A stretch of DNA of 64,000 nt from Haladaptatus sp. QDMS2 (lineage in GTDB: Archaea; Halobacteriota; Halobacteria; Halobacteriales; Halococcaceae). The position numbers and the translations under genes are program-made. The notes under the pieces were generated by a model that was not told the origin of the DNA, did not search any database, and saw only the letters and a list, made by a program, of their open reading frames with translations. This document shows positions 1 through 64,000 of this stretch, piece by piece. The DNA lies in the NCBI RefSeq assembly GCF_029338295.1, contig NZ_CP119791.1, forward strand, positions 2,170,001 to 2,234,000. The letters run 5' to 3'. Every line of letters begins with the position of its first letter. Within the stretch, counting starts at the first letter, position 1.

Positions 1-715
1 ACCTCGTCTACATCGTACTGCATGGTCATCCGTAATCCGTTGCCAAGCTCGAACCACTCACCGAATTCAAGACGCGGTCGAGAGAACCACACGGATTGTT
101 CTGCGTCGAACGCGGATAGCTGAATGTACCACGGACTACTATCCCACCAGCTAGTGAGGGGCTCGCTCTCGAAGGTCACCGTTTCGCCTGGTTCGATGGT
201 TGCTGTCCACTCGAATGGTTTGTAGGGATGCGAAATCCCTTCATCGTTTACGATGGTGATGAGCGTGGAGAATTCGCCTGTGGATGTGCCCGTGTTCTGG
301 ACCGTGAACGAATAGGTGAACGCCTCGCCGATAATGACTTTCTCGTCGGGTACCTCAAACGAGAGCAATTCAAAGGAAGCTTGTGCAGGCTCGTCGGCTC
401 GTCTGTTGTGGGTTCTTCCGTTGTGGGCTGTTCAGTGGACGTTTCGTTCGGGGTTTCTGTCGTGGGTGAATCTGTTGGCTGTTCAGTCTGTGTCTCTGTT
501 TCAGACGGTGGGTCAGCCGTGGTCGTGGTCTCAGTGTTGGTCGTGGTCTCGGTTGATGGGGCTTCACTCGTCGGCTGAGGCGTCGGGGTACTCTCAGTTG
601 TTGGCACGTCGTCGGCTGGAGGTTCATCGGTGGTCTCTTGGTTTTGTTCGGCGCAGCCTGCAACCCCCGCTGCTCCCCCCGCCGCAAGGAGTTCGAGATA
701 CTCGCGTCTGTCCAT
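1..715 (-). pseudogene. Frameshifted secreted lipoprotein, cut by window start
   Basis: The protein starts at 715 with a signal peptide ending in a lipobox (AGVAGC), followed by about 85 residues rich in Thr, Pro and Glu, a typical haloarchaeal surface linker. In this frame the sequence turns to Arg/Ser-rich nonsense after about position 385. One frame over, an open, well-composed domain runs to base 1 without a stop; it contains FTYSFTVQNTG and IEPGETVTFES, which looks like an extracellular beta-sandwich (CARDB-like). Joining the frames needs one inserted or two removed bases in the repetitive linker. This is either a broken gene or an assembly indel. The C-terminus lies outside the window and the ligand is unknown. 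Confidence 0.7.
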
Positions 716-805
716 ACCTAGACCTACGACAATCTTGTAGAGAAACTATTGCAAGAAATCCAAACAACTGAGACAGTTTGAATCACCATAGTGTTCTGGA
801 AATAG

Positions 806-1254
806 GCATATGGTGCGGCTCTACTAACTAAAAAATTCCTCGAACACGTCAGCGACAGCGATACATATAGCGACCATCTTGATGAATTGGACAAGACCAC
901 ATATATTGTTGCGCAGGGAACGAAACTTGCAGAGCCGTTCCCACAGACTGAACTCATCAAGGTACGCAACAACGAACCAATTGACGAGGGTTATTCGCGT
1001 CAACCTTCGTTCGTATTTCAACGAGAGGGAGACTTTCCACTGGAGAAATAGCGATAATTAGGCAACTACTCGAATTAGGCGGCCTCCCAAAATGGCTAAC
1101 AAATCTGACGGCTGAGGACCGAAAGAGTCCAAGGGACATAGATGACTGCTGTCTAGCATCTTCGAACTTCTTGAACACAGATACCAACTGGGCTCTGAGA
1201 AAGCACAGTGTCGCAACTAACCGGCTCCGCCACGGAAGAGACAGTTTTTTCTAA
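806..1254 (+). pseudogene. Decayed gene remnant, family unknown
   Basis: There is no start codon, but an open frame with good amino-acid composition runs from 806 to a TAG near 1050; it includes DELDKTTYIVAQGTKLAEPF. A second frame carries on at once from about 1050 to the TAA at 1252-1254 (RQLLELGGLPKWLTNLTAED). The two pieces read as one protein of about 148 residues broken by a single frameshift and lacking its N-terminus. I do not recognise the family. It lies in an AT-rich accessory stretch beside the broken lipoprotein gene. Composition supports former coding use; I cannot exclude chance. Confidence 0.45.
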
Positions 1255-1346
1255 GCAGTTCCTCCCACAGCACCCGCTTTCGCAAAGTCAATTCTCGCAA
1301 TGAGCGTCGAAGACCACCACACAAGCCACGGGGTGGGAGGACGGGG

Positions 1347-1429
1347 CCGGGCGCTCGCGCGTGTCTGGTCGCCTCAGCGACCCCTATCGGCGAAGCCGAT
1401 ATGTCGCCTGAGCGACCGCGAGCGCCCGG
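1347..1429. repeat. Cloverleaf-like inverted repeat (13-bp stem enclosing three hairpins)
   Basis: The arms at 1347-1359 and 1417-1429 pair perfectly over 13 bp (CCGGGCGCTCGCG). Inside are three back-to-back hairpins: 1367-1382 (6-bp stem, loop CTCA), 1385-1401 (7-bp stem, loop GAA) and 1403-1416 (5-bp stem, loop CTGA). Nearly every base is paired, which makes a four-way junction in RNA or extruded single-stranded DNA. A short open frame crosses it, but the pairing explains the sequence better. It may be a mobile-element end, a MITE or a structured RNA. Confidence 0.7.
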
Positions 1430-1663
1430 GGGCGTTCAACAGTCTTCAATCCGGTGCCAACGGTCTCGCTACCGTCGTTCTCCGTGTTGAACCCCATTCG
1501 TCCAGTGTCCCACTCGACTGCACGAGAAATTGAGTGCCAAATCTCGAGGGAGCTACCAAATCAGGGGCAGATTTGATAGTGCTCCGGGCCACTCACTCGA
1601 GCGTTCAGAAGTAACCAGTAGAAACTAAAGATATTTGATATTATATGGTAATCAACTTCTTCG

Positions 1664-1855
1664 ATGAATGATTCAGAAAACATCACTATATCGGATATAC
1701 TCCAACTAATCAAGTTCCTAACGCAGGCAAGAACGCCAGAACACGCGAGATACGCGGCTGGTGTGCTCTTGTGCTTGTTAGTCATCTACCTCAAGAAAGA
1801 CAATTCTACGAAAGACGACACCCAGAAGAAGGCACGTTCAGTCACTCATATCTGA
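1664..1855 (+). CDS. Small single-span membrane protein, unknown
   Basis: A 63-residue frame with a polar N-terminus, one hydrophobic segment (YAAGVLLCLLVIYL, about residues 30-43) and a Lys/Asp-rich tail. A TATA-like ATATTATATGG lies 15-25 bp before the ATG, which suits a leaderless transcript. The composition is protein-like, but nothing else supports it. It sits alone in the accessory region; function unknown. Confidence 0.4.
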   Translation: MNDSENITISDILQLIKFLTQARTPEHARYAAGVLLCLLVIYLKKDNSTKDDTQKKARSVTHI

Positions 1856-1974
1856 CGAACGCATTCAATAGCAGTTGTCGTGTAATTCTGTAGTTGGCGT
1901 TACACTTCCGAGATAGTCTCCACAAGGACACGTTCTACAGCAGAGAGTCGGAGTATCTACACACAAGATACCAC

Positions 1975-2949
1975 TTACCGGTCCCCAAGCACCCGCGTAA
2001 CCCGCTCACGAAGCGCAACCAACAGCTGGTCGTAGTCGGTAAGCAGAAATGGCGCGTCGTTGTTTCGACTGTATTTCGAGGTGAGCCCCTCGTCGTGAAG
2101 GGAGGTGACGACTGCTTCGAGGTCATCCTCATTCGCTGCGTGCAACTGCTCCAGGAGTTCCCCTCGAGTGGTGAGGTCTCCGGTGGCGTAGCGTTTGATG
2201 AGGCGATACAGTTCGATTTCACCGAGCGTGTCCGTCTGCCTAGCACTCGTCGTCTGCAGATACTCGTTGAACTCCGGAGGCAACACGGTGAACGAGCCCT
2301 CCGAGTGGGTGACTGCCAGACCCATCTCCGACAATTGCTCGATGAAGGTTTCATAGTGGTGTTGTATCGTCTCGTCGCTGATGAGCGAATCATCCCGTGG
2401 CCATTTTAACTCGGCTCCCCGTGTTGAGAGGTGACCGGTATCGGTCTGTTCGAATCCGAACCGAACGAGTACGGCGAGGACAGGTGCACTGTACCCGTTG
2501 AACAGCTCGCGCAGGTCTGCATCGTGTTCGTCGAGAGTCCGTCGAACCTGTTCTGAACCGACTCGCGCCCCGACAGCCGTCGTCCGATACCCATACTCGT
2601 ATTTCCCCGTGTAGTGACGGGCTTCGATGAGCCCCAACCGCTCGAGGGCGTCGACCTCGTTGCCGTACTCCGGTTCGATATCTTCGTGGGGAACGCCAAT
2701 CGACCGTTCGTTCTCCTGGCCGATGTAAATACGCTGGAGGGCACGTATCACGCGAGTGACCGCCGCAGAATCGTAGCCATACACCTCCTCGAGTTTTCGC
2801 GTGAGCGCATCGACGTCTTTGATAGTCGTCGGAAACAGCCCCGCCCGTCTCGCCAACTCCTCGATGACGGCCTGGAACGTCTGGTCTTTTCGCCGGTAGT
2901 CGTCTAACACCCTGTAGAGTTCATCCGAGATGCGGACTGTTTTCGACAT
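1975..2949 (-). CDS. Ribbon-helix-helix regulator with long winged-helix-like C-terminus
   Basis: A protein of 324 residues. Residues 1-35 (SKTVRISDELYRVLDDYRRK) look like a ribbon-helix-helix/VapB-type DNA-binding domain. The rest is helical with two segments resembling winged helices: one near residues 90-130 (ALERLGLIEARHYTGKYEYG) and one near 265-315. Start taken as the ATG at 2949 rather than the GTG at 2952. A palindrome overlaps the start codon with a TATA box just beyond, so autoregulation is likely. Much longer than usual RHH antitoxins and with no toxin partner beside it. It may be an accessory-region or plasmid-type regulator; target unknown. Confidence 0.7.
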   Translation of the reverse strand: MSKTVRISDELYRVLDDYRRKDQTFQAVIEELARRAGLFPTTIKDVDALTRKLEEVYGYDSAAVTRVIRALQRIYIGQENERSIGVPHEDIEPEYGNEVDALERLGLIEARHYTGKYEYGYRTTAVGARVGSEQVRRTLDEHDADLRELFNGYSAPVLAVLVRFGFEQTDTGHLSTRGAELKWPRDDSLISDETIQHHYETFIEQLSEMGLAVTHSEGSFTVLPPEFNEYLQTTSARQTDTLGEIELYRLIKRYATGDLTTRGELLEQLHAANEDDLEAVVTSLHDEGLTSKYSRNNDAPFLLTDYDQLLVALRERVTRVLGDR

Positions 2950-2987
2950 CACTCAATCACTAGAGTGGTGATTCAGTGATTTATAGC
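2948..2987 (-). promoter_or_regulatory. Palindromic operator and TATA box of the RHH gene
   Basis: Arms at 2948-2960 (ATCACTCAATCAC) and 2968-2980 (GTGATTCAGTGAT) are inverted repeats with one mismatch, separated by 7 bp. On the reverse strand a TATAAA lies at about 2981-2987, 32-38 bp before the ATG at 2949. The palindrome therefore covers the likely transcription start of a leaderless mRNA, a classic repressor position. Confidence 0.65.
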
Positions 2988-3326
2988 TGCGTAGAGACGT
3001 GACTAAAACACCCAGAAAGTACAGTAATTCAACGTTTCTACCCCGATGCTCGCAGGATGAATTCTGTGTCATGCGCGTCGACCAACAGTCTGAGCACATC
3101 GTCTGCCACCCACAATCTGGGCAACCTCGTGTCCGTGTTTGTCGTGACACGCAGTCAGACCCGTATCTCTCGTCGCATTTCCACAAACACTGTCTGAGTA
3201 TACAAAACAAGGGAACAGAGACGGACAGGCGAGGCTGGGCGGTTCAGTAGTGCCGACCACGACAGTATATATCATACACATAACATGTACGGAACGTATT
3301 TATTCTGTTCTGACAGTCAGGAACAA
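2988..3326. other. Intergenic stretch, no supported gene
   Basis: Open frames exist on both strands, some with several cysteines, but none has consistent composition or a start signal I trust. An AT-rich GTATTTATTCTG at 3295-3306 is a fair TATA element for the gene starting at 3327. Confidence 0.4.
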
Positions 3327-3779
3327 ATGACATTCGACGAGCGACTGCGGGAGTTACATCAGCAGGGAGATCATGACCAAGCCCGCACGCTCGCGAAAGC
3401 AGTGCTCAGAAACGAAGCAGTCACTCGTGTCGAAGTGAGCCCCGAACTCGTGCGGGTCGAAACGCCCCACTTTCGAGGCACGCATCGAATTGCAGTCGAC
3501 CAAGTTGGCGTGATGAGCATCCAACACCACGGCACATACCAGTACAAAAGCCAGGAAATCGACCTGTCGTTCGCCACGAAAACGATGAATCAGGCAGCCT
3601 ACGACCAGGCAGTTGCCCACCTCACAGACCAGACCAAGCCCGCACACGACGAGCGCAAACCCAACGCTGAGACCACAGCAAGACCGGACGCTTCCCCGCC
3701 GAATGATGAAAACCGCTCTGTGGACGACCCAGACGACACGAGCCCCAATCCAGTTGCATTTCTCAAACAACTATTCTGA
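3327..3779 (+). CDS. Hypothetical small soluble protein
   Basis: Begins MTFDERLRELHQQGDHDQAR and encodes 150 residues. I chose the ATG at 3327 because the upstream extension is poor in composition and a TATA-like GTATTTATT lies about 30 bp before it. Residues 1-110 look like a compact alpha/beta domain (helix, then strands around VEVSPELVRVETPHF and GVMSIQHHGTYQYKSQEIDL). A polar disordered stretch follows, ending in PVAFLKQLF. No family recognised. Confidence 0.6.
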   Translation: MTFDERLRELHQQGDHDQARTLAKAVLRNEAVTRVEVSPELVRVETPHFRGTHRIAVDQVGVMSIQHHGTYQYKSQEIDLSFATKTMNQAAYDQAVAHLTDQTKPAHDERKPNAETTARPDASPPNDENRSVDDPDDTSPNPVAFLKQLF

Positions 3780-3937
3780 CTGGATTCCGGTACCGCGTAT
3801 CTGTCGTCTCTGAACGGTCACCCCGTCTACGGTGGTGCTGTAACCATCGGGGAAACGGTAGAATTAGGCGTATCGGACTGCGTTGTGTTATCTCCCTGCA
3901 CAATAGTTATATATTTGATATTAACGTCTACTATCGT

Positions 3938-4768
3938 ATGGTATCGAAGAGGCAACGTGTGATTCTCGTTGTCGCGGTTGTTGTGGTTCTGATGCCGTTG
4001 GCTGCCCTCGGTATGTTACTGTTCCCGCCCGACTTCATGTATAGTCACTACTCTTCGTACGCCTACACAACATCGATCAGTACGAACACGACCATTGAGA
4101 ACGTGACCGTGTTCTTGCCATTCCCTGCCGGAACAGACGGTGGGTCAGATCCGGTTTCAGAGCTATGGATCTACGACGACACCGGAACCCAAGTCACAGA
4201 CTGGGAGGCAGCCGTCGTCCAGACTCCCCACGGGCCGATGCTGCGCCTGCACGCAGACCAGTTGGTCGGAGAAGATCGCTACGTGCTCTGGACATACGCC
4301 CCCAATGGCTCAGTGATCGATCGCCAAGAGATTGGCCCAGACGAGATTCCAGCCAATATGACGAATCGGGAACTCGTTCGCGACCCGACCAGGTACTCGA
4401 TTGCCTGGCAGACCACGGTCGAGCACGATATCGAGACACGCTACCCGGTTGGCAATGCGTCGTTCATCGTCCCAGCCAACGACGTGGCAGCCACCTCGTG
4501 CCAGGATCCATGGTCGGAGACGGACACCTGTTTCACGTTCACGAGCGTGATCGGGACGACCTACGAGGCAGATCAGACGGCAACGGTTACCGTCGGGGAG
4601 ATTCGGTTCGAAGGCTGGAATGAGTGGGGGTTCTGGCTAGCAAACAGTTTCAACACGTTCGAGGCGACCACCTCGCCAGCAGTCTTCACCGATGACCAGC
4701 AAGGCTGGGTTTCCGTCGATGGCCAACTCCACGGAGGAATGGGCCGCTATGACGGACCAGCAAGGTAA
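3938..4768 (+). CDS. Membrane-anchored or secreted hypothetical protein
   Basis: 276 residues. An N-terminal hydrophobic helix (ILVVAVVVVLMPLAALGMLL) acts as signal or anchor, followed by an extracellular region rich in Asn, Thr and Trp with several NxT/S sequons (NTTIENVTV, NGS, NMT, NAS). Two Cys (TSCQDP, TDTCFTF) could form a disulfide. The ATG at 3938 follows an AT-rich TATATTTGATATT element, as in leaderless genes. Similar lone surface proteins are common in haloarchaea; ligand and role unknown. Confidence 0.65.
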   Translation: MVSKRQRVILVVAVVVVLMPLAALGMLLFPPDFMYSHYSSYAYTTSISTNTTIENVTVFLPFPAGTDGGSDPVSELWIYDDTGTQVTDWEAAVVQTPHGPMLRLHADQLVGEDRYVLWTYAPNGSVIDRQEIGPDEIPANMTNRELVRDPTRYSIAWQTTVEHDIETRYPVGNASFIVPANDVAATSCQDPWSETDTCFTFTSVIGTTYEADQTATVTVGEIRFEGWNEWGFWLANSFNTFEATTSPAVFTDDQQGWVSVDGQLHGGMGRYDGPAR

Positions 4769-4978
4769 CACTCGCGGTCACAGCGCCCAGCCCATCGCGT
4801 CAGGGCGCCAGAGCTGTTCATCAGCGCAGTGATGAAGACCACCAGAAGTGACGGCACTATGTTCTGAGGTTCAGGAGTCACCTTCGGTATGGGAGACCCC
4901 GAACAACAGCGACGTCGTCTACGACCTCGATTACCGAAGCCCACTGAATGAGGCGTCCCTACGTGGGTTAGAGAAATA

Positions 4979-6735
4979 CGAAACCACACGACTGCACCCG
5001 ATTGTGGAGTGTGAGAATCGCATATGAGGGATACCGTTCTCGGCCTGAGTGGTCTCCCCAGAGAAACTGCGTTTCATAATCGACGTGAAGACGTCCACCC
5101 GACGAAACAAGCGTCTCGGCAACGCTCAGTGTCTAGTTGTGGTCTCAGAATCGGATTCAATCCCCGGAAGAGCGTAACCAAGAACAGAGCAAGTGGGAAC
5201 TAGGTTGAATTACGTATGCGGGAACACAGGCGAGAGAGACAGTGGAAGCGTAGAGGATACCAAATCCGGGTGCGTGACGGGCGTGTGGAGATTCCATATC
5301 GAAAAATGCCGAGAAGTTCTTATTCTACGAAACCACCAGACGCAAACCGATTATGAACGTTTGAGCGGGGATTTCAGTGGGTTCGAAGCAGCATCTCGAT
5401 TCGACGAACCTCCAGAATACGCACCCCACGGGCGCTGAAACTCCAATAATGGCTCTGCAAAAATCCCAACCTAGTTCGAATCCAGTCGCGTTACTCTCCA
5501 CTCCTCCGGGCGCTAAGCCCGAGTATGACGTCACAAGCAAGCGCACACACAGTCCAATGCACCTGAAGCCCGTCACTCGACCCGTAAAGCCGAGAATGAA
5601 CACCCGAGACCAGGCCAGAGTAGTGGTGAAAATGCCCAGAAACGAGCTGTCCGAGCCAAGTAGAGCGACGACAGAGACACGTTCTGATTCAGATTCACTG
5701 TGAAACCACCAGACGTAAGCCGAGTATGAAAACTTGAGTGCGAAGGTCGTCGCTGCATCCGCAACCGTGGATAGTGACCTCGAACTGGCGAGGCCGAACT
5801 CAACCGCACGGCTGCTTCCGAGACAGTGCATCCAACTCCGAATGAACACCACAAATCGTTCCACACGCGGAATCCGGGCCTGAGAATGGCCGAACACAAA
5901 AACGAGGGTCGCTCAGCGAGTAACGTAGTTTCCACAATCGGCTTGAACCTCCGGAAGAAGGCGTGAGAACAGCATGTAGCGCTGCGTGTGAACGATAGAA
6001 GCCGAGGGCTGAAAGAGGAACAGTGAAAACGGAATTCAGAGGAGAGAGCCCACAGGAGTGGGTTTTTCGAGAGTTTCAGAATTCGTGTTGTCGCGTGAAA
6101 CAGGCCGTTCAATCTCGAATCAGACCGCCAAAATCCAAAACCGCACGACGGAAACCGATTGTGGAACTCATAGCGCCCATATTTCCCTCAAAACACCCGA
6201 ATCAGCCCGGGTTTCACACGCACATGCATACTCGAATTCCCGGGTTTCAACCCCCTCAAACCCACGGTTTGGCAATAATACTATCTCGGCGCACAGCACG
6301 TCACCTTCCTCCACACTCGCCTTGGAATCTACACAGGAACATCTCTTCCGGAGAATCAGCCCGATGGTGTAGGTTCCAGACAAAGATTACTTCGAAAACC
6401 GTGATGCGAACATAGAGGCTTCGAAACGCCCGAAGACACGGTTTCACTGACGTAGGGTTGATTCACTTTCAAAGCTACTGTCACGGGTAGGTTCGTCGAA
6501 TTCGGAAATCCAATATCTGCAGAATCCAGCCTGTAGAAGCCCAGAAAACCCGGAATAGGAATCCGAGCCGTGGGAGAACTATCCTATTGTGAATACTCGT
6601 CAGTAACAGTTGGTTCAGAGATACTTTTCGACCCAATCCGTCGATTCGCGCCAAAATTCGATGTAAAACGGGACTGAATCTGCACCCAAAAACCCTGAAG
6701 GGAAACCGATTGTGGAAATTAGAGTTGACGGTCGT
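4979..6735. repeat. Gene-free region with a degenerate dispersed repeat family
   Basis: From 4769 to 6816 I see no credible gene. Instead a diverged unit recurs. Three close copies begin near 4980, 5329 and 5702 (GAAACCAC, then GAC, then AARCCGAKTATGAA, then TTGAG). Looser copies lie near 5503, 5563, 5838, 6140 and 6700 (AAACCGATTGTGGAA in the last two). Reverse-orientation copies lie near 5070, 5146 and 5930; two of these share TCGGNTTNAA followed by CCGGAAG. Spacing is irregular (about 70-350 bp) and both strands are used, so this is not a CRISPR array or a coding repeat. It may be remnants of a small mobile repeat or clustered protein-binding sites. Confidence 0.55.
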
Positions 6736-6790
6736 TGACCGGGATTCCAACTCACGAAAGCCATCGAAATTTCGGCGAAACAAGTTTGTG

Positions 6791-6815
6791 GTTGTACATA
6801 CGTTGTGCATACAAC
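6791..6815 (+). promoter_or_regulatory. Tandem operator of the VapBC-like pair
   Basis: Two 11-bp direct repeats, GTTGTACATAC (6791-6801) and GTTGTGCATAC (6802-6812), abut each other and are followed by AAC, so the second also forms the palindrome GTTGTGCATACAAC. They end 4 bp before the antitoxin ATG. The position and phasing fit autoregulation by the antitoxin/toxin complex. Confidence 0.6.
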
Positions 6816-6816
6816 G

Positions 6817-7119
6817 ATGAGCACCAAGCGAGTCAATTTCCGTCTTCCAGAGGAGTTGGTGACGCACGCCGATATTGCGGCGAAAGTGTCACACAAGAAT
6901 CGCACCGAGGTACTCATCGAGGCGCTGCGACGGTATCTAGCAGAGATAGAGGCAGAAGAGAGCTTTCGGGAGGCAGTGGTCGAACTCTATCTCGACGGCC
7001 AAATCGAACTGGAAAACCTCGCAGAGATAATCGGACGCCAGGACGCCGAGGCGGTGGCTGCCTCGAAACGAGTCCTCGACCGTGGCGAAGAACTCTCGGA
7101 CAAACTCGCAGACCTCTGA
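6817..7119 (+). CDS. Antitoxin-like RHH protein (VapB type)
   Basis: 100 residues. The N-terminus STKRVNFRLPEELVTHADI is a ribbon-helix-helix strand and helix for DNA binding; the rest is helical and acidic, as expected for toxin wrapping. The ATG at 6817 is preferred over a GTG at 6805, which lies inside the operator repeat. The stop codon directly abuts the ATG of the downstream PIN-domain gene, so the two are co-translated. By family analogy it neutralises the nuclease and represses the operon. Confidence 0.75.
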   Translation: MSTKRVNFRLPEELVTHADIAAKVSHKNRTEVLIEALRRYLAEIEAEESFREAVVELYLDGQIELENLAEIIGRQDAEAVAASKRVLDRGEELSDKLADL

Positions 7120-7608
7120 ATGTTGGTCGTAGATACGAGTGCGTTCGTTTCACTCGCAGTCGGTGATGTCATCGACATCGTTCTCGATGAATTCGACGTG
7201 ATGACCACCGAGACGGTCTTCGACGAGCTCGGGCAAACGGCCGATTACGACGACCGACATGGAGCGGGGGCAGCCACCGTCATTGACGCTCGGGCGAGAA
7301 TCGATATCGTCGAGAAGACCGGGGAAGCCTTCGAAACGAGTCGTATCGATGCAGGGGAGGCAAGTTGTCTCGCGGTGGTACGTGAGGAGGACGCACCGTT
7401 TCTCGTCACGGACGATTTCAGAGCGCTTCCAGAACTCCAACAGCTCGTCGACGCCGACGTGGTGCTTTCACCAATCGTCCTTCGAGCACTGGTAAAGCGA
7501 AGCGTGCTCACAGGGGACGAGGCGAAGGAAGCATTCGAATCGATTGCGACGGGACGAGACTGGCTCGGGACACCGATATACCGGTATGCACGCACGCTCT
7601 TGGAGTGA
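7120..7608 (+). CDS. PIN-domain toxin-like nuclease (VapC/DUF3368 type)
   Basis: 162 residues with PIN-domain hallmarks: an N-terminal Asp (LVVDTSAFVSL), a second acidic site in FDELGQ, an acidic stretch DAGEASCLAVV and a late Asp pair VTDDFRAL. These would bind Mg2+/Mn2+ for RNA cleavage. Starts immediately after the antitoxin stop. A broken transposon lies directly downstream, so the 3' flank was rearranged, but the protein seems full length. RNA target unknown. Confidence 0.75.
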   Translation: MLVVDTSAFVSLAVGDVIDIVLDEFDVMTTETVFDELGQTADYDDRHGAGAATVIDARARIDIVEKTGEAFETSRIDAGEASCLAVVREEDAPFLVTDDFRALPELQQLVDADVVLSPIVLRALVKRSVLTGDEAKEAFESIATGRDWLGTPIYRYARTLLE

Positions 7609-7619
7609 ATCCAGCACGA

Positions 7620-8083
7620 TTACCGAGTTTCGAGAGCCACAATCGGGTCCGACCGCTCGTGTTCTTGAGCTCGAAGCCGGATTGACTGTAGGTGAAACTT
7701 CGGTACTCGCCCGGTGATTTCCACTTGAGTTGGCCGACGCGGTAGCCATTCTTCGTTCGTCCACGGAGCATCGAGAGGTTGTCGTACAGGCGTTGCACGA
7801 CTTTAGAACTTGTGAGTGAACGCCTTTCAGGTCGTTCTACCACGTCTTGAGACTCGGTAGGAGCCTCTGCTCCGAGTACGCAGATGTGTCGTCGATGCGG
7901 TTGAGCCGGTGGAGGAAGTGGTTGTAGACCTGTTTACAGATAAACAAGGCGAGTGCCTCGGGGCTTACCCCGAGGCGGTTCACAGGTATCGACAGTCCAC
8001 GCTAACTGTTCTGTGAGAGCGTCTGACGGTCGGAGCCGATACCTGTAGTTGTAGTTCAGGGTGGTGCTACTCGTATGCGCCAT
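7620..8083 (-). pseudogene. tnpB remnant, interrupted and truncated
   Basis: Begins at the ATG at 8083 with the TnpB N-terminal strand (NYNYRYRLRPSDALTEQLA). After WTVDTC a roughly 50-bp hairpin insertion (7931-7981) brings in a stop. TnpB sequence resumes as QVYNHFLHRLNRIDDTSAYS, meets an in-frame stop after LPSLKTW, shifts frame, and continues through VVQRLYDNLSML and RVGQLKWKSPGEYRSF to LWLSKLG, where homology ends near 7625. Only about the first third of a typical 400-residue TnpB remains and the RuvC nuclease half is absent. The gene is non-functional. Confidence 0.8.
7931..7981. repeat. Double-hairpin insertion inside tnpB
   Basis: Two adjacent hairpins: TGTTTA-CAGA-TAAACA at 7931-7946 and a 9-bp stem GCCTCGGGG with loop CTTA at 7955-7976. 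The segment splits the tnpB frame between codons that are normally adjacent (DTC and QVYN). It resembles the hairpin ends recognised by Y1 transposases or a REP-like element. Confidence 0.6.
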
Positions 8084-8291
8084 ATTTCTCGCGGGCGTTT
8101 CGGGCGTGGTTCGGGTTCTCGTCTTGGCACGAGGAACACACGTCAAGATAACTTTCAGGTTCTCGTCCGTGTTTCTCCTCGAACCGTTCGCTTGCAGCGT
8201 CTTGGTCTTTGAAGCACCCGATGAGGTCCACGGTGGCGCGGTCGCTCGTCTCCCCGCAGATATAGCAAGTGAGTGGTGAATCAACCGTCAT
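8067..8291 (-). CDS. Small zinc-binding protein in the IS element
   Basis: 74 residues with paired cysteines, CYICGE near the N-terminus and CSSCQDENPNH near the C-terminus, which fit a single zinc ribbon. The ATG at 8291 overlaps the stop of the DUF2080-like gene, and its own stop (8067) lies 17 bases past the tnpB ATG, so all three frames are translationally coupled. Its place in a tnpB element suggests transposon cargo or an accessory DNA-binding protein; activity unknown. Confidence 0.6.
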   Translation of the reverse strand: MTVDSPLTCYICGETSDRATVDLIGCFKDQDAASERFEEKHGREPESYLDVCSSCQDENPNHARNAREKYGAYE

Positions 8292-8433
8292 GTTCGCCCT
8301 CTGGGTCTGACGTGCGGACGACTTTCACGTCTGCGCCACGCCACCGTTTCGGGACGAGGACGTGAGCCCCGTTGCCGGTGACTTTGGCCGTTCCGTCGAT
8401 GACTTCGTGGCCTTCGATTTCGTGTCTGTCCAT
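8281..8433 (-). CDS. DUF2080-like transposon-associated small protein
   Basis: 50 residues: it opens MDRHEIEGHEVIDGTAKVTG, continues GNGAHVLVPKRWRG, and ends VVRTSDPEGEHDG. The pattern (a GTGNSAHVxVPK-like strand, then WxGxxVxVV) matches the DUF2080 transposase-associated family, an AbrB-like swapped-hairpin fold usually found just before tnpB in haloarchaeal IS elements. It overlaps the downstream zinc-protein gene by 11 bases. Probably a DNA-binding regulator of the element. Confidence 0.7.
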   Translation of the reverse strand: MDRHEIEGHEVIDGTAKVTGNGAHVLVPKRWRGADVKVVRTSDPEGEHDG

Positions 8434-8561
8434 CACCTGTGTTTACACTATGTTTCAACATGAAGATGGCGGTGGGCCGAGCGTTGAACGTGTTTGAGAA
8501 CCGTGCAGCGTTGACGAGACGCGTCGCACACCAGAACGCTCCGCGGTCTGGGGACGCTGTA

Positions 8562-8620
8562 TCCCCTCCCTACTCACTCGCTTCGCTCGTTCGTTGAGGA
8601 AGGGGGCTTAGCGCCTCAAT
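8562..8620. repeat. Hairpin end upstream of the tnpB cassette
   Basis: CCCCTCCCTACTCA can fold, with mismatches, on TTGAGGAAGGGG, with a CGCTTCGCTCG-rich tip, followed at once by CTTAGCGCCT. Such an imperfect hairpin next to a short conserved tag upstream of the coding cassette is the layout of a left end in IS200/IS605 elements. A similar layout with the same CTTAGCGCCT tag occurs near 26465. Confidence 0.5.
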
Positions 8621-8672
8621 TCAGCTAAAAAGGCGAACCAAAGCCGTTAGGGGAGAGTGGCGGTAGCACACA

Positions 8673-10616
8673 TCATAGTTCGTCGAACAGCACTTCGAAC
8701 ACCTTTCGCTCGGCGATGCGCAGGTGCTGGGAGAACGTCGGGTGGGAGATGCCGAGCAACGAGGCCATCTCGGAGCCGGATTTGGCCCGCGGCCAGTCGA
8801 AAAAGCCGGCGAGATAGGCCATCTGGAGGACGTCGTGCTGGCGGTCGGTGAGTTTCGTCTCGACGCCGGCGAGGAAATCGACGGACGAGCGGCGCTCGCG
8901 CTGGGTCTTGCGCTGGGCGACCAGCGACAGTTCCGCGAAGTTCGATTCGATGGCCGCAACGACGGCTGCGACGTCGGTTCCGGTGGGCAGTTCGACGATG
9001 ACGCGAACCTCGCCGTCGGCTGAGATGACCTGCTTGACCGTGCCGCCGTAGTCGCCGACGAGGTCTACGACGGACTCGCCGTCGTATTCGAGCTGGACGA
9101 CGTGCGACGACTCGCTTTCGGAGACGATGGAGACGGCGAACTCGTCGGGACTTCGCGACGCGAGGTCGGCGAGGGTCTCTGCGTCGATACCGTGGACCGT
9201 GATGAACTCGACGAGCGTGCCGTCGTCGCGGCGGACGAACCCGTCGAGGGAGAATTGGGCTTCGATGTGCTGGGCGGCGCGCACGAGGAAGTCCTCCTGG
9301 TCGGTCAGGACGAATTCGAGTTCCGTGACGGTATCCGTCATGAGCGCCGTTCGGGCTTCGGCGGCGTTCATGGCCGCGGCGACGGTCTGGCCGAGTTCCG
9401 CGAACACCGTCTTCTCGACGCGGTCGAAGGCGTTTGGTTCGTCGGCGTACAGCGCGAGGACGCCGTAAATCTGGTCGTTATACACCAGCGGTGTGGCGAG
9501 CGCAGACCGAAAGCCCTGGTCTAAGGCCGCCTCGCGCCAGAGCGAGGCGACGCTGTCCGCGGTGATGTCCATCGCCACCTGCGATTCGCGTTCGAGAATG
9601 GCGGTTTTCGCCGTGACGCCGCCGTCGAACTTGCCCGCAGTCGGTCGGGCTTCGAGATACGACTGTCCCTCTCCGGCCCACGCCGTGGGTTCGACGCGGT
9701 CTGCGGCGACGTGGTACTCGCCGATCCACGCGAACTGATATCGGTCGTCCTCGATGAGGCGTTCGCAGACGGTCTGGGCGATTTCGAGTCGCGTGGTCGC
9801 TTGCACGAGCCCTGCGTTCACGTCTCTGATGACCCGGTTGATGTGGTTCAACCGCCGGAGGCGTCTGGCCTGCTCTTTGCGGGCGTCTTCGCGCCGCCGT
9901 CGCACCGAAACGTCCCGGCCGATGCCACATACTCCCCAGGGGTTGCCGTCGTCGTCGGTGAGCAACGCGCCCGTGAACTCGATAGGAATGGTCCTGCCGT
10001 GTTTGGTCACGAGGTCGGCTTCGACCTTCGCCTGCCCGTCGTCGACGATTTGGTGGATGGTTCGCCTGACCAGCGCGACGTCTTCGCCGAAAAAGTCGGT
10101 CGGTCCCATGTGTCTGACCTCCTCGTCGGTGTAGCCGGTCACGGCCGTCACGTTCGCGTTCCAGCGCCGGAAGGTCCCGTCCATGTCGAACAGGAAGAAG
10201 ATGTCAGGGAGCGATTCGATTGCCGCCTCGAGTTCGAGTGTGTCGCGCATCGACCGCTGGTGGCCGACCGCCCGGGCGAGGTGTTCGATGCTATCTCGCG
10301 TTGGCTCACTCGCCGGGAGACACTGGGTCGCCCCCGCGGCGAGTGCGTCAGCCGCATCGCGTTCTGCCTCGTAGCGGTAGAGAATCGGCAACGCAGGGTT
10401 ACTCGCTCGGGCTCGCTCGACGAACGCGTGGTCGTCGCCGCCGGGAACTGAATCGACGACGAGGACGCCGCGAAATGTGGTGAGTGCCGAGCGTGCCGGG
10501 GCCTCGTCTGTGACCACGCGAACCGAGAGGTCGTGGTGGTCTGTGAGTCCCTCCGCGAGGACCGACGCCCGCTCCGAACGGCCAACGAGTAAGACGGCGG
10601 GGGCTGTCTGCGCCAT
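8673..10616 (-). CDS. Bat-like transcription regulator (PAS-GAF-HTH_10)
   Basis: 647 residues. Rough order: a receiver-like alpha/beta domain (10-115; VLLVGRSERASVLAEGL), a PAS domain (about 130-245; LPDIFFLFDMDGTFRRWN), a GAF domain (about 260-425; SALATPLVYNDQIYGVLALY), a bacterio-opsin-activator domain (440-575), and a C-terminal HTH_10 helix-turn-helix (LTDRQHDVLQMAYLAGFFDW then SLLGISHPTFSQHLRIAE). It probably senses a small ligand, light or redox signal and activates genes in the cytoplasm. Start taken as the ATG at 10616 rather than the GTG at 10619. It is a divergent neighbour and clear paralogue of the next Bat-like gene. Confidence 0.85.
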   Translation of the reverse strand: MAQTAPAVLLVGRSERASVLAEGLTDHHDLSVRVVTDEAPARSALTTFRGVLVVDSVPGGDDHAFVERARASNPALPILYRYEAERDAADALAAGATQCLPASEPTRDSIEHLARAVGHQRSMRDTLELEAAIESLPDIFFLFDMDGTFRRWNANVTAVTGYTDEEVRHMGPTDFFGEDVALVRRTIHQIVDDGQAKVEADLVTKHGRTIPIEFTGALLTDDDGNPWGVCGIGRDVSVRRRREDARKEQARRLRRLNHINRVIRDVNAGLVQATTRLEIAQTVCERLIEDDRYQFAWIGEYHVAADRVEPTAWAGEGQSYLEARPTAGKFDGGVTAKTAILERESQVAMDITADSVASLWREAALDQGFRSALATPLVYNDQIYGVLALYADEPNAFDRVEKTVFAELGQTVAAAMNAAEARTALMTDTVTELEFVLTDQEDFLVRAAQHIEAQFSLDGFVRRDDGTLVEFITVHGIDAETLADLASRSPDEFAVSIVSESESSHVVQLEYDGESVVDLVGDYGGTVKQVISADGEVRVIVELPTGTDVAAVVAAIESNFAELSLVAQRKTQRERRSSVDFLAGVETKLTDRQHDVLQMAYLAGFFDWPRAKSGSEMASLLGISHPTFSQHLRIAERKVFEVLFDEL

Positions 10617-10844
10617 CACCGTCTAGCCAGGGGACACAACCGTTTAACACATCGGCCTTCGACCTGCATGTCACCTGAGTGAACAGACGCCGGTGTAAAT
10701 GACAACTGTTGTGGGTATACGCCCGACGTGCCGGAGGTTCCACGGACCGCCCGACGGCACCCGTCTATTCGATTGTTAACATGACGAACCCCCTGGTTTT
10801 TTAGTTCAGTTCGGAGAGAGTGTACTAAACAACAACGTGTCGTG
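10617..10844. promoter_or_regulatory. Divergent promoter region between two Bat-like genes
   Basis: 228 bp between divergent starts. TTTAGT (about 10800) and ACTAAA (about 10824) form an inverted repeat flanking 18 bp just before the rightward start, a possible operator. An AT-rich ATTGTTAACATG near 10775 could hold a TATA element. Shared control of the two paralogues is plausible but unproved. Confidence 0.4.
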
Positions 10845-13800
10845 ATGTTACAAAATTCACATATTCTATACGTCACCGATGCACAAGCGGGGGCCGACGC
10901 TGACGCGGTGCGGACGCACCTCGCCGAGCGACGAGCGGACGCCCACGTAGCGGTCGCCACCGTAGCGGAGGGGAAACACATGATCGAAGCAGGGGCCACG
11001 GACGCAGTCGTGACCGATTTCGACGGGTTCGCCAACCTGTCGTCGGCGTGCGCTGACCTACCTGTCGTCGTGTACGCGAGCGACCCCGTACCCGATGCCG
11101 TCGAAGCGGCGTACGACGCGGGCGTCACGGCCGTCGTCGAACGAACCGAAGCGAGCGGCGCGATTCTCGCCGCAACGCTCCACCAGGCGTTGTCTGCGGA
11201 CGGGGGCGAGGGGTCGCTCGACCCGGCGAACGAATCGCACCTCGACGCCATCGTCGAATCAGCCTCCGATTGCATCGTCACCATCGACGCGAACAGCACC
11301 ATCCAGTTCATCAATTCGGTCGTCGAAACCGTGTTTGGCTACGACCCGGAGGCACTCGTCGGGGAACCGCTGACGAAACTGATGAGCGACTCGCTCGCCG
11401 AACGCCACCTCGGAGCCATCGACCGCTATCTCGACACCGGGGAACGCCACTTCGACTGGGGGTACGTCGAACTGCTCGGCCAGCACCGCGACGGCCACCA
11501 GATTCCCCTCGGCGTCTCGTTCTCCGAGTTCGAGCGCGACGGCGAGCGCTACTTCACGGGCGTACTTCGCGACATCACCGACCGAAAGCGTGCAGAGCGG
11601 CTCAGACGGCGGCGAAAACGCCAGTTCGACGCCGTGTTCAACGACCCATTCACGTTCTTCGCGCTGCTCGACCGCGACGGAACGGTCCGAAACGTGAATC
11701 GACCGGCGCTCGACTTCGCCGACGTGGACGTGGCCGACGTTGCCGGAAAACCGTTCTGGGAGTGCCCGTGGTGGAGCCACTCGCCCGAGTTGCAGTCGGA
11801 ACTCGAAGCCGAACTCGAACGGGTCAAAGCGGGTGAGTACAGCAAGTTCGAAGCCACCCACGTCAGCCCTGCGGGCGAGACCATAACTGTCGATTTCCAG
11901 GCCAGGCCCGTGGTCGACGGCGACGAAGTGACCGGTATCGTCGCGGAAGGCCTCGACATCACCGAGCAAAAGCGGCTTCAGGAGAAGCTGCGCCACCAGC
12001 ACATCCTCAACCAGCGGGTCATCGACACCGCGCCCGTCGGCATCGTCGTCATCGACGAGTCGGGCAACATCGAGCACATCAACGACCGGGCGGTGGACAT
12101 CGCCGGCGTCTCGCGCGACCGATTGGAAGGCGGGGCGAGCGAGTTCAGTTTCACCGACGGCGAAGGAAACCCGATTCCCGAGGCCGACCTCCCGTTCAGA
12201 ACCGTCCTCGAAACGGGAACCACGGTGTACGACGTCGAGCTGGGCGTCATCCGGCCGGACGGCAGTCGAATCTGGCTCTCCCTGAACGGGTCGCGTCTCC
12301 TCGCAAACGACGGCGAAACCGTCCGAGGCATCTTCACCTTCGAAGACATCACCGACACGAAGCGACGAGCCACCCGACTGGAAGCGCTCACCGAAAAGGC
12401 CCAGCAGTTGCCCGAGGCAAAGACGGCGACCGCGGTCTGTGAGACCATCGTGGACGCCGCCGCGGACGTGCTCGACCTGCCCTACTCCTACATCCTTCGC
12501 TACGAGGAAGCCGAGGGCACCCTCGAACCCGCCGCCCAGACCGAGGGCGTCGCAGCCCTCGTCGAGTCACCCATGCTCGGCGACCTCGGCGAGAGTCCCG
12601 TCTGGGAGGTGTTCATCCGCGACGAAGCGACCGTCCTGTCCGGGGAGGACCAGCGACACCCAACAGCGTCTGCGATACAGAGCATCGGCATCTTCCCGCT
12701 CGGGGAGTTCGGCGTGTTCGTGACCTGCTCGCCCGACGCAGACGGTTTGCGAGAGACGGACCTCCTGCTCGCAGACATGCTCTGTGCGAACGCGCGCTCG
12801 TCGCTCGCACGCGCGGCGCGAGAGGGTGACCTCAGACGCCAGCGCGACACGCTCGAACGCAAGAACAAGCACCTGGCGCGGGTAAACCGCATCAATCGAG
12901 CCATCCGCGACATCACGAAGGTGCTCATTCAGGCGGAAACCAAAGAAGAAATCGAGTCGCTCGTCTGCGAGAAGTTGGCCGCCATCGACCCCTTCGCGTT
13001 CGCCTGGGTCGGCCACCAGGACCTCGCGACTGATACGATCACGCCAGTCGCCTCGGCGGGCGACGGTGACGGCTACCTCGACCGCGTCCAGATTGCGACG
13101 GACGGTTCGACCACGGGCGGGTGTCCGGCCGGGCGTGCCCTGCGGTCGAAACAACCCCAGGTGCTGAACAACATCCTGACCGACGTCGACGCCGAACTGT
13201 GGCGCGAAGAGGCGCTGTCTCGGGGGTTCAGGGCGAGCATCGCCGTCCCGCTCGTCTACCGCGACACGGTGTACGGCGTGTTGAACCTGTATTCGAGAAA
13301 GCCACTCGTGTTCGAGCAGATGGAGCTGTCCGTTCTCACGGAACTCGGCCAGTCCATCGGCTACGCGATGAACGCTCTCGAACGAAAGCGGGCGCTCGTG
13401 AGCGAACGGTCGGTCGAACTCGACTTCGTCTGTGGTCCCCTCGACTCGCCCCTCTTCGGGTTCGCGGACGGATCGCTGGGAACGTTCGAACTGGAGAACG
13501 CCGTCAGACGACTCGACGGGAACGTCCACCTGTTTTTCGACGTGCGGGGCATCGACCCGGACGACCTGCGAGCGCACGTGACGGCGTCGCCCGCCGTCGA
13601 ACAGTTCGCGCTCATCGCCGCGGACGACGACGGCTTTCGCTGTGAGTGTACCGTCCGCGACGACACGCTCGTCTCCTCGCTCGCAGACCGTGGGGCGAGT
13701 CTCGACCACCTGTGCGTAACCGCCGACACCGCGACGCTGACCGTACGAATCCCACAGAGCGCAGACGTTCGGGACATCGCCGCCCACCTCGAATCGACCG

Positions 13801-14084
13801 TCGGCGGGGTGGAACTGCGAGCGAAGCGGGAGTTCGACACACCGGTCATGACGACACAGGAGTTCGAAAGCGAAGTACGAAATCGGTTGACACAGCGCCA
13901 GGAAGAGGTCATCAAAACCGCCTACTTCAGCGGTTTTTTCGAGTGGCCACGAGAGAGCAACGGCCAGGACGTCGCGGAGATCCTCGGCGTGACCCAGCCA
14001 ACAATCAACCGACACATTCGAGCAGGCGAACGGGCGCTGTTCGGCCTCCTGTTCTCGGGAGACGACCCGTGGAAGGCGGAGTGA
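10845..14084 (+). CDS. Large Bat-like sensor regulator (3 PAS, 2 GAF, HTH_10)
   Basis: 1079 residues. A receiver-like domain lacking a clear phosphoacceptor context (5-115) is followed by three PAS domains (about 125-250, 255-375, 385-500; each ends with an RDITDRK, LDITEQK or EDITDTK signature), two GAF domains (about 505-650 and 680-835), a bacterio-opsin-activator domain (850-990), and a C-terminal HTH_10 (RLTQRQEEVIKTAYFSGFFE then EILGVTQPTINRHIRAGE). An ATG three bases after a GTG is used. Same architecture as its divergent neighbour but with more sensor modules, so it probably integrates several signals. Confidence 0.85.
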   Translation: MLQNSHILYVTDAQAGADADAVRTHLAERRADAHVAVATVAEGKHMIEAGATDAVVTDFDGFANLSSACADLPVVVYASDPVPDAVEAAYDAGVTAVVERTEASGAILAATLHQALSADGGEGSLDPANESHLDAIVESASDCIVTIDANSTIQFINSVVETVFGYDPEALVGEPLTKLMSDSLAERHLGAIDRYLDTGERHFDWGYVELLGQHRDGHQIPLGVSFSEFERDGERYFTGVLRDITDRKRAERLRRRRKRQFDAVFNDPFTFFALLDRDGTVRNVNRPALDFADVDVADVAGKPFWECPWWSHSPELQSELEAELERVKAGEYSKFEATHVSPAGETITVDFQARPVVDGDEVTGIVAEGLDITEQKRLQEKLRHQHILNQRVIDTAPVGIVVIDESGNIEHINDRAVDIAGVSRDRLEGGASEFSFTDGEGNPIPEADLPFRTVLETGTTVYDVELGVIRPDGSRIWLSLNGSRLLANDGETVRGIFTFEDITDTKRRATRLEALTEKAQQLPEAKTATAVCETIVDAAADVLDLPYSYILRYEEAEGTLEPAAQTEGVAALVESPMLGDLGESPVWEVFIRDEATVLSGEDQRHPTASAIQSIGIFPLGEFGVFVTCSPDADGLRETDLLLADMLCANARSSLARAAREGDLRRQRDTLERKNKHLARVNRINRAIRDITKVLIQAETKEEIESLVCEKLAAIDPFAFAWVGHQDLATDTITPVASAGDGDGYLDRVQIATDGSTTGGCPAGRALRSKQPQVLNNILTDVDAELWREEALSRGFRASIAVPLVYRDTVYGVLNLYSRKPLVFEQMELSVLTELGQSIGYAMNALERKRALVSERSVELDFVCGPLDSPLFGFADGSLGTFELENAVRRLDGNVHLFFDVRGIDPDDLRAHVTASPAVEQFALIAADDDGFRCECTVRDDTLVSSLADRGASLDHLCVTADTATLTVRIPQSADVRDIAAHLESTVGGVELRAKREFDTPVMTTQEFESEVRNRLTQRQEEVIKTAYFSGFFEWPRESNGQDVAEILGVTQPTINRHIRAGERALFGLLFSGDDPWKAE

Positions 14085-14187
14085 CGGCCCGAGATTGCTG
14101 ATTTACTATCGTAAATTCGCCGCGTCCCGAGACTTACATATCAACAGTCAAGTGATTTGATGGTTGTCCACCGATAGTAAAGCGGAG

Positions 14188-14514
14188 ATGAACGACACGG
14201 TGCGGGTAACAGGGCAACGGGCGCGGCGACCGGTCAGCGAACTTCTCGTACACGCACTCGCGAAGTGGGGTCGGGTAGCCCCACACGAACTCGACGTGTG
14301 CATTTACGATTACGTCGACCCGGAGGCGCTCGACCAGTTGTTTACGCCACCGCGTGTTGGCCTCCCTCGACGAGGAACGGTGACGGTTCCACTGGAAACC
14401 GTCGTCGCCACCATCGACGTTGGGCGCGACGATGCCGTCGAGATAACTATCGAGCCGCAGGTGTCGGAGACGGGCGCGTACACGCACTCGACAGTAGCGG
14501 GCAACAGTGACTGA
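14188..14514 (+). CDS. HalOD1 output-domain protein
   Basis: 108 residues. The pattern VSELLVHALAKWGRVAPHEL, then DYVDPEALDQLF, VTVPLETVVATID and VEITIEP fits the haloarchaeal HalOD1 domain, a small output module of signalling systems often found alone. The ATG at 14188 begins the conserved part. It follows the large Bat-like gene by about 100 bp and overlaps the reading frame upstream of the next small gene; a link to the sensor regulators is plausible. Confidence 0.7.
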   Translation: MNDTVRVTGQRARRPVSELLVHALAKWGRVAPHELDVCIYDYVDPEALDQLFTPPRVGLPRRGTVTVPLETVVATIDVGRDDAVEITIEPQVSETGAYTHSTVAGNSD

Positions 14515-14566
14515 ACAGGGCGTGACGACACACCGTGGTCGCGTCGATGACAGCCGTGGGAGTACT

Positions 14567-14716
14567 ATGGAATACGACAACATACAGAAACGAGAGACAC
14601 ACGAACTGATTTACACCGAATACGAGGACGAGTTTCGCTCGGTCGCCGTCATCGAGGACCCGGAGTTGCTCGATGCCTGGCTCCTCTCGACACACTACGT
14701 CCCGATAGAGCAGTGA
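14567..14716 (+). CDS. Small acidic haloarchaeal protein
   Basis: 49 residues starting MEYDNIQKRETHELIYTEYE and ending LLSTHYVPIEQ. Very acidic, no cysteines or membrane segment. The ATG at 14567 is preferred to an upstream start whose extension is low-quality. The C-terminal motif (SVAVIEDPELLDAWLLST) looks like a short conserved haloarchaeal family of unknown function. Co-oriented with the HalOD1 gene 52 bp before it. Confidence 0.6.
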   Translation: MEYDNIQKRETHELIYTEYEDEFRSVAVIEDPELLDAWLLSTHYVPIEQ

Positions 14717-14745
14717 ACTGACGCTCCATTTTCGCGAATCCTGCG

Positions 14746-15297
14746 TCAGTAGTAGCTCCCGCCATCGGTCGTCGTCGTCCCGTTCGTCTGCCGGACTGGC
14801 GTTCCGTCGGGACGGAGAACCCACCAAACGTCGTTTACCCCCTGCCCGTTCGCATCACCGGGGTTCTCGTCGGGGGCAAAGTAGTAGAGTGGCCATCCGG
14901 CGGCGGCGACCTGCGTCGATCCCTCCCCCCGGTCGAACGTGGTGAGGGCCGCGCTGACGGCTGGCGCTTTCGTCGGTGATTCGCTCACGGTAAGCGGCGG
15001 CCACGTCTCTGCACACGACCCGCTGCAAGTGCTTGAGGGGTCACCCTCGGTATCGCTGTCGAACATGTAGAGCGTCATTCCCTCCGGACCGACGAGAATG
15101 TCGCCGAGGTCCGGATGGGAAGCGACCTGCACGGTTTCTTCGGCGGTGCCGTCAGCGGTCGTCGTCGTGTCGGCCATCGTGGTGGGTTCGGCTGTCGTCG
15201 ACTGAGTCGTCGTCTCGCCACCACCTGACCCGCCGACACAGCCGGCGAGCGCGCTCGATGCGGCGACAGTGAGAAACAGGCGTCGTGAGAGTACCAT
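14746..15297 (-). CDS. Secreted lipoprotein of the COG4315 (Lipoprotein_15) type
   Basis: 183 residues. Signal peptide with lipobox (SALAGCVGG), a Thr-rich linker, then two copies of the family repeat: LVGPEGMTLYMFDSDTEG with CSGSCAETWPPL, and VAAAGWPLYYFAPDENPGD ending in VWWVLRPDG. The YxF/YxxD motifs and the CxxxC before the Trp are typical. It would sit on the outer face of the membrane; a redox or cofactor role is suspected for the family but not shown. It is the last gene of a reverse-strand module with a membrane protein and a wHTH regulator, and a phased repeat lies 35-60 bp before its start. Confidence 0.8.
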   Translation of the reverse strand: MVLSRRLFLTVAASSALAGCVGGSGGGETTTQSTTAEPTTMADTTTTADGTAEETVQVASHPDLGDILVGPEGMTLYMFDSDTEGDPSSTCSGSCAETWPPLTVSESPTKAPAVSAALTTFDRGEGSTQVAAAGWPLYYFAPDENPGDANGQGVNDVWWVLRPDGTPVRQTNGTTTTDGGSYY

Positions 15298-15331
15298 GTC
15301 TAGAACGGCGACGATTCGTGCAAAGAACGTT

Positions 15332-15357
15332 GTCCGAATTTCGTCCAAAATTCGTCC
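15332..15357 (-). promoter_or_regulatory. Three 11-bp phased repeats before the lipoprotein gene
   Basis: On the reverse strand three half-sites GGAC(GAA) recur exactly every 11 bp (plus-strand GTCC at 15332, 15343 and 15354). They occupy 35-60 bp upstream of the lipoprotein ATG, where BRE/TATA would lie. Identical spacing to the 15701 site suggests one regulator, most simply the adjacent wHTH protein. Confidence 0.65.
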
Positions 15358-15362
15358 AATCT

Positions 15363-15665
15363 TCACGCCCAGGTGATACGTGCGAGGTAGGCGAGGGCCA
15401 CCAGTTCGAGGCCACACAGCAGCGTCATGCCCACCTGCACGTCGGTTCCCGCGTTGGTGAACCAACCGATGAAATCGGGGTGGACGAGGTAGAAGGAGAG
15501 CCAGAGGAGGTTCTCGACGAAGAGGAAGGCCGCAAACACGAGCAACCCACGGGTGTGGTCTGCGCCGTGACGCCGGAAGTTTCGGAGCCAGACCGAGCCG
15601 AGGACTACCAACAGGAGAATGTTCACGGCGGCGGCGACGCGGGCCGCCTCAAGCCAGATGCTCAT
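15363..15665 (-). CDS. Three-span membrane protein of the wHTH module
   Basis: 100 residues with three hydrophobic segments: VAAAVNILLLVVLGSVWL, GLLVFAAFLFVENLLWLSFYL and VGMTLLCGLELVALAYLA, with a short basic loop (RNFRRHGADH). Small haloarchaeal membrane proteins of this kind often sit beside an ArsR-like wHTH gene. Starts at the ATG at 15665, 55 bp after the regulator ends, and is preceded by a two-copy phased repeat. No catalytic residues seen; it may sense or transport. Confidence 0.7.
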   Translation of the reverse strand: MSIWLEAARVAAAVNILLLVVLGSVWLRNFRRHGADHTRGLLVFAAFLFVENLLWLSFYLVHPDFIGWFTNAGTDVQVGMTLLCGLELVALAYLARITWA

Positions 15666-15700
15666 CGCTTCCTCGTAGGGGTGTCGTAACCATAGGTGCT

Positions 15701-15715
15701 GTCCAAAATTCGTCC
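15701..15715 (-). promoter_or_regulatory. Two 11-bp phased repeats before the membrane-protein gene
   Basis: GTCC at 15701 and 15712 (11 bp apart) within CCAAAATTCGTCCG, the same sequence as in the 15332-15357 site. It lies 36-50 bp before the ATG at 15665 and directly after the wHTH stop codon. Confidence 0.6.
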
Positions 15716-15719
15716 GAAC

Positions 15720-16007
15720 TCATGGGTCCTCCGTGTCCACCACGGCGAGTACCTCCTCTACGACCGTCCAGTTCGATTTGAGCTGGTCGGTAAACAGGTA
15801 GACGGCGGCATAGTCGTCGTCGGTTCGTCTGACGACGTTGTTCTTCAACAATACGTCCAGATGGTGGCGAATCGTCGTGTAGTCGAGGTCGAGGGCCGTC
15901 GCGAGTTGGTTCGCGTTTCGAGGGCGCTCTGCAATCGCTTTGACGATACGCACGCGCGTCGGGCCGCCCCGAGAACTCGCGAGTACGTACCAGAGAACGC
16001 CCTCCAT
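15720..16007 (-). CDS. ArsR-like winged-helix regulator
   Basis: 95 residues. PTRVRIVKAIAERPRNANQL begins an ArsR-type winged helix; the recognition helix is LDLDYTTIRHHLDVLLKNN and the wing is VVRRTDDDYAAVYLF. The C-terminal helix probably dimerises. No metal-binding cysteines are seen, so the signal is unknown. First gene of the reverse-strand module with the membrane protein and lipoprotein, both preceded by matching repeats; it is the best candidate for their regulator. Confidence 0.8.
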   Translation of the reverse strand: MEGVLWYVLASSRGGPTRVRIVKAIAERPRNANQLATALDLDYTTIRHHLDVLLKNNVVRRTDDDYAAVYLFTDQLKSNWTVVEEVLAVVDTEDP

Positions 16008-16027
16008 TGATACTGCTGTTTTTCCGA

Positions 16028-16630
16028 TTACTCCTTAAATCCGCGTGCGAGCATCGACGACCCCGCCCGGACGCGGTCACCCTGCTCGACGGTGAGCATC
16101 TCTTCTATAACGTCTGGCGGCAAGAGCACGTCCGCCCGACTGCCGAAGGAGATGTGCCCGATGCGGTCGCCTTTCTCGACGGTGTCGCCTACCTCCACGT
16201 AGGGGTGGATGCGCCGGGCGAACCAGCCGGCGATGAGGACGACGGTGTAGTCCTCGAACTCGATGTGGAGCTGTTCGTTGTTGTCCGATTCCTTCGAGAA
16301 GGCGAGTTTGTAGCCACCTGGCTTGTGCGTGACCGACTGGACGGTTCCGGCGAGCGGAGCGCGATTGACGTGGACGTCACGGGCGCTCATGTACGTGCCA
16401 ACGCGGACCTGGTCGCCCTCGCGGCGGATGACCGACACCTTGCCGTCGGCGGGGGCGGCCACGCCCGTCTCGACGATGTCGCGCTCTGGGTCGCGGTAGA
16501 ACAGCAGGACGGAACCGGAGAGCAGGAGGCCAAAGAGCGCCCCGATGGGAGAGAAGATGGTGGCCGCGAGGCCCGCGAGGAACGCGACGACGGCGAACTT
16601 GAGTCCGTCGGGGGCGAGTCCAGGAGTCAT
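16028..16630 (-). CDS. asd: Archaetidylserine decarboxylase (Psd family, short form)
   Basis: 200 residues from the ATG at 16630. Two hydrophobic N-terminal segments, then the Psd domain: APADGKVSVI, DVHVNRAPLAG (conserved His), HIEFEDYTVVLIAGWFARRI, and the self-cleavage motif GHISFGSRADVLLP, where the FGSR serine should become the pyruvoyl group. It decarboxylates archaetidylserine to archaetidylethanolamine in the membrane. Length matches the short bacterial and archaeal form. An upstream TTG at 16660 was not used. Ends 20 bp after the wHTH gene start but is transcribed separately or as read-through. Confidence 0.85.
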   Translation of the reverse strand: MTPGLAPDGLKFAVVAFLAGLAATIFSPIGALFGLLLSGSVLLFYRDPERDIVETGVAAPADGKVSVIRREGDQVRVGTYMSARDVHVNRAPLAGTVQSVTHKPGGYKLAFSKESDNNEQLHIEFEDYTVVLIAGWFARRIHPYVEVGDTVEKGDRIGHISFGSRADVLLPPDVIEEMLTVEQGDRVRAGSSMLARGFKE

Positions 16631-16681
16631 ACGAGCGAATTGCGTCGCGGTCGGTATCAAAGCCGTGTTTCGGCCCGGGAA

Positions 16682-17227
16682 TCACGCCGGGAAGAAGTCC
16701 GGGACTTGTTTGCGGATGGCAGTGTAGACCACCGAGAGCGCGATATTGACGATGAGCAGGTAGAACAGCGCCCCCGTCGCGACGACAAAGGCGGGTATCG
16801 AGAACAGGATGCAGAGTGCAAGGTCCTCGGGTGAGCCGTCGTACCTGACTCCGCGGGTAGGGGGAATCCAGCGGTCTGCGGGATGGAGAAACACGGCTCG
16901 CGTCGAGGGGCCTTCCCACGGGTGGGCCTCCGCGCCGCCGCCGAAGATGTCCGAAATCGAGTGTACCCACGCAAACGCGAGGAAGGTGAACAGGCCAACG
17001 ACGAGTTGCGAGGGGGCGAGGATGACCAGCACCGCGAGCGGGAGCGCGGCGACGCCGAAGTAGACTGGGTAGTGGAGCGTCTTTCGGTGTTCGAACACGA
17101 CGTCGAAGTCCGGGAAAATGCTCGCCACGACGGCGACGCCGAGGACGAGCGTGGTGTAATCGGGGAGGAGGGCGGCGAGGCCGTACGCGAGCGACAGGCC
17201 GAGCGCGATGTGGGTCGTCGTCATCAT
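16682..17227 (-). CDS. DUF457-like membrane-bound metal-dependent hydrolase
   Basis: 181 residues from an ATG pair at 17227/17224. It begins MTTTHIALGLSLAYGLAALL and has PDFDVVFEHRKTLHYPVYFG, which carries the Asp, His and Asp/His set of the YdjM/DUF457 family; HSISDIFGGG comes later. Four or five hydrophobic helices. The family is membrane-embedded, with a proposed metal site and no proved substrate. A second member occurs at 59208-59735. Confidence 0.75.
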   Translation of the reverse strand: MMTTTHIALGLSLAYGLAALLPDYTTLVLGVAVVASIFPDFDVVFEHRKTLHYPVYFGVAALPLAVLVILAPSQLVVGLFTFLAFAWVHSISDIFGGGAEAHPWEGPSTRAVFLHPADRWIPPTRGVRYDGSPEDLALCILFSIPAFVVATGALFYLLIVNIALSVVYTAIRKQVPDFFPA

Positions 17228-17277
17228 CGAAGCGTCTACCGGGTGTAGGGCAGCGAGCGACAAAGCAGTTCGTTCGG

Positions 17278-17856
17278 TCAGTCGTCAGACTGCGACCGGT
17301 TAGTCTGTGAGATGGTCCGGGCGACTTCAGAGCGGTGGACTTCGACGGTGCGGGTCTCGCCCTCCGTCGTTATTTCGACGGTCACCATGTCGCCGGGCCT
17401 GTTGCGCGTCTTGAACGTCGCGACGGCGACGAACACGTAGGCGAACGCGATGATGGTCCCGAGGAAGTAGAGGCCGACGACGGCCAGTGTGAGGTCGGGA
17501 TTGCCCGTCGTCGCGCCGTTCCACCAGTAGGGATAGGCGAACTGGAACAGGGCGACGCCGACGAACGCGAGCATACTCCCGCCAAGGACGCCACGCAGCG
17601 CCCCCTTCTCGGTCGGGAGGGCGATAACGACGCCGAGCAACAGCGCGGGAATCGCCACGCCCGCGAGGACGCCCGCGAGTTTTCGGGCCTCAAACACGCT
17701 CCAGCCGAACGACTCGAAGACCGACGTCGTCGCCATCGCGATGGCCGAGAGGAGGCCGACGGTTCCGGCCACGAGAAAGAGGACGCCGAGGAGCAGTCGG
17801 CGCGTGTTCCCCTCCGACTGCTCGCGCTTGCTGTAGGCGTCTGCGATGCTCTCCAT
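17278..17856 (-). CDS. Four-span haloarchaeal membrane protein
   Basis: 192 residues with a charged N-terminus (YSKREQSEGNTRR), four hydrophobic segments (LLLGVLFLVAGTVGLLSAIA, LAGVLAGVAIPALLLGVVIA, MLAFVGVALFQFAYPYW, VVGLYFLGTIIAFAYVFVAV), then a basic, soluble tail with VTVEITTEGETRTVEVHRSE. Looks like a conserved haloarchaeal family of unknown role. 51 bp upstream of the DUF457-like gene, probably co-transcribed. Confidence 0.65.
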   Translation of the reverse strand: MESIADAYSKREQSEGNTRRLLLGVLFLVAGTVGLLSAIAMATTSVFESFGWSVFEARKLAGVLAGVAIPALLLGVVIALPTEKGALRGVLGGSMLAFVGVALFQFAYPYWWNGATTGNPDLTLAVVGLYFLGTIIAFAYVFVAVATFKTRNRPGDMVTVEITTEGETRTVEVHRSEVARTISQTNRSQSDD

Positions 17857-17994
17857 ACGGCTTCGTACACGCGAGAGAACAATAATGACACGTCAGACGC
17901 ACGTCAGACAGCTGGCGAGGCGCGGGCTGTGACCACCTATTTTCGACAATCGTTGAATGGTAGTTTTATTATCGTCGAAATGCGAGTGGCTGCA

Positions 17995-18228
17995 ATGAGT
18001 TCGAATCACGCTGCCGTCGCACCGAATCGTCGCCCACTGCCCGCGCAGTTGGCCTCACCGCGAGCGAAACTCGTCTATCTTTACCTCCGAACCGAGCAGG
18101 AAGCGACGATAGACGACCTCCACGAGGCGCTCGGCATGGCGCACATCTCGCTGTATCCGATTCTCAGAAAGCTCGCCAGTCGGGGCTTCGTCGAGGCGGA
18201 GGGCGACCGATATCGACTGTGCGAGTAA
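17995..18228 (+). CDS. Small winged-helix DNA-binding protein
   Basis: 77 residues from the ATG at 17995. SPRAKLVYLYLRTEQEATID begins a winged helix (MarR/TrmB-like); LHEALGMAHISLYPILRKLA is the recognition region and FVEAEGDRYRLCE the wing. A TATA-like TAGTTTTATTATC lies about 30-40 bp upstream. Its stop touches the stop of the convergent P450 gene. Probably a local transcription regulator; target unknown. Confidence 0.75.
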   Translation: MSSNHAAVAPNRRPLPAQLASPRAKLVYLYLRTEQEATIDDLHEALGMAHISLYPILRKLASRGFVEAEGDRYRLCE

Positions 18229-19584
18229 CTACCGGCGCGTCACCCGAACCCGAATCCCGCCCTTCGGGCGCAGCGTAATCGCCGGGTCGAGTTCGAGCGG
18301 TTTTGTCGAGACGGCTTCGACGTCGAACTGTTGGAGAATCGTCCCGAGGACGAACTTCGCTTCGAGCATGGCAAACCGGTCGCCGATGCACCGCCGCGGC
18401 CCGCCGCCGAACGGGAAGTAGGCGAACGCGGGCAGTTCGCGCTCGAAGGCGGGCGTCCAGCGGTCGGGGCGAAAACTGCGCGGATCGGAGAAGAATCGCG
18501 GGTCGCGGTGGATGACCCACTGGTGCATTCCGACCGTCGCGCCGACCGGGATGTGGTAGCCGCCGATTTCGTCGTCCGTGAGCGGTTCGCGAAGCAGGCC
18601 GTACACTGGCGGGTAGAGGCGCATCGACTCCTTGAGCACCTGGTCTGTGCGCGTCATCGCCTTCACGTCGGCCATCGTCGGCGGGTGGCCAGCGAGCGAG
18701 TCGAGTTCCGCCTGCACCTCCGCGAGCACCGGTGGGTGGCGCGTGAGCAGGTCGAACGTGTACGAGAGGGCGAGCGCCGTCGTCTCGTGGCCGGCGAGGA
18801 CGAGCGTCAGCACCTCGTCACGGAGATTCTCCTCGGGGACGCCTGCGTCGAGCAAGCGCGAAACCACGTCGTCTGCGCCCTCGCGGGTCCCGGCGTTTCG
18901 CTCGCGGATGATGTTCGCGACGACGGCGTCGAGGGCCTTCGCCGCCCGGTGGAATTCGAGGTTCGTCCGGGTGGGCAGCCAGTCGGGCACTTCGAGTGGC
19001 AGGCGCGAGGAGCGCCGGAACTGCTCCATGACCGTCTCCAGCGCCTCGCCGATTTCCGTCGATTCGCGGCGAATGTCCACCGAGAACAGGGCGTCGGCGA
19101 CGATTTCGAGCGTGAGGCGCATCATGTCCTCGTGAACATCTCTGACTTCCTCGTCGGCCCACTCTTCGAGAAAGCGTTCAGTGTAGCCCGTCATCATCTC
19201 CGCAAACGCGGCGATTCGCTGGGGGTGGAAGGCGGGTTCGAGTCGGTGGCGTTGCTCGCGCCACGCCGCGCCCTCGCTGTTCAACAGGCCCTGGCCGAGT
19301 AGGCGCAGTTCGTACTGGAACAGGTCGCCCTTGCGGTAGTTCTGGTTGTTCTCGACGAGGACGTACTTCACTAGGTCCGGGTGGTTGAGCTGGTAGAAGG
19401 GCATCCCCGCGAACTCGAGGTACACCACGTCGCCGTAGGCCCGGGCCGCGTGGGTCATGTACGAGAGGGGGTCGCGACCGAACTGGAGGCTGTTGCCGAC
19501 CACCGGCAGTCCGGTCGGACCGGGTGGTCTGGCGTCACGATTCTCCACGAGAGACATGCGCCCCAATAGGGCTCGTTCGCGCAT
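18229..19584 (-). CDS. Cytochrome P450
   Basis: 451 residues. The I-helix oxygen-activation motif is AGHETTALALSYTF, the K-helix ExxR is LKESMRLYPPVYG, the meander has FRPDRWTP, and the heme-binding loop is FPFGGGPRRCIGDRFA with the cysteine ligand. Soluble, with no membrane anchor. It would hydroxylate a hydrophobic substrate, using ferredoxin for electrons. No ferredoxin or reductase gene lies beside it. Start could be the ATG at 19584 or 19557. Overall closest to class IV-like bacterial and haloarchaeal CYPs; substrate unknown. Confidence 0.9.
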   Translation of the reverse strand: MRERALLGRMSLVENRDARPPGPTGLPVVGNSLQFGRDPLSYMTHAARAYGDVVYLEFAGMPFYQLNHPDLVKYVLVENNQNYRKGDLFQYELRLLGQGLLNSEGAAWREQRHRLEPAFHPQRIAAFAEMMTGYTERFLEEWADEEVRDVHEDMMRLTLEIVADALFSVDIRRESTEIGEALETVMEQFRRSSRLPLEVPDWLPTRTNLEFHRAAKALDAVVANIIRERNAGTREGADDVVSRLLDAGVPEENLRDEVLTLVLAGHETTALALSYTFDLLTRHPPVLAEVQAELDSLAGHPPTMADVKAMTRTDQVLKESMRLYPPVYGLLREPLTDDEIGGYHIPVGATVGMHQWVIHRDPRFFSDPRSFRPDRWTPAFERELPAFAYFPFGGGPRRCIGDRFAMLEAKFVLGTILQQFDVEAVSTKPLELDPAITLRPKGGIRVRVTRR

Positions 19585-19656
19585 GACTCTTTCTCAGAAC
19601 GTTTTGATGGCGTTGTCAGAGGGCCTTTTGTGCGACACCGAGACTCGCAAACGAAT

Positions 19657-21771
19657 ATGACTCGAGATGCAGGCGACCGGAGGCTCTCACGACGACGAGT
19701 GCTCCAGACATCGGGCGCGCTGGCTGGCGTATCGCTACTCGGTCTCTCCGCGACACCAGCCGCTGGGGCCGCCTACGAGACGACGACGGGGAAAAGCGAA
19801 CCACAGTACGAGAAACTCCCAGCAGAGGACCACTACGTCGAGACGGAGTTCGTCGTAGACGGCGAGACGGAGACACCCACCCTCTACGGGTCTATCATCT
19901 GCCCGGACACGGACGAATCCGTGCCGGTTATTGCCACCTACTCGCCGTACAACGACATCCGCAGTCCGCAAGGCGAGGCTGGCAGCACCGCAGCGGACGG
20001 CGTCGCAGACTACTTCGTCCCGCGAGGCTACGCCCGGGCGATGTTCGACGTGGTGGGCACGCGCAATTCCGATGGCTGTTACGACTACGGGGGTATCCGC
20101 GAGCGAAAGACGGCCGCGCAGGTCGTCGAGTATCTCGGCACCCGCGAGTGGTCCTCGGGCAAAGTGGGCATGATTGGCGGGTCCTACGACGGTACGACCC
20201 AGCTTGCAGCAGCCGTAGAAGACCCGGACCATCTAACGACCATCATCCCGCAGGTGGCCATCGACCGCTGGTACGACTACGCCTTCGGCGGGGGGATTCG
20301 CTACTTCCTGAACAACGAGTACCCGACAGACGAGGGATTCGACACGCCGCTGGCCTTCGACTTCGGCTTCGGCCTGATTCCCCCGATGAACGGCGGTGAC
20401 ACCGACCAGTTCACGACCACGTTCGGCGACCGCATCACGCCGTGTGACGAAATCGAGCACACGAATCGCGCCTACGAATTCGACCCGGTCTACGACGCGT
20501 TCTGGGACGAACGCGACTACCGGGCGAAGGCCGAGAACGTCTCGTGTCCGGTGTTCATCGAAGGCGGGTGGCTCGACCACAACGTCAAACACTGGGACTC
20601 GACGCGATTCTTCATGGCGCTCCCCGCCGATGTGCCCAAAAAGCTCGTCATGGGCCAGTGGAACCACGCGGCGAGCCAGTTCGAAGATGCACAGGACATC
20701 CGCCACGCGTGGTTCGACTACTGGCTCAAGGGTCTCGACACCGGTGTGATGGACCTGCCGCGAGTGGACACGCAACTCAACACCGGCGAGCGCATCCAGC
20801 AGGCAGACTGGCCGCCCGAGGGCACCCGCGACGTCGAAGTCTCGCTCACCCGCACTGCGAGTGCGGAACCGCTCGAACTCGGCCTCGAGGGGACGAACAT
20901 CCCGGTGTACGACGACGTAACGCCGCCGGTCACCGAAGAAGAAATGTTCTCGGGGTCGAATCGCGGGTATCTCACGTTCAAGACCGGACAACTTGCCGAG
21001 TCAGTGCGCATCTCGGGCAGTCCGTTGCTCGACCTACTCGTCGCCTCGTCTGACGATTCGACGCACTTCACGCCCGTCCTGTTCGACGAAGCGCCCGACG
21101 GCAGCACGGAAGTCATCACCCGAGGCTTCCTGAACGCGCGAAACCGCGGCGGTCTCGACCAGTCAGAACCCGTCACCACAGACGACACCTACCGCGCCCC
21201 GGTCGAACTGTGGGACGTCGATTGGGAACTGCCCGCGGGCCACCGTCTCGGACTGGTCGTGGCCTCTGACAACGCAGACTGGGCGCTCGACGACCCCGAT
21301 GGCGAGAGCACGAACGAACTCCTCCTCGACGCCGGCGGCGCAGACGGGTCGCATCTTTGCTTGCCCGTCAGCGAAGGCGACGCCCGCGCAACCACGCTTT
21401 CCGTCTCGGGAACGCGCGAAGACGACGGCTCCGTATTCACGGGCGGGCAGACGAATCAGATAGACCTTACCGTCAAGGCGTCAGCGCCGGCCGTCGTCCG
21501 CGACTACGTTCCCGGCGGCTGGACCGTCCTCGACGCGGGCGACGTCTCCCACACCGAACCCGCCAGCGACGGGCAGGGCAAGTACGTCTACTTCGACACC
21601 GACCCGGCCGAGACGGTTGCTGTCACCTACTTCGTCGAAACGCCCGCGGGGGCGACGGCGACCGGGTCGTACGACTTCGGGCCCGTCGAGGCGCGGGCGG
21701 CGGCTGGACAGGTCTGGCTCGGCGTGAATGGGACGACGGACGAAAATACGGTCGTCGGCCAGCATACCTAG
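19657..21771 (+). CDS. Tat-exported CocE/X-Pro dipeptidyl-peptidase-like hydrolase (S15)
   Basis: 704 residues from the ATG at 19657. Tat signal (RLSRRRVLQTSG) followed by a hydrophobic stretch and AGA. The S15/CocE alpha/beta-hydrolase core starts at ICPDTDESVPVIATYSPYND; the nucleophile elbow is GMIGGSYDGTTQ (Ser), GWLDHN supplies a likely Asp, and GQWNHAA a likely His. The C-terminal half is a jelly-roll domain (SVRISGSPLLDLLVASSDD). Acts outside the cell on acyl esters or proline peptides; substrate cannot be set. The 3' end overlaps the convergent coiled-coil gene by 4 bp. Confidence 0.85.
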   Translation: MTRDAGDRRLSRRRVLQTSGALAGVSLLGLSATPAAGAAYETTTGKSEPQYEKLPAEDHYVETEFVVDGETETPTLYGSIICPDTDESVPVIATYSPYNDIRSPQGEAGSTAADGVADYFVPRGYARAMFDVVGTRNSDGCYDYGGIRERKTAAQVVEYLGTREWSSGKVGMIGGSYDGTTQLAAAVEDPDHLTTIIPQVAIDRWYDYAFGGGIRYFLNNEYPTDEGFDTPLAFDFGFGLIPPMNGGDTDQFTTTFGDRITPCDEIEHTNRAYEFDPVYDAFWDERDYRAKAENVSCPVFIEGGWLDHNVKHWDSTRFFMALPADVPKKLVMGQWNHAASQFEDAQDIRHAWFDYWLKGLDTGVMDLPRVDTQLNTGERIQQADWPPEGTRDVEVSLTRTASAEPLELGLEGTNIPVYDDVTPPVTEEEMFSGSNRGYLTFKTGQLAESVRISGSPLLDLLVASSDDSTHFTPVLFDEAPDGSTEVITRGFLNARNRGGLDQSEPVTTDDTYRAPVELWDVDWELPAGHRLGLVVASDNADWALDDPDGESTNELLLDAGGADGSHLCLPVSEGDARATTLSVSGTREDDGSVFTGGQTNQIDLTVKASAPAVVRDYVPGGWTVLDAGDVSHTEPASDGQGKYVYFDTDPAETVAVTYFVETPAGATATGSYDFGPVEARAAAGQVWLGVNGTTDENTVVGQHT

Positions 21772-22688
21772 ACGCGACGGGTCAGCATGTCGACGACGTT
21801 GTGTCGGATGGCCTGAATCCGGTCTACCGTCTTCGCGCCGTCTGCGAGGACGGGATACGACACGTCGAGGGGTCTGTACAGGTAGTCGTGGAACGACCCG
21901 CTGTCGGTGCGACGGATGCCGAATCTGATACCCTCCTGCATCGCGTGCTGGCGCTCGGTGAGCACGGTCGTCACCCGGTCTTCGATGTCGTCGAGCCGTT
22001 CCCATGCGGCGTGGAGGTCGGCGTACGACCGCCGGTAGAACGGTTCACTTGACACGTCGTCGAGTTCTTCCTCGGCCGACTCCAGCAGCGCGGTCGCGTC
22101 TTCGAGTTCCTCCAGTTCCCGGTCCAGCGTCCCGAGCATCGCGTCGCGCTGGTCGCGGGCCAGTTCGGCCTGCTGGACGAGCGCCTGCTTCAGCGGCGGG
22201 GTGAGTTGTGTGCCGTGCCTCACCGCGCGCGCGAGTTCGTCGCCGAACTCCATCGCCATGTGGACTTCGAGCGATTCGTCGTACTCTTCTGTGAAGTGGG
22301 GGACGGTCATCACCGTCTCCTCGAACGCCTCGCGCACCTCGCGGATGGACTGGTCTGCCGACTGGACGTTGGCGACGGTCATGCCACTCGTCTGGACCTG
22401 CGTCGTCACCTGTGAGACACTGATTCCGGACAATCGCCGGAGGAACCGTATGTACGCATCGCGCTCTGTCCGCGTCCGCGACGATTCGGTCTCACAGACC
22501 CGTCTCGCCTGACCGAGATAGAGCGCGGCGGCAACGAGCGCGAGGGTGAGAATCCCCGCGCCGAGATAGAATAAAAGGTCGCCCAGCTGCTCCGCCCCTG
22601 CACACTCGAATGCCCGACACCACGCAGCATTGCCCATTTGTGGGCTGCGCGTGTACACCGCACTCGCCGTGACCCCCGTTGAAACCAT
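21768..22688 (-). CDS. Membrane-anchored coiled-coil protein
   Basis: 306 residues. One N-terminal transmembrane helix (LLFYLGAGILTLALVAAALY) then a long soluble helical part with coiled-coil character (AELARDQRDAMLGTLDRELE, LEDATALLESAEEELDD). Ends in HNVVDMLTRRV. The shape resembles a haloarchaeal family of one-TM helical proteins of unknown function. Convergent with the S15 hydrolase gene; no enzyme motif seen. Confidence 0.65.
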   Translation of the reverse strand: MVSTGVTASAVYTRSPQMGNAAWCRAFECAGAEQLGDLLFYLGAGILTLALVAAALYLGQARRVCETESSRTRTERDAYIRFLRRLSGISVSQVTTQVQTSGMTVANVQSADQSIREVREAFEETVMTVPHFTEEYDESLEVHMAMEFGDELARAVRHGTQLTPPLKQALVQQAELARDQRDAMLGTLDRELEELEDATALLESAEEELDDVSSEPFYRRSYADLHAAWERLDDIEDRVTTVLTERQHAMQEGIRFGIRRTDSGSFHDYLYRPLDVSYPVLADGAKTVDRIQAIRHNVVDMLTRRV

Positions 22689-22752
22689 GTTGGACTATAA
22701 CATGGTCTACTGGCGCATAATCGTTGTGTCAGCGGTGGCTATTGTCAGGCAC

Positions 22753-22990
22753 TCACGAGAGTAGTTTGTAGATGCCAGCGACCACGGCCATCTCTTGGCT
22801 TGCCTGCTCGATGTTGAAGTACGGTCGTAACACCGGGTTGAACTTCGATTTGTACTGGTTTATGTGCTGGACGTTCGCTCCCGCGAAGTCGTACACGTCA
22901 GGCCGTTTTCCGAGAGAATTATTTGTTGAAGAAGAGAGGGCCTGGAACCACCAAATCGGCGAGTGCGGGCCGTCCGCCCCGACTCGCTCG
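22753..22990 (-). pseudogene. C-terminal remnant of a FemAB/GNAT-like acyltransferase
   Basis: A frame different from the ParA frame ends at 22753 and reads VYDFAGANVQHINQYKSKFN then PVLRPYFNIEQASQEMAVVA and ends GIYKLLS. This is the pattern of the C-terminus of FemAB/GNAT-type aminoacyl- or acetyl-transferases (YDFxGANxxxxxxYKxxFxxxLxPYY). No N-terminal part is present. It overlaps the tail of the ParA-like gene, implying a recombination junction near 22990. Confidence 0.5.
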
Positions 22991-23597
22991 CCGGAACCGT
23001 CGCGAGGGTCGGGCCGTCGAAGTACCGTTCGGCCTGGTCTGCGATGCGGTCGATGCCAACCTCGTCTCGTACCTTGTTGAACAGGACGCCCGCGGTGCCC
23101 GTCCCGTACAAGCGGGCGTACTCCTGGACCTTGAGCGCCTCAGAGAGTGCCGGAATCGTCAGTTCCAGGACGTCGATGATGGGGTTTGCGAGCACGATGG
23201 GCAACACCGCACTCTTGCTGTCGAGGGCCGTCGGAGAGTCCAGAAGAAGCACGTCGGTGTCTGCGGCCAGTTGGGCGACGACGTGTTTGGGTCGGTTGGG
23301 GTCTGCGGCCTCGAAATCCGCGAAGTTCATCCCGCAGGGAACGACCTTCATCCCGAACCGCTCGTAGACCGTCGCCTCGACCGGCGCTGGGTCGTCGCTC
23401 AACAGCACGTCGTGCAGCGTCGTTTCGACGTCAGCGAGTCCGGCGTGAAACAGCAGGTTCGCCACGCCCGTATCCGCGTCCACGACGGTCACGTCGTACT
23501 CGGCGGCGAGCGCCATCCCCAGCGCCAGCGTACTCGTCGTCTTGCCCGTGCCGCCTTTTCTGCTCGCAACCGCGAACGCCTCGACCATTGTATTCAT
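22860..23597 (-). CDS. ParA/MinD-like ATPase with aberrant C-terminus
   Basis: About 245 residues from the ATG at 23597 or 23588. Deviant Walker A with the signature lysine KGGTGKTTST, switch I VVDADTGVANLLFH, and Walker B TDVLLLDSPTALDS. Normal up to GPTLATVPASES; after that the sequence is Arg/Ser-rich and reads through the FemAB-like remnant in the wrong frame, so about 30 terminal residues are replaced. Such ATPases position membrane or DNA cargo. The receiver-like gene 190 bp upstream is a likely partner. Function may be impaired. Confidence 0.75.
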   Translation of the reverse strand: MNTMVEAFAVASRKGGTGKTTSTLALGMALAAEYDVTVVDADTGVANLLFHAGLADVETTLHDVLLSDDPAPVEATVYERFGMKVVPCGMNFADFEAADPNRPKHVVAQLAADTDVLLLDSPTALDSKSAVLPIVLANPIIDVLELTIPALSEALKVQEYARLYGTGTAGVLFNKVRDEVGIDRIADQAERYFDGPTLATVPASESGRTARTRRFGGSRPSLLQQIILSENGLTCTTSRERTSST

Positions 23598-23781
23598 CCA
23601 GATTGACATGAAGGGCGAACGTTCGCACATTCCGACCATTGTGAGCACACGACCATGTTCCACTCACACGAGGGCCTGCTGTGGGTTACGATCCCTCGCC
23701 CGATAGATACAAACCGGCGTTTTGGCTGGGACGTGGCGGACATTCGAAAGGAGTCTACTGGGTATCGAAACCGGGCCGTGC

Positions 23782-24249
23782 TCACCGGAGCAGCTGTTTG
23801 AGCGGTGGCGTCCCGGTCCGGTTGACCGCTTGCAGGCGTTCGCGTGCTGAGTAGCGTGCTTCTCGCAGGTCGCGGGGGGAAACGTCCTCGCCACGAGCGC
23901 GATTCCGGCAGAGTGCGTAGAGTTCGTCGACCGCCTGCTGGTACTCCATGACGTGCTGAACGCACTCGAGGGCGGACCGCAGCGCAGCTGGGTCAGGGGG
24001 TTCTTCGAGAAGCTGATAGAAGTCGGCCGTCGAACCGTCCGCCGACCCGATGCCGATGAGCGGCACGGACGCGTAGGTGCTGAACGCGTCTGCGCCGGGA
24101 ACCGACAAAGAGAGGACGACCACATCTGTGTCCGTGTCTGGTCCGACGGACACGTCCGTAATCGACTCGACGGTTGTCACGTCGTGGTCTGCGAGGGCCT
24201 CGGCTACCACGACACTCGTGGCGCTTTCAGCGACGACGACCACGTTCAC
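23782..24249 (-). CDS. Receiver-like protein with HalX-like helical tail
   Basis: 155 residues. The N-terminal half is alpha/beta (MNVVVVAESATSVVVAEALA, VVVLSLSVPGADAF), similar to a CheY fold but without a clear phosphorylation site (SLS in place of the Asp). The C-terminal half is helical (YQQAVDELYALCRNRARGED, LREARYSARERLQAVN), resembling HalX. Probably a degenerate signalling protein. Same orientation as and just upstream of the ParA-like gene. Confidence 0.6.
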   Translation of the reverse strand: MNVVVVAESATSVVVAEALADHDVTTVESITDVSVGPDTDTDVVVLSLSVPGADAFSTYASVPLIGIGSADGSTADFYQLLEEPPDPAALRSALECVQHVMEYQQAVDELYALCRNRARGEDVSPRDLREARYSARERLQAVNRTGTPPLKQLLR

Positions 24250-24531
24250 AGGTCTAGGTCTCCACCGGATGGCATAGATGTTTGGGAGTGCGCACTCGGT
24301 TATCCCAACCGTGGACGCACCTTGAGAGAAACTGGATAGCGGCCTGCACCCACATATGTGGCCCGTGATAAATCGTATTCCACGATAGCAAATTCAGTCA
24401 TCCGGTCTCGAAGAGCCGCCTCCGCACCGTTACAGGAACTCGTGACGGTGCGAATGCGGGTCAGAACACATGTCAATGAGACACGTATTCGGCCATTAGG
24501 GATAAGAAGGGGTACACGATAATGTGATGTA

Positions 24532-24828
24532 ATGTACGACCTGACTGGTTTCCAGCGTGACCTGTTGTACGTGATTGCAGGGAAAGAAGAACCGCATGGC
24601 CTCGCCATCAAAGAAGAACTCGAAACGTACTACGAGAAGGAGATTCACCACGGGCGACTCTACCCGAACCTCGACACGCTCGTCGACAAGGGCCTCGTCG
24701 AGAAGGGCGAACTCGACCGCCGGACGAACTTCTACACGCTCACGCGTCGCGGGCGGCGTGAGATCGAAGCCCGCAAAGATTGGGAAAAGAAGTACCTCGA
24801 CAACGTGCTGAACGCGGCCACGGCGTAA
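24532..24828 (+). CDS. PadR-family transcription regulator
   Basis: 98 residues. MYDLTGFQRDLLYVIAGKEE begins the winged helix, with HGLAIKEELETYYEKEIHHG (recognition) and RLYPNLDTLVDKGLVEKGEL, then a wing RRTNFYTLTRRGRREIEAR. Standard for the short haloarchaeal PadR-like group. ATG at 24532 follows an AT-rich stretch. Cytoplasmic DNA-binding protein; located 135 bp before the protease gene on the same strand, but control of that gene is only a guess. Confidence 0.85.
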   Translation: MYDLTGFQRDLLYVIAGKEEPHGLAIKEELETYYEKEIHHGRLYPNLDTLVDKGLVEKGELDRRTNFYTLTRRGRREIEARKDWEKKYLDNVLNAATA

Positions 24829-24963
24829 GCCACGCGACACCCACCTCCACTTTTGTAACAATTGCACGAACGAGCGACAGCTTCGTCCAAATGTTATCCG
24901 GTTTTAATTAGACGAGTTTAATTATAGAATAATATATATTCGTGTGAACGAAAGTTAGCTCGC

Positions 24964-26283
24964 ATGGTAGATACTTCACGCCGTCGCTTCCTCAAAGCGA
25001 GCGGCCTTCTCGTGGGTGGGATTGCCGCCAGTCCAACAGCCTCCGCCACCGAATCGACCGACCGTTTCATCGTCGAATCGAAGAATCTGCGGGACGCAGA
25101 CTTCGAAGACGCCGCCCTCACCGTCGTCCATCCCCTTGACGCCCTGGACTACACCGTCGTCTCCGGGACAGAGTCGGCCGTCGCTGACCTCGGTGTCAAA
25201 TACGAACCAGACCTCGTTTACGAACTCGACCTCCCTGTGACCGCGACGGAAGCCGCGGACGAGCCAGGCTATCCCCTTCAGTGGGACAAACAGGTACAGG
25301 ACATTCCCGCCGTCCACGACGTGACGCGCGGCGAGGGCACCCGCGTGGCAGTCATCGACTCCGGCGTCTCAGCGAGTCACCCGGACCTCCAGCACGCCGT
25401 GAACGTAGACCTCTCTCGGAATTTTACAGGTGACGGCTACGGCGCGGGCCGCGCCGTCGGCGGCGGGCACGGGACCCACGTCGCGGGCATCATCGCCGCG
25501 AACGACCAGAACGACGTGGGCGTCACCGGCAGCGCACCGGCGACCGAAATCGTCGATTGTCGCGTGTTCTCGACTGGCCCCTCCGCGAGCTTCGCCGACA
25601 TTCTCGCCGCCCTCGTGTACGCGGGCGAAATCGGCTGTGATGCCGCGAACATGAGCCTCGGCGCGTACCCCGTCTCGCGACAGGCGAACGGGGAGTTCTA
25701 CGGAAAGGTACTCAACAACACGACCTCCTACGTGAGCAACCAACTCGGGACACTCATCGTCGCCTCCGCCGGGAACGACGCCGCGGACCTCCAGCACGAC
25801 GGGAGCGTAATCAGCCTCCCGAACGAGGCAGCGAACATCATGAGCATCAGCGCAACTGGCCCCATCGGCTACATGTGGGGCGAAGAAGGGCTCCGCGAGG
25901 AGTTCGTCTCGCCTGCGTTCTACACGAACTACGGCACGAACGCGGTGGACCTCGGCGCGCCCGGCGGCGACGCGGATACCGACGCCATCGATACGGGGGT
26001 ACCGTGGTTCTACGACCTCGTGTACAACACGTACACCGTCCCGACCTACGACGAAGCGTCGAACTCGTTTACGTTCGAGAACACCTACTCGTGGCTCGCT
26101 GGGACGAGCATGGCCGCCCCGCAGGTCGCGGCCGCTGCGGCGCTCGTAAAGAGCGTGAATCAGGACTATTCGGCCACGCAAGTTAGGGACACCCTCGAGG
26201 ACACCGCAAGCGTGCCGGAAGGCCAGGACAAGGCGTACTACGGGGCGGGCTTCCTCGACCCGCTCGCCGCCGTACTGAACTGA
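24964..26283 (+). CDS. Tat-exported subtilisin-like serine protease (halolysin type)
   Basis: 439 residues. Tat signal (TSRRRFLKASG) with AxA site TASA, a propeptide (about residues 30-95), then the S8 catalytic domain. The triad is Asp in VAVIDSGVSASHPDL, His in GGGHGTHVAGI and Ser in GTSMAAPQVAAAAALV, with the oxyanion Asn in VASAGND. It ends soon after GAGFLDPLAAVLN, so there is no C-terminal polycystic or Pre-peptidase extension, unlike typical halolysins. A strong AT-rich promoter (AATATATATT) precedes it. Secreted endopeptidase. Confidence 0.9.
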   Translation: MVDTSRRRFLKASGLLVGGIAASPTASATESTDRFIVESKNLRDADFEDAALTVVHPLDALDYTVVSGTESAVADLGVKYEPDLVYELDLPVTATEAADEPGYPLQWDKQVQDIPAVHDVTRGEGTRVAVIDSGVSASHPDLQHAVNVDLSRNFTGDGYGAGRAVGGGHGTHVAGIIAANDQNDVGVTGSAPATEIVDCRVFSTGPSASFADILAALVYAGEIGCDAANMSLGAYPVSRQANGEFYGKVLNNTTSYVSNQLGTLIVASAGNDAADLQHDGSVISLPNEAANIMSISATGPIGYMWGEEGLREEFVSPAFYTNYGTNAVDLGAPGGDADTDAIDTGVPWFYDLVYNTYTVPTYDEASNSFTFENTYSWLAGTSMAAPQVAAAAALVKSVNQDYSATQVRDTLEDTASVPEGQDKAYYGAGFLDPLAAVLN

Positions 26284-26407
26284 ACCACGGAATCGGGACC
26301 GTTTCAGTTTTTCCGATTCTGCGACAACCATTCAACTCTATCGAGAGAACGAACTATTTGAGGAGATCGTTCAGACTTGCGCTGGTTAGGTTCATCAAGA
26401 GAACAGT

Positions 26408-26475
26408 GACGTCCTCCCCACCCTGCTCGCTCCCTAAGGTCTATCGCTGAAGGTGAGGTCTTAGCGCCTACACCG
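26408..26475. repeat. Solo transposon-end-like hairpin
   Basis: CCTCCCCACC pairs imperfectly with GGTGAGG around a tip rich in CTCGCTCCC, followed by TCTTAGCGCC. The tag CTTAGCGCCT is shared with the end of the IS200/IS605-like remnant near 8610. No transposase is nearby, so this would be a decayed or MITE-like end. Confidence 0.35.
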
Positions 26476-26560
26476 ATAAAGATAACTCCACGTTCGGTTC
26501 GCCGCTTGATGGAGGAAACTTTGATAAGTTCATACAATTAACTCTAAAATTACGAGTTCG

Positions 26561-27613
26561 ATGTCTGATTCAAATCAGAGAACAGCTCGGAGAACATCTC
26601 TCGCAGACGAACTTCCTGACTGGTTCGTCTTTGGAGGCGTGTTTGTACTCGCGATGCTCTTTTCAACGTGGCGCGTTGCGTATCTGGAACTGGGCCAGGC
26701 GAATACGCTCTTTTACGATGCACAAATAGTCTGGAAACCACTCACAGAGCAGGTGATGGGAGGCGTACCACTGTATACGGGACCTGCAGTCGATAACAAG
26801 CCACCACTCTTCCAGTACGTGAATCTCATCGCTGGATACACGGGCGAATACAATATCTCGATGACCCTCCTCGTCGGGATTGCAAACGCACTCACTGCAG
26901 GGCTAGTGTACCGCTGGCGAGCCAACCACGGCGAACCACGCGAAGGAATTGCCATTGCGATACTATATCTCGCGACACTGCCGCTTGTGAACGGACTTGT
27001 CATCAACGCCCGATCGTTCGCCATGGTCGGATTAATGATTGCTGTGATATACACCCAGCCCGGAATTCGCGGTGGTGCGGTCGCGGTTGCAGGGCTGTTT
27101 TCACAGTATAGCTTTTTTGCCGTGCCAGTTCTTGTCGTCCATTCCTCCCAGCGCACGCAGAAACCCCTCCGGTGGCTCATGGTTTTCACGGCCACAGCCC
27201 TCTGTATCGTGGGTATGGCGTTTGCTTCTGTAGGAGTCATTTGGGGCACCGAGTCGATGACGAACGCGATGTACTACAGTATGAGTGGAGCTGGCGAGTA
27301 CGTTACGAGTGGGAACACTCACTCACCGTTCCACTCTGTGACCACCTGGTTTGGTATTCTCAGTCACACGATGGTGAACCTCGCATGGCTGCTCATTCCA
27401 ACCACTTTGGGTGGACTTCTGGTGGTAATCGAAAGTTTTCGTGTTCCGTGGTCAGAGCGCACGTTCGCTTTAGCGCTCGGCGTTTCGCTCTCACTTCCAT
27501 TATTCATTCGTTCACTGCTCTATTACTGGATTCCTGCGCTCCCCTTCTTCGGACTTCTCGCGGTACACGCGCTCTCCCGATTTCTAGCAGGCAGTAGCCA
27601 TGAGGAACGGTAA
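26561..27613 (+). CDS. Polytopic membrane protein, GT-C glycosyltransferase-like
   Basis: 350 residues with about nine hydrophobic segments. After the first helix (FVFGGVFVLAMLFSTWRVAY) comes a loop with YDAQIVWKPLTEQVMGGVPL then PAVDNKPPLFQYVN; the pattern DxxxG.PLY...DNKPP is typical of GT-C / family 39-like transferases that use lipid-linked sugars. The C-terminal half is only helices. Codon use is visibly more AT-tolerant than in the flanking genes, and the gene sits beside a tRNA-Tyr duplication scar, which suggests acquisition. Donor and acceptor unknown. Confidence 0.65.
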   Translation: MSDSNQRTARRTSLADELPDWFVFGGVFVLAMLFSTWRVAYLELGQANTLFYDAQIVWKPLTEQVMGGVPLYTGPAVDNKPPLFQYVNLIAGYTGEYNISMTLLVGIANALTAGLVYRWRANHGEPREGIAIAILYLATLPLVNGLVINARSFAMVGLMIAVIYTQPGIRGGAVAVAGLFSQYSFFAVPVLVVHSSQRTQKPLRWLMVFTATALCIVGMAFASVGVIWGTESMTNAMYYSMSGAGEYVTSGNTHSPFHSVTTWFGILSHTMVNLAWLLIPTTLGGLLVVIESFRVPWSERTFALALGVSLSLPLFIRSLLYYWIPALPFFGLLAVHALSRFLAGSSHEER

Positions 27614-27682
27614 CTAGCACAGCGGACGACGAAGTAGGAAGTCCAATCTTTGCGACCACACTCCCCGATTCGAACTCGTCGT

Positions 27683-27832
27683 AGGAAAAGTCCGCTCTCC
27701 CCGATTTGAACGAAGTGAGACGGTCTCGTTCGCTCCGCTCACGAGCTGCGACTCACAGGTTCAAACCGTCCGGATAGACGTTTCACTGCTCACATGGTTC
27801 GCAGGAAAAGTCCGCTCTCCCCGATTTGAACG
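27683..27832. repeat. Direct repeat of the tRNA-Tyr 3' end (att-like scar)
   Basis: A 30-bp sequence is repeated exactly at 27683-27712 and 27803-27832, 120 bp apart. The second copy is the last 22 bases of tRNA-Tyr plus 8 bases of flank; the first is a detached copy. A weaker T-arm-like CTCCCCGATTCGAAC occurs at 27661-27675. This is the footprint of site-specific integration into the tRNA gene, with no integrase left between the copies. Confidence 0.7.
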
Positions 27833-27884
27833 GGGGACCAGCCGATCTACAGTCGGCTGCTCTACCAGGCTGAGCTAAGAGCGG
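27811..27884 (-). tRNA. tRNA-Tyr (GUA)
   Basis: Read on the reverse strand from 27884: acceptor stem CCGCTCT pairs with AGAGCGG plus discriminator A at 27811; D-arm TAGCTCAGCCTGGTAGAGCA; anticodon arm GCCGACTGTAGATCGGC with GTA; T-arm CCCCCGTTCAAATCGGGG. All four stems close. No intron and no encoded CCA. Its 3' end is the target of a past integration. Confidence 0.97.
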
Positions 27885-27907
27885 ATACAATACAACGTAG
27901 GTCGATT

Positions 27908-27930
27908 GTCCGACTTAAGAATTATTATTC
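27908..27930 (-). promoter_or_regulatory. tRNA-Tyr promoter
   Basis: On the reverse strand CGAATAATAATTCTTAAGTC has a BRE-like CGAA and a TTAAGT TATA element about 30 bp before the mature tRNA 5' end, the usual layout of strong haloarchaeal stable-RNA promoters. Confidence 0.6.
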
Positions 27931-28023
27931 GAAACCGCCAGCGGGACGCCGGACGGCTGACGGGCGTCAGACTGGTAGGAAAATTAATATGGTTGGGAGA
28001 CAAGCCGTAAGACGACAGCTGAG

Positions 28024-28551
28024 ATGAGTAAAATTACGTTTCGGGCCGACGATGATCTCGTGAGACGCCTCGAGGAGTTCGACTCCTCGAAGAGCGAGGT
28101 CATGCGCGAGGCACTGCGCCAGTACCTCGACGCCGCGGACCCGACGCCAACCAAAAAGCCGGCAGCCGAGACGAGCCTCGACGACCTGGTCGCGGCACGC
28201 GTCGACGCGCTCATCGACGAGCGCCTGGATGCCCTCATCGACGAACATCTTCGGTCGCGCGCGGGGAGCGGCCAGGACGTGAACGTGAACATCACCCTCG
28301 ACGGAGATGGAGTGCGCGCGCGCCAGACGCCGCGTAAGACATCCGAGCCGGAGCCACTCGACGCGACGGACAATGCCTGTGTCCAATGCGGCGAATCGCT
28401 GGACGGAGACCACGTGTACTGCCCGAACTGCGGTGAGAAAGCAACCCACCGCGTGTTCTGTGAGTGTGGCGACGAGGTCCGGTCGGACTGGGCGTTCTGC
28501 CCGAGCTGCGGCCGTCGGACCCCGGCAGCCGACGTGTTGGACCGCTCGTAA
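28024..28551 (+). CDS. cdrL: CdrL, long cell-division regulator (RHH plus zinc ribbons)
   Basis: 175 residues. N-terminal ribbon-helix-helix (SKITFRADDDLVRRLEEFDS, SEVMREALRQYLD), a helical linker with repeated ARVDALIDERLDALIDEHL, then two C-terminal zinc ribbons (CVQCGES, CPNCGEK, CECGDE, CPSCGRR). This architecture and its position before cdrS and ftsZ2 match the CdrSL regulators described in Halobacterium and Haloferax. It is expected to bind DNA. TATA-like AATTAATATGG and a GTAAGAC motif (28007-28013) lie just before the ATG. Confidence 0.85.
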   Translation: MSKITFRADDDLVRRLEEFDSSKSEVMREALRQYLDAADPTPTKKPAAETSLDDLVAARVDALIDERLDALIDEHLRSRAGSGQDVNVNITLDGDGVRARQTPRKTSEPEPLDATDNACVQCGESLDGDHVYCPNCGEKATHRVFCECGDEVRSDWAFCPSCGRRTPAADVLDRS

Positions 28552-28574
28552 CCGAGTTACGGCGACGATTTTGC

Positions 28575-28650
28575 GCGATTGTCTTACAATCGCCACAACA
28601 TTTATAACCCTTCAATTAGTGCATACTTCTGCGTAAGACGGTTGTCTTAC
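28575..28650 (+). promoter_or_regulatory. cdrS-ftsZ2 promoter with GTAAGAC palindrome
   Basis: A hairpin GCGATTG-TCTTA-CAATCGC (28575-28593) follows cdrL and could terminate it. A TATA box TTTATAA is at 28601-28607. A perfect palindrome GTAAGACggttGTCTTAC spans 28633-28650, at or just after the expected transcription start, with another GTAAGAC at 28701. The same motif precedes cdrL. These are probable operators for CdrS/CdrL. Confidence 0.65.
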
Positions 28651-28754
28651 ACACCAGCAATTTGGGGGTGGCGCGGTGCGGCCTCATGCGGTTTTGGTGT
28701 GTAAGACAGGTGTGCGGGGGACCCGCATGCTTCCATCTTACAAGGGGATATACC

Positions 28755-28934
28755 ATGGAGCGTGTGACACTACGGATTCCAAAGCAGCAGATCGAGGAGG
28801 TCGAGAGAATGGTCGAGACGGGAGAATTCCCGAACCGAAGCGAGGCCATTCGCTCCGCCGTCCGCGAGATGCTCAACGAACAGACAGAGGGTCGTGAACC
28901 GACGACCAAGAAGCGCAACTGGGCGAGGGTCTAA
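28755..28934 (+). CDS. cdrS: CdrS, short RHH cell-division regulator
   Basis: 59 residues: [20 protein letters not shown], then [20 protein letters not shown] and a basic tail ([10 protein letters not shown]). A minimal ribbon-helix-helix repressor. It ends 3 bp before the ftsZ2 ATG, so the two are co-translated, and has a good Shine-Dalgarno (AAGGGGAT) 8 nt before its ATG, which agrees with a leadered transcript. In Halobacterium and Haloferax CdrS controls division genes including ftsZ2. Confidence 0.9.
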
Positions 28935-28937
28935 CTA

Positions 28938-30119
28938 ATGCAAGACATCGTTCAATCCGCGCTCGAGAACTCTGAAGCAGAACAGCAAAAGCGAAACGAC
29001 GCAGCTTCGACCAACGACGAATTCGGCGACCCACGCATCGTCATCGTTGGTGCTGGTGGTGCCGGTAACAACACCATCAACCGCCTGTACAACATCGGCG
29101 TCGAAGGCGCAGACACGATCGCCATCAACACCGACAAGCAGCACCTCAAGATGATCGAGGCGGACACCAAGATTCTCGTCGGCAAATCGCTGACGCAGGG
29201 GCTTGGTGCCGGTGGCGACCCGTCGATGGGCGAACGCGCAACCGAGATGGCTCAGGGGACCATCAAGGAAGTGCTCGGCGAGGCAGACCTCGTCTTCGTC
29301 ACGGCAGGCATGGGTGGCGGTACCGGGACCGGTGCCGCACCTGTGGTCGCCAAAATCGCCAAAGAGCAAGGCGCAATCGTCGTCGGCATGGTCTCGACAC
29401 CGTTCAACGTCGAGCGTGCCCGCACGGTGAAGGCAGAGGAAGGACTGGAGAAACTCCGCAACGCCGCGGACTCCATCATCGTCCTCGACAACAACCGTCT
29501 GCTCGACTACGTCCCGAACCTCCCAATCGGCAAGGCGTTCTCGGTCATGGACCAGATCATCGCCGAAACCGTGAAGGGTATCTCGGAGACGATTACCCAG
29601 CCGTCGCTCATCAACCTGGACTACGCCGACATGACCGCCATCATGAATCAGGGTGGCGTCGCCGTCATGCTCGTCGGCGAGACACAGGACAAGAACAAGA
29701 CCGAAGAAGTGGTTCGCGACGCGATGAACCACCCACTGCTGGACGTTGACTACCGCGGTGCATCCGGTGGGCTCGTCCACATCACCGGCGGCCCAGACCT
29801 TACCCTGAAAGAGGCAGAGGGCATCGCCCAGAACATCACCGAGCGCCTCGACGCCTCGGCGAACGTCATCTGGGGCGCCCGCATCCAGGAGGAGTACAAG
29901 GGCAAAGTCCGCGTCATGGCCATCATGACCGGCGTCCAGAGCGCCCAGATTCTCGGGCCATCGACCCAGAAGCAGGCCAACCGCTCGCGTGCAAAGCTGA
30001 ACGAAGGCAACAACGGTAGCACCAACGACAACGACGACGGCATCAAAACCTTCGGCGCACAGTCCGACGGCGGCCAGAACGAACTCGAGAACAACAACGG
30101 TCTCGACGTCATCCGGTAG
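28938..30119 (+). CDS. ftsZ2: Cell division protein FtsZ2
   Basis: 393 residues. Tubulin-fold GTPase with [19 protein letters not shown], the tubulin signature [16 protein letters not shown], and the T7 synergy loop region [17 protein letters not shown]. The N-terminal extension (1-30) and a disordered Asn-rich tail ending GLDVIR suit the archaeal FtsZ2 group, in which FtsZ2 acts in ring constriction after FtsZ1 assembly. Translationally coupled to cdrS. Confidence 0.95.
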
Positions 30120-30232
30120 ACGTCGCTCCCAGACCTCATTCCAAGAACTACGGTTTCTTTTTTCGCTTTTTTTCGCCCGTGAGGGCTCCTCGTGCGAAGC
30201 GTTTACCGGACTCCGATGAGATGCTTCGTTCA

Positions 30233-30843
30233 ATGACCGACGACGGGACGATTTCGACGTACGATTCGCGGGTCACAGAGTACACGGAGCGAAACCACGA
30301 CCGCTCGGTAATCGAAGCCGAAGTCCGTGAATTTCTGCGACACGTCGAACGTAAGACACCGCGTGAGACGGCCCGCATCGCCGACGTCGGCTGTGGCCCC
30401 GGCTTCGAATCCACGACGTTCGCCGCGGCCGGTCACGACATGGTCGGCGTCGATTTGACCCCCGACTTCCTCCACGCTGCCCGCGCCGACGTGCCCAATG
30501 CCGAATTCACCCGAATGGACATGCGCACCCTCGGGCTCGCGTCGGACAGCCTCGACGGCCTCTGGGCCTGTGCCCCTTCCTCCACGTTCCCCGCGAAGAC
30601 GCACCCGCGACGCTGGCCGAATTTCGGCGTGTCTTACGTCCGGGCGGCGTGCTCCACGTCTCGGTGAAACAGGGAGACGGTGAGTCTGAAGGCGACGTGC
30701 ACGAGGGCGACTCACGGACGTTTACGCTGTACGAGGTGGAAGAGTTGGAGGAGTTGGCGAACGAGGCTGGCTTCAAGATCGACTCGTGTGAGGCGAACGA
30801 CGACGGCTGGATTCAGTTGGTGGCGGCCGCAGAAAAGCGCTAG
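30233..30843 (+). pseudogene. Class I SAM methyltransferase with a single-base frameshift
   Basis: From the ATG at 30233 the SAM-binding motif ARIADVGCGPGFESTTFAAA and motif II VGVDLTPDFL are intact. Near 30571-30578 the frame breaks inside CCCCTTCC; the correct continuation one frame over reads FLHVPREDAPATLAEFRRVL then RPGGVLHVSVKQGDGESEGD and continues to the TAG at 30841, giving about 203 residues. One missing base explains everything, so this may be a sequencing error rather than decay. Substrate unknown. The 3' end overlaps ncsA by 3 bp. Confidence 0.75.
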
Positions 30844-31811
30844 ACAGCGTTTACAGCCTCGACCAACTTGCACTTCCGACAGACGTCCCGGGTCGTCGCC
30901 GACCCACAGCGTTCGCACTCCACGAGATTCGTCTCGCCGTCGCCGTCCTCGCGGTACTCCTTGGCGGCGATGGCGGCGAGTTCCTCGTAGCCGGCCATAA
31001 TCGAGTGGCGCGTGCCGGGGTGGTTCGATTCTAAGTTGAGCAGGAGTTCCTGAATCTCGCCGCGGAACGCCTCCGAGGAGTGAGGGCATTCGGTGATGTG
31101 CGCGGGGAGGTTTTTGATGTGGGCGTAGAGGGCAACTTCCTTCTCGGGAATGTCACGGAGCGGCTTGGCGCGGGGGATGAAGTGGTCTGACTCGCCGCGC
31201 TCGTCGAAACTGCCGAGACTCGCGTCGAAGTGTTTCGCGACCTGTCGGACGTCGCCTTCCAAGATGTTCATCAGCGCAGTCTGAGCTTCGTCGTCCAGAT
31301 TGTGCCCGGTCAGGAGTTTGGTCGCGCCGTATTCTTCGGCGTACTTAGAGAGCAGGTCCCTGCGGAACACGCCGCAGTAGGCGCAGGCGGCCATGTTCAT
31401 CGGGTCCTTCTCGACGACGTCGTCCATCTTCAGGTCGAACTCGTCCTCGTAGGTGACGACTTCGTGGCGCATGTCGAGTTTCTCCGCGAGTTCGACGCAG
31501 GCGTCGAGACTGGTGTCGCGGTAGCCCTCGATGCCCTCGTGAATCGTGAGCGCAATCATCTCGATGCGCGGGTCCTGGTTGAACGTCTCGTCTAAAATCG
31601 AGGTGAGGACCACGCTGTCTTTGCCCCCCGAGAGGCCGATGACCCACGTTTCGGGGTCGTCGGGCGTGGCCGAGCGCGGGACGAGTGAGTCCTCTCGAAT
31701 CCGGCGTCGGACGCGCTTTTCGACCGACTGGCAGAAGTGGGACTCACAGAGGTGGCCCCCGGAGTACGCCGCGTGCATGACAGCATCGCGGTCGCACTTG
31801 TCGCATTCCAT
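30840..31811 (-). CDS. ncsA: tRNA 2-thiolation adenylyltransferase NcsA/TtuA family
   Basis: 323 residues. N-terminal zinc finger (MECDKCDRDAVMH, HLCESHFC), PP-loop ATPase motif VIGLSGGKDSVVL, conserved catalytic/Fe-S cysteine region AACAYCGVFRRDLL, KLLTGHNLDDEAQTALMNIL, later CPHSSEAFRG, and a C-terminal zinc ribbon (CERCGSATTRDVCRKCKL). It activates U34 (or U54) of tRNA for thiolation, using SAMP-type sulfur carriers in haloarchaea. Last gene of a reverse-strand run with the histidine kinase cluster, 44 bp after the RecA-like gene. Confidence 0.9.
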   Translation of the reverse strand: MECDKCDRDAVMHAAYSGGHLCESHFCQSVEKRVRRRIREDSLVPRSATPDDPETWVIGLSGGKDSVVLTSILDETFNQDPRIEMIALTIHEGIEGYRDTSLDACVELAEKLDMRHEVVTYEDEFDLKMDDVVEKDPMNMAACAYCGVFRRDLLSKYAEEYGATKLLTGHNLDDEAQTALMNILEGDVRQVAKHFDASLGSFDERGESDHFIPRAKPLRDIPEKEVALYAHIKNLPAHITECPHSSEAFRGEIQELLLNLESNHPGTRHSIMAGYEELAAIAAKEYREDGDGETNLVECERCGSATTRDVCRKCKLVEAVNAV

Positions 31812-31855
31812 TGGGCGACGATTACGGAGCGGCGCGTATCACCGTTTCGCCTTAA

Positions 31856-32557
31856 CTACTCGAGTGGCGTCCAGGTGGACGCTACGTTCGGCAACCCGAC
31901 CACGCGCGCTTCGAGCGTCCCGTCGTCGGTTTCGCGGAGTTTGAGGGCTGCGTCGAACAGCGACCGGAGCACGTTCAGGTCCGCGTCGTCGTGGGCCGAC
32001 GGGTCGATGGTGTAGACGCCAAAGTAGCCCGCGGCGGACACCCGCCCGGTGAGGACGTGGAGGAAGTTGAACACGCGGCCGACCTCGGCGTAGCGAAGTA
32101 GCGTCGAGAGGGAGAACACCCCAAGCCGGAGGCCCGACGTCGCCCCCGCACCGATTTCCTGCGTGCACTTGACGAGGCCGACGCCGATGCCGGTGAGGTC
32201 GCTCGGCGAGGTGACGTACTTCACGTGAGGTTCGTCGTCGAACGAACCCTTCCCCGAGACGCCGGTACAATCGACGACGTACAGCCGGTCTGCGTCGCCG
32301 TCGAAGGCCGAAACGTCGCGGACGACCCGGTCTGCGTTCGCGTCCGAAGAGATGACGACGGCGTTCTCGCCCTGTGCGGTACCAGTGGCGAGCAGCTGCG
32401 TCGCAAGCTGGCGGGTGTCCGCCTGGAGCGGCCCCTCGATGAGGAGGTTCGTCCCCGGTGGCACCTCCTCGAACCCTTCGATGTCGATGGCCGAGCCGAG
32501 CGCGTAGGTCGTCGGACGCGAGACGACCGCCTGCAGTTGCCGGTCACTGCTACTCAT
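31856..32557 (-). CDS. RecA/KaiC-like protein with degenerate P-loop
   Basis: 233 residues. The fold resembles RAD55/KaiC-like ATPases: YALGSAIDIEGFEEVPPGTN, then a strand LLIEGPLQADTRQLATQLLA where a Walker A would be. The GKT/S is missing (GPLQADTRQ), so ATP binding is doubtful. A Walker B-like strand is RLYVVDCTG. Overlaps the response-regulator stop (ATGA), so it is translationally coupled. Haloarchaea have many such pairs of HalX regulator and RecA-like partner; probably a signalling adaptor. Confidence 0.7.
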   Translation of the reverse strand: MSSSDRQLQAVVSRPTTYALGSAIDIEGFEEVPPGTNLLIEGPLQADTRQLATQLLATGTAQGENAVVISSDANADRVVRDVSAFDGDADRLYVVDCTGVSGKGSFDDEPHVKYVTSPSDLTGIGVGLVKCTQEIGAGATSGLRLGVFSLSTLLRYAEVGRVFNFLHVLTGRVSAAGYFGVYTIDPSAHDDADLNVLRSLFDAALKLRETDDGTLEARVVGLPNVASTWTPLE

Positions 32558-33147
32558 TGCTTGCCACCTCCCTCGCCCGCGTCGAACCCACGGATGGCTG
32601 CGACGAACGACATGTCGTCGAGAAACGCGTCTTTCTGTGCGTCGAGTTCGGCTTCGAGTGCCTCGATGGCGGCTTCGAGTTCGGCGAACGCTTCACTTCC
32701 TGCCAGTTCGCCGGCTGGCTTCTCTGCTGTGAGTGCGGCCCGTTTCGCGAGCAACGAGTGGTACTCCCTGACCTGTCCCGTGTAGGCATCGCGTGCCAGT
32801 AAATCCTCAATCGTCTCGACGAGTTGCTGTTCGGTCGGTGGCTTTCTGACGTAGTCGTCGAAGCCCATCTCGATGATGTCGAAGTCGGGGTCGACTGCGG
32901 TGACCATCGCGACTCGACAGTCGATATTCCGGCTTCGAATTTCGGCGAGAACTTCGTCGCCGGACAGCCGGGGCATCATCCGGTCGAGCAACACGACGTC
33001 CACCTCGTCGGTGAGCACGTCGAGGGCCGCCTGCCCGTCTCCGGCGTGACGAACGTCGTATCGGTCCAACAACCACATCTCGTAGGTTTCGGCGACGTCA
33101 AGGTTGTCTTCGACGATGAGGACGACAGGTTTCTCGGGAGAAGTCAT
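32554..33147 (-). CDS. Response regulator with HalX domain
   Basis: 197 residues from the ATG at 33147. Receiver domain: acidic pocket VLIVEDNLDVAETYEMWLLD, phospho-acceptor Asp in VDVVLLDRMMPRLSGDEVL, Thr in VAMVTA, Lys in YVRKPP. The C-terminal HalX part is helical (YHSLLAKRAALTAEKPAGEL, then a long Glu/Ala coiled helix) and ends DAGEGGGKQ. No DNA-binding domain. Directly downstream of the PAS kinase by 55 bp and probably its partner. Confidence 0.9.
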   Translation of the reverse strand: MTSPEKPVVLIVEDNLDVAETYEMWLLDRYDVRHAGDGQAALDVLTDEVDVVLLDRMMPRLSGDEVLAEIRSRNIDCRVAMVTAVDPDFDIIEMGFDDYVRKPPTEQQLVETIEDLLARDAYTGQVREYHSLLAKRAALTAEKPAGELAGSEAFAELEAAIEALEAELDAQKDAFLDDMSFVAAIRGFDAGEGGGKQ

Positions 33148-33201
33148 TCGAGTGGGCTGATAATTCGGGCCCACTACTATGATGGTTTCCCACGAACCAG
33201 G

Positions 33202-36200
33202 TCAGGCCAGCGGGAGGGTGATGACGAAGACGGCCCCAGAGGGGTCGTTGTCCTCGATGTGAACCGTACCGCCGTACTGGTCGACCATCGTATCGACGAA
33301 AAAGAGCCCAAAACCGCTGCCCGCAGACTTCACGTGACCGGTCTCGTCGCGCCTGAAGATGTGGTCTTTCAGGTCGTCGGGGACGCCGACGCCGTTGTCG
33401 CCAACGCGGACCGTCGCCGTCTCGCCGTCGGTCGTGAGCGAAACGTCGATGTGTGGGTTCTCCGTTCGGTTGTGCTCGACGGCGTTCGTGATGACGTTGC
33501 CCAGGACTTCGGCGAGTAACGCGTTCGCCTCGACGGTGACGGCCTCGTCGATGTCGACGTCGAATCCGATCTCCGGATAGGCAGACCGGATGCGGTCGAC
33601 CTGTCTTTCGAGAATGTCGGACAGGGACACCGGGTGGAACTCCACGCCCCGTCCCGCGAACAGGTCGAGCATCACTCGGACGTGCTGGACGAGTTCGATG
33701 ATATTGTCAGACCAGCGCTCGATGGTCTCTGCGTGTCGTTTCTCCTCTCCTTCGAGTCTGTCGCGCAAGTACGTCGCTCGCGACTGAATCACGACCATCC
33801 CGTTCAGGATGTCGTGGCGCAGGAGACTGTTGAGAAATTCGAGACGGTCGTTTTGCTCCTGTAAGTCGGCCTCGAAGCGTGCTTCTTTGAGCGCCGCCTC
33901 GGTGTTTGCGGCGAGCAACCGCGCGATGGACACGTCGGTTTCGTCGAAGTCTCCGGGGACGAGCGACCCGATGTTCAACACGCCGGCAGACCCGAGCGGC
34001 AAGATGAGTTCGCTTCGAATCTTCGTGTTCGGATTGTACCGACCCTCAGTAGCCTGCACGTCCGCAATCGTGAATGGCGTTCCCGACTCGAAGGCCTGCC
34101 AGGAGAGGCTCTCACCGTCTGCAGTGAACGTCGGCATTTCGGAGAAGAGTTCGGCCGACTCGTCGGTCCACGCGACCGGTTCGAGTCTCGTCCCCGTCTC
34201 GTCGGCCAGCCAGAGGGTACAGAGCGGGAAGCCGAGGACGTTTCGCGCCGTCTCGATGGCGATTTCCGCGACTTCCTGCACCTCGGTCGTCGCGACCATC
34301 GTCCGCATATCCGCGTGCAACGCCTCGATGGTTTCTTCACGGGAGATTCGTTCGAGCGCGTTTTCGACGCTGCGAGAGAGGATGCTCACGAGATAGCGAC
34401 TCGTCTGTGAGACCGTCTGGCGTTCGAGCGACCCCAGCCCGAGCAGCCCGTGCGACCCGAGCGGGACGTACACGGCGCTCGTAAGCGGCAGTGGGAACCG
34501 ACGCGCGGCGGGGAAGTCCTGATAGTTTTCGACCACCTGCATCTCACCATTCTCGAATGCGTCCATCTGTTGCATCCCGGGCGTGACGACGAGGTTGTCG
34601 ATTACCATGTCAGCGTCTTCGAACATCTGGTGGGCAGCATCGGACGCGTGCGTCGGAACCAGCGAATCTCGCTCTTCGTCGTACGTCCAGTAGATGGCGA
34701 GCGAGTAGTCCATGATGGACTGGCTGATTTCGACCGCAGACTCGATGACACTGGATAGGTCGCGTTCGGTGCCGAGGTCGAGGGTCGCCTCCTGTAAGAG
34801 ATTGAGCCTGATTTCTTCGAGGCGACGTTCGGTAACGTCGCGAGCCGTACAGACGAGGTGGCCGTCCGCGAGCGCGTTCAGCGACAGTTCCTGCGTGAAT
34901 TTCGACCCATCGCGTTTCGTAGCGTGGGTCTCGCCGTTCCAGTGGCCGATCGATTGGAGCGCCGGGAACACGGTCGATTCGACGCGTTTCAATTCCGTGG
35001 AGTCGTAGTGGGTGCGCCACGACGCTCCCACGAGCGCCTCAGGGTCGTCGAAGCCGTAGAGCCGCGCGTGGGCGGCGTTCAGGTAGACGTACTCCCCGTC
35101 CGGGTCGATAATCGCAATCCCGTCGAGGGCGTTTTCTATCGCTGCCGCCTGTAAGTCGAGGCGTTGTTCGCGTTCCTTTCGTTCCGAGATGTCGATGAGG
35201 ATACCCGTAAACAGGTGCTGGCCATCGAAGGTGGTTTCACCGAACGAGACGCTGAGGGGGACTTCGTGACCGTCGCGGTGGAGTCCCGCCAGTTCGAGCG
35301 CACTCCAATCGAGGTGCTGTTCGCCCGTATTGAGGTAGCGGTTTACACCAGCTTTGTGCGCGGGTCGGAATCTGTCTGGAATAAGCGTCGCCATCGGCTC
35401 ACCGACGAGTTCTACGGCGTCGTAGCCGAGCATTTCGGCGAGTTGCTGGTTCGCGAATTGAATGACGTTGTCCTCGTCGAGCGTGACGACACCGACGGGA
35501 GCGTTTTCCGTAAGGGCCCGGAAGCGAGCGCGCTCCTCCCTGAGTGCGCGCTGGGATTCGTGTTTTTCAGTGATGTCACGGATGACGACCGCGAGGCCGC
35601 CGTCGTCCAGTTGGTTGACCGTGAGTTCCTTCGGGAACGTCGTTCCGTCGCAGCGAACGCCCGTGAGTTCGCCGCGCCAGCCACCGGTTTGCTGAACCGC
35701 AGGTTTCACTTCCTCCTCGAGTCGGTCCGTCTCGACGGTCAGTTCCAGTTCGAGGTAGGAGTGGCCACACAGTTGGTCCGCAGACTCGAAGCCGTAGATG
35801 TCGAGAAACGATTGATTTGCCGACTGGAATCGGTGGTGTTCGTCCAGCACCGCGACGCCGTCCATCGTCGCGTCCACTGCCTGTTCGGTCCGAACTGCTC
35901 GCTCTCGGTGCTCTGCTCTACGAACGTCCAGAAAGCCGATTGCGGCCCCGGATAGTCCGCCGACGGTGACGTTTACGAGTGCCTGTTCGAGTATTTCTGC
36001 CGTCGAGATGCCGCTCGTGAGGTTATGATACCCTGACCAAAGACTCACGACGAAGAGGACGCCAATTCCCGCGACCACCCAGAGCGCGATAGAGGCGACC
36101 TTTGCGGGCGAGAGACGGGACTGAACCAGCCACCAGCCGAACCCAACCAACCCCATCGCGAGAAAGAGCGGAAGGACGTGTTCGAGCGCAGAGAGAGACG

Positions 36201-36303
36201 AATGTTCACTGTACAGGAGGCCGGATGAGAGCGCCGCGAGCAGCCCGCCAAGCAGGGCGACCGACCACTGCTTGACACGGCGCAACGCGACAGCGAAAGA
36301 CAT
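33202..36303 (-). CDS. Membrane PAS/GAF sensor histidine kinase
   Basis: 1033 residues from the ATG at 36303. Four N-terminal transmembrane segments (about 10-110), then three PAS domains (150-260, 275-390, 395-510; FQSANQSFLDIYGFESA, FANQQLAEMLGYDAVELVGE, YLNAAHARLYGFDDPEALVG), two GAF domains (525-660, 700-835), an H-box (LLRHDILNGMVVIQSRA) and a HATPase_c (VLGNVITNAVEHNRTENPHI, VGDNGVGVP, GSGFGLFFVDTMVDQYGG). Complete. Autophosphorylates and passes phosphate to the adjacent HalX regulator; signals unknown. Confidence 0.9.
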   Translation of the reverse strand: MSFAVALRRVKQWSVALLGGLLAALSSGLLYSEHSSLSALEHVLPLFLAMGLVGFGWWLVQSRLSPAKVASIALWVVAGIGVLFVVSLWSGYHNLTSGISTAEILEQALVNVTVGGLSGAAIGFLDVRRAEHRERAVRTEQAVDATMDGVAVLDEHHRFQSANQSFLDIYGFESADQLCGHSYLELELTVETDRLEEEVKPAVQQTGGWRGELTGVRCDGTTFPKELTVNQLDDGGLAVVIRDITEKHESQRALREERARFRALTENAPVGVVTLDEDNVIQFANQQLAEMLGYDAVELVGEPMATLIPDRFRPAHKAGVNRYLNTGEQHLDWSALELAGLHRDGHEVPLSVSFGETTFDGQHLFTGILIDISERKEREQRLDLQAAAIENALDGIAIIDPDGEYVYLNAAHARLYGFDDPEALVGASWRTHYDSTELKRVESTVFPALQSIGHWNGETHATKRDGSKFTQELSLNALADGHLVCTARDVTERRLEEIRLNLLQEATLDLGTERDLSSVIESAVEISQSIMDYSLAIYWTYDEERDSLVPTHASDAAHQMFEDADMVIDNLVVTPGMQQMDAFENGEMQVVENYQDFPAARRFPLPLTSAVYVPLGSHGLLGLGSLERQTVSQTSRYLVSILSRSVENALERISREETIEALHADMRTMVATTEVQEVAEIAIETARNVLGFPLCTLWLADETGTRLEPVAWTDESAELFSEMPTFTADGESLSWQAFESGTPFTIADVQATEGRYNPNTKIRSELILPLGSAGVLNIGSLVPGDFDETDVSIARLLAANTEAALKEARFEADLQEQNDRLEFLNSLLRHDILNGMVVIQSRATYLRDRLEGEEKRHAETIERWSDNIIELVQHVRVMLDLFAGRGVEFHPVSLSDILERQVDRIRSAYPEIGFDVDIDEAVTVEANALLAEVLGNVITNAVEHNRTENPHIDVSLTTDGETATVRVGDNGVGVPDDLKDHIFRRDETGHVKSAGSGFGLFFVDTMVDQYGGTVHIEDNDPSGAVFVITLPLA

Positions 36304-36395
36304 ACCGAACACTCACAACATATCAGCAAGAAAGTTTTCCCTAACCAACACGCGCGGAAGCAACCGTTTTCCGCACCCGCTTGCAATACCCGGGC

Positions 36396-37046
36396 ATGGA
36401 ACTGGACCGTGCGACGGCGGTCGACCGCGTCGAACGACTCGTCGAGACGGTCGAGAACGAGACGATGCCGGTCCCGGTGCGCGAAATCTGGGTGTACGGC
36501 GACCTCGCACTCGGCCTCGACCCCGTCTCTCGCCTCGATATCTACCTGAAAAAGGACCTGCTGTTCCACGGCGACGCCAGCCGTGAGGAGGAGTTTCGCC
36601 GCGAATACGGCGTGAAGGGCGTCGGGCAGACCGTCAGTCTGGAGTGGGCAGAACAGTACCCGGAGTACATCCGCGCGAACGACAACGGGCACGTCGCCCC
36701 CGAAAAGTGCCTCGCCGCCCACCTCGTCGACAGCGACGAACCGATTCACCTCGAAGTGTGCAACGCCGGGTTCGAGAACAACGTCACCCAGCGCCTGAAA
36801 GGCGCGATGGCGCGTGAGGCATACGAACAGATTCTCGACCCCCGCGGGGCCGCCCTCTGGATAGATGGCCAGCGCTCGACTGACGCCTTCGACAAACTGC
36901 GAACCGGCGAGTACGTCTTCCCGACGCTCGCGGGCGCACTCGAAATGCTCGGCATGGACGACGACGAAGCCGCCACAGCGGCGGACGCGGTTCGCGCCTA
37001 CCGGTCGAGTCAGGAGGGCGCGTCCGTCCGGGGTGACGTTGTCTAA
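36396..37046 (+). CDS. Conserved haloarchaeal protein (DUF7095-like)
   Basis: 216 residues from the ATG at 36396. Soluble, acidic. Features REIWVYGDLALGLDPVSRLD and IYLKKDLLFHGDASREEEFR, resembling a nucleotidyltransferase-like strand pattern (YGDLALGLDPVSRLDIYL), but no full catalytic triad is evident. C-terminal YVFPTLAGALEMLGMDDDEA. Appears to be a well-conserved haloarchaeal family with no assigned function. Divergent from the kinase gene, 92 bp apart. Confidence 0.65.
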   Translation: MELDRATAVDRVERLVETVENETMPVPVREIWVYGDLALGLDPVSRLDIYLKKDLLFHGDASREEEFRREYGVKGVGQTVSLEWAEQYPEYIRANDNGHVAPEKCLAAHLVDSDEPIHLEVCNAGFENNVTQRLKGAMAREAYEQILDPRGAALWIDGQRSTDAFDKLRTGEYVFPTLAGALEMLGMDDDEAATAADAVRAYRSSQEGASVRGDVV

Positions 37047-37093
37047 CACGCTGGCCGCAACAGGTTTTAGACTGGTGTGCTGTATTCCCGACA

Positions 37094-37714
37094 ATGACCG
37101 ACTGGACGACGCGCCGCCGACTGCTCCAGCTTACGGGGGCAGGGCTCGCACTCTCGCTCGCTGGCTGTACGTCGGGTGGATCCGAGACCGACCAGACGAC
37201 GAGCGCCACGACCGCTGGACAATCGAATAATACGACGACCACGGCCGCGACGACGACGCGGACGGCGACACCCGAAGACCCAAGCGAACCGTCGGGCGAC
37301 ACGACCGTCGAGATGTGGACGGAGGGCAGTGAGACCGGCTTCGCCCCGGATATCGTCTGGGTCGAACAGGGCGCGACTGTGACGTGGAAGCAGGTCAGTG
37401 GCGTCCACTCGGCGACCGCGTACCACCTCGACTACGACCAGCCCACACGCATCCCGGACGAGGCAGAGCCGTGGGACAGTGAGGTGCTGGTAGACGAAGG
37501 TGCCGTGTTCGAGCACACCTTCGAGGTGGAAGGCGTCTACGACTACTTCTGTACGCCCCACGAGAAGGTGGGAATGCTCGGGACTGTCATCGTCGGCAAG
37601 CCGTCCCCCGACGGTCAGCCCGGCCTGGAACCCCCACAGAAAATGCTCCCCGAGGAAGCCCAGAAGAAAATCGAGGAACTCAACGAGCGGACGAAGAAGA
37701 TTCTCGACGGGTAA
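37094..37714 (+). CDS. Blue copper protein (halocyanin-like), lipid-anchored
   Basis: 206 residues. Tat motif (TTRRRLLQLTG) and lipobox (SLAGCTSGG) give a membrane-tethered outer protein after a Thr-rich linker. Cupredoxin domain: GFAPDIVWVEQGATVTWKQV, first His in GVHSATAYHLDY, and the ligand loop DYFCTPHEKVGMLGTVIVG (Cys, His, Met), so type 1 Cu. An extra C-terminal helix (PEEAQKKIEELNERTKKILD) is unusual. Likely electron carrier in respiration. Starts 47 bp after the DUF7095-like gene. Confidence 0.9.
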   Translation: MTDWTTRRRLLQLTGAGLALSLAGCTSGGSETDQTTSATTAGQSNNTTTTAATTTRTATPEDPSEPSGDTTVEMWTEGSETGFAPDIVWVEQGATVTWKQVSGVHSATAYHLDYDQPTRIPDEAEPWDSEVLVDEGAVFEHTFEVEGVYDYFCTPHEKVGMLGTVIVGKPSPDGQPGLEPPQKMLPEEAQKKIEELNERTKKILDG

Positions 37715-37724
37715 TTCGCGTCAC

Positions 37725-38510
37725 TCAAACGCGCCCGACGGTTACGTAAAACGGCACGGTCTCAGTTTTCTCGTAGGTTTCTGCTTGCATCTGCGCGATT
37801 GCCTCGCGCCCCATCTCGCGCCACGCGGTTCGCAGGGCGTCGTACTGGTCTGCGGTCAGGTCACCGGCGAGCAGCGTCTTCCGGTCCTTTTCGAGTCCCG
37901 ACCCGAGCGCTTTTCGCTTCGCCGCTTCGAGTTCGTGGGCCGCATACGGCACAGTGACCGTTCGAGTGTGGTCGTAGCGGACGGTCGAAACGTCGGTGAA
38001 CCCGGCGTCACGGAACAGGGCAGCCGCGTCCGCGCCGAGCGTCACGTCCGTGTTTACGCCGGCGACGTAGTGTTTACGCGCCGTTTCCGCGAGCTGCGAC
38101 TCAGCAGCGACGGTCGAATCGATGGTCACCGCACCGTTGTCCGGTTCGATGGCCGCGACGAGGTCGCCCGAAACGCGCCCGAACTCGCGGACGGCGACGG
38201 CGGGGTCGGGCAGATTGATGAGCAGTGCCTGACAGACCACGAGGTCGAACGAGTCGTCCGTAAACGGAATCGAGAGGGCGTCTCCGAGGACTGCGGGCCC
38301 AGAAAGGTGTGCAAGCAGCGCCGGGTCGCGGTCGAGACCGACCACTTCACCGGGCGTCTCCGCGCTGAGTACCGTCGTCAGTTCGCCCGTGCCACAGCCA
38401 ACGTCGAGGACACGCCGGCGATTCGGGAGATCGAGACCGGCGAGTGCAGACCGGTCCGTCCACATCCCGCGGCGTGTCTCGCGGAGGTACTCGGCGGCGA
38501 ATCGACGCAT
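37725..38510 (-). CDS. Class I SAM-dependent methyltransferase
   Basis: 261 residues. SAM motif RRVLDVGCGTGELTTVLSAE, VVGLDRDPALLAHL, then LSIPFTDDSFDLVVCQALLI, the UbiE/Methyltransf_11 pattern. Starts immediately after the endonuclease IV stop (ATG at 38510), so the two are co-transcribed. A functional link to DNA repair is not established. Ends 11 bp from the convergent copper-protein gene. Substrate unknown. Confidence 0.85.
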   Translation of the reverse strand: MRRFAAEYLRETRRGMWTDRSALAGLDLPNRRRVLDVGCGTGELTTVLSAETPGEVVGLDRDPALLAHLSGPAVLGDALSIPFTDDSFDLVVCQALLINLPDPAVAVREFGRVSGDLVAAIEPDNGAVTIDSTVAAESQLAETARKHYVAGVNTDVTLGADAAALFRDAGFTDVSTVRYDHTRTVTVPYAAHELEAAKRKALGSGLEKDRKTLLAGDLTADQYDALRTAWREMGREAIAQMQAETYEKTETVPFYVTVGRV

Positions 38511-38511
38511 T

Positions 38512-39381
38512 TCAGTTTTCGCGCAGGTCCTTCACGCGGTCGATGTTCCACGCGAAGCCCTTGCCGTCTTCCGTCGGCGTTTCGAGGACGAGCGGGACGT
38601 CTTCGAGGTCCGGATGGTTGATGATGGCGCGCATGCCTTCTTCACCAATCAGGCCCTCGCCGATGAGGGCGTGTTCGTCCTTGTTGGTTCCACAGGCGTG
38701 TTTTGAGTCGTTGAGGTGGATGCACTTGAGGTGTTCGAGGCCGACGACGTCGTCGAGTTCTTCGACGGTTTCGTAGACGCCCTCCTCCGTCGAGAGGTCG
38801 TAGCCCGCGGCGAAGGCGTGGGCCGTGTCGAGGCAGATGTCCAGATTCTGGTCCGAATGTTCGAGGACGTAGGCGAGGTGCTCGAAGTCGCCGCCGAGTT
38901 TCGTCCCGCTCCCGGCGTCGCTCTCGATGAGGACGGTCACGTCCTCGGGGACGTCGAGTTCGCTCAGCGCGGAGACGGCGTTTTCGAGGCCGCCTTCGAC
39001 GCCTGCACCGGTGTGTGCCCCGAGGTGGACGTTCACGTACTCGATGTCGAGGGCGGCGGCGGCGTCTACTTCCTCTTGCATGCTGTCGATGGACTTCTGT
39101 CGGAGGCCGTCTTTCGGCGTACAGAGGTTCACGAGATACGAGGTATGGATGACCCACGGGCCGTCGAGTTCGGCGGCCGTCCGGTCTCTGAACAGCGCCA
39201 CCTCTTCCTCGCCGAGGTCCGGGCTTTGCCAGACCTGGGGAGAGTGGGTGAAAATCTGTCCGCAGTTGCCGCCGAAGGCGACCTGGCGGAAGACGGCGTT
39301 CGCGATGTTGTCGTGTGGCGGTTTATCGTCGTCACTCGACACTTTCGAACTCGACATAGAAACGTGTGCTCCAACTCGCAT
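38512..39381 (-). CDS. nfo: Endonuclease IV
   Basis: 289 residues. A TIM-barrel AP endonuclease: [112 protein letters not shown] and the final [12 protein letters not shown]. The His, Glu and Asp residues of the trinuclear zinc site are all in place. Incises DNA at abasic sites in base-excision repair. First gene of a two-gene reverse operon with the methyltransferase; divergent from the peroxiredoxin gene. Confidence 0.95.
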
Positions 39382-39467
39382 ACGCGTCTTTTTTCCCAGA
39401 GGAGCAAAGGGGCTTCGAAGGTGTCCCCGACCCGAGTCTATACATTCGTGTAGACCTATCAGAAATC

Positions 39468-40001
39468 ATGACTGGAACCAGAGGACTCACTGTCGGACAG
39501 GAAGCGCCGGAGTTCACCGCCCCGCTCGTCACGCCGTCGGGGGCCATCGAACCGACCACGCTCTCTGCGCTGCTCGACGACCGGCCCGTCCTTCTCGCGT
39601 TTTACACGAACGACTTCACGCCCGACTGCATCAGCGAGTGGTGTGCCTTTCGCGACTACGACTGGTTCGCGACGGGCGAGCAGGTGCAGGTCGTCGGCGT
39701 GAGCAAGTCTCGCCCCGCCACGCACCGCCGGTTCATCGACCATCTCGGCCTCTCGTTTCCGCTCTACTCGGATACCGACCTCTCGATTGCGGAGGCCTAC
39801 GACGTGCGATATCGGGCGTTCAAGGTCGTCCCGCGCGCGCATCGGTCCTGCTTCCTCATCGATACAGATGGCGTCATCCGGTACCGGTGGCTGGCGGACG
39901 ACCCCATCGACCCGACGCGGGACACCCCGCCGATGGCGGCGCTTCACGAGGCCGTCGTCGAACACATCGGCGAACCGGAAAACGAGACGTTCGGGTTCTA
40001 G
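39468..40001 (+). CDS. Peroxiredoxin (AhpC/TSA, Bcp-like)
   Basis: 177 residues from the ATG at 39468. Thioredoxin fold with VGQEAPEFTAPLV, FYTNDFTPDCISEWCAFRDY (peroxidatic Cys in TPDC and a second Cys five residues later, as in Bcp), VVGVSKSRPATHRRFIDHLG, PLYSDTDLSIAEAYDV and CFLIDTDGVIRYRW. Reduces peroxides in the cytoplasm. The end overlaps the convergent lipoate ligase by 4 bp. Divergent from nfo, an oxidative-damage repair gene, which makes functional sense. Confidence 0.9.
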   Translation: MTGTRGLTVGQEAPEFTAPLVTPSGAIEPTTLSALLDDRPVLLAFYTNDFTPDCISEWCAFRDYDWFATGEQVQVVGVSKSRPATHRRFIDHLGLSFPLYSDTDLSIAEAYDVRYRAFKVVPRAHRSCFLIDTDGVIRYRWLADDPIDPTRDTPPMAALHEAVVEHIGEPENETFGF

Positions 40002-40813
40002 TTTGCGAGCGGATTCGTCCGCTCTCGGTTCCACGCGTCGGTGGCGAATTTCGTCGCTGCTCGCTCGCGCGCACGGTCGATTTCGTCCTGCGTCCATTGG
40101 CCTTCTTCTGCGTTCGCCCACTCACCGAGTGCGTCTTCGAGGGCGCGAACCGCCTGCTCGCGGTCGATGCCCGCGAGTTCGCGAATCGAGGTGATGCGAG
40201 TTTCTACGTCTTCGGGAGTGAGGTCAGGGTCTGCAAACACGGCCAGATGCGTCTCCGCGTCGAGGTCGTACTTAAGCGACCCGTGCTGGATGATGGCGTC
40301 CCGACGGCGGTACTGGGCATTGCCGCTTATCTTGCGCCCCGCCGCGACCACGTCGTGGGCGGGATGCAGGTCGCGCAGGTAGCACGACGGTTGGTAAAGC
40401 GACGGCTGGGGTTCGTCCGCGAAGTGGGCGGGGACGTCCATCGCGGAGAAGGCATCGAAGACGGGCGTACACAGCAGTTCGTAGGTCTCCATGAGGTCGC
40501 CGGGCAACTCCGCCGCGGGCGCGGTAATCGAGTAGGAGATGTCGGTGTCGTAGCCGTGGAAAATACCGCCGCCGCCGGTCGGTCGCCGGGTGACCGTGAT
40601 GCCTTCGCGGTCGCAGTAGTCCCAGTCGGCGGTGTCTGCCTCCTGTCTGTAGCCGAGCGAGAGCGTGCTCGGTTTCCAGCGGTAGACTCGAAGCGTGCGC
40701 GGTCCGCCGGCGGCCGCCGTCTCTGCTGCAATTTCGTCGAGTGCCATGTTCATCGGCCCGTCCCACGATTCTTCGCGGATGAGCCGCCACTCGCGGTCTG
40801 CGAGGTCTGTCAT
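39998..40813 (-). CDS. lplA: Lipoate-protein ligase family protein
   Basis: 271 residues from the ATG at 40813. BPL/LplA catalytic fold: GPMNMALDEIAAETAAAGGP, LRVYRWKPSTLSLGYRQEAD, the RRPTGGGGIFHGYDTDISYS motif (RRxxGGGxVxH), and ISGNAQYRRRDAIIQHGSLK with the KxxGxAQ-type region. Attaches lipoate or octanoate to the E2/GcvH lipoyl domains. The C-terminal 70 residues resemble the accessory helix region. A lone gene here with no glycine-cleavage genes nearby. Confidence 0.9.
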   Translation of the reverse strand: MTDLADREWRLIREESWDGPMNMALDEIAAETAAAGGPRTLRVYRWKPSTLSLGYRQEADTADWDYCDREGITVTRRPTGGGGIFHGYDTDISYSITAPAAELPGDLMETYELLCTPVFDAFSAMDVPAHFADEPQPSLYQPSCYLRDLHPAHDVVAAGRKISGNAQYRRRDAIIQHGSLKYDLDAETHLAVFADPDLTPEDVETRITSIRELAGIDREQAVRALEDALGEWANAEEGQWTQDEIDRARERAATKFATDAWNRERTNPLAN

Positions 40814-40855
40814 CAAGTCACTGTCCGCAGGCCGAAAAGAAAGGAGTTGCGCCGG

Positions 40856-41029
40856 TCAGTGGTCTTCGAGTGCGCCGTGGGCGGCCCCCGCGTGGATGGC
40901 GGCGACCGTCACACAGTCGAGACACGCCCAGACGCGGTCGTCGTTGTCGCCGAACACGCGCCGGAACTGCGGGGTGACGGCCTGTCCGCAGTTTTGACAG
41001 AGCGTCTTCTCGAACGCGGCTCCGTTCAC
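40856..41029 (-). CDS. Small zinc-finger protein (DUF7563-like)
   Basis: 57 residues with a GTG start at 41029. Two CxxC pairs, LCQNCGQAVTPQFRRVFGDN and WACLDCVTVAAI, form a single zinc ribbon, as in the short haloarchaeal DUF7563-type proteins. Ends ALEDH. Two near TGA-to-start choices exist, but no in-frame ATG covers the first CxxC. A protein or nucleic-acid partner is likely; function unknown. 43 bp upstream of the lipoate ligase gene on the same strand. Confidence 0.65.
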   Translation of the reverse strand: MNGAAFEKTLCQNCGQAVTPQFRRVFGDNDDRVWACLDCVTVAAIHAGAAHGALEDH

Positions 41030-41125
41030 GGCGTCACCTCGAACGGGTGGTACGGTCGGTTTCGGTACTGAAACGGTGTGGAGACGGTGGTAGTGATGGC
41101 TATTCCCCCCTGAAGGTAATGGCGT

Positions 41126-41151
41126 GAAAGTCGTGACCCCACACGACTTTC
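41126..41151. repeat. Perfect 10-bp hairpin
   Basis: GAAAGTCGTG (41126-41135), loop ACCCCA, CACGACTTTC (41142-41151). A C-rich stretch follows. It lies about 100 bp upstream of the small zinc-finger gene. It could be an operator, a leader structure or a mobile-element end. Confidence 0.5.
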
Positions 41152-41266
41152 AGTTGGGCCCCGAATTCCCCACCCCATTGGGTCCGGTGACCCGTACTCA
41201 TTCGAGAATTTCAACCAACTAACAAATAGTGCTTGAGTGGTAAAGCCCTATTTATTGCACAGTCGA

Positions 41267-41494
41267 TTACGGTGAATCTTCCCCGGTTGCGAGACCATCG
41301 AGAACCGAGGCAATCTGCGTCAATCGCTCGTCCTCACCTTCGATATCGTGACGGTCGGACAGATACTGCGGGTCGTTGTATGTCACGTTCACAGTGCCGT
41401 CTTCCTCCCAGACGAGGAGTTTCTGGGGCAGGACAGTATCGACTGGATACGAATTTACACCGGCGGCGGGGCAATCCACGCCCACCGAAAGAGA
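41267..41494 (-). pseudogene. DUF302-domain fragment
   Basis: About 72 residues ending at 41267 match the C-terminal half of a DUF302 domain: LPQKLLVWEEDGTVNVTYND and PQYLSDRHDIEGE are the family pattern LPLKxLVWEDxxGxVWVSYNDP...ERH. The upstream half, with the usual FxNPxxGT motif, is missing, and the frame runs into the promoter of the divergent calcium-repeat gene. Truncated, probably not functional. Confidence 0.65.
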
Positions 41495-41531
41495 TAGGTT
41501 GTATATTTGAGATTTGAAAAGCAGCTCCGAA

Positions 41532-42200
41532 ATGCACGCACGAACGATGGTCCTCGTCTGGCTGGCGCTGGCGCTCTCCGTCGGCAACGGTGCTGCGCTG
41601 ACCCCGCACCCGGCGCTCGACACCGCGGTCTCACTCCCAGACGACACGACCGACACTCTAACCGACACAGACGGCGATGGGCTGACAGACGTCGAAGAGG
41701 AACAGAATTACCAGACAGACCCGAGAGAAGCCGACAGCGACCAAGACGGACTCGGTGACGGCAGAGAAATCCAGTACGGCACCGACCCGGCCGACCCCGA
41801 TTCGGACAACGACGGCGTCCTCGACGGTGAGGAACTCGACGTGACCGACCCCCTCCACCCGGATACCGACACCGACGGGCTGAGAGACGGTGCCGAGTTG
41901 GAGCACGGAACCGATCCCGTGCGGAGCGACACCGACGGCGATGGCTTACCGGACGGCGAGGAAATCGACCGCGGAACCGACCCACTCAGTGTCGACTCAG
42001 ACGGCGACGGTGCGCGTGATGGTGAGGAGGTTCGCCTCGAAACCGACCCGCTGCAACCCGACCAGCGGACGGAACTCGACCTCTCGCTGTCGGCGATGCA
42101 AACGCAGATCGCGACGTGGAAACCGGTCGATTTCGTCGGCGTCGGAGTACTGGTCGCCCTGGCTGCGTTCAGCGCGTTTTTCCTCTTGCGACGGGCCTAA
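41532..42200 (+). CDS. Surface protein with thrombospondin-3-like calcium repeats
   Basis: 222 residues from the ATG at 41532. Signal sequence (TMVLVWLALALSVGNGAA), then six or so DxDxDGxxDxxE repeats (TDTDGDGLTDVEEEQ, ADSDQDGLGDGREIQYGTDP, PDSDNDGVLDGEEL and others) that bind Ca2+, and a C-terminal transmembrane anchor (VGVGVLVALAAFSAFFLLRR). It would face the cell exterior, perhaps for adhesion or S-layer contact. Promoter: TATATTTG about 35 bp upstream. Confidence 0.8.
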   Translation: MHARTMVLVWLALALSVGNGAALTPHPALDTAVSLPDDTTDTLTDTDGDGLTDVEEEQNYQTDPREADSDQDGLGDGREIQYGTDPADPDSDNDGVLDGEELDVTDPLHPDTDTDGLRDGAELEHGTDPVRSDTDGDGLPDGEEIDRGTDPLSVDSDGDGARDGEEVRLETDPLQPDQRTELDLSLSAMQTQIATWKPVDFVGVGVLVALAAFSAFFLLRRA

Positions 42201-42343
42201 CGGAGTCGCGCTTCGGCCAGCACCCTCCGTAAACCACCGCGGAATGAACCACTAAGCTCGGATTTTATATCCCAATATGCGGTTTATTCACCATGCTCCC
42301 GCACACGCGGAACTTTTAGTCACGGGCCCGCTATCAGCCAGTA

Positions 42344-43252
42344 ATGGTCAGAAACGTCGCACCCGAGATGGCGGATCTCGAGCCCGAGGACTTCTATCTC
42401 CTCTCGGGCATCGAACACGGGATGCGCTTTAGCAAGTGGGTCAACCGCGAGAAACTCCCCGAGTTCGCGAACCTCACCGAGAAAGAGGTCGATTACCGCA
42501 TCGACCGGTGTCACGACCGAGGGTTCATCGAACGAAAGACCCAGCAGTACGAGGGGTTCCGGCTGACCTTCGAGGGGTACGACATCCTCGCGCTACGAAC
42601 GTTTGCGGAGCGCGACACCATCCGCGGGTTCGGATCACCACTCGGCGTCGGCAAAGAGAGCGACGTCTACGAAGTGCAGTCGTACAAACCGCTCGCGCTC
42701 AAGTACCACCGGGAGGGCTTTACGAATTTCCGGCAGGTGCAAAAAGAGCGCGACTACACGTCCGACAACCAGCACGTCTCCTGGCAGTACACCGCCCGCA
42801 AGGCAGCAGAGCGCGAGTACGAAATCCTCGAAACGCTCTACCCCGACGTGCGAGTCCCCCGGCCCATCGACCACAACCGTCACGCCATCATCATGGAGAA
42901 GATAGACGGCGTCGAACTCTCCCGGGCCGGACTCGAACCGGAGCAGGTCGTCCCCGTGTTGAACCTCATCCTCCGCGAGATGCAGGGGGCCTACGAGCGA
43001 GGGTACGTCCACTCGGACATGAGCGCGTACAACGTGTTCGTCGGAACCGACGGCGTCACGATTTTCGACTGGCCACAGGCGGTGGCCACCGACCACGACA
43101 ACGCCGCGGAACTGCTCACCCGCGACGTCGAGAACATCGTTGGCCACTTCCAGCAGAAATACCCCGGGCAGATGGCCGACAACATAGACATGCGCGCCAT
43201 CGCCCAGGCCGTGATGGCCGGCGAGTTCGAGTCGATCGAACACACGGCGTAG
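42344..43252 (+). CDS. rio2: Serine/threonine kinase Rio2
   Basis: 302 residues. N-terminal winged helix (1-85; LTEKEVDYRIDRCHDRGFIE), then the RIO kinase: P-loop GVGKESDVYEVQ, catalytic Lys in LALKYHREG, MEKIDGVELSRAGLEPEQVV, the catalytic loop GYVHSDMSAYNVFVG (HxDxxxxN) and the metal-binding IFDWPQAVATDHDNA. Typical Rio2 and full length. Acts in final maturation of the small ribosomal subunit. Confidence 0.95.
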   Translation: MVRNVAPEMADLEPEDFYLLSGIEHGMRFSKWVNREKLPEFANLTEKEVDYRIDRCHDRGFIERKTQQYEGFRLTFEGYDILALRTFAERDTIRGFGSPLGVGKESDVYEVQSYKPLALKYHREGFTNFRQVQKERDYTSDNQHVSWQYTARKAAEREYEILETLYPDVRVPRPIDHNRHAIIMEKIDGVELSRAGLEPEQVVPVLNLILREMQGAYERGYVHSDMSAYNVFVGTDGVTIFDWPQAVATDHDNAAELLTRDVENIVGHFQQKYPGQMADNIDMRAIAQAVMAGEFESIEHTA

Positions 43253-43366
43253 TAGGATTCCGTATTTTCGGCAGTTAGAGCCTCGATACGGCCGAGTATG
43301 CGATTGTGGAGGCGCGACGAATAAACCGTATTTCAGGATATGAAATCCGCGTTCGAGGCGGAATCC

Positions 43367-43392
43367 ACCGTAGGTAGCGTGCTACCAACGGT
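43367..43392. terminator. Bidirectional hairpin between convergent genes
   Basis: ACCGT-a-GGTAGC-gt-GCTACC-a-ACGGT (43367-43392) is a near-perfect palindrome lying between the ends of rio2 and the convergent lipoprotein gene, with TCCGC/GCGGA at 43346-43362 beside it. Position and symmetry suggest a shared terminator. Confidence 0.5.
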
Positions 43393-43400
43393 TGAGACGG

Positions 43401-44438
43401 CTACCCGAACACTTCGAGTTGCGCTTCGTAGTCTGTCCCGTCGTACGCGAAGTAGACCTCCTCGGAGAACTCGACGCGTCCCGAGTCCGGCTCTGGAGTA
43501 TCGTCCACACCGAGTCGCGCTAAAATATCGGTGAAGTCGGTCGAGAGCGGAACTGTTTCTTCGTATCCGAGACCCCCCTGCGCCGAGTCGAGCAATGACT
43601 GTTGTTCGTCCGTGAGGTCTTCGCTCCAGAAGGTAGTCTCGAGATACGTGTCGTCGAGATAGGCACGGTACGCGGCTTCCGAGTCAGCGATTCGCGTCGC
43701 TTCGTGTTCGTACTGCGCGAGTTCGACCGACACTTCTTCCACGACCGCACGGGCGTATACCGTTCCGTCACCCGATTCGAAGACGACGTGCGTGAACGGT
43801 GGTGCGGGGACGAGGTCGGTTTCGTCGGCTGACCGGCGAAGGAACAGGTGTCCCCGGTGTTCGGGCGGTTCATCTTCGAGGTCGATAAAGCCGTACTCGG
43901 GTGCCATCCTGCCTTCCGCAGTTTCGACTGCGTGAATATCGAGTTCCGAAAGCCCGTGAGTCGTGTCGAGAGGCGTTGGATTACCCAGGCCGAGACTGGA
44001 GGTGTACGTTTCGGCGTCAGCAGGTGGTTGACCGTCGATGCGGTCGAACCAGAGCAGCCATCGCGTCCGCGTCACCGTCCCCGTTTCCCTGACGCGCACT
44101 TCGTAGTAGTTCCCTTCCTGTTCCAGATAGGCGGGAACGTTTCTCCCGGTGGTCGAAAGGGCGAAACCCTCGGTGGTGACCGCGCCCTCGGTTACGATTC
44201 GTGAAGCAAGGTCCCGGTCGGATTCGTCGTACGGACCGGCGGCTCGCCAGGTGAACCGACCCACAAGAGATGGCCCGAGCCTGCGAAGGGAAAGCCGATA
44301 TCTGGGGGCATTGTCTGTACGTGTAACACACCCACCGACTGTGCCAATGGCCACCCCACCGAGCGAAGTCAGGAACGTCCGTCGAGACGGGGAGCGACCG
44401 CCGGGAGTAGCAGATGGCCGATGTGGAGGAACCTGCAT
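43401..44438 (-). CDS. Tat-exported lipoprotein, unknown
   Basis: 345 residues. Tat motif (SPSRRTFLTSLGG) with lipobox (GTVGGCVTRT). The body has no cysteines, is acidic, and is organised in two parts: ALSTTGRNVPAYLEQEGNYY and TRTRWLLWFDRIDGQP in the first, and YRAYLDDTYLETTFWSEDLT then YFAYDGTDYEAQLEVFG in the second. Similar to a haloarchaeal secreted family, but I do not recognise it. Ends 150 bp from rio2, convergent. Confidence 0.65.
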   Translation of the reverse strand: MQVPPHRPSATPGGRSPSRRTFLTSLGGVAIGTVGGCVTRTDNAPRYRLSLRRLGPSLVGRFTWRAAGPYDESDRDLASRIVTEGAVTTEGFALSTTGRNVPAYLEQEGNYYEVRVRETGTVTRTRWLLWFDRIDGQPPADAETYTSSLGLGNPTPLDTTHGLSELDIHAVETAEGRMAPEYGFIDLEDEPPEHRGHLFLRRSADETDLVPAPPFTHVVFESGDGTVYARAVVEEVSVELAQYEHEATRIADSEAAYRAYLDDTYLETTFWSEDLTDEQQSLLDSAQGGLGYEETVPLSTDFTDILARLGVDDTPEPDSGRVEFSEEVYFAYDGTDYEAQLEVFG

Positions 44439-44601
44439 ACGACAAAATGTTAATCTGTTGGTAAATGTTTTCTCCCACTTCGACGCAAACCAAGTGGATT
44501 GGACCTCGAAATAGCCGCTGGTAGCGCGCGCTGGCAGGGGCGGGTGCCGCTGGAACCGCCAGAGCGCTTAATTGGCTCACGCGAGTGTGACGACTCACGA
44601 A

Positions 44602-45417
44602 ATGTGTTCGTCTCCCCAGTCGCTTCGTGAGCCAGTGGTACAGCGCCGCGTCGCCGCCGAACTGGCAGCCGAAGAGACGCTCGCGCTCTGTCTCGACTTC
44701 GACGGGACGCTCTCGCCGATTCGCGCCGACCCGACCGCCGCGACGCTTGCCAGCGAGAATCGACGACTGCTCACCGCGTTCCGTGACCATCCGGCCACCG
44801 AAGTGGCCGTCATCAGCGGGCGGGCGCTCGCCGACGTGCGCGACCGGGTTGGCATCGAGGGACTCACCTACGCCGGGAATCACGGACTCGAACTGCAGAG
44901 AGACGGGCGAACGGTCATCCACCCGCTCGCGGCGGCGTGTGAACCGACCATTCGTTCGGTGGTCGAGACGGTTCGAGACAGCCTCGTGGACATCGACGGC
45001 GCGTTCGTAGAGGACAAAGACGTCACCGCGACCATTCACTACCGAGGGGTTGCAAGTCAGCAGGTCGAGGCAGTGCATCGAGCAGTGGACCGAGCGGTCG
45101 CGGACGCAGACCGTCCCGTTCAGGTCGGCGACGGTAAGGAGATACTCGAAGTGCGTCCGGCTGTCTCCTGGGACAAAGGAGCTATCGTCGAACTGGTCGA
45201 CGAGTCCGCTGGCCCGGGTGCGACTACCGTCTACATTGGCGACGATACGACCGACGAAGCCGCCTTCCGAGCAGTCGGCCGGTCGGGCGCGTCGGTTCAC
45301 GTCGGAACCACCAGCGAAACCACTGCCGCGTATCAGCTGTCTGACCCGGAGGCGGTGACCGCTTTCCTCGGTAGGTTGTGGGCTGAACTGGCGAGTTCGG
45401 CCGACGTTGAGGGCTGA
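44602..45417 (+). CDS. otsB: Trehalose-6-phosphate phosphatase
   Basis: 271 residues from the ATG at 44602 (an upstream TTG at 44572 was not used). HAD-superfamily OtsB: motif I ALCLDFDGTLSPIRADP (nucleophile Asp), motif II VAVISGRALADV, the cap YAGNHGLELQRDG, and motif III/IV VYIGDDTTDEAAFRAVG. Removes phosphate from trehalose-6-P to give the osmoprotectant trehalose. Followed by an MFS gene on the same strand, with otsA convergent beyond it. Confidence 0.95.
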   Translation: MCSSPQSLREPVVQRRVAAELAAEETLALCLDFDGTLSPIRADPTAATLASENRRLLTAFRDHPATEVAVISGRALADVRDRVGIEGLTYAGNHGLELQRDGRTVIHPLAAACEPTIRSVVETVRDSLVDIDGAFVEDKDVTATIHYRGVASQQVEAVHRAVDRAVADADRPVQVGDGKEILEVRPAVSWDKGAIVELVDESAGPGATTVYIGDDTTDEAAFRAVGRSGASVHVGTTSETTAAYQLSDPEAVTAFLGRLWAELASSADVEG

Positions 45418-45510
45418 GCGACGGCCGCTTGCTCGCTGTTCTCGCCGTCTTTCGGCGTCGACTGGCCCGCAGTTCTTTACGTCGTGAGAGTTGATTTTCC
45501 AACACAATAT

Positions 45511-46833
45511 ATGGGTGAAAATAGATGGCTTGCTGCGTGGGGACTGGGCTCGATTGCCGCCGGCGGTGCGTCGTTGCTCGTGCCGCTCTACGTGGTCAAC
45601 CTCGGTGCCGGGCCCGGCGAACTCGGCGTGCTCGCGTCAATGGCGGCACTCGCTGGCGCAGTCGGGGCACTCGTCTGGGGACGACTCGCCGACAGGATGG
45701 GGCGTTGGCGACTGCTCGGCGTGGCTAGTCTCGGCGGCATCGGGCTCTCGCTTGCGACCATTCCGGTCGTTTCTGGAACGACCCTCATTGTCGCGCTGAA
45801 CGGGTTGCTCTGGCTCTCGTTTTCCGCCGCGACGCCCGTGTTCACCATACTGACAGTGAACGACGCGAATCCCGGCGAACGGAGTGGACGGCTCGCCCAC
45901 CTCAACCGAGTCCAGGGCTACGGCTGGGCGAGCGGCCTCGCCATCGGAACTGTCTGGACCGTCGTGTCGAGTCAAATCTTCGCACTCCCGGCGCTCGCGA
46001 GCCAGCGACTCTTCTTTGGGATGTGCGCCGCAATGGCAGTCGGAAGCGTCCTCGCCGCCGGGGTCTGGTTGCCTGTCGGTGGGGGGCGGACGCCCTCGAA
46101 CGGAACGACGAACCGGCAGCGAAACCCTCGTCCGGTCGTCGCGTCCACGTTCCCATTCCTGCCGAGTCAGTTGTACTGGAAGGTCAGAGGGCTCCAGCCC
46201 CAGCAGTTCGTCACCCGATTCACCCCGGCGCTGGCGGCGTATTTTTTTACCGTGGCGCTGTTCTTCGCCGGATTCGGCATCTTCTTCGCTCCCCTGCCGG
46301 CGTATCTCACGGTGGTCGGCTACTCTGAGACGTTCATCTACCTGTTCTACGTCGTGTCGGCGCTCGGGTCGGCAGTCTTCTTCGGCAAAGCCGGGGAATT
46401 GAGCGCGACGCGCAATCGTCGGTCGCTCCAGGCGGGTGCGCTCTCTATTCGCGGGACCGCACTTCCCGCCGTCGCGCTCGTCGGCTCGGGCACGGCATTC
46501 GACGCGGGCGTCCTTGCACTTGGTGGCATCTTCGCACTCATCGGTGCTGCCTGGGCAGTCATCGCGCTCACCGCGACCGAGTTCATCTCGGACCTCGCGC
46601 CGTCGGTGATTCGGGGTGAGGCCCTCGGGATGTACACCGCGCTCTCCGCGCTCGCCGGCGGACTCGGAAGCCTGCTCGGCGGGGCGCTCGCCGACACGCT
46701 TGGCTACTCGCTCACGTTCACCGTCGCTGGCATCGTCGTGCTCGTGAGCGCCGTGTTCGTGATGAAACCGAAACTCCTGCGCGTCGGGTTCGGCGCGGGA
46801 CAAAAACAGGAAGCCGGGTCGTCACTCGATTGA
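45511..46833 (+). CDS. MFS transporter between otsB and otsA
   Basis: 440 residues from the ATG at 45511 (preceded by CAACACAATAT), with about 12 transmembrane helices. MFS signature ALVWGRLADRMGRWRLLGVA in loop 2-3 and its degenerate repeat GGALADTLGYS near the C-terminus. A wide central loop carries GGGRTPSNGTTNRQRNPRPV. Sits between the trehalose genes; its substrate may be a sugar or an osmolyte, but no residue proves this. The 3' end overlaps the convergent otsA by 12 bp. Confidence 0.8.
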   Translation: MGENRWLAAWGLGSIAAGGASLLVPLYVVNLGAGPGELGVLASMAALAGAVGALVWGRLADRMGRWRLLGVASLGGIGLSLATIPVVSGTTLIVALNGLLWLSFSAATPVFTILTVNDANPGERSGRLAHLNRVQGYGWASGLAIGTVWTVVSSQIFALPALASQRLFFGMCAAMAVGSVLAAGVWLPVGGGRTPSNGTTNRQRNPRPVVASTFPFLPSQLYWKVRGLQPQQFVTRFTPALAAYFFTVALFFAGFGIFFAPLPAYLTVVGYSETFIYLFYVVSALGSAVFFGKAGELSATRNRRSLQAGALSIRGTALPAVALVGSGTAFDAGVLALGGIFALIGAAWAVIALTATEFISDLAPSVIRGEALGMYTALSALAGGLGSLLGGALADTLGYSLTFTVAGIVVLVSAVFVMKPKLLRVGFGAGQKQEAGSSLD

Positions 46834-48309
46834 GGCGGCCTCGGCGAAGAAGCCGTCTATCCACGACTCCAGATTCTCCTCGCGGACGACCTCTCTGAGC
46901 GCACGCATCCTGGCGATGCGCTCTGCTTTCGACAATTCGATTGCCTGCTCGATCGTCGCGGCCATCGCGCCGGTGTCGTGGGGATTGACCGTGAGTGCCC
47001 CCTCACCGAGTTCCTCGCTCGCGCCGGCGAGTTCGCTGAGAACCAGGACACCGTCATCGTCTGTCTGGGCAGCGATGTACTCCTTCGCGACGAGGTTCAT
47101 CCCGTCACGCAGCGAACTAACGAGGCCGATATCGCTGTGGTGATACAGCGAGACGAGGTGTTCGCGTGAGAGGTGCGCTCGCGTCTCGACCACCGGTTGC
47201 CAGTCGTCGGTCCCGAAGCGGTCGTTGATGCGCTCGATGGCGTCGGCCACGGTCTCCTGAAGATTCTGATAGGCAGGGATGCGACTGCGACTTTCGGTCC
47301 CCTTCTGAACGTAGGTTAGTTCCTCTCGTAGGTCGGGACGATGCTCGAACAGCGATTCGAGGGCGTCGAGGCGCTTTGGAATCCCTTTCGTGTAGTCGAG
47401 ACGGTCCACGCCGAGGGCGACCTGCACGTCAGCATCGATGCTGTGTTCGGCACGGAAGTCGGCCCAGAACGATCCGTCTGCGGCACGGGCCTGCTTCCGG
47501 ACGGATTCCTCGTCGATACCCATCGAGGCGTGTGTGACGGTCGTCGTGCCCTGCGCGGTGTGAACCGTATTCTCTTCCCAGTTGACCGTCGCTTCGGGGA
47601 GCAACCGGTCTGCACATTCGAGGAAGTTCGCGGCGAACCGCGGCGTGTGGAAGCCGAGCAGGTCGTTCCCGGTGAGGCCGTCGAGGATTCGTTCCGCGTG
47701 GGGACAGGCGCGGAAGACGTCCGGGGCGGGCCACGGGATGTGGAAGAAGTGCATCAGTCGGACGTCCTCGTCCAGACGATTTCGCACCATCCGCGGCACG
47801 AGGGTGAGGTGGTAGTCCTGGAACCAGATTGCACCGCCCGGCTGGGCGTGGGTGACGACCGCGTCTGCGAACTTATCGTTCACCTCACGGTAGGTCTGCC
47901 AGTCGCCCGTGTCGATGTCAATTTTCTCGGCCATGCTGTGACAGAGCGGCCAGAGCAGCTGGTTGCTGTAGCCGTCGTAATAGCCTCGAACGTCGAACTC
48001 GCTGAGCGAGAGCCGTTGCAGCGTGTATCTGGGTTGGTCGGGCGGGACCCGGACACAGTTGTCGTCGTCGGTCGACGCGGAGTCTGCGTCCCCATCACCC
48101 CAGGCGACCCACGTCCCCTGTATCTCCTGCATCACGGGGTCGAGACCGGCGGTGAGGCCGCCACACGGTCTGTCTACGGAAATCGTTTCGCCGTCCTCGT
48201 CGAAGGAGTGGCGATACGGCTGTCGGTTCGAAACCACGACCACGTCCGAAAACGCGTTCGTCGGGTCTGTGGCTGCTGACGTCTGATTGACTACAGAGCG
48301 CTGTGACAT
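46822..48309 (-). CDS. otsA: Trehalose-6-phosphate synthase
   Basis: 495 residues. GT20 glycosyltransferase, GT-B fold: VVVVSNRQPYRHSF, GGLTAGLDPV, WFQDYHLTLVPRMVR, the acceptor loop FFHIPWPAPDVF, the donor-site residues GVDRLDYTKGIPKRLDALE, and LVSSLRDGMNLVAKEYIAAQ, all at expected positions. Transfers glucose from UDP- or ADP-glucose to glucose-6-P. With otsB it completes trehalose synthesis, which many haloarchaea use as an osmoprotectant. Confidence 0.95.
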   Translation of the reverse strand: MSQRSVVNQTSAATDPTNAFSDVVVVSNRQPYRHSFDEDGETISVDRPCGGLTAGLDPVMQEIQGTWVAWGDGDADSASTDDDNCVRVPPDQPRYTLQRLSLSEFDVRGYYDGYSNQLLWPLCHSMAEKIDIDTGDWQTYREVNDKFADAVVTHAQPGGAIWFQDYHLTLVPRMVRNRLDEDVRLMHFFHIPWPAPDVFRACPHAERILDGLTGNDLLGFHTPRFAANFLECADRLLPEATVNWEENTVHTAQGTTTVTHASMGIDEESVRKQARAADGSFWADFRAEHSIDADVQVALGVDRLDYTKGIPKRLDALESLFEHRPDLREELTYVQKGTESRSRIPAYQNLQETVADAIERINDRFGTDDWQPVVETRAHLSREHLVSLYHHSDIGLVSSLRDGMNLVAKEYIAAQTDDDGVLVLSELAGASEELGEGALTVNPHDTGAMAATIEQAIELSKAERIARMRALREVVREENLESWIDGFFAEAASIE

Positions 48310-48428
48310 ATGGTATAATTGACCACGAGCGCCACTCCTGTAGACCCGTGGCTTGCTTGTGAAAGCCGAACAGAGAAATTGCCTGCAGACCCGCCTCCAG
48401 TAGGTGGTCGAGACTGTTCAGAAACGTG

Positions 48429-48674
48429 CTAATAATCGTCTTTCAGGTAGACACCGTCGTCGCTGACCGACCCGACTGCGTGGAGTGCGAGCGGGTAGGT
48501 GTCCATCCCGTCTTCGCTCACCGACCACCCGAGTTTCGAACGCAGGAGGCCGGAAAGTCCGGTTTGCGGCGCGACGTACACCGTCTCCTGGTCTACGCGT
48601 GCGACTTCGCCAACCGTCTCGTCTCCCCAGAACACCGTCTTCCCCGAATCGATTTCGGCGAGTTGTATCGTCAT
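48429..48674 (-). CDS. Small conserved beta-rich protein
   Basis: 81 residues: MTIQLAEIDSGKTVFWGDET, VGEVARVDQETVYVAPQTG, then LSGLLRSKLGWSVSEDGMDT and ending VGSVSDDGVYLKDDY. The strand pattern (VGEVARVDQETVYVAP) resembles a PRC-barrel-like domain. No cysteines, no membrane segment. Its own promoter region holds a pair of TGCAAATGCAGGC repeats 40-90 bp upstream. Conserved look but unassigned. Confidence 0.6.
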   Translation of the reverse strand: MTIQLAEIDSGKTVFWGDETVGEVARVDQETVYVAPQTGLSGLLRSKLGWSVSEDGMDTYPLALHAVGSVSDDGVYLKDDY

Positions 48675-48712
48675 AGCGCTACTTGGAGTCTGTCCCCCAA
48701 ATTACTTGACCA

Positions 48713-48901
48713 TGCAAATGCAGGCGATATCGCATGCCGGCGGCGACTTGCAAATGCAGGCACAAGAATAGTGCCTGCGCCGTCGGAACTGACGGCTGGG
48801 CTCTGGGACGGTTTCCACGACAGCGCTTTCCCGCTGTCGGACGAGATGAAATCATTGGATGGAGCTTCCGAAGGGGGACTCCGCCGCGCTGGGGGGCGCG
48901 G
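48713..48901. other. Row of hairpins with a 13-bp direct repeat; possible structured RNA
   Basis: TGCAAATGCAGGC occurs at 48713-48725 and 48749-48761, with the palindrome GCGATATCGC between. Then come four hairpins in 140 bp: AGGCAC/GTGCCT (48758-48776), GCCGTC/GACGGC (48779-48796), an 8-bp stem CGACAGCG/CGCTGTCG (48818-48839) and CCGCGC/GCGCGG (48884-48901). No convincing gene crosses this gap. It could be a non-coding RNA, a regulatory leader or a transposon end. Confidence 0.45.
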
Positions 48902-48961
48902 ACCGCTTCTCTCGTCGCCATCTCAGAACCCGGTGGTTCTCTCGACGCCATCGAAAGCCGC

Positions 48962-50038
48962 TTAGCGCTGCGATTCGCGCAGGATGAGCGGTCCGATGGC
49001 GAGCGTTCGCTTCGCGATGGTTGCGATGCGGGCGATGTACGACACGAGCAACAGGAAGGGCAACAGCGTAATCGACAGCGCCCCGACCACGAGCCAGACG
49101 ATAGTCGGGATGCCGAGCATCGTGCCTGGCACCGTTCCGCTCCCGATGAACGTGAGCATCCCACCCGAGACGATGAGCGCCGGAATCGCGGCGTAGAGAA
49201 TCATCTGGGAGAGGTCGATGAGCGCCCACTCGAAGTAGAGCGTCTTGATGTGCTCGCGGGCAGGGCCGAACATCGTGAGCGTCGTCTTCAGTTCTTCGAG
49301 CAGCCCCTGGTCGTCGTCGGTGAGGACGTCTTCGTACTCGTGTTGAATCCGCTCGACCTGGAAAATCTTCCAGCCGTAATTGAAGTCGAGCGCCGAGTAG
49401 AGCACGTCGAACTCGCCGAACTTCGCGCCGTCGAGTTCGGACTTCACCTCGTCTGCGTTCCCGGTCAGACTGTCGGTGAACTCGTCCACCTCGTCGCGCA
49501 ATTGGTCGTTGTCGTGACCTGAAATCTGGTCGCGGAAGGCCTTGGTCCGGCGCTGTGTGGCATGGACGAGATGCTGGAGGAACGCAGATGGGTCCGCCGG
49601 CACCGGGTGGCCGAGAAACTCCTTCGTGTAGGTGCGAAAGTCCATCGTGTTGCTCATGCGCAGGTGCTGGTCGCCGAGTGGGCCGTTCTCCTGTGAGACG
49701 ACCAACTGGGTGATGGTGACGACGAGCGTCGTCCCGGTGATGATCGCCCCGAGCATGGTCGAGAAGATTGTCTCGATGGTGTCCCCCGACTGGAGGTCGG
49801 ACTGGAACGCCGGGTAGAACACCGCCCCGAGGACGAGCAACGAGACGAACACCAGGCCGGCGAGCGCCCCCGTCACCGCGAGGCGGTTCGCGTCCAGCAT
49901 CACGTACAGTTTGATGCGACTCTCGTTGGTCCGCTCGGTCATCGTGTTCGCGGTGCTGATGTCCGCGTCACCAGCGGTGTCTAACTCCGTGTCCGAGTCG
50001 GCGTCGCCGTTCAAGTCGGTCGTCGCCTGATCACTCAT
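48962..50038 (-). CDS. Membrane protein with two TM clusters
   Basis: 358 residues from the ATG at 50038. After a low-complexity start (NGDADSDTELDTAGDAD), two N-terminal helices (ALAGLVFVSLLVLGAVFYPA and TMLGAIITGTTLVVTITQLV), a long soluble region (FRTYTKEFLGHPVPADPSAF onwards) and two C-terminal helices (MILYAAIPALIVSGGMLTFI, IVWLVVGALSITLLPFLLLV). It resembles a haloarchaeal and bacterial DUF of unknown function. Overlaps the DUF4177 gene by 8 bp, so translation is coupled. Confidence 0.65.
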   Translation of the reverse strand: MSDQATTDLNGDADSDTELDTAGDADISTANTMTERTNESRIKLYVMLDANRLAVTGALAGLVFVSLLVLGAVFYPAFQSDLQSGDTIETIFSTMLGAIITGTTLVVTITQLVVSQENGPLGDQHLRMSNTMDFRTYTKEFLGHPVPADPSAFLQHLVHATQRRTKAFRDQISGHDNDQLRDEVDEFTDSLTGNADEVKSELDGAKFGEFDVLYSALDFNYGWKIFQVERIQHEYEDVLTDDDQGLLEELKTTLTMFGPAREHIKTLYFEWALIDLSQMILYAAIPALIVSGGMLTFIGSGTVPGTMLGIPTIVWLVVGALSITLLPFLLLVSYIARIATIAKRTLAIGPLILRESQR

Positions 50039-50237
50039 CACTGTCCTCTGTGGCCGGGCGTTTGAAGACCAGATACTTCGTCCCGCCGCCGACGTACGAG
50101 ATAGATTCCGCGAGTTCCCACCCCTCGCTGCCGAGTTCGTTGAGTTCAGCTGTCGGGTCCGTCGCCTCTTTCTTCGTCGAACCACGAGGCGGCTGAATTG
50201 TCTTGTACTCCCACGCCACCGTCGAATCGCTCCCCAT
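50031..50237 (-). CDS. DUF4177-like small protein
   Basis: 68 residues: AWEYKTIQPPRGSTKKEATD then ELNELGSEGWELAESISYVG and YLVFKRP. The pattern (WEYxxxxxP...LNxLGxEGWELV...FKR) is the DUF4177 fold. Cytoplasmic; function unknown. Overlaps the start of the following membrane-protein gene. Confidence 0.8.
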   Translation of the reverse strand: MGSDSTVAWEYKTIQPPRGSTKKEATDPTAELNELGSEGWELAESISYVGGGTKYLVFKRPATEDSDE

Positions 50238-50337
50238 AGATTCTGCGTTGGGACGTGAGTTAAAAAGGCAACTGGCCAGCAGTTTGGCGTTGTGACTCTC
50301 AGGGTCGCGAGTGCGTCAGAAAAATCACGGCGTCACG

Positions 50338-50526
50338 TCACAGGATGAGCGCGATGATGGCGAGGATGAGGAAGATCGCGATGAAGATTTTCGCGATTTC
50401 CATCGTAATCCCCGCAATCCCGCGTGCTCCCACGACGGACGCGATGATCGCCAGCACGAAGAACAACAGCGCATACTGGAGGAACTGGCCGGAGAACGCC
50501 TGCAGCGGCGTGAGTAACTCCAACAT
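50338..50526 (-). CDS. DUF1328-like small membrane protein
   Basis: 62 residues, nearly all hydrophobic: two helices (YALLFFVLAIIASVVGARGI, IAKIFIAIFLILAIIALIL) separated by a short AGITMEIAKI. The pattern matches the UPF0391/DUF1328 family, small membrane proteins seen near stress genes. No promoter evidence beyond an AT-rich upstream. Confidence 0.75.
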   Translation of the reverse strand: MLELLTPLQAFSGQFLQYALLFFVLAIIASVVGARGIAGITMEIAKIFIAIFLILAIIALIL

Positions 50527-50661
50527 CTCAGTTCACCTCCGAACGGCCGGATTGGTGTGCGGGCAAGTCGCCATCTGCGCCGCTTGGTAGTGGCACCATG
50601 GCGTCCTGTATTCTGGGCCGGATGCCCTTTGTTAAGCAGATGCAAAGATTACAAAATACGG

Positions 50662-50884
50662 ACCTTATGTCCGACGTAAGGTGTGAAACGGTTCGTAGCG
50701 AACGTCCGATTCGAAGGCCTTAAGCGGCAAAGCGCGGAAGTGGCGAACAACTCGCTGGGCGACACGGGCACCAGCGGGCACCTGTGAATTCAGGTCGGAA
50801 TGTGGCCAGGGTGGACCGTCCACCGAACCGCACGGCCCCGCGCCGTCGAGATGGCTGAACCACGCAACGCCCGTGGTGATACCC
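50662..50884 (+). promoter_or_regulatory. rpl15e promoter and structured leader
   Basis: An inverted repeat CCTTA...TAAGG at about 50663-50681. A BRE/TATA-like TCGAAGGCCTTAAGC is at 50711-50725. If transcription begins about 27 bp later, the leader is about 130 nt, long for a haloarchaeon. It carries a hairpin GGTGGA-CCG-TCCACC (about 50810-50824), and a Shine-Dalgarno GGTGAT lies just before the ATG. Confidence 0.45.
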
Positions 50885-51472
50885 ATGGCAAAAAGCTTCT
50901 ACTCTCACATCCGAGACGCATGGAAGACCCCGAAGGAAGGCAAACTCGCCGACCTGCAGTGGGAACGAATGCAGGACTGGCGAAACCAGGGCGCAATCGA
51001 GCGCATCGAGCGCCCCACCCGCCTCGACAAAGCCCGCCAGCTCGGCTACAAGGCCAAGCAGGGCATCGTCGTCGTGCGCGTCAGCGTCCGCAAGGGCAGC
51101 GCCCGCAAACAGCGCCACAAAGCCGGTCGCCGGTCGAAGCGCCAGGGCGTAAACCGCATCACGCGCAAGAAGTCCATCCAGCGCATCGCCGAGGAGCGCT
51201 CCTCGACGAAGTACCGCAACATGCGCGTGCTCAACTCCTACTGGGTCGGTGAAGACGGCCGACAGAAGTGGTTCGAAGTGATTCTGGTCGACCCGGCACA
51301 CCCGGCCATCCAGAACGACGACGACCTCAACTGGATCGTCGACGAAGACCACAAGGGACGCGCCTTCCGCGGTCTCACCAGCGCCGGCAAGTCCAACCGC
51401 GGCCTCCAGAAGCGTGGCAAGGGGACGGAACACAACCGTCCGTCCACCCGCAAAGGCCAGCGTCGCGACTAA
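50885..51472 (+). CDS. rpl15e: 50S ribosomal protein L15e
   Basis: 195 residues from the ATG at 50885. It begins [20 protein letters not shown], continues [60 protein letters not shown] and ends [11 protein letters not shown]. Full length and strongly conserved. It is part of the archaeal/eukaryal large subunit near the peptidyl-transferase region. Monocistronic by the map. Confidence 0.97.
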
Positions 51473-51493
51473 ACCGCAGTTTTTCTTTCGCGC

Positions 51494-52762
51494 TCAATCT
51501 TCCGTGACTGGCGAGACCCCCGTCCGGTAGGCTTCCGCGCCGAACTCCGGGTGGGTTTCGCGCATCCAGACAATCGCGACGCCGCCAGAGAGGAACATCG
51601 CGAGGGCGACCATCACGAAGGCTGCCTCGATGCCGAGGGCGTCTGCGGTGACGCCGATGAGGATTGCCCCGAAGCCGTAGCCAGCGTCGCGCCACATGCG
51701 GTAGACGCCGAGGCCCGTCGCCCGCCACGTCGGGTGGGCGGCGTCGCCAACCACGGTGATGAGGTTCGGGTAGAGCAGCGCCATCCCGACGCCGGTGAAT
51801 CCGGCAGTCAGTATCCACGGCCAGTAGCCGGTGACGAAAACCGTGCCAAGCACGCCCGCCCCGGCGATGAACATCCCGAAGATGATCGGGATGCGCCGGC
51901 CGATGTCGTCTGCGAGTTTGCCGGTGTAGAGTTGGAGGACGCCCCAGACGCCGCCGTAGACGCCAACGACTACGCCGACCTGTGCGACGTTCAGCCCGTT
52001 GGCGGTGAGATAGAGGGGGTAGGCAATCCAGACGAGAGCGTCCACGAACTTCTCGACGCTGCCCGCCTGTGCGGCGGCGAACAGCGTTCGATCGCCCCAC
52101 GTCGCACGCTTGAGGACGGCGGTGAAAGGGAGGTCTGCGTCAGTACCGTCGCTCGCGTCGGCCTCAGCCTGCGCGTAGGGCAGCGTCTCTTCGACGAAGA
52201 ATATCGCACCGAAGAGGGCGAGGACGATGACCCCCGCGAGGAAGTAAAACGGTTCTGGCTGGAGGCTGTATTCGGCGGCGATGACGCCGGTAATCCACGC
52301 GCCGATGGCGACGCCCGTGTAGCCAAACGCCTCATCCAGGCCGACGGCGGTGCCGCGGGCGGCCTCACCCGCGAGGTCGATTTTCGCGTTCACGCTCATA
52401 CTCCACGCGAGGCCCTGATTGACCCCGAGGAGGACGTTCCCGAGCGTAATCCACCACCAGTTCGGCGCGTAGATAAGGATGACCGGGATAGGAAGGGCAA
52501 CTAGCCAGCCCGCGATGAGAATCGGGCGACGACCGTAGGTCTCCGACCATTTTCCCCCGTAGAGGTTGAGCAGGGCTTTGACGAAGCCAAAGCTCACGAC
52601 GAACGACCCGATAATCGCGAGCGACTCGACGCCGAAGAGGTCTCTGCCCAACAGCGGGACGACGTTTCGCTCGGCCCCGATGGTGAGGCCGACGGCGAAG
52701 ACGGTCAACAGTTGGAGGGCGAACTGTGCGCGATTCTGCCGAATACCCTGTGCGTAGTTCAT
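51494..52762 (-). CDS. MFS transporter
   Basis: 422 residues, about 12 helices. The A-motif-like GGKWSETYGRRPILIAGW in loop 2-3 and its second-half copy TGKLADDIGRRIPIIFGMFI are good MFS signatures. NVLLGVNQGLAWSMSVNAKI in helix 4-5 is conserved. The central loop is acidic (AQAEADASDGTDADLP). Exporter or uptake substrate unknown. Divergent from the RNA-ligase-partner gene, with 168 bp between. Confidence 0.8.
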   Translation of the reverse strand: MNYAQGIRQNRAQFALQLLTVFAVGLTIGAERNVVPLLGRDLFGVESLAIIGSFVVSFGFVKALLNLYGGKWSETYGRRPILIAGWLVALPIPVILIYAPNWWWITLGNVLLGVNQGLAWSMSVNAKIDLAGEAARGTAVGLDEAFGYTGVAIGAWITGVIAAEYSLQPEPFYFLAGVIVLALFGAIFFVEETLPYAQAEADASDGTDADLPFTAVLKRATWGDRTLFAAAQAGSVEKFVDALVWIAYPLYLTANGLNVAQVGVVVGVYGGVWGVLQLYTGKLADDIGRRIPIIFGMFIAGAGVLGTVFVTGYWPWILTAGFTGVGMALLYPNLITVVGDAAHPTWRATGLGVYRMWRDAGYGFGAILIGVTADALGIEAAFVMVALAMFLSGGVAIVWMRETHPEFGAEAYRTGVSPVTED

Positions 52763-52930
52763 TTATGTGAGAGCGGGGTGGTCACTGCACGTTCTCCAGC
52801 GGTGATTATATCGGTACCGTCCGCAGGCCAGTATTGTCCAATATGGGCACAACTATTGCATCCAACCTGATTACGGTGTTGCTTCCACGTGCCATTGGTA
52901 TCTATTGCCACGCGCGACGAACGGGTAGTG

Positions 52931-53587
52931 ATGGCTGACCATCCGCTGAAACAGCGATTCGTCCTTGACACGACGACGTTCATCACGGAGGAGATTCGGG
53001 TGGACGACGAAGGCGTTGAGGAAGCGGTCGACCGACTCCTCGACCTCATCGCCGAAGCCAAACTCAAACTTCACATCTCCTGTTACATCCCGCCGTCGGT
53101 GTACGACGAACTCGCCCAGATGCTCGAAGACCGGGGCGTCTCAGACGAGGTGCTCTCGAAACTGAACACCTGGCTCATCAAGAAGAATCCAGACCGGTAC
53201 ACCGTGATGATTCCGGCCGAAATCGTCTACGAGTTCATCGAGGAGATGAGCAATCGCGTGAACCGCGGGCTGCGCGTCTCAGAGAAGGCGGTGCGGAAAG
53301 CAGAGGAGTCGAAAGATGCAGCGACCGGCGACGTCATGAGCGAAGTCGATAAGGTCATCTCCGAACTCCGCTCTGAGTATCGCTCGACGCTTCGGCGGGG
53401 GATTCTCGACTCCCGGGAGGACTTCGACTTGCTGATTCTCGCCCGCGAACTCGAAGCCGGGGTCGTCACCGAGGACACTGGCATCATCCGGTGGGCGGAG
53501 GATTTCGGCCTTCGCTATCTGAAAGGCCGGGACTTCCCATTGCTCCTCGAATCGTATCTGAACGCGAGCGACGACGAGACGACGTAA
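52931..53587 (+). CDS. RNA ligase partner protein (PIN domain)
   Basis: 218 residues from the ATG at 52931. Starts [20 protein letters not shown] with the PIN Asp, then [20 protein letters not shown], later [40 protein letters not shown] and the acidic [20 protein letters not shown] and [20 protein letters not shown]. This is the RNA-ligase-partner family normally next to an archaeal ATP-dependent RNA ligase. Here no ligase gene is adjacent. Predicted RNase acting in the cytoplasm. Confidence 0.85.
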
Positions 53588-53973
53588 TCACCCGGGGACA
53601 TAAAATCGTCGAGAGCCACGAATAGGACCCGAACGGGAAACGTTTTCCACAACCCCCTACGGCTCTTCTGGTTTCCCAGATTCACGAACGACGCTTACAC
53701 GCCATCCGTTACATGGCCTTCACAACACGCCTTCCGGAAGGCGACGTTTGTGGGTTGCTTCGGTTCTCCTTCGGAGCGTTGACTTCGTTCTCCTTTCACA
53801 GAGACTCAGTTGTTGCCCCTAACCTGTTCCGTACTGTCTGAGATCAGAGTTTCTGGTTCAGATCGCTCGGTGAATCCTCGTGGTTCCCGATACAGCATAT
53901 GATACGTCACATCATACCATAAAACTGCGTTCGTTTACCCAGACACGTTCTCTCTCAAAAGATAAGCACGTCT
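53588..53973. other. Intergenic region, no supported gene
   Basis: The gap lies between convergent ends. No frame has a credible start and composition. An inverted repeat TATGAT...ATCATA occurs at about 53898-53916, and CGCCTTCCGGAAGGCG (about 53727-53742) is a perfect palindrome. It could be a remnant of a mobile element. Confidence 0.4.
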
Positions 53974-55452
53974 TCAGGCGTCAGGCCACCGCTCGATGTA
54001 GATGGTCTTGTCCGTGTAGAACTGAATCATGTCCTCGCCCTGTGCGTGCAGGTCGCCAAAGGCAGAGGCTTTGCGCCCGCCGAAGTGGAAGAAGGCCATC
54101 GGGGCGCTCGTCCCGACGTTCACGCCGAGGTTGCCCGCCTGCGCTTCGTTGCGGAACCGGCGAGCGTCCGCACCCTCGCGGGTGAACAGACTCGCCGCGT
54201 TCCCGAACTCGCTCATGTTCAGCGTCTCGATGGCGTCGGTCATGTCCGAGACGCGCACCAGGCCGAACACGGGGCCGAAGATTTCCTCGCGTGCGATGGT
54301 CATGTCCGGGGTCACGTCGCCGAAGATGGTCGGGCCGATGAACTCGCCGTCGTAGCCCTCGACTTCGACGTCTCGCCCGTCGCGCAGGAGCGTCGCACCC
54401 TCGTCGATGCCGCTCTGGATGTGGCCGCGCACCCGCTCTGCGTGGGGTGCAGAAATCATCGCGCCGATGTCGGTGCCCTCGTCAAGCCCGTAGCCGACGA
54501 CCTGCTGGTCTGCGATTTCGACGACGAGGTCTGCGAACTCGTCGTACACCGAGTCGTGGACGAGCACCACGTCGTTGGCGAGACAGCGCTCGCCCGCACA
54601 GGCGCAGGCCGAGGAGACGGTCTGCTCTGCGGCGTGGCGGAGGTCCGCGGACTCCGCGACGATGATGTGGTTTTTCGCCCCGCCCTGTGCCTGCACGCGC
54701 TTGCCCGCGGCGGCGGCTTCCTTGTAGACGTGGCGGGCGACCGGCGTGCTGCCGACGAAGGAAACGCCCGCGATGCCCTCGTGGGTGATGAGCGCGTTCA
54801 CGGTGTCCTTCCCGCCGTTTACGAGCTGGACGACGCCGTCTGGGAAGCCCGCCTCGTCGATGAGTTCGAAGATGCGCTGGGCAACCAGTGGGTCCTGCTC
54901 GGAGGGCTTCAGAATGAACGAATTCCCCGTCGCGACGGCGTACGGGAGGAACCAGAGCGGAATCATGCCCGGGAAGTTAAACGGCGTGATGGCGGTGAAG
55001 ACGCCGAGTGGCTGGCGGATGGCGGCTTCGTCGATGCCGGGTGCGGCGTTTTCGAGGAAGCCAGCCTGCATCATCGTCGGGATGCCACAGGCGACTTCGA
55101 CGTTCTCAATACCGCGGCGCAGTTCCCCGCGCGCCTCGGCGAGCGTCTTCCCGTGTTCCTGGACGAGAATCTCCGCGAGTTCGTCCTGATGTTCGTCGAG
55201 CAGGGCTTTCAGCCGGAACATCGGCTGGATTCGCTCGACGACTGGCGTGTTTCGCCACGTCTCGAACGCTTTCTGCCCGGTCGCGATTGCCTCGTCTAGC
55301 TGTGCCTGGCCGGTGAACGGGACGTAGGCGAGTTCCTCGCCAGTCGCGGGGTTGACGACTGGTTGGCCGTCGTCGCCCTCGACCGCGGTCCAGTTGCCAC
55401 CGACGTAGTTGCGTACCTCTCCCGTCTGAGAGAGGGCGTCAAGTGAAACCAT
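53974..55452 (-). CDS. mmsA: CoA-acylating methylmalonate-semialdehyde dehydrogenase
   Basis: 492 residues. ALDH fold: NFPGMIPLWFLPYAVATGNS (NAD site), FVGSTPVARHVYKEAAAAGK, AQGGAKNHIIVAESADL, and the catalytic Cys in ACACAGERCLANDVV, with FGPVFGLVRV near the end. Pattern and length are MMSDH. Oxidises methylmalonate or malonate semialdehyde to propionyl- or acetyl-CoA, in valine, beta-alanine or thymine/uracil breakdown. The neighbouring class III aminotransferase and Lrp regulator fit beta-alanine use. Confidence 0.9.
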   Translation of the reverse strand: MVSLDALSQTGEVRNYVGGNWTAVEGDDGQPVVNPATGEELAYVPFTGQAQLDEAIATGQKAFETWRNTPVVERIQPMFRLKALLDEHQDELAEILVQEHGKTLAEARGELRRGIENVEVACGIPTMMQAGFLENAAPGIDEAAIRQPLGVFTAITPFNFPGMIPLWFLPYAVATGNSFILKPSEQDPLVAQRIFELIDEAGFPDGVVQLVNGGKDTVNALITHEGIAGVSFVGSTPVARHVYKEAAAAGKRVQAQGGAKNHIIVAESADLRHAAEQTVSSACACAGERCLANDVVLVHDSVYDEFADLVVEIADQQVVGYGLDEGTDIGAMISAPHAERVRGHIQSGIDEGATLLRDGRDVEVEGYDGEFIGPTIFGDVTPDMTIAREEIFGPVFGLVRVSDMTDAIETLNMSEFGNAASLFTREGADARRFRNEAQAGNLGVNVGTSAPMAFFHFGGRKASAFGDLHAQGEDMIQFYTDKTIYIERWPDA

Positions 55453-55611
55453 GTGCGTGAATGGTTCTCAGCCACCACTATAAAGATTCGTCGCGCTAAA
55501 ATTCGATAGATATCGGCTTCTTTCGAACAGTGTTCAATTGTTTTCCGAAACTACACGAAAGAGTTGTCTAATCGAGCTATTGAGCAAAAGATTAACCATA
55601 CATGAGAATCG

Positions 55612-56958
55612 ATGTCAAGCCACATGACGAGCCAAGAGGCCGCGGATGGCATGAACGAAATCGAGCGGCTGGACAAACAGTACGTCTTCGGGACGTGGTC
55701 GTACCAGTCTGAAGTCAGACCGACGCAAGTCGTCGGCGCAAACGGGAACCGCATCGAGACGGCAGACGGGAACAGCTATCTGGACCTGTCGGGCCAACTC
55801 ATGTGTTCGAACCTCGGGCACTCGGCCGACGCCGTCGCGGAGGCGATGGCCGAGCAAGCACAGCGTGCCGCCTACGTCGCGCCGGGCTACACCACGGAAG
55901 CGCGCGCGAAACTCGGGCAAAAACTAGCCGAGGTGACGCCGGGCAACCTCACGAAGACGTTCTTCTCTACGAGTGGGACGGAGGCAATCGAGGCGGCCAT
56001 CAAAATCGCCCGCTTCGTCACGGGCAAGCACAAAATCGTCTCGCGCTACCGGTCGTACCACGGCTCTACCTACGGGTCGATTAGCGTCACGGGCGACCCC
56101 CGCCGACTGATGGCCGAACCGGGCATCCCGGGCACCATCAAGGCTCCCGACCCCTACGCCTACGGGTCGACGCTCGAACCGATGGAAAGTCTCGAATACA
56201 TCGACGAGATGCTGATGCTCGAAGGCGACACCGTCGCCGCCATCCTGGTCGAACCCATCGTCGGGTCGAACGGAATTCTCGTCCCACCAAAGGAGTACCT
56301 CCCCCGGTTGAAAGAGATCGCCCACGACCACGGCGCACTGCTCATCGCGGACGAAGTGATGAGCGGCTTTGGGCGCACCGGCGAGTGGTTCGGCTGTGAC
56401 GTCTTCGACGTGACGCCGGACATCATGACGATGGCGAAGGGCCTGACCGGGGCGTACGCACCGCTCGGCGCGACCATCGTCACCGACGAGGTGGCCGCCC
56501 ACTTCGAGGACAACATGTTCTGTCACGGCCACACCTACTCCGGGCACCCGGTGGCCGTGGCCGCGGGTCTCGCCGCCGTCGAAACCTACGAACGCGAGGG
56601 TCTCATCGACCAGGCGCGCGAGCGCGGGGCGTACCTCGGCGAGAAACTCGAGGAACTCGCAGCAGACCACCCGAGCGTGGGCGAAACTCGCGGCGTCGGC
56701 CTGTTCCGTGGTATCGAACTCACGAAATCGAGCGAGGGGCGCGTGCCGTTTGGCCACCGCGAGGACAAGATTTCGATGGGCAAGACTGTCGTCGACGAAG
56801 TTTCCGGCGCGGCGAAAGAACAGGGCGTCTACGTCGCGAACATGATTAACACGCTCATCATCGCGCCGCCGCTCACCATCAGCGAGGACGAAATCGACGA
56901 GGCGGTTGCGGCGCTCGATACCGCGCTCGAAGTCTCAGACGCCGCGATGGAGGAGTGA
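55612..56958 (+). CDS. Class III (beta-alanine/omega-amino acid type) aminotransferase
   Basis: 448 residues. PLP fold type I: FSTSGTEAIEAAIKIARFVT, RYRSYHGSTYGSISVTGDPR, AILVEPIVGSNGILVPPKEY, the cofactor Asp in LLIADEVMSGFGRTGEWFGC, and the PLP Lys in MTMAKGLTGAYAPLGA. The family includes beta-alanine/pyruvate and taurine transaminases. It would make the semialdehyde that the adjacent dehydrogenase oxidises. Divergent from mmsA (160 bp) and overlapping the Lrp gene by one base (TGATG). Confidence 0.9.
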   Translation: MSSHMTSQEAADGMNEIERLDKQYVFGTWSYQSEVRPTQVVGANGNRIETADGNSYLDLSGQLMCSNLGHSADAVAEAMAEQAQRAAYVAPGYTTEARAKLGQKLAEVTPGNLTKTFFSTSGTEAIEAAIKIARFVTGKHKIVSRYRSYHGSTYGSISVTGDPRRLMAEPGIPGTIKAPDPYAYGSTLEPMESLEYIDEMLMLEGDTVAAILVEPIVGSNGILVPPKEYLPRLKEIAHDHGALLIADEVMSGFGRTGEWFGCDVFDVTPDIMTMAKGLTGAYAPLGATIVTDEVAAHFEDNMFCHGHTYSGHPVAVAAGLAAVETYEREGLIDQARERGAYLGEKLEELAADHPSVGETRGVGLFRGIELTKSSEGRVPFGHREDKISMGKTVVDEVSGAAKEQGVYVANMINTLIIAPPLTISEDEIDEAVAALDTALEVSDAAMEE

Positions 56959-57479
56959 TGGACGGCGCCCCCGCCGTCTCGCTCGACGAGACAGACTTCG
57001 CGCTGCTGTCGGCAGTCGAACGCGACTTCGACGTGAGCCTGGAGACGCTCGCGAACGAACTCGGTCTCTCGAAATCGGCGGTCCACTATCGACTGTCGAA
57101 ATTAAAAGAGAACGGGGCGATTTCGGGTGTCACGGCGGACGTAGACCCCCACGCCCTGGGGCTGTCGATGGTGACGATAACCGAAGTGTCGGTCACCCAC
57201 GAACGAGGGTACGCAGAGGAAATCGGTGCCCGACTCGGCCAGATTGGCGGCGTCCAGCAGGTGTTCTACACCCTCGGCGACGTCGACTTCATCGTCATCT
57301 CCCGGGTCGCCTCGCGCGAACAGATGAACGCCCTCTTAGACGACATCGTCGCCGTCGAGGGTGTAGACGAAACGTCCTCACACTTCGTGATGAAAGAGAT
57401 TCCCGTGAATCCAGAACGCCTGCTCAACCTCTCCAAGACGCAGGCGACGCAGTTGCTCTCCGGAGATGCAAATGACTGA
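56958..57479 (+). CDS. Lrp/AsnC-family regulator
   Basis: 173 residues from the ATG at 56958. N-terminal HTH (FALLSAVERDFDVSLETLAN, LGLSKSAVHYRLSKLKENGA) and a C-terminal RAM ligand domain (VTITEVSVTHERGYAEEIGA, QVFYTLGDVDFIVISRVA). It overlaps the aminotransferase by 1 bp and the M20 peptidase by 14 bp, so it is a member of the operon and its likely amino-acid-responsive regulator. Confidence 0.9.
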   Translation: MDGAPAVSLDETDFALLSAVERDFDVSLETLANELGLSKSAVHYRLSKLKENGAISGVTADVDPHALGLSMVTITEVSVTHERGYAEEIGARLGQIGGVQQVFYTLGDVDFIVISRVASREQMNALLDDIVAVEGVDETSSHFVMKEIPVNPERLLNLSKTQATQLLSGDAND

Positions 57480-58620
57480 CGAACTCACCGAACTCATCCA
57501 GGACCTCGTCCGTATCGAGACGGAAAATCCACCCGGCAACGAAGCCGCCGCCGCCGAGTACATCCACGATTGGTTTCGCGACCAGGGCATCGAGTCGTGG
57601 CTGGTCGAAGAGCCGTACCCAGACCGCCCGCAGGTCGCAGCGCGGGTGGGCGACGGCGACCCCACCATCGTCCTGAACGGCCACATCGACGTGGTGCCGG
57701 CGGGCGACCGCGACCAGTGGACCTATGACCCGTACGGCGGCGAAATCGCAGACGGGAAACTCTACGGTCGGGGCAGCGTGGACATGAAAGCGCAGGTCGC
57801 CATCGCGATGGTGCTCGCTCGCGACCTCGCCCCAGAATTCGAATCCGGCAACATGCCGGGGTCACTCGTCGTCCACGCGGCCATCGGCGAGGAAACCGGC
57901 GAACCCGGCACGAAATCACTCCTCGAAGAAGGCTACGACGGCGACTACGGCGTCGTCCTCGAACCGACGAAACTGCGCACTGCGACCAGCGAGAAGGGCC
58001 TCGCGTGGTACGAGTTCTCCGTCGAGGGCACGCCGTCGCACGCGAGTCGCCCCGACCAGGGGACGAACGCCATCATGCACGCTCGCCCGCTGCTCGACGC
58101 CATCGAAGCCTACGACGCGGAACTGCGGACGCGGACCGACCCGCTCGTGGAGAAGGCCTACGCGACGGTGACGAAGTTCGAAGCCGGGACGAAGGAGAAC
58201 GTCGTGCCAGAACGTGCCGTCATCACGATTGACCGCCGAATTCTGCCGGGTGAGCCGGTCGAGGGCGTCGATGCGGAAATTGACGACCTTGTGGCCGAGG
58301 TGGCCCGCGACCACGACGTGGACATTTCGTGGGAGCGAATTCGGACCTACGAGGCCGCGGAAATCGACGTAGACAGCCCGCTCGCCGACGTGTTCCGAAA
58401 GCACTCGGCAGAACTCGGCGGCGTCGACCCGGAGCCGTGGGGCATTCAGGCCTCGACCGACGTGCGAAACTTCGTCAACGACGCGGACATCGAGGCCATC
58501 ACCTGGGGGCCGGGTGACCTCTCGCGAGCGCACAAGTTCGACGAGTACATCGAACTCGCGGAGGTCGAAACCGGGTACGACGTACTCGACCGCGCCGTCC
58601 GCGAGGTGCTCACCCGCTAG
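57466..58620 (+). CDS. M20-family metallopeptidase (ArgE/DapE/ACY1 type)
   Basis: 384 residues. Zinc ligands and catalytic residues: [52 protein letters not shown], and [17 protein letters not shown] near the C-terminus, with a lid/dimerisation domain in the middle ([20 protein letters not shown]). Removes N-acyl groups or cuts small peptides in the cytoplasm. In this operon an N-acyl-amino acid or carbamoyl-beta-alanine-type substrate is possible. A second ATG at 57472 could also serve. Confidence 0.85.
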
Positions 58621-58910
58621 TCGTCGCCGTAGAGGTGACAGGCGATTGGGTGTGACTGCCCTCGCAGTTCGAGTGCCGGATTTTTTCTATCGCAGGGTGA
58701 GTCGAACCGCTCTGCGAGCAGGGCGGCCGCCCCCTGCTCGTTGCCCGCGGCGAGTTGGTCGAGGGCGTTCGAAAAAACTGCTTCTGCGGCGTCGTCGACG
58801 AGCGAGGAGAGGAAGTCGAGAATCTCTGCCTGCACGCTCACGTCTAAGGCACTCACGGGTTCGTCCGCGATGAGCAGGTCAGGGTTGACGACGAGCGCCA
58901 TGGCGATAAC
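58617..58910 (-). pseudogene. Remnant of a peptide ABC transporter ATPase (Opp/Dpp D/F)
   Basis: The part from about 58907 reads [20 protein letters not shown] then [20 protein letters not shown], the Walker B / D-loop region of OppD/OppF-type ATPases. It then jumps to a C-terminal-like [11 protein letters not shown] and [11 protein letters not shown], the end of such proteins. The P-loop half and the H-loop segment are deleted. No start. A non-functional deletion scar. Confidence 0.75.
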
Positions 58911-58950
58911 CACGCACGCGGTCGAGCAGCGCGACCGCCCGGTCGCCTGC

Positions 58951-59160
58951 CTCACGCTTATGGTGCTCAACGTCTACGTCATCGAGCGACTGTTCGGCAT
59001 CGGCGGCATCGGCCGGTTGAGTCTGTTCGCCATCCTTCAGCGCGACCTTCCGCTCGTCATCGGGACGGCGATGATCATCGTCCTCGCGAGCGTGGTCATC
59101 TCGCTGCTCCAGGACGTTGCGAACACCATCATCGACCCGCGTGTGGCCGGCGACGCCTGA
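58951..59160 (+). pseudogene. Remnant of a DppB/OppB-like permease
   Basis: The last 69 codons read [40 protein letters not shown] and IVLASVVISLLQDVANTIID then PRVAGDA, the C-terminus of peptide-transporter permeases (E..F..PG.GRL...I..RD.P). The N-terminal five sixths is missing. It runs in the opposite direction to the ATPase remnant, so the locus has been rearranged as well as deleted. Confidence 0.75.
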
Positions 59161-59207
59161 GTCGGTTGGCCCGCACCGTTATCTGGGATTAGTGCTTTTG
59201 CCGGGGC

Positions 59208-59735
59208 ATGGTAGACCTCTCGGGACACGTCGCGTTTGCCCTCCTGCTCTCACTGCCCGTCTGGCTGACGTTCGACCGACGCCACAGTCTCGTCTTTCTT
59301 GCCCTCGCCGCACCAACGGCGCTGTTGCCGGACTCTGACCTCTTTCTCCGGGCGGTGCTCCCCGTCTCCCACCACGGCATCACCCACACCGTCGTGTTCG
59401 CACTCGGACTGGCGCTCGCCATTGGTGGCCTCGCCGCCACCGGGGTCGCCCCGCGCATTCGGTCGCACCTCGACCGATATCTCGGGTCCGTGCCGAGTAC
59501 GCGCGACGTGTTCGGATTCACCGCCGTCGCCGTCTTTATCGGGGCGTCAAGCCACCTCGTCGGCGACATCCTCTCTGCGCCAGACATCGCCCCGCCGATC
59601 AAGCCGTTCCTCCCCTTTACCGACGCGCCGGTCATCGTCGATACCATCTACTACAACGCGGACGTGTGGAACTACGGTCTGTTCGCCACGCTGGTGGCCG
59701 TCCACGGCGTCATCTACTGGTACGTCGGCGAGTGA
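59208..59735 (+). CDS. DUF457-like membrane-bound metal-dependent hydrolase
   Basis: 175 residues. MVDLSGHVAFALLLSLPVWL carries the initial His, PTALLPDSDLFLRAVLPVSH and HGITHTVVFALGLALA carry the Asp/His pairs typical of YdjM/DUF457, and later ASSHLVGDILSAPDIAPPIK. Four or five hydrophobic stretches. The family is membrane-embedded with a proposed metal site. Not clearly tied to the neighbouring iron operon. Confidence 0.75.
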   Translation: MVDLSGHVAFALLLSLPVWLTFDRRHSLVFLALAAPTALLPDSDLFLRAVLPVSHHGITHTVVFALGLALAIGGLAATGVAPRIRSHLDRYLGSVPSTRDVFGFTAVAVFIGASSHLVGDILSAPDIAPPIKPFLPFTDAPVIVDTIYYNADVWNYGLFATLVAVHGVIYWYVGE

Positions 59736-59742
59736 CACAGTA

Positions 59743-59796
59743 GTTTAGGCGTGCCAAAAAATCGGAATCGTTATAGTGGTTTAGGCAGGCCTAAAC
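59743..59796 (+). promoter_or_regulatory. Iron boxes (DtxR type) before the iron uptake operon
   Basis: A perfect palindrome GTTTAGGCAGGCCTAAAC is at 59779-59796, 4 bp before the ATG and downstream of a TTATA element at 59771-59775. A weaker half-site GTTTAGGCGTGCCAAAA lies at 59743-59759. The core TTAGGNNNNCCTAA is the binding pattern of iron-dependent DtxR-family repressors (SirR/Idr in haloarchaea). Occupied with iron, it would block transcription at the start site. Confidence 0.85.
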
Positions 59797-59799
59797 CCC

Positions 59800-60933
59800 A
59801 TGGACAAGCAGACGTGGGCACCGACGCGACGAACCCTCCTCACGACCGGCGGCGCGCTTGCCGGTGCGTCGCTGGCCGGTTGTCTCGGCGGCGCAACCGA
59901 CTCGAGCAACGAAGACGAAAGCGACGGCGACTCCGGTGACGGTCCCTACACCGTCTCGATGGCTCCCGTCGGCGAGGTCACCTTCGACGCCGTCCCCGAG
60001 ACGTGGGTCGCGAACAACGGCAGTTGGGCCGACATGGGCATCGCACTCGGCCTCGAACCGCCGAAGGCGCTCTGGCTCACGAGTCGCTATCACACCCAGT
60101 ACTACGACGAGATTCCGGGCGTCTCGGTGGACAAAAGCGACATGGTGTCGCTCTATCAGGACGGCGTGAGCAAGGAGTTGTTCTACGAACTCGACGCCGA
60201 CGTCCACGTCATGGATCCGAACTTCCTCACCAATCGGTTCAAGGGCTGGAAACAGGCCGACGTAGACGAGATTACGGACACCATCGGCCCGCTTTTCGGC
60301 AACTGCATCTACGCCCAGCACTACCCGTGGCACGAGGACTATCGGTACTACTCGCTGTACGAAGGCTTCGAAAAACTCGCCCAGGTGTTCAAGCGAACCG
60401 ACCGCTACGAAGCCTTCGCCACCCTCCACGACGAGTTTCAACAGCAACTCACCGACGTCGTCCCCGACGAGGGCGACCGGCCCGCCGTCGCCGTCCTCTG
60501 GGGCGTCGGCGAGGAACCCGAGGAGTTCTACCCGTACATCATCGGCGAGGGAACCGGCTTCAAACACCTGCGCGACCTCGGCGTGAGCGACGCGCTCGCC
60601 AATACCGACGTGAAAGACTTCCACGGAAGTCGCGCCGCCATCGACCTCGAAACGGTGCTCGAAGTCGACCCAGAAGTGCTCATGCTCCGGGGCTACGAGG
60701 CGAAGTCCGAGGCCGAGTTCCAGGACACCGTCGTCTCGGCGCTCGAGAACCACGAAACTGCGAGCGCACTCACCGCGGTCGAAAACGGCGACGTGTACCG
60801 CGCCGGCGGCCTCTATCAGGGTCCGATTACGAACCTCGTGTTGACCGAGCGGACGGCAGGACAACTGTACGACTTCGAGGGTGAACTGTTCGACCGCGAC
60901 CGCGTCACGAGCATCGTCGACGGAGACGTCTAA
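59800..60933 (+). CDS. Ferric-siderophore-type ABC binding lipoprotein
   Basis: 377 residues. Tat-like TRRTLLTTGG and lipobox LAGCLGG, an acidic linker, then a periplasmic-binding fold of the FecB/BtuF class (VTFDAVPETWVANNGSWADM, ADVHVMDPNFLTNRF, VLEVDPEVLMLRGYEAKS). First gene of a four-gene operon (binding protein, FAD protein, permease, ATPase) controlled by an iron box. It would capture an iron chelate or heme at the cell surface; ligand unknown. Confidence 0.85.
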   Translation: MDKQTWAPTRRTLLTTGGALAGASLAGCLGGATDSSNEDESDGDSGDGPYTVSMAPVGEVTFDAVPETWVANNGSWADMGIALGLEPPKALWLTSRYHTQYYDEIPGVSVDKSDMVSLYQDGVSKELFYELDADVHVMDPNFLTNRFKGWKQADVDEITDTIGPLFGNCIYAQHYPWHEDYRYYSLYEGFEKLAQVFKRTDRYEAFATLHDEFQQQLTDVVPDEGDRPAVAVLWGVGEEPEEFYPYIIGEGTGFKHLRDLGVSDALANTDVKDFHGSRAAIDLETVLEVDPEVLMLRGYEAKSEAEFQDTVVSALENHETASALTAVENGDVYRAGGLYQGPITNLVLTERTAGQLYDFEGELFDRDRVTSIVDGDV

Positions 60934-60935
60934 CC

Positions 60936-61889
60936 GTGGCGCACGAGCGGTCGGACGACGCAGACTACGACGTGGTCGTGGTCGGTGGCGGCCCCGCTGG
61001 CTGTTCTGTCGGCGTGTTCACCGCCCGGTACGGCCTCACGACGGCCATCTTCGACCGCGGACGCTCCTCGTTGGGGCTGTGTGGTCACCTCGAAAACTAC
61101 CTCGGCTTCCCCGCCGGCATCGACATCGAGACGTTCTACGCGCTCATGCACGACCACGCCGAAGAGGCCGGGTGCGAGCGTATCCCCGACCTCGTCGAAT
61201 TGGTCACCCGGCGTGACGAGGGTCGTGGGTTCGTCGTCGAACCACAGGAGGGTGAGCCGGTCACCGCCACGCGCGTCGTCGCTGCCACTCGCTACGACGG
61301 CGAGTACCTGCGACCCCTCGGCGGGGACGCGATGTTCGAGACCCGCGAGTACGACGGCGAACAGCGGGAGTTCTTCGACAACGACTACGCGGACGCAGAC
61401 GGCACGACGCCGGTCGAGGGATTGTACGTCGCCTCCCCCTCTGCTGCGGCAGACCGGCAGGCAATCATCACGGCCGGGCGGGGCGCGCGCGTCGGGCTTG
61501 CGGTGGTCGAAGCCGGCCGCCGCGAGCAGGGCTACCCCGCCGAGATGGCCCCCCGCTACGACTGGGTGCGCCAGGAGTCCAGTCGGCCCCCTGAGTGGGA
61601 CACCCGCGACCGATGGCGCGAGTGGGCAGAAGAGAAGCGACCCGAAGACCACGAACTGGACGAGGAGCGGTGGGTCGCCCTTCGAGAGGCAGAAATCGAC
61701 CGCCGACTCGCGACCTACGTCACTGACGACGAACGCGACCAACTGGCGGCCCGCGGTCAGGAACGACTGCTCGAACACGTGGACGACGAGCGCATCCTCG
61801 CGTACGCGCGGAATCTCGAATCAGCAGGCGAACAGTCGCCAGCAGAACCGGCCGTGAGCAAAAAGCGCGAGCAATCGGTGGAGCACTGA
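60936..61889 (+). CDS. Thioredoxin-reductase-like FAD protein lacking NADPH domain
   Basis: 317 residues, GTG start at 60936, 2 bp after the binding-protein stop. The FAD dinucleotide motif VVVVGGGPAGCSVGVFTARY and TTAIFDRGRSS are clear, and VEGLYVASPSAAADRQAIIT provides the second FAD segment. Only about 40 residues separate the two, so the NADPH-binding domain is absent, and there is no CxxC. A 100-residue charged C-terminus (RDRWREWAEEKRPEDHELDE) is unusual. In an iron operon it may reduce a ferric chelate using another donor. Confidence 0.75.
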   Translation: MAHERSDDADYDVVVVGGGPAGCSVGVFTARYGLTTAIFDRGRSSLGLCGHLENYLGFPAGIDIETFYALMHDHAEEAGCERIPDLVELVTRRDEGRGFVVEPQEGEPVTATRVVAATRYDGEYLRPLGGDAMFETREYDGEQREFFDNDYADADGTTPVEGLYVASPSAAADRQAIITAGRGARVGLAVVEAGRREQGYPAEMAPRYDWVRQESSRPPEWDTRDRWREWAEEKRPEDHELDEERWVALREAEIDRRLATYVTDDERDQLAARGQERLLEHVDDERILAYARNLESAGEQSPAEPAVSKKREQSVEH

Positions 61890-61890
61890 C

Positions 61891-62997
61891 ATGGCGAGCG
61901 AGAACGACTCGGTCGAACTCGGGAACCTTGGCGTGCTCGGCCGCTTCGACCGGTCGCTCGTGACGCTCTGTCTCGGCAGTCTCGTCGTCGTCGTCGCTGG
62001 GGGCCTCGTGCAGGTCAGTTTTGGCGCGTACTCGATGAGTCTCGGGGAGGCGTGGCGGGCGGTGTTCAACCCGAACGTCATCTTCAACGTCCAGACGTGG
62101 CAGGCGTTCCTCCTCGGCGGCGAAGTGCCCGAGATGACGAAACAGAGCCTCATCGTCTGGAACATCCGCCTGCCGCGGGTGTTCGTCGCGATGCTCGTCG
62201 GGATGAACCTCGCTGTCTCAGGAGCCATCTTCCAGGCGGTCACCCGCAACGAACTCGCGAGTCCGTTCGTCCTCGGCGTCTCCTCGGGTGCAGGACTGCT
62301 CATCCTGCTCACGCTCGTCGTGTTTTCGGGACTTACCGCCTTCCTCCCGCTCATCGCCTCCGTCGGCGGGGCGCTCGCGTTCCTCGTCGTCTACGTCATC
62401 GCGTGGAAGAACGGGACCTCGCCCGTGCGACTGGTGCTCGCAGGCGTCATCGTCGGCACCGTCTTCGGGAGCCTCCAGACGGCGCTGTTCTTCTTCGCAG
62501 ACGACATCGGCGTCGTCCAGTCGGCCATCGCGTGGACCACCGGGTCGCTCACCGGAACCGACTGGGAGCAAGTCCGTATGGCCCTCCCGTGGACGCTCGT
62601 CGCCATGTTCCTCGCGCTACTCGGCTCTCGCCAACTCAACCTCCTCATGCTCGGAGAGACCACGGCGAAGTCGCTCGGGATGCGCGTCGAGAAGGTTCGC
62701 TTCGCGCTGTCGGGCGTTGCCGTCCTCGCGGCGGCGGCGAGCATCGCCGTCGCGGGTATCGTCGGCTTCGTCGGCCTCATCGTCCCGCACATGGTGCGAA
62801 CCATCGTCGGCAGCGACTCGCGGAAACTCGTCGTCGGCTGCATCTTCGCGGGGCCGGCGCTGATGGTCGCCGCAGACGTCGGGGCGCGCCTCGTGTTGAA
62901 CCCCGTCCAGATTCCAGTCGGCATCGTCACCGGCCTCGTCGGCGGTCCGTACTTCCTCTATCTGATGCGAAAACAGGATTCGATGGGTGAACTCTGA
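61891..62997 (+). CDS. FecCD-family ABC permease
   Basis: 368 residues, about 10 transmembrane helices. Conserved NIRLPRVFVAMLVGMNLAVS, GAIFQAVTRNELASPFVLGV (the EAA-like G...NPLAxP segment), GLIVPHMVRTIVGSDSRKL and the ending GGPYFLYLMRKQDSM. Forms the membrane channel as a homodimer for iron-chelate uptake. Its stop overlaps the ATPase ATG (TGATG). Confidence 0.9.
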   Translation: MASENDSVELGNLGVLGRFDRSLVTLCLGSLVVVVAGGLVQVSFGAYSMSLGEAWRAVFNPNVIFNVQTWQAFLLGGEVPEMTKQSLIVWNIRLPRVFVAMLVGMNLAVSGAIFQAVTRNELASPFVLGVSSGAGLLILLTLVVFSGLTAFLPLIASVGGALAFLVVYVIAWKNGTSPVRLVLAGVIVGTVFGSLQTALFFFADDIGVVQSAIAWTTGSLTGTDWEQVRMALPWTLVAMFLALLGSRQLNLLMLGETTAKSLGMRVEKVRFALSGVAVLAAAASIAVAGIVGFVGLIVPHMVRTIVGSDSRKLVVGCIFAGPALMVAADVGARLVLNPVQIPVGIVTGLVGGPYFLYLMRKQDSMGEL

Positions 62998-63851
62998 TGA
63001 GCGACAGCCACCACATCACCGAGCGAATCGACGCGGAAGCTGAAGCGGACGAGCGACCGCCGAGTGAACTCGTCGGCGAGGCGCTCGAAATTGGCTATCC
63101 CACCACGGACGAACCGGTCGTCGAGTGCGACACGGTCGTCCTGCCGGCGGGTGAGGTGACGGCGCTGGTCGGGCCGAACGGCAGTGGCAAGAGCACGCTG
63201 CTGAAGACGATGGCCAACCAGCTCGCCCCCGACGGCGGACACATCCTGCTCGACGGCGAGCGCATCCAGTCGTTCGACTCGAAGCAACTCGCCCAGCACC
63301 TCGGCTTGCTCTCGCAGGAGAACGACTCGCCGGGGACGCTCACCGTCGAAGAACTCGTCTATCACGGCCGGTATCCCCACCGGAGTTTCTTCGATTCGCT
63401 CTCCGCGGCGGACCGCGAGGCAGTAGACCGCGCAATCGACTTGGCTGGCGTCGAGAATCTCCGCGACGCCGAGATGGGAAATCTGAGCGGCGGGCAAAAG
63501 CAACTCGCGTGGATCGCGATGGTGCTCGCCCAGGACACGGACGTTCTCCTGCTCGACGAGCCGACCACGTACTTGGACCTCCACCACCAGCTTCGCGTGA
63601 TGGAGGTCGTGCGGACGCTCAACCGCGAGAAGGGCGTCACCGTCGGCATCGTGCTCCACGACATCGGACAGGCAGCGCGGTTCGCGGACAACCTCATCGC
63701 GATGAAGGACGGCGCGTTGTACGACTGGGGACCGCCGCGCGAAGTCGTGACGGAGGAACTGCTCGCAGACGTGTTCCGCGTCGACGCGGACGTGGACGGC
63801 GAGAGCCCCACCGGCCCCCACATCGCCCCCCACCGCGCCATCGAACGGTGA
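62997..63851 (+). CDS. FepC-like iron-chelate ABC ATPase
   Basis: 284 residues. Walker A VGPNGSGKSTLLKTMA, Q-loop LLSQENDSPG, ABC signature NLSGGQKQLAWIAMV, Walker B DVLLLDEPTTYLDL, H-loop IVLHDIGQAARFADN. Order and spacing are typical of FepC/FhuC/BtuD. An N-terminal acidic extension of about 25 residues is unusual. Energises the FecCD permease; last gene of the operon. Confidence 0.95.
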   Translation: MSDSHHITERIDAEAEADERPPSELVGEALEIGYPTTDEPVVECDTVVLPAGEVTALVGPNGSGKSTLLKTMANQLAPDGGHILLDGERIQSFDSKQLAQHLGLLSQENDSPGTLTVEELVYHGRYPHRSFFDSLSAADREAVDRAIDLAGVENLRDAEMGNLSGGQKQLAWIAMVLAQDTDVLLLDEPTTYLDLHHQLRVMEVVRTLNREKGVTVGIVLHDIGQAARFADNLIAMKDGALYDWGPPREVVTEELLADVFRVDADVDGESPTGPHIAPHRAIER

Positions 63852-63876
63852 GTTCAGGGCGCGAGCACAGACCGTA

Positions 63877-63931
63877 TTTTTAGGCCGACCTAAAAATCGG
63901 AGCTGTTATATATTTTTAGGCTAGCCTAAAA
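63877..63931 (+). promoter_or_regulatory. Two iron boxes before the next binding-protein gene
   Basis: TTTTTAGGCCGACCTAAAAA at 63877-63896 and TTTTAGGCTAGCCTAAAA at 63914-63931 are both palindromes with the TTAGGNNNNCCTAA core, ending 2 bp before the ATG at 63934. A TTATATAT TATA element lies at 63906-63913. Two full sites suggest tight iron repression. Confidence 0.85.
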
Positions 63932-63933
63932 CT

Positions 63934-64000
63934 ATGCGAGATTCACAGACGGGCACGGACGGCGTGACGAGACGGACCTACCTGAAATACGGGAGCGCGG
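63934..64000 (+). CDS. N-terminus of a Tat-exported protein under iron control (cut by window end)
   Basis: 22 codons visible: MRDSQTGTDGVTRRTYLKYG then SA. The TRRTYLKYG stretch is a twin-arginine signal. With its iron boxes and position it is probably a second iron-chelate binding lipoprotein. The rest lies outside the window. Confidence 0.65.
   Translation, partial: MRDSQTGTDGVTRRTYLKYGSA

Follow-up and report, generated by a model that had tools for sequence, protein, structure and literature searches.

A folded intergenic segment of Haladaptatus sp. QDMS2 as a probable member of a haloarchaeal family of mobile hairpin repeats

What kind of element is a short, almost fully self-complementary segment in a haloarchaeal chromosome, and why would its pairing be kept? 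The question is raised by positions 1347-1429 of the window, i.e., the 64,000-nucleotide stretch of Haladaptatus sp. QDMS2 that was analysed here (NZ_CP119791.1, 2,170,001 to 2,234,000; window coordinates count from its first base, and the features described are on the plus strand), where the first-pass annotation described a repeat in the form of a four-way junction, with a 13-bp stem enclosing three hairpins. The complementarity lies exactly where it was described, in the hairpin arms and in the 13-bp stem (5' arm 1347-1359, 3' arm 1417-1429; RNA and DNA folds and an alignment of 68 copies), and the DNA fold of 1347-1429 combines this outer stem with three hairpins (6, 7, and 5 bp), at -36.3 kcal/mol (z -6.96; none of 200 shuffles as good). 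The pairing within 1347-1429 is thus real; the element itself, however, is longer than that segment. Its core, a hairpin element of what we call subtype II (GGTGGGA...GGGGGCGTTC), spans 1332-1437 according to a covariance model, R1, that was built from 16 copies (match at 1330-1437, 104.9 bits, the window copy being among the 16 sequences used to build the model), and a repeat unit of about 1316-1440 recurs on the same chromosome at C1:1366497-1366621 (blastn, 92-93% over 1316-1440/1316-1434, with no homology beyond).

An RNA fold of 1337-1439 takes a different form, a single long rod of -66.7 kcal/mol (z -5.47; again 0 of 200 shuffles as good). From the outside inwards, this rod has an outermost 5-bp stem predicted by the RNA fold (1339-1343 pairing with 1433-1437), a GGG/GGG internal loop, the 13-bp stem, a one-sided bulge at 1360-1367 (from alignment A4 and its consensus structure), an inner stem identified from copy alignments, whose arms at 1368-1381 and 1403-1416 correspond to hairpins 1 and 3 of the four-way form, and an apical hairpin, TATCGGC-GAA-GCCGATA, at 1385-1401 that both RNA and DNA folds return. 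To decide between the two forms, the relevant comparison is among copies. In A4, a plain MAFFT alignment of 16 copies that leaves out L020 (a near-copy of L003) and a truncated copy from G001, the inner pairs specific to the rod are formed in 99.0% of 192 cells, with 5 of 12 changed on both sides, vs. 85.1% of 195 cells for the pairs specific to the three-hairpin form, with 2 of 13 changed on both sides; shuffling alone gives 83.7% for the latter, i.e., near the observed level. The alignments therefore favour one long rod hairpin over three hairpins, and we rejected the four-way junction as the conserved form.

The rod is conserved in its pairing while its sequence turns over. Among 68 copies of subtype II, to which one genome contributes 42, two-sided changes are seen in 22 of 35 pairs with 99.0% of the cells paired, and the covariation score is 0.316 vs. 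0.080 for shuffled alignments; within the 13-bp stem, both sides have changed in 9 of 13 pairs and 99.2% of the cells are paired. The outermost stem shows a two-sided A-U to C-G change at one pair in 6 of the 16 copies. A second subtype, I, has a different interior and both ends in common with subtype II; our set consists of the 72 of 79 pattern-picked copies that were retained by an interior filter (which skipped the other 7), and for this subtype 24 of 31 pairs have changed on both sides, 94.1% of the cells are paired, and the covariation score is 0.532 vs. 0.147, bearing in mind that picking copies by a pattern or a model favours those whose ends and pairing are intact and thereby makes conservation look higher than it is. 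The first-pass annotation had named the absence of both a second copy and a transcript, or changes that break the pairing, as grounds for giving up its reading; instead, copies exist and they covary.

How this covariation arose is less straightforward, because its details point in two directions. The first-pass annotation had proposed an extruded cruciform or a folded RNA, and the paired cells speak partly for each. Nearly all paired cells in both the subtype II alignment (A6) and the subtype I alignment (A8) are Watson-Crick, which fits DNA, and at one position of a single genome all four pair types occur without any mismatch (A-T 15, C-G 14, T-A 9, and G-C 4 of 42). Both observations are in line with a DNA-level process in which template switching at the quasi-palindrome corrects one arm to the other and thereby makes the double changes, the repeat having no function. 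Such arm correction, however, should erase the GGG/GGG loop and the bulge, yet both persist, and it does not account for the asymmetry between G.T and A.C cells: 27 vs. 8 (p 0.002) in A6, which was fitted to the covariance model and leans towards it, and 48 vs. 24 (p 0.006) in A8, a plain MAFFT alignment of 59 of the 72 subtype I copies (13, most from one metagenome bin, were omitted by hand). The 9:3 ratio in A4 is not significant. An excess of G.T over A.C implies that one strand matters, and we consider arm correction an unlikely overall explanation. Since the loops are kept and the strand bias exists, one strand appears to fold to some purpose.

These same features, i.e., two-sided changes with the internal loops (GGG/GGG and the one-sided bulge) kept and more G.T than A.C on the plus strand, would also be expected if the element were primarily a structured non-coding or cis-acting RNA whose plus-strand rod binds a protein, with mobility being secondary. 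Near-invariant unpaired bases in subtype I add to this case: C96 and A99 are found in 59/59 copies and a tandem G-A on both strands in 53/59 (A49, A50, and A53 were part of the copy filter). On the other hand, G.T cells are rare (27/2375 in A6 and 48/1758 in A8), which is unusual for an RNA that evolves via wobble pairs, and Rfam 15 gave no match above its gathering score for the window, three subtype II loci or eight subtype I loci.

The copies themselves reveal how the repeat is distributed. The genome of the window carries three subtype II copies in total, the further two being at C1:1366501 (93%) and C2:71256 (87%), and two subtype I copies; one congener has a copy truncated to its 5' part. 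The first-pass annotation was thus right to call the segment a repeat, with near and distant copies present in its own genome and in other haloarchaea. Homology between the window and the two other subtype II copies stops at the repeat (1316-1434 relative to the C1 copy, 1331-1437 relative to the C2 copy), with the exception of a separate 170-base match 1.6 kb away; that is, the repeat has been dispersed to unrelated sites. R1 matched 209 of 392 genomes of the order, in 64 of 95 genera, in a survey with strict filters and nine candidates scored per genome, in which weak R1 matches may include cross-hits to subtype I. When 150 candidates were scored in each of five genomes, the matches numbered 4, 103, 69, 18, and 13, the 103 being in a Halorussus genome (G084), and thus copy number is very uneven between genomes. 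The subtype I model, R2, matched 66 of the 392 genomes searched from the phylum, and every one of these falls within the same order. Searching a collection of species genomes for the two conserved ends together (GGGACTGAAAGGGGC ... GGGGCTTTC) returned at least 120 stretches, and all 80 listed of these carry haloarchaeal names. Among plasmids, 23 records matched, 22 from haloarchaeal genera, e.g., NZ_CP099994.1 of Halorussus salilacus, and one from Rhodococcus (a match from the search alone). Overall, the spread is class-wide. A phage or virus origin was considered and rejected: the exact 17-base pattern hit five viral stretches whose surroundings are unlike the element, the two-ended pattern had no hit in viral contigs, and blastn had none in phages. 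A CRISPR-repeat-like reading of GTGGGATTGAA was dropped; apart from the known copy, the motif has a single exact match in the genome of the window, in a context unlike the element.

Presence and absence at an orthologous site could be followed in Halorussus. Within conserved gene order, a subtype II element occupies a spacer of G084 (L285, about 6349-6600), and the orthologous spacer is short and element-free in six congeners (G055, G077, G136, G180, G141, and G121). Nine further spacers, from a total of 15 orthologous ones fetched, were too long or rearranged or contained other inserts and were not aligned as empty sites (two of them, from G070 and G131, have hairpin-end-like matches), and the other two elements of the L285 stretch are too poorly syntenic for this comparison. 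Because spacers diverge fast, the comparison leaves the exact insertion ends unfixed; nonetheless, this copy displays the insertion polymorphism expected of a miniature inverted-repeat element (MITE).

The window copy is less informative in this respect. It sits in a gene-poor stretch, with no called gene before 1975, and the nearest one (1975-2952, minus strand) matches Pfam families below the cut-off only, VAPB_antitox scoring best. Neither of the two congeners compared has a strong counterpart to positions 1 to about 3030 of the window, and hence the copy is probably located in an accessory stretch of the chromosome.

What may have moved these elements is best seen at the ends of a few subtype I copies. 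A terminal motif (CTGAACACTACC downstream, its reverse complement upstream), derived from subtype I copies of which many come from one metagenome bin, identifies IS6-like ends on both sides of 16 of the 79 pattern-picked copies at a fixed threshold, one that random windows reach on one side 141 of 1580 times. Among these 16, a target duplication is evident in L207, L225, and L213 (8/8 each) and L208 (7/8), vs. a mean of 0.62 and a maximum of 4 duplications of at least 6/8 in permutations. In addition, L153 shows 8/9 when nine bases are compared, and L352 is a 307-bp head-to-head pair with both terminal inverted repeats (TIRs) and an 8/8 duplication. The ends in question are the same as those of an autonomous IS6-family element (PF13610) in another haloarchaeal genome, G089 (L310; TIR GGCGGTGTTCAGATAA...TTATCTGAACACTACC, 8/8 duplication), the other IS6 copies of that genome having related or different ends. 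IS6-type mobilisation is therefore supported for some young-looking subtype I copies, which would have been moved in trans by IS6-family (DDE_Tnp_IS240) transposases recognising those ends.

This evidence is confined to those few copies. IS6-like ends of subtype II are at background (5 and 7 of 68, vs. 141/1580 random windows), the window copy has the end motif below threshold on both sides and no visible 8-bp target duplication, and such a duplication was not seen in most other copies either. A free search for TIRs with target duplications passed 1 of 60 model-picked sites, compared with 0-2 in 20 shuffles, and no IS6 match was found in the genome of the window or in G704, the bin of L153. 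Subtype II, and with it the window copy, may have taken the same route with its ends since decayed, or may depend on another enzyme. Further, the autonomous IS6 loci examined lack the hairpin, except for one weak match, and thus the mobiliser does not account for it.

Placement relative to genes is remarkably uniform. With a gene caller that reproduced most of the plasmid annotation, no copy overlapped a called gene among 72 subtype I copies, 42 copies of G084, 39 other subtype II copies and 60 model-picked sites, i.e., all 213 sites examined are intergenic. The gene on the 3' side lies in the sense orientation in 42 of 68 subtype I cases and 30 of 42 in G084 (42:26 and 30:12), a preference that does not extend to the third set, the other subtype II copies (16 of 34, or 16:18), and the median distance from subtype I to the start of the sense gene is 102 nt (quartiles 95-134). 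For an RNA with a function in cis this orientation and short distance would be favourable, although there is no conserved gene context and the copy number is so uneven. Where a haloarchaeal transcript is leaderless, an element that precedes the start codon by about 100 nt would be placed upstream of the promoter. Taken together with the conserved loops and the scarce wobble pairs, these observations make a structured RNA family with secondary mobility a conceivable, yet rather doubtful, account of the element.

Copies also occur in a specific arrangement, namely as head-to-head pairs: 24 of 72 subtype I copies have such a partner (23 with a spacer of 22-32 bp and one at 74 bp), as do 4 of 42 copies in G084 (spacing 175-240 bp), vs. 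1 and 2 of 121 in controls, and 16 of 60 model-picked sites are paired, all head-to-head, with gaps of 20-49. This arrangement bears on the suggestion of the first-pass annotation that the segment could be the end of a Y1-transposase-type element and, more generally, on an IS200/IS605 end or decayed core, a PATE or a TnpB guide-RNA scaffold. A hairpin acting on one strand is what such elements would share with the repeat, and the genome of the window is rich in them (30 TnpB matches). Nevertheless, the numbers do not follow each other, as G084 has 103 repeat matches vs. 2 Y1_Tnp and 6 TnpB matches, which led us to reject this origin; head-to-head pairs are also unexpected for it, and clear-ended copies possess TIRs and 8-bp target duplications, which IS605-type elements lack (PMC3119063). 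We regard any variant of this explanation as very improbable.

Several known systems resemble the repeat in part. IS6-family MITEs are likewise short, non-coding and multi-copy, and in a few subtype I copies the TIRs and 8-bp duplications agree with those of an autonomous IS6 element from another haloarchaeal genome; unlike such MITEs, most copies here, including all of subtype II, are without recognisable ends, the repeat has a conserved structured hairpin interior that is absent from the autonomous elements examined, and its spread is class-wide. ERIC, NEMIS/Correia, RUP, and BOX are intergenic imperfect palindromes of about 100-130 bp and differ in having bacterial hosts; BOX is modular with tandem subunits, a general layout that resembles the arrays found in Halorussus (below). 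REPs have RAYT transposases, whereas no Y1 gene tracks the repeat (2 or 3 Y1_Tnp vs. 4 to 103 repeat matches per genome). REP, BIME, and REPIN sequences are similar in being extragenic palindromes, single or in inverted pairs, that are amplified within genomes, but REPs are 20-40 bp long with a GTAG or CGTC tag (PMC3733652), and copies here are about 100-125 bp, with a unit of about 110 nt and the ends GGTGGGACTG/GGGGCTTTC, outside that size and without that tag.

The closest published elements are the SMR-A of Haloquadratum walsbyi, which are about 110 bp long, have prominent terminal inverted repeats, are multi-copy and haloarchaeal, and have no mobiliser assigned to them; in contrast to the present repeat, their preferred insertion sites are IS605/PATE palindromes, where no target duplication is produced (PMC3119063). 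This comparison with SMR-A (HqIRS42/43/55) is one of published features. The first-pass annotation knew of no named haloarchaeal element of such a form, and our search agrees: the repeat was not found in the literature on haloarchaeal intergenic, palindromic and small mobile repeats, PATEs, REPs, MITEs and structured RNAs, a search that covered few subscription papers, so that a description elsewhere is possible. Hundreds of intergenic small RNAs have been reported from a halite community (PMC7002113).

Hence, we favor the hypothesis, at a probability of roughly 0.65, that the window element belongs to a haloarchaeal family of hairpin repeats that are extragenic, mobile and non-autonomous, MITE- or REPIN-like, and that occur singly or in head-to-head pairs. 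Under this hypothesis, the hairpin may be kept since one strand folds, either as RNA in run-through transcripts or as DNA that becomes single-stranded when the element transposes or is replicated. Our preferred guess at a role is that the hairpin acts as RNA and would block read-through transcripts or process them, which could make insertion next to promoters tolerable. Haloarchaeal genomes carry the repeat, some by the dozen, and the records examined leave it unannotated. The family is a natural setting in which to test how cells tolerate a mobile, structured element in the intergenic space beside archaeal promoters. It might also serve to mark recent insertions, and it is a clean case in which to ask if repeat covariation reflects RNA, single-stranded DNA or correction of DNA arms.

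The repeat also takes part in larger assemblies. In G084, the core often has a 27-bp tandem array (unit with CGGTGACAC...CCACC) on one side and, on the other, a tandem array of about 53 bp whose unit repeats the 3' arm of the core; at L128:2105-2337, for instance, the 53-bp array repeats the hairpin 3' arm 4.4 times. Several 3' arms could then compete for one 5' arm. At other loci of this genome (e.g., L090, L097, L099, L107, and L112), a second conserved module, CGCAGTCGGTTGGGGAGG...TGCGGTTGCGGTGCTGT, precedes many copies and replaces the 27-bp array, and it is also found between head-to-head pairs. A more speculative reading, which we offer tentatively, is that the core acts across the haloarchaea as a functional module whose ends are fixed and whose interior comes in two interchangeable versions, that it rides on different carriers (IS6-type MITEs, the Halorussus tandem-array composites, and another carrier for subtype II) and that it is kept after the carrier ends decay for a putative role of its one-strand structure that benefits the host or the repeat, e.g., as a promoter-proximal RNA or single-stranded DNA insulator.

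Finally, two observations concern individual copies. On three Haloarcula plasmids (L025, L029, and L031), about 500 bp separate the repeat from the start of a gene annotated as 'SOSS complex subunit B family'; a role in plasmid replication, considered on account of this OB-fold gene, was dropped, as Haladaptatus and Halorussus copies adjoin other genes. A comparison of the genome of the window (L138, G000:C1:1364511-1368618) with a plasmid of Haladaptatus sp. DYSN1 (L018) showed 95-98% identity as far as the repeat on its left side, 88% within it and mostly 67-78% over the next kilobase rightward. A nucleotidyltransferase-like reading frame runs into the repeat, and the repeat at this site may mark a recombination or transfer junction.

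Follow-up and report, generated by a model that had tools for sequence, protein, structure and literature searches.

Comparison of sequences across haloarchaea shows a conserved gene pair, encoding a winged-helix protein (wHTH) and a membrane protein (MEM), together with a conserved operator whose units are phased at 11 bp, a set of exported targets, and operator flavours that match the clade of the wHTH. Our best model, to which we assign a probability of roughly 0.6, is that the wHTH activates MEM and genes for exported proteins through these phased units, and that MEM senses a signal and restrains the wHTH. An initial annotation of the locus in Haladaptatus sp. QDMS2 had proposed a signalling module with cooperative binding on one face of the DNA. 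Both of these points, as well as the identity of the wHTH as the actual binder, are still inference in the absence of binding or expression data.

Genes of the locus

The wHTH, MEM and lipoprotein (LIP) genes lie in that order on the minus strand of a 64-kb window, the whole stretch of Haladaptatus sp. QDMS2 DNA that was analysed. The proposed regulator, wHTH (16007-15720, minus strand; 95 aa), matches the HTH_5 profile PF01022 (E = 4e-11) with 43 bits against a cut-off of 22. A fold search with its AlphaFold model (pLDDT 90.7) returns SmtB, CzrA and ArsR among the best PDB matches (E = 2e-4 to 1e-3 for SmtB and CzrA). Profile and fold both place the protein in the ArsR/SmtB winged-helix superfamily, so its initial description as ArsR-like was sound. 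It is a single domain, with no cysteine and no ligand, sensory or receiver domain, and 19 of 20 homologues contain no cysteine either. The recognition helix, DYTTIRHH, is nearly invariant among homologues.

Two haloarchaeal regulators were considered as possible equivalents and rejected. CsmR of Haloferax (hvo_1209) is ruled out by its different motif, TATCA-N4-TGATA, and its different context (PMC13286277). The ArsR-type gene hvo_0246, which was reported from a motility screen (PMC5198076), could not be equated with wHTH because the neighbours differ: its reported neighbour is a phosphodiesterase gene, which is not the gene found upstream of wHTH in the Haloferax locus (L086), as judged by reading only. 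In Haladaptatus sp. QDMS2, the upstream gene encodes a phosphatidylserine decarboxylase (PF02666; window 16028-16660, minus strand) and ends 20 bp short of the start codon of wHTH. Cotranscription of wHTH with this lipid-synthesis gene is possible.

MEM (15665-15363, minus strand; 100 aa) is the proposed sensor or partner. It matches no family in Pfam or NCBIfam, a Pfam scan of 20 homologues gave no convincing match, and its model has no structural relative in the PDB. This model is confident (pLDDT 94.4) and consists of three long helices, which agrees with the three membrane spans that were originally assigned. The first loop is basic and the second is acidic in nearly all homologues, and this charge bias implies, by the positive-inside rule, that the N terminus is outside and the C terminus is inside. 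The invariant residues include N15, W26, H37, N52 and W68, with the histidine falling within the basic cytoplasmic loop.

The third gene, LIP (15297-14746, minus strand; 183 aa), encodes a protein of the Lipoprotein_15 family (PF03640, equivalent to COG4315; E = 6.1e-30). The Pfam profile finds two repeats with a score of 102.9 bits (cut-off 24.4), and a Tat-type SRRLF motif and an LAGC lipobox are evident by direct reading, all in keeping with the COG4315 lipoprotein that had been annotated. LIP scores below the cut-off of the SCO0930 equivalog (118 of 275 bits). A literature search on COG4315 in haloarchaea found nothing useful. Farther along the window, on the plus strand, are a gene for a HalOD1 output-domain protein (PF18545; 14164-14514) with weak likeness to the disk-determining factor DdfA and, directly 5' of it, a long PAS/GAF bacterio-opsin-activator-like gene (10842-14084).

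Phased repeats upstream of MEM and LIP

Both effector genes are preceded by GGAC half-sites that repeat every 11 bp. The MEM promoter contains two units (15715-15698, minus strand) in the sequence GGACGAATTTTGGACAGC, where GGACGAA (15715-15709) and GGACAGC (15704-15698) are separated by TTTT. The LIP promoter contains three (15357-15329, minus strand) in the sequence GGACGAATTTTGGACGAAATTCGGACAAC, where GGACGAA (15357-15351), GGACGAA (15346-15340) and GGACAAC (15335-15329) follow one another at steps of exactly 11 bp with TTTT and ATTC as spacers. The initial annotation had described such half-sites before both genes at the same distance of 35-60 bp, and the units indeed begin 60, 49 and 38 nt from the start codon of LIP and 50 and 39 nt from that of MEM. 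What it had lacked was the fact that the LIP site is a triple and that the element is found again across the class. The two start-proximal units are spaced practically identically at the two promoters.

Each promoter also has a candidate TATA element about 27 bp before its start codon. In the MEM promoter this is a TATA-like box, CTATGGT (15689-15695, minus strand), and relatives read CATATA or GTATA at the homologous position. In the LIP promoter it is a weak TATA-like element, TTCTTTG (15321-15327, minus strand), in a leaderless geometry. An Rfam search for a structured RNA element gave no match at E = 0.1.

The repeats are rare in their surroundings. With at most one mismatch, GGACGAANTTTGGAC has three matches in the 64-kb window, where 0.05 are expected, and none of 100 shuffles reaches three. 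Three GGAC at 11-bp steps occur once (0.05 expected). The 15-mer pattern GGACRAWWTTYGGAC has three exact matches in the whole 3.88-Mb genome, and all of them fall at the wHTH-MEM-LIP locus. This clustering is difficult to square with the suggestion that the phased GGAC pattern is only chance or a resemblance to core-promoter elements, without any regulatory role. Such a resemblance is conceivable, since the haloarchaeal BRE is CGAAA-like (PMC4983044). Coding DNA is also rich in GGA repeats at multiples of three, but the period of 11 is not a multiple of three. The conservation of the pattern, described below, bears further on this suggestion.

Conservation of the gene pair and its operator

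The MEM family occurs in 69 of 99 relatives and in 170 of 252 Halobacteria genomes, and it is essentially absent outside Halobacteria. A MEM gene lies immediately downstream of wHTH on the same strand for 106 of 116 wHTH matches. We learned an operator profile from 79 non-redundant gaps between the two genes, which are usually about 55 bp long, and it reads TATGGACGAATTTGGGAAAGCGTATA. A failure to find the repeats in orthologous loci had been set beforehand as a result that would refute the module. Instead, the two-unit operator is kept in 74 of the 79 gaps at a score above the 99th percentile of shuffles (five gaps are without it), and a phased element also precedes lipoprotein orthologues and other genes for exported proteins. 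The TATA box marks the end of the conserved block, whose persistence in these loci beside a variable leader is another observation that chance or core-promoter resemblance does not explain. The operator is absent from all 79 of the regions that precede wHTH, which excludes autoregulation of the wHTH gene through the motif.

The Haladaptatus sp. QDMS2 genome has two further wHTH-membrane pairs. One of them (L041, C1:885000-892500; 3668-4300, minus strand) belongs to the TGTR group defined below, and its operator, GGCCGAATTTGGGCTAG, sits between the wHTH and membrane genes. The pair is followed by a gene for a Tat-type cupredoxin (PF00127), for which no three-unit operator was found either by eye or with a relaxed pattern. 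In the other (L042, C1:608500-616500; 3779-4357, minus strand), the two genes are only a few base pairs apart and there is no operator between them, which counts against our best model. This pair adjoins genes that look like a sulfite-oxidase-like molybdoprotein and a polysaccharide deacetylase, names that were given by reading the sequences only.

Three-unit operators and exported proteins

The three-unit form of the operator was sought with the pattern GGNNGANNTTYGGN6TTCGGRAAA, using the reversed pattern as a control. It finds 23 sites against no control sites in 99 genomes and 47 against one in 252 genomes. Together with the clustering and conservation noted above, these counts refute chance as the source of the phased pattern, and we see next to no room for a reading in which the repeats are accidental or mere core promoter without a regulatory role.

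A direct-repeat architecture is also apparent in the three-unit profile, where self-similarity peaks at offsets of 11 (0.30) and 22 (0.27) and is no higher than 0.16 at other offsets, and where the best dyad scores 0.19. The search pattern fixes GG at positions 0, 11 and 22, and the similarity of those columns is partly built in; the independent part of the signal is therefore the A at columns 2, 6, 13 and 17. In 0.92 Mb of fetched loci, tandem GGA runs with a period of 11 comprise 61 triples and 11 quadruples, as compared with 2-12 triples and 0-1 quadruples for other periods not divisible by three. Because the motif was among the grounds for selecting the loci, these counts show the period and not the frequency of the runs. 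Two-unit sites have a weak dyad (0.14 vs 0.18 for offset 11). An inverted-repeat reading of the operator, with a dyad of the ArsR type, was considered and has less support than one with direct repeats. Four or five GGA units stand in exact 11-bp register at eight distinct loci, nearly all of them directly before genes for exported proteins, and these runs together with the two similarity peaks support the helical phasing that had been inferred from a single locus.

Two of the longest runs, each with five GGA units in exact register, are found in a Natrialbaceae MAG (L094, ~3028-3080) and in Natrialba (L100, ~4711-4763). Both precede a gene for a Tat-exported protein of about 635 aa, and the Natrialba copy contains five plastocyanin-type domains. 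In a Salinarchaeum MAG (L011/L138), a four-unit operator has a gene start about 137 nt downstream; judged by reading alone, the gene seems to encode a globin-coupled (HemAT-type) transducer.

The downstream genes were collected for 51 non-redundant three-unit sites (two mismatches or fewer) by requiring an ORF of at least 90 aa that starts within 100 nt. Such an ORF is present at 39 sites, at 24 of which the start codon comes exactly 60 nt after the first unit. By simple text rules for Tat, lipobox or Sec-like signals, 34 of the 39 proteins are export-like, and the few others look like chance matches or wrong starts. The targets include Lipoprotein_15 proteins, plastocyanin-type cupredoxins (Copper-bind) with either one or five domains, Tat-type Ferritin_2 proteins, CHRD proteins, and DUF7282 surface proteins with PGF-CTERM. 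A literature search on DUF7282 found nothing. The element recurs class-wide, with three to five units before genes for exported proteins in other genera.

The promoters of these exported genes have weak TATA boxes. Columns 31-36 of the three-unit profile are T-rich, and since the start codon is 60 nt from the first unit, this element falls about 27 nt before the start. The geometry fits leaderless transcripts, which are the majority in Haloferax (PMC4983044). Two successive lipoprotein genes in Halorussus salinisoli (L079, 4675 and 5323) each have their own three-unit operator at the 60-nt distance from the start codon, and the second lipoprotein has no Pfam match. Three loci from one genus (L133, L134 and L165), which are far from any wHTH-membrane pair, have in common a three-unit-like site, GGTCGAATTTTGGACGGAATTCGGAAAG, that is conserved but is not followed by a clear ORF at the 60-nt distance.

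Operator flavour and wHTH clade

The wHTH proteins can be divided by a short N-terminal motif into ASSR-type and TGTR-type groups, and the operators differ accordingly in flavour. In 20 of 22 ASSR loci a T stands before the second unit (TGGA, mostly TGGAC), whereas 43 of 45 TGTR loci have a base other than T there (GGGAA; p = 8e-13 for clade vs flavour). In all six genomes that contain both clades (G000, G091, G049, G087, G041 and G002), every paralogue has the flavour of its own clade. Because the match holds for paralogues within one genome, it cannot be put down to shared species history. Each flavour could, however, have been inherited with its duplicated locus without functional matching.

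The flavour match bears on which protein reads the repeats. An unlinked factor, such as a TFB paralogue or a global regulator, might do so instead of the wHTH, which would then be a mere neighbour of the operator. There are no direct binding data to exclude this, some sites are far from any wHTH-membrane pair, and the last unit is BRE-like. On the other hand, an unlinked reader would not readily account for a flavour that tracks the adjacent wHTH clade even between paralogues of one genome, nor for the near invariance of both the wHTH recognition helix and the operator. The three-unit sites also co-occur with the pair, and most adjoin it. A MEM gene is present in 40 of 43 genomes with the three-unit pattern and in 130 of the 209 other genomes (Fisher p = 2e-5, which is indicative only, as the genomes are related). 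The association is incomplete in both directions: three pattern-bearing genomes have no MEM match, and many MEM genomes lack the three-unit pattern at the stringency used. On balance, we consider an unlinked reader to be quite improbable.

Proposed mechanism

If the wHTH is the reader, then its monomers would bind the units head-to-tail, one helical turn apart and on the same face of the DNA, an arrangement that is inferred without binding data. The ArsR fold usually forms a two-fold symmetric dimer that reads inverted repeats, and direct repeats therefore suit it badly. Bound next to the BRE and TATA box, the wHTH could help TFB and TBP and thereby activate transcription. Activation is the most likely sign of regulation because the units lie upstream of the BRE and TATA box and abut them, and because the TATA boxes of exported genes are weak. 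This assignment rests on position alone, with no expression or mutant data. The unit beside the TATA box coincides in part with the BRE position, and in many exported-gene sites it has the BRE-like sequence GGAAAA; this last unit may consequently be partly core promoter.

The main rival to the activator model is a repressor that covers the BRE. In that case, bound units would block TFB, and signal-driven sequestration of the wHTH by MEM, like that of SdpR by SdpI, would derepress both the partner and the exported genes. Proteins with the ArsR/SmtB fold, which the wHTH matches, are mostly repressors, the overlap of the last unit with the BRE could serve such a block, and the MEM gene is itself a target. 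However, the units, up to five in number, are mostly located 5' of the core promoter and stacked away from it, and weak TATA boxes are better suited to an activator. The wHTH gene also has no operator, unlike that of the autorepressor SdpR. Repression is thus possible but unlikely in our judgment.

In the activator model, MEM would act as a sensor, either of envelope state or of a redox or metal condition outside the cytoplasm, and would hold or release the wHTH. Both the sensing and the sequestration are proposed by analogy with SdpI and SdpR (PMC1626106). The placement of the MEM gene under the operator would close a feedback loop between the two proteins. In Haladaptatus sp. QDMS2, the predicted output is the COG4315 lipoprotein and the membrane partner. 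That the signal is extracytoplasmic redox or metal is a guess from the theme of the targets (copper, ferritin-like proteins and secreted repeats).

More tentatively, and at somewhat less than even odds, the system may represent an undescribed class of archaeal transmembrane signalling, in which a single-domain ArsR-fold wHTH, assembled head-to-tail on two to five units, activates the leaderless promoters of exported proteins of redox or metal type (cupredoxins, ferritin-like, COG4315, CHRD and DUF7282 proteins) as well as that of its own three-span membrane sensor. We found no description of the wHTH-MEM pair or its operator in the open-access literature; novelty is provisional, as subscription literature was outside the search. 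If this reading is correct, haloarchaea would have a one-step pathway from membrane to promoter without a kinase, receiver or sigma factor. We know of few haloarchaeal regulators with a known regulon and of very few with a known route from membrane to promoter. The pair, found in about two-thirds of sampled haloarchaeal genomes, offers a readable operator, clade-specific flavours and coherent exported targets, and it thereby makes envelope-to-promoter signalling in archaea directly testable in the genetically tractable Haloferax. It also provides a functional context for domains of unknown function (DUF7282 and Lipoprotein_15).

Comparison with known systems

The closest parallel in gene organization is the SdpR-SdpI(-SdpC) system of Bacillus subtilis, in which a small ArsR-fold winged-helix protein and a polytopic membrane protein are co-encoded, an exported protein is linked, and SdpR regulates its membrane gene (PMC1626106). 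The haloarchaeal wHTH and membrane genes are similarly paired and linked to an exported protein. The components themselves do not belong to the Sdp families. The wHTH scores only 31.8 bits against the SdpR model NF033789 (cut-off 100 bits), and MEM, with three spans, about 100 aa and no Pfam or NCBIfam match, does not belong to the SdpI family. The operator also lies between the two genes and not before the wHTH gene, so the wHTH, unlike SdpR, does not repress its own gene by way of this site. The exported products are of the secreted-repeat or redox type, in contrast to the SdpC toxin.

The operator has its closest parallel in the pho box of PhoB and the sites of Mycobacterium tuberculosis PhoP. 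These are head-to-tail 11-bp direct repeats, each composed of a 7-bp motif and a 4-bp spacer, on which tandem dimers, trimers and tetramers form (PMC4832192). GGACGAA plus 4 bp in two to five units has this tandem architecture. The wHTH differs from OmpR/PhoB proteins in having neither a receiver domain nor a histidine kinase and in consisting of a single 95-aa winged-helix domain of the ArsR type instead of the OmpR type. With metalloregulators such as SmtB and CzrA it shares the fold and PF01022, but it lacks their cysteines, scores 35 of 55 bits against the ArsR/SmtB metalloregulator model, and is associated with direct instead of inverted repeats. The upstream activating sequence of GvpE in haloarchaea is an activator site directly upstream of the BRE and TATA box (PMC8241225), a precedent for activation from a position like that of the phased units. 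The similarity is one of position; the protein family and motif are different and GvpE has no membrane partner. LIP belongs to the COG4315/SCO0930-type lipoprotein domain family (PF03640) without being an SCO0930 equivalog. Overall, the system works like SdpR-SdpI combined with sites of the PhoB type, and it is a member of neither.
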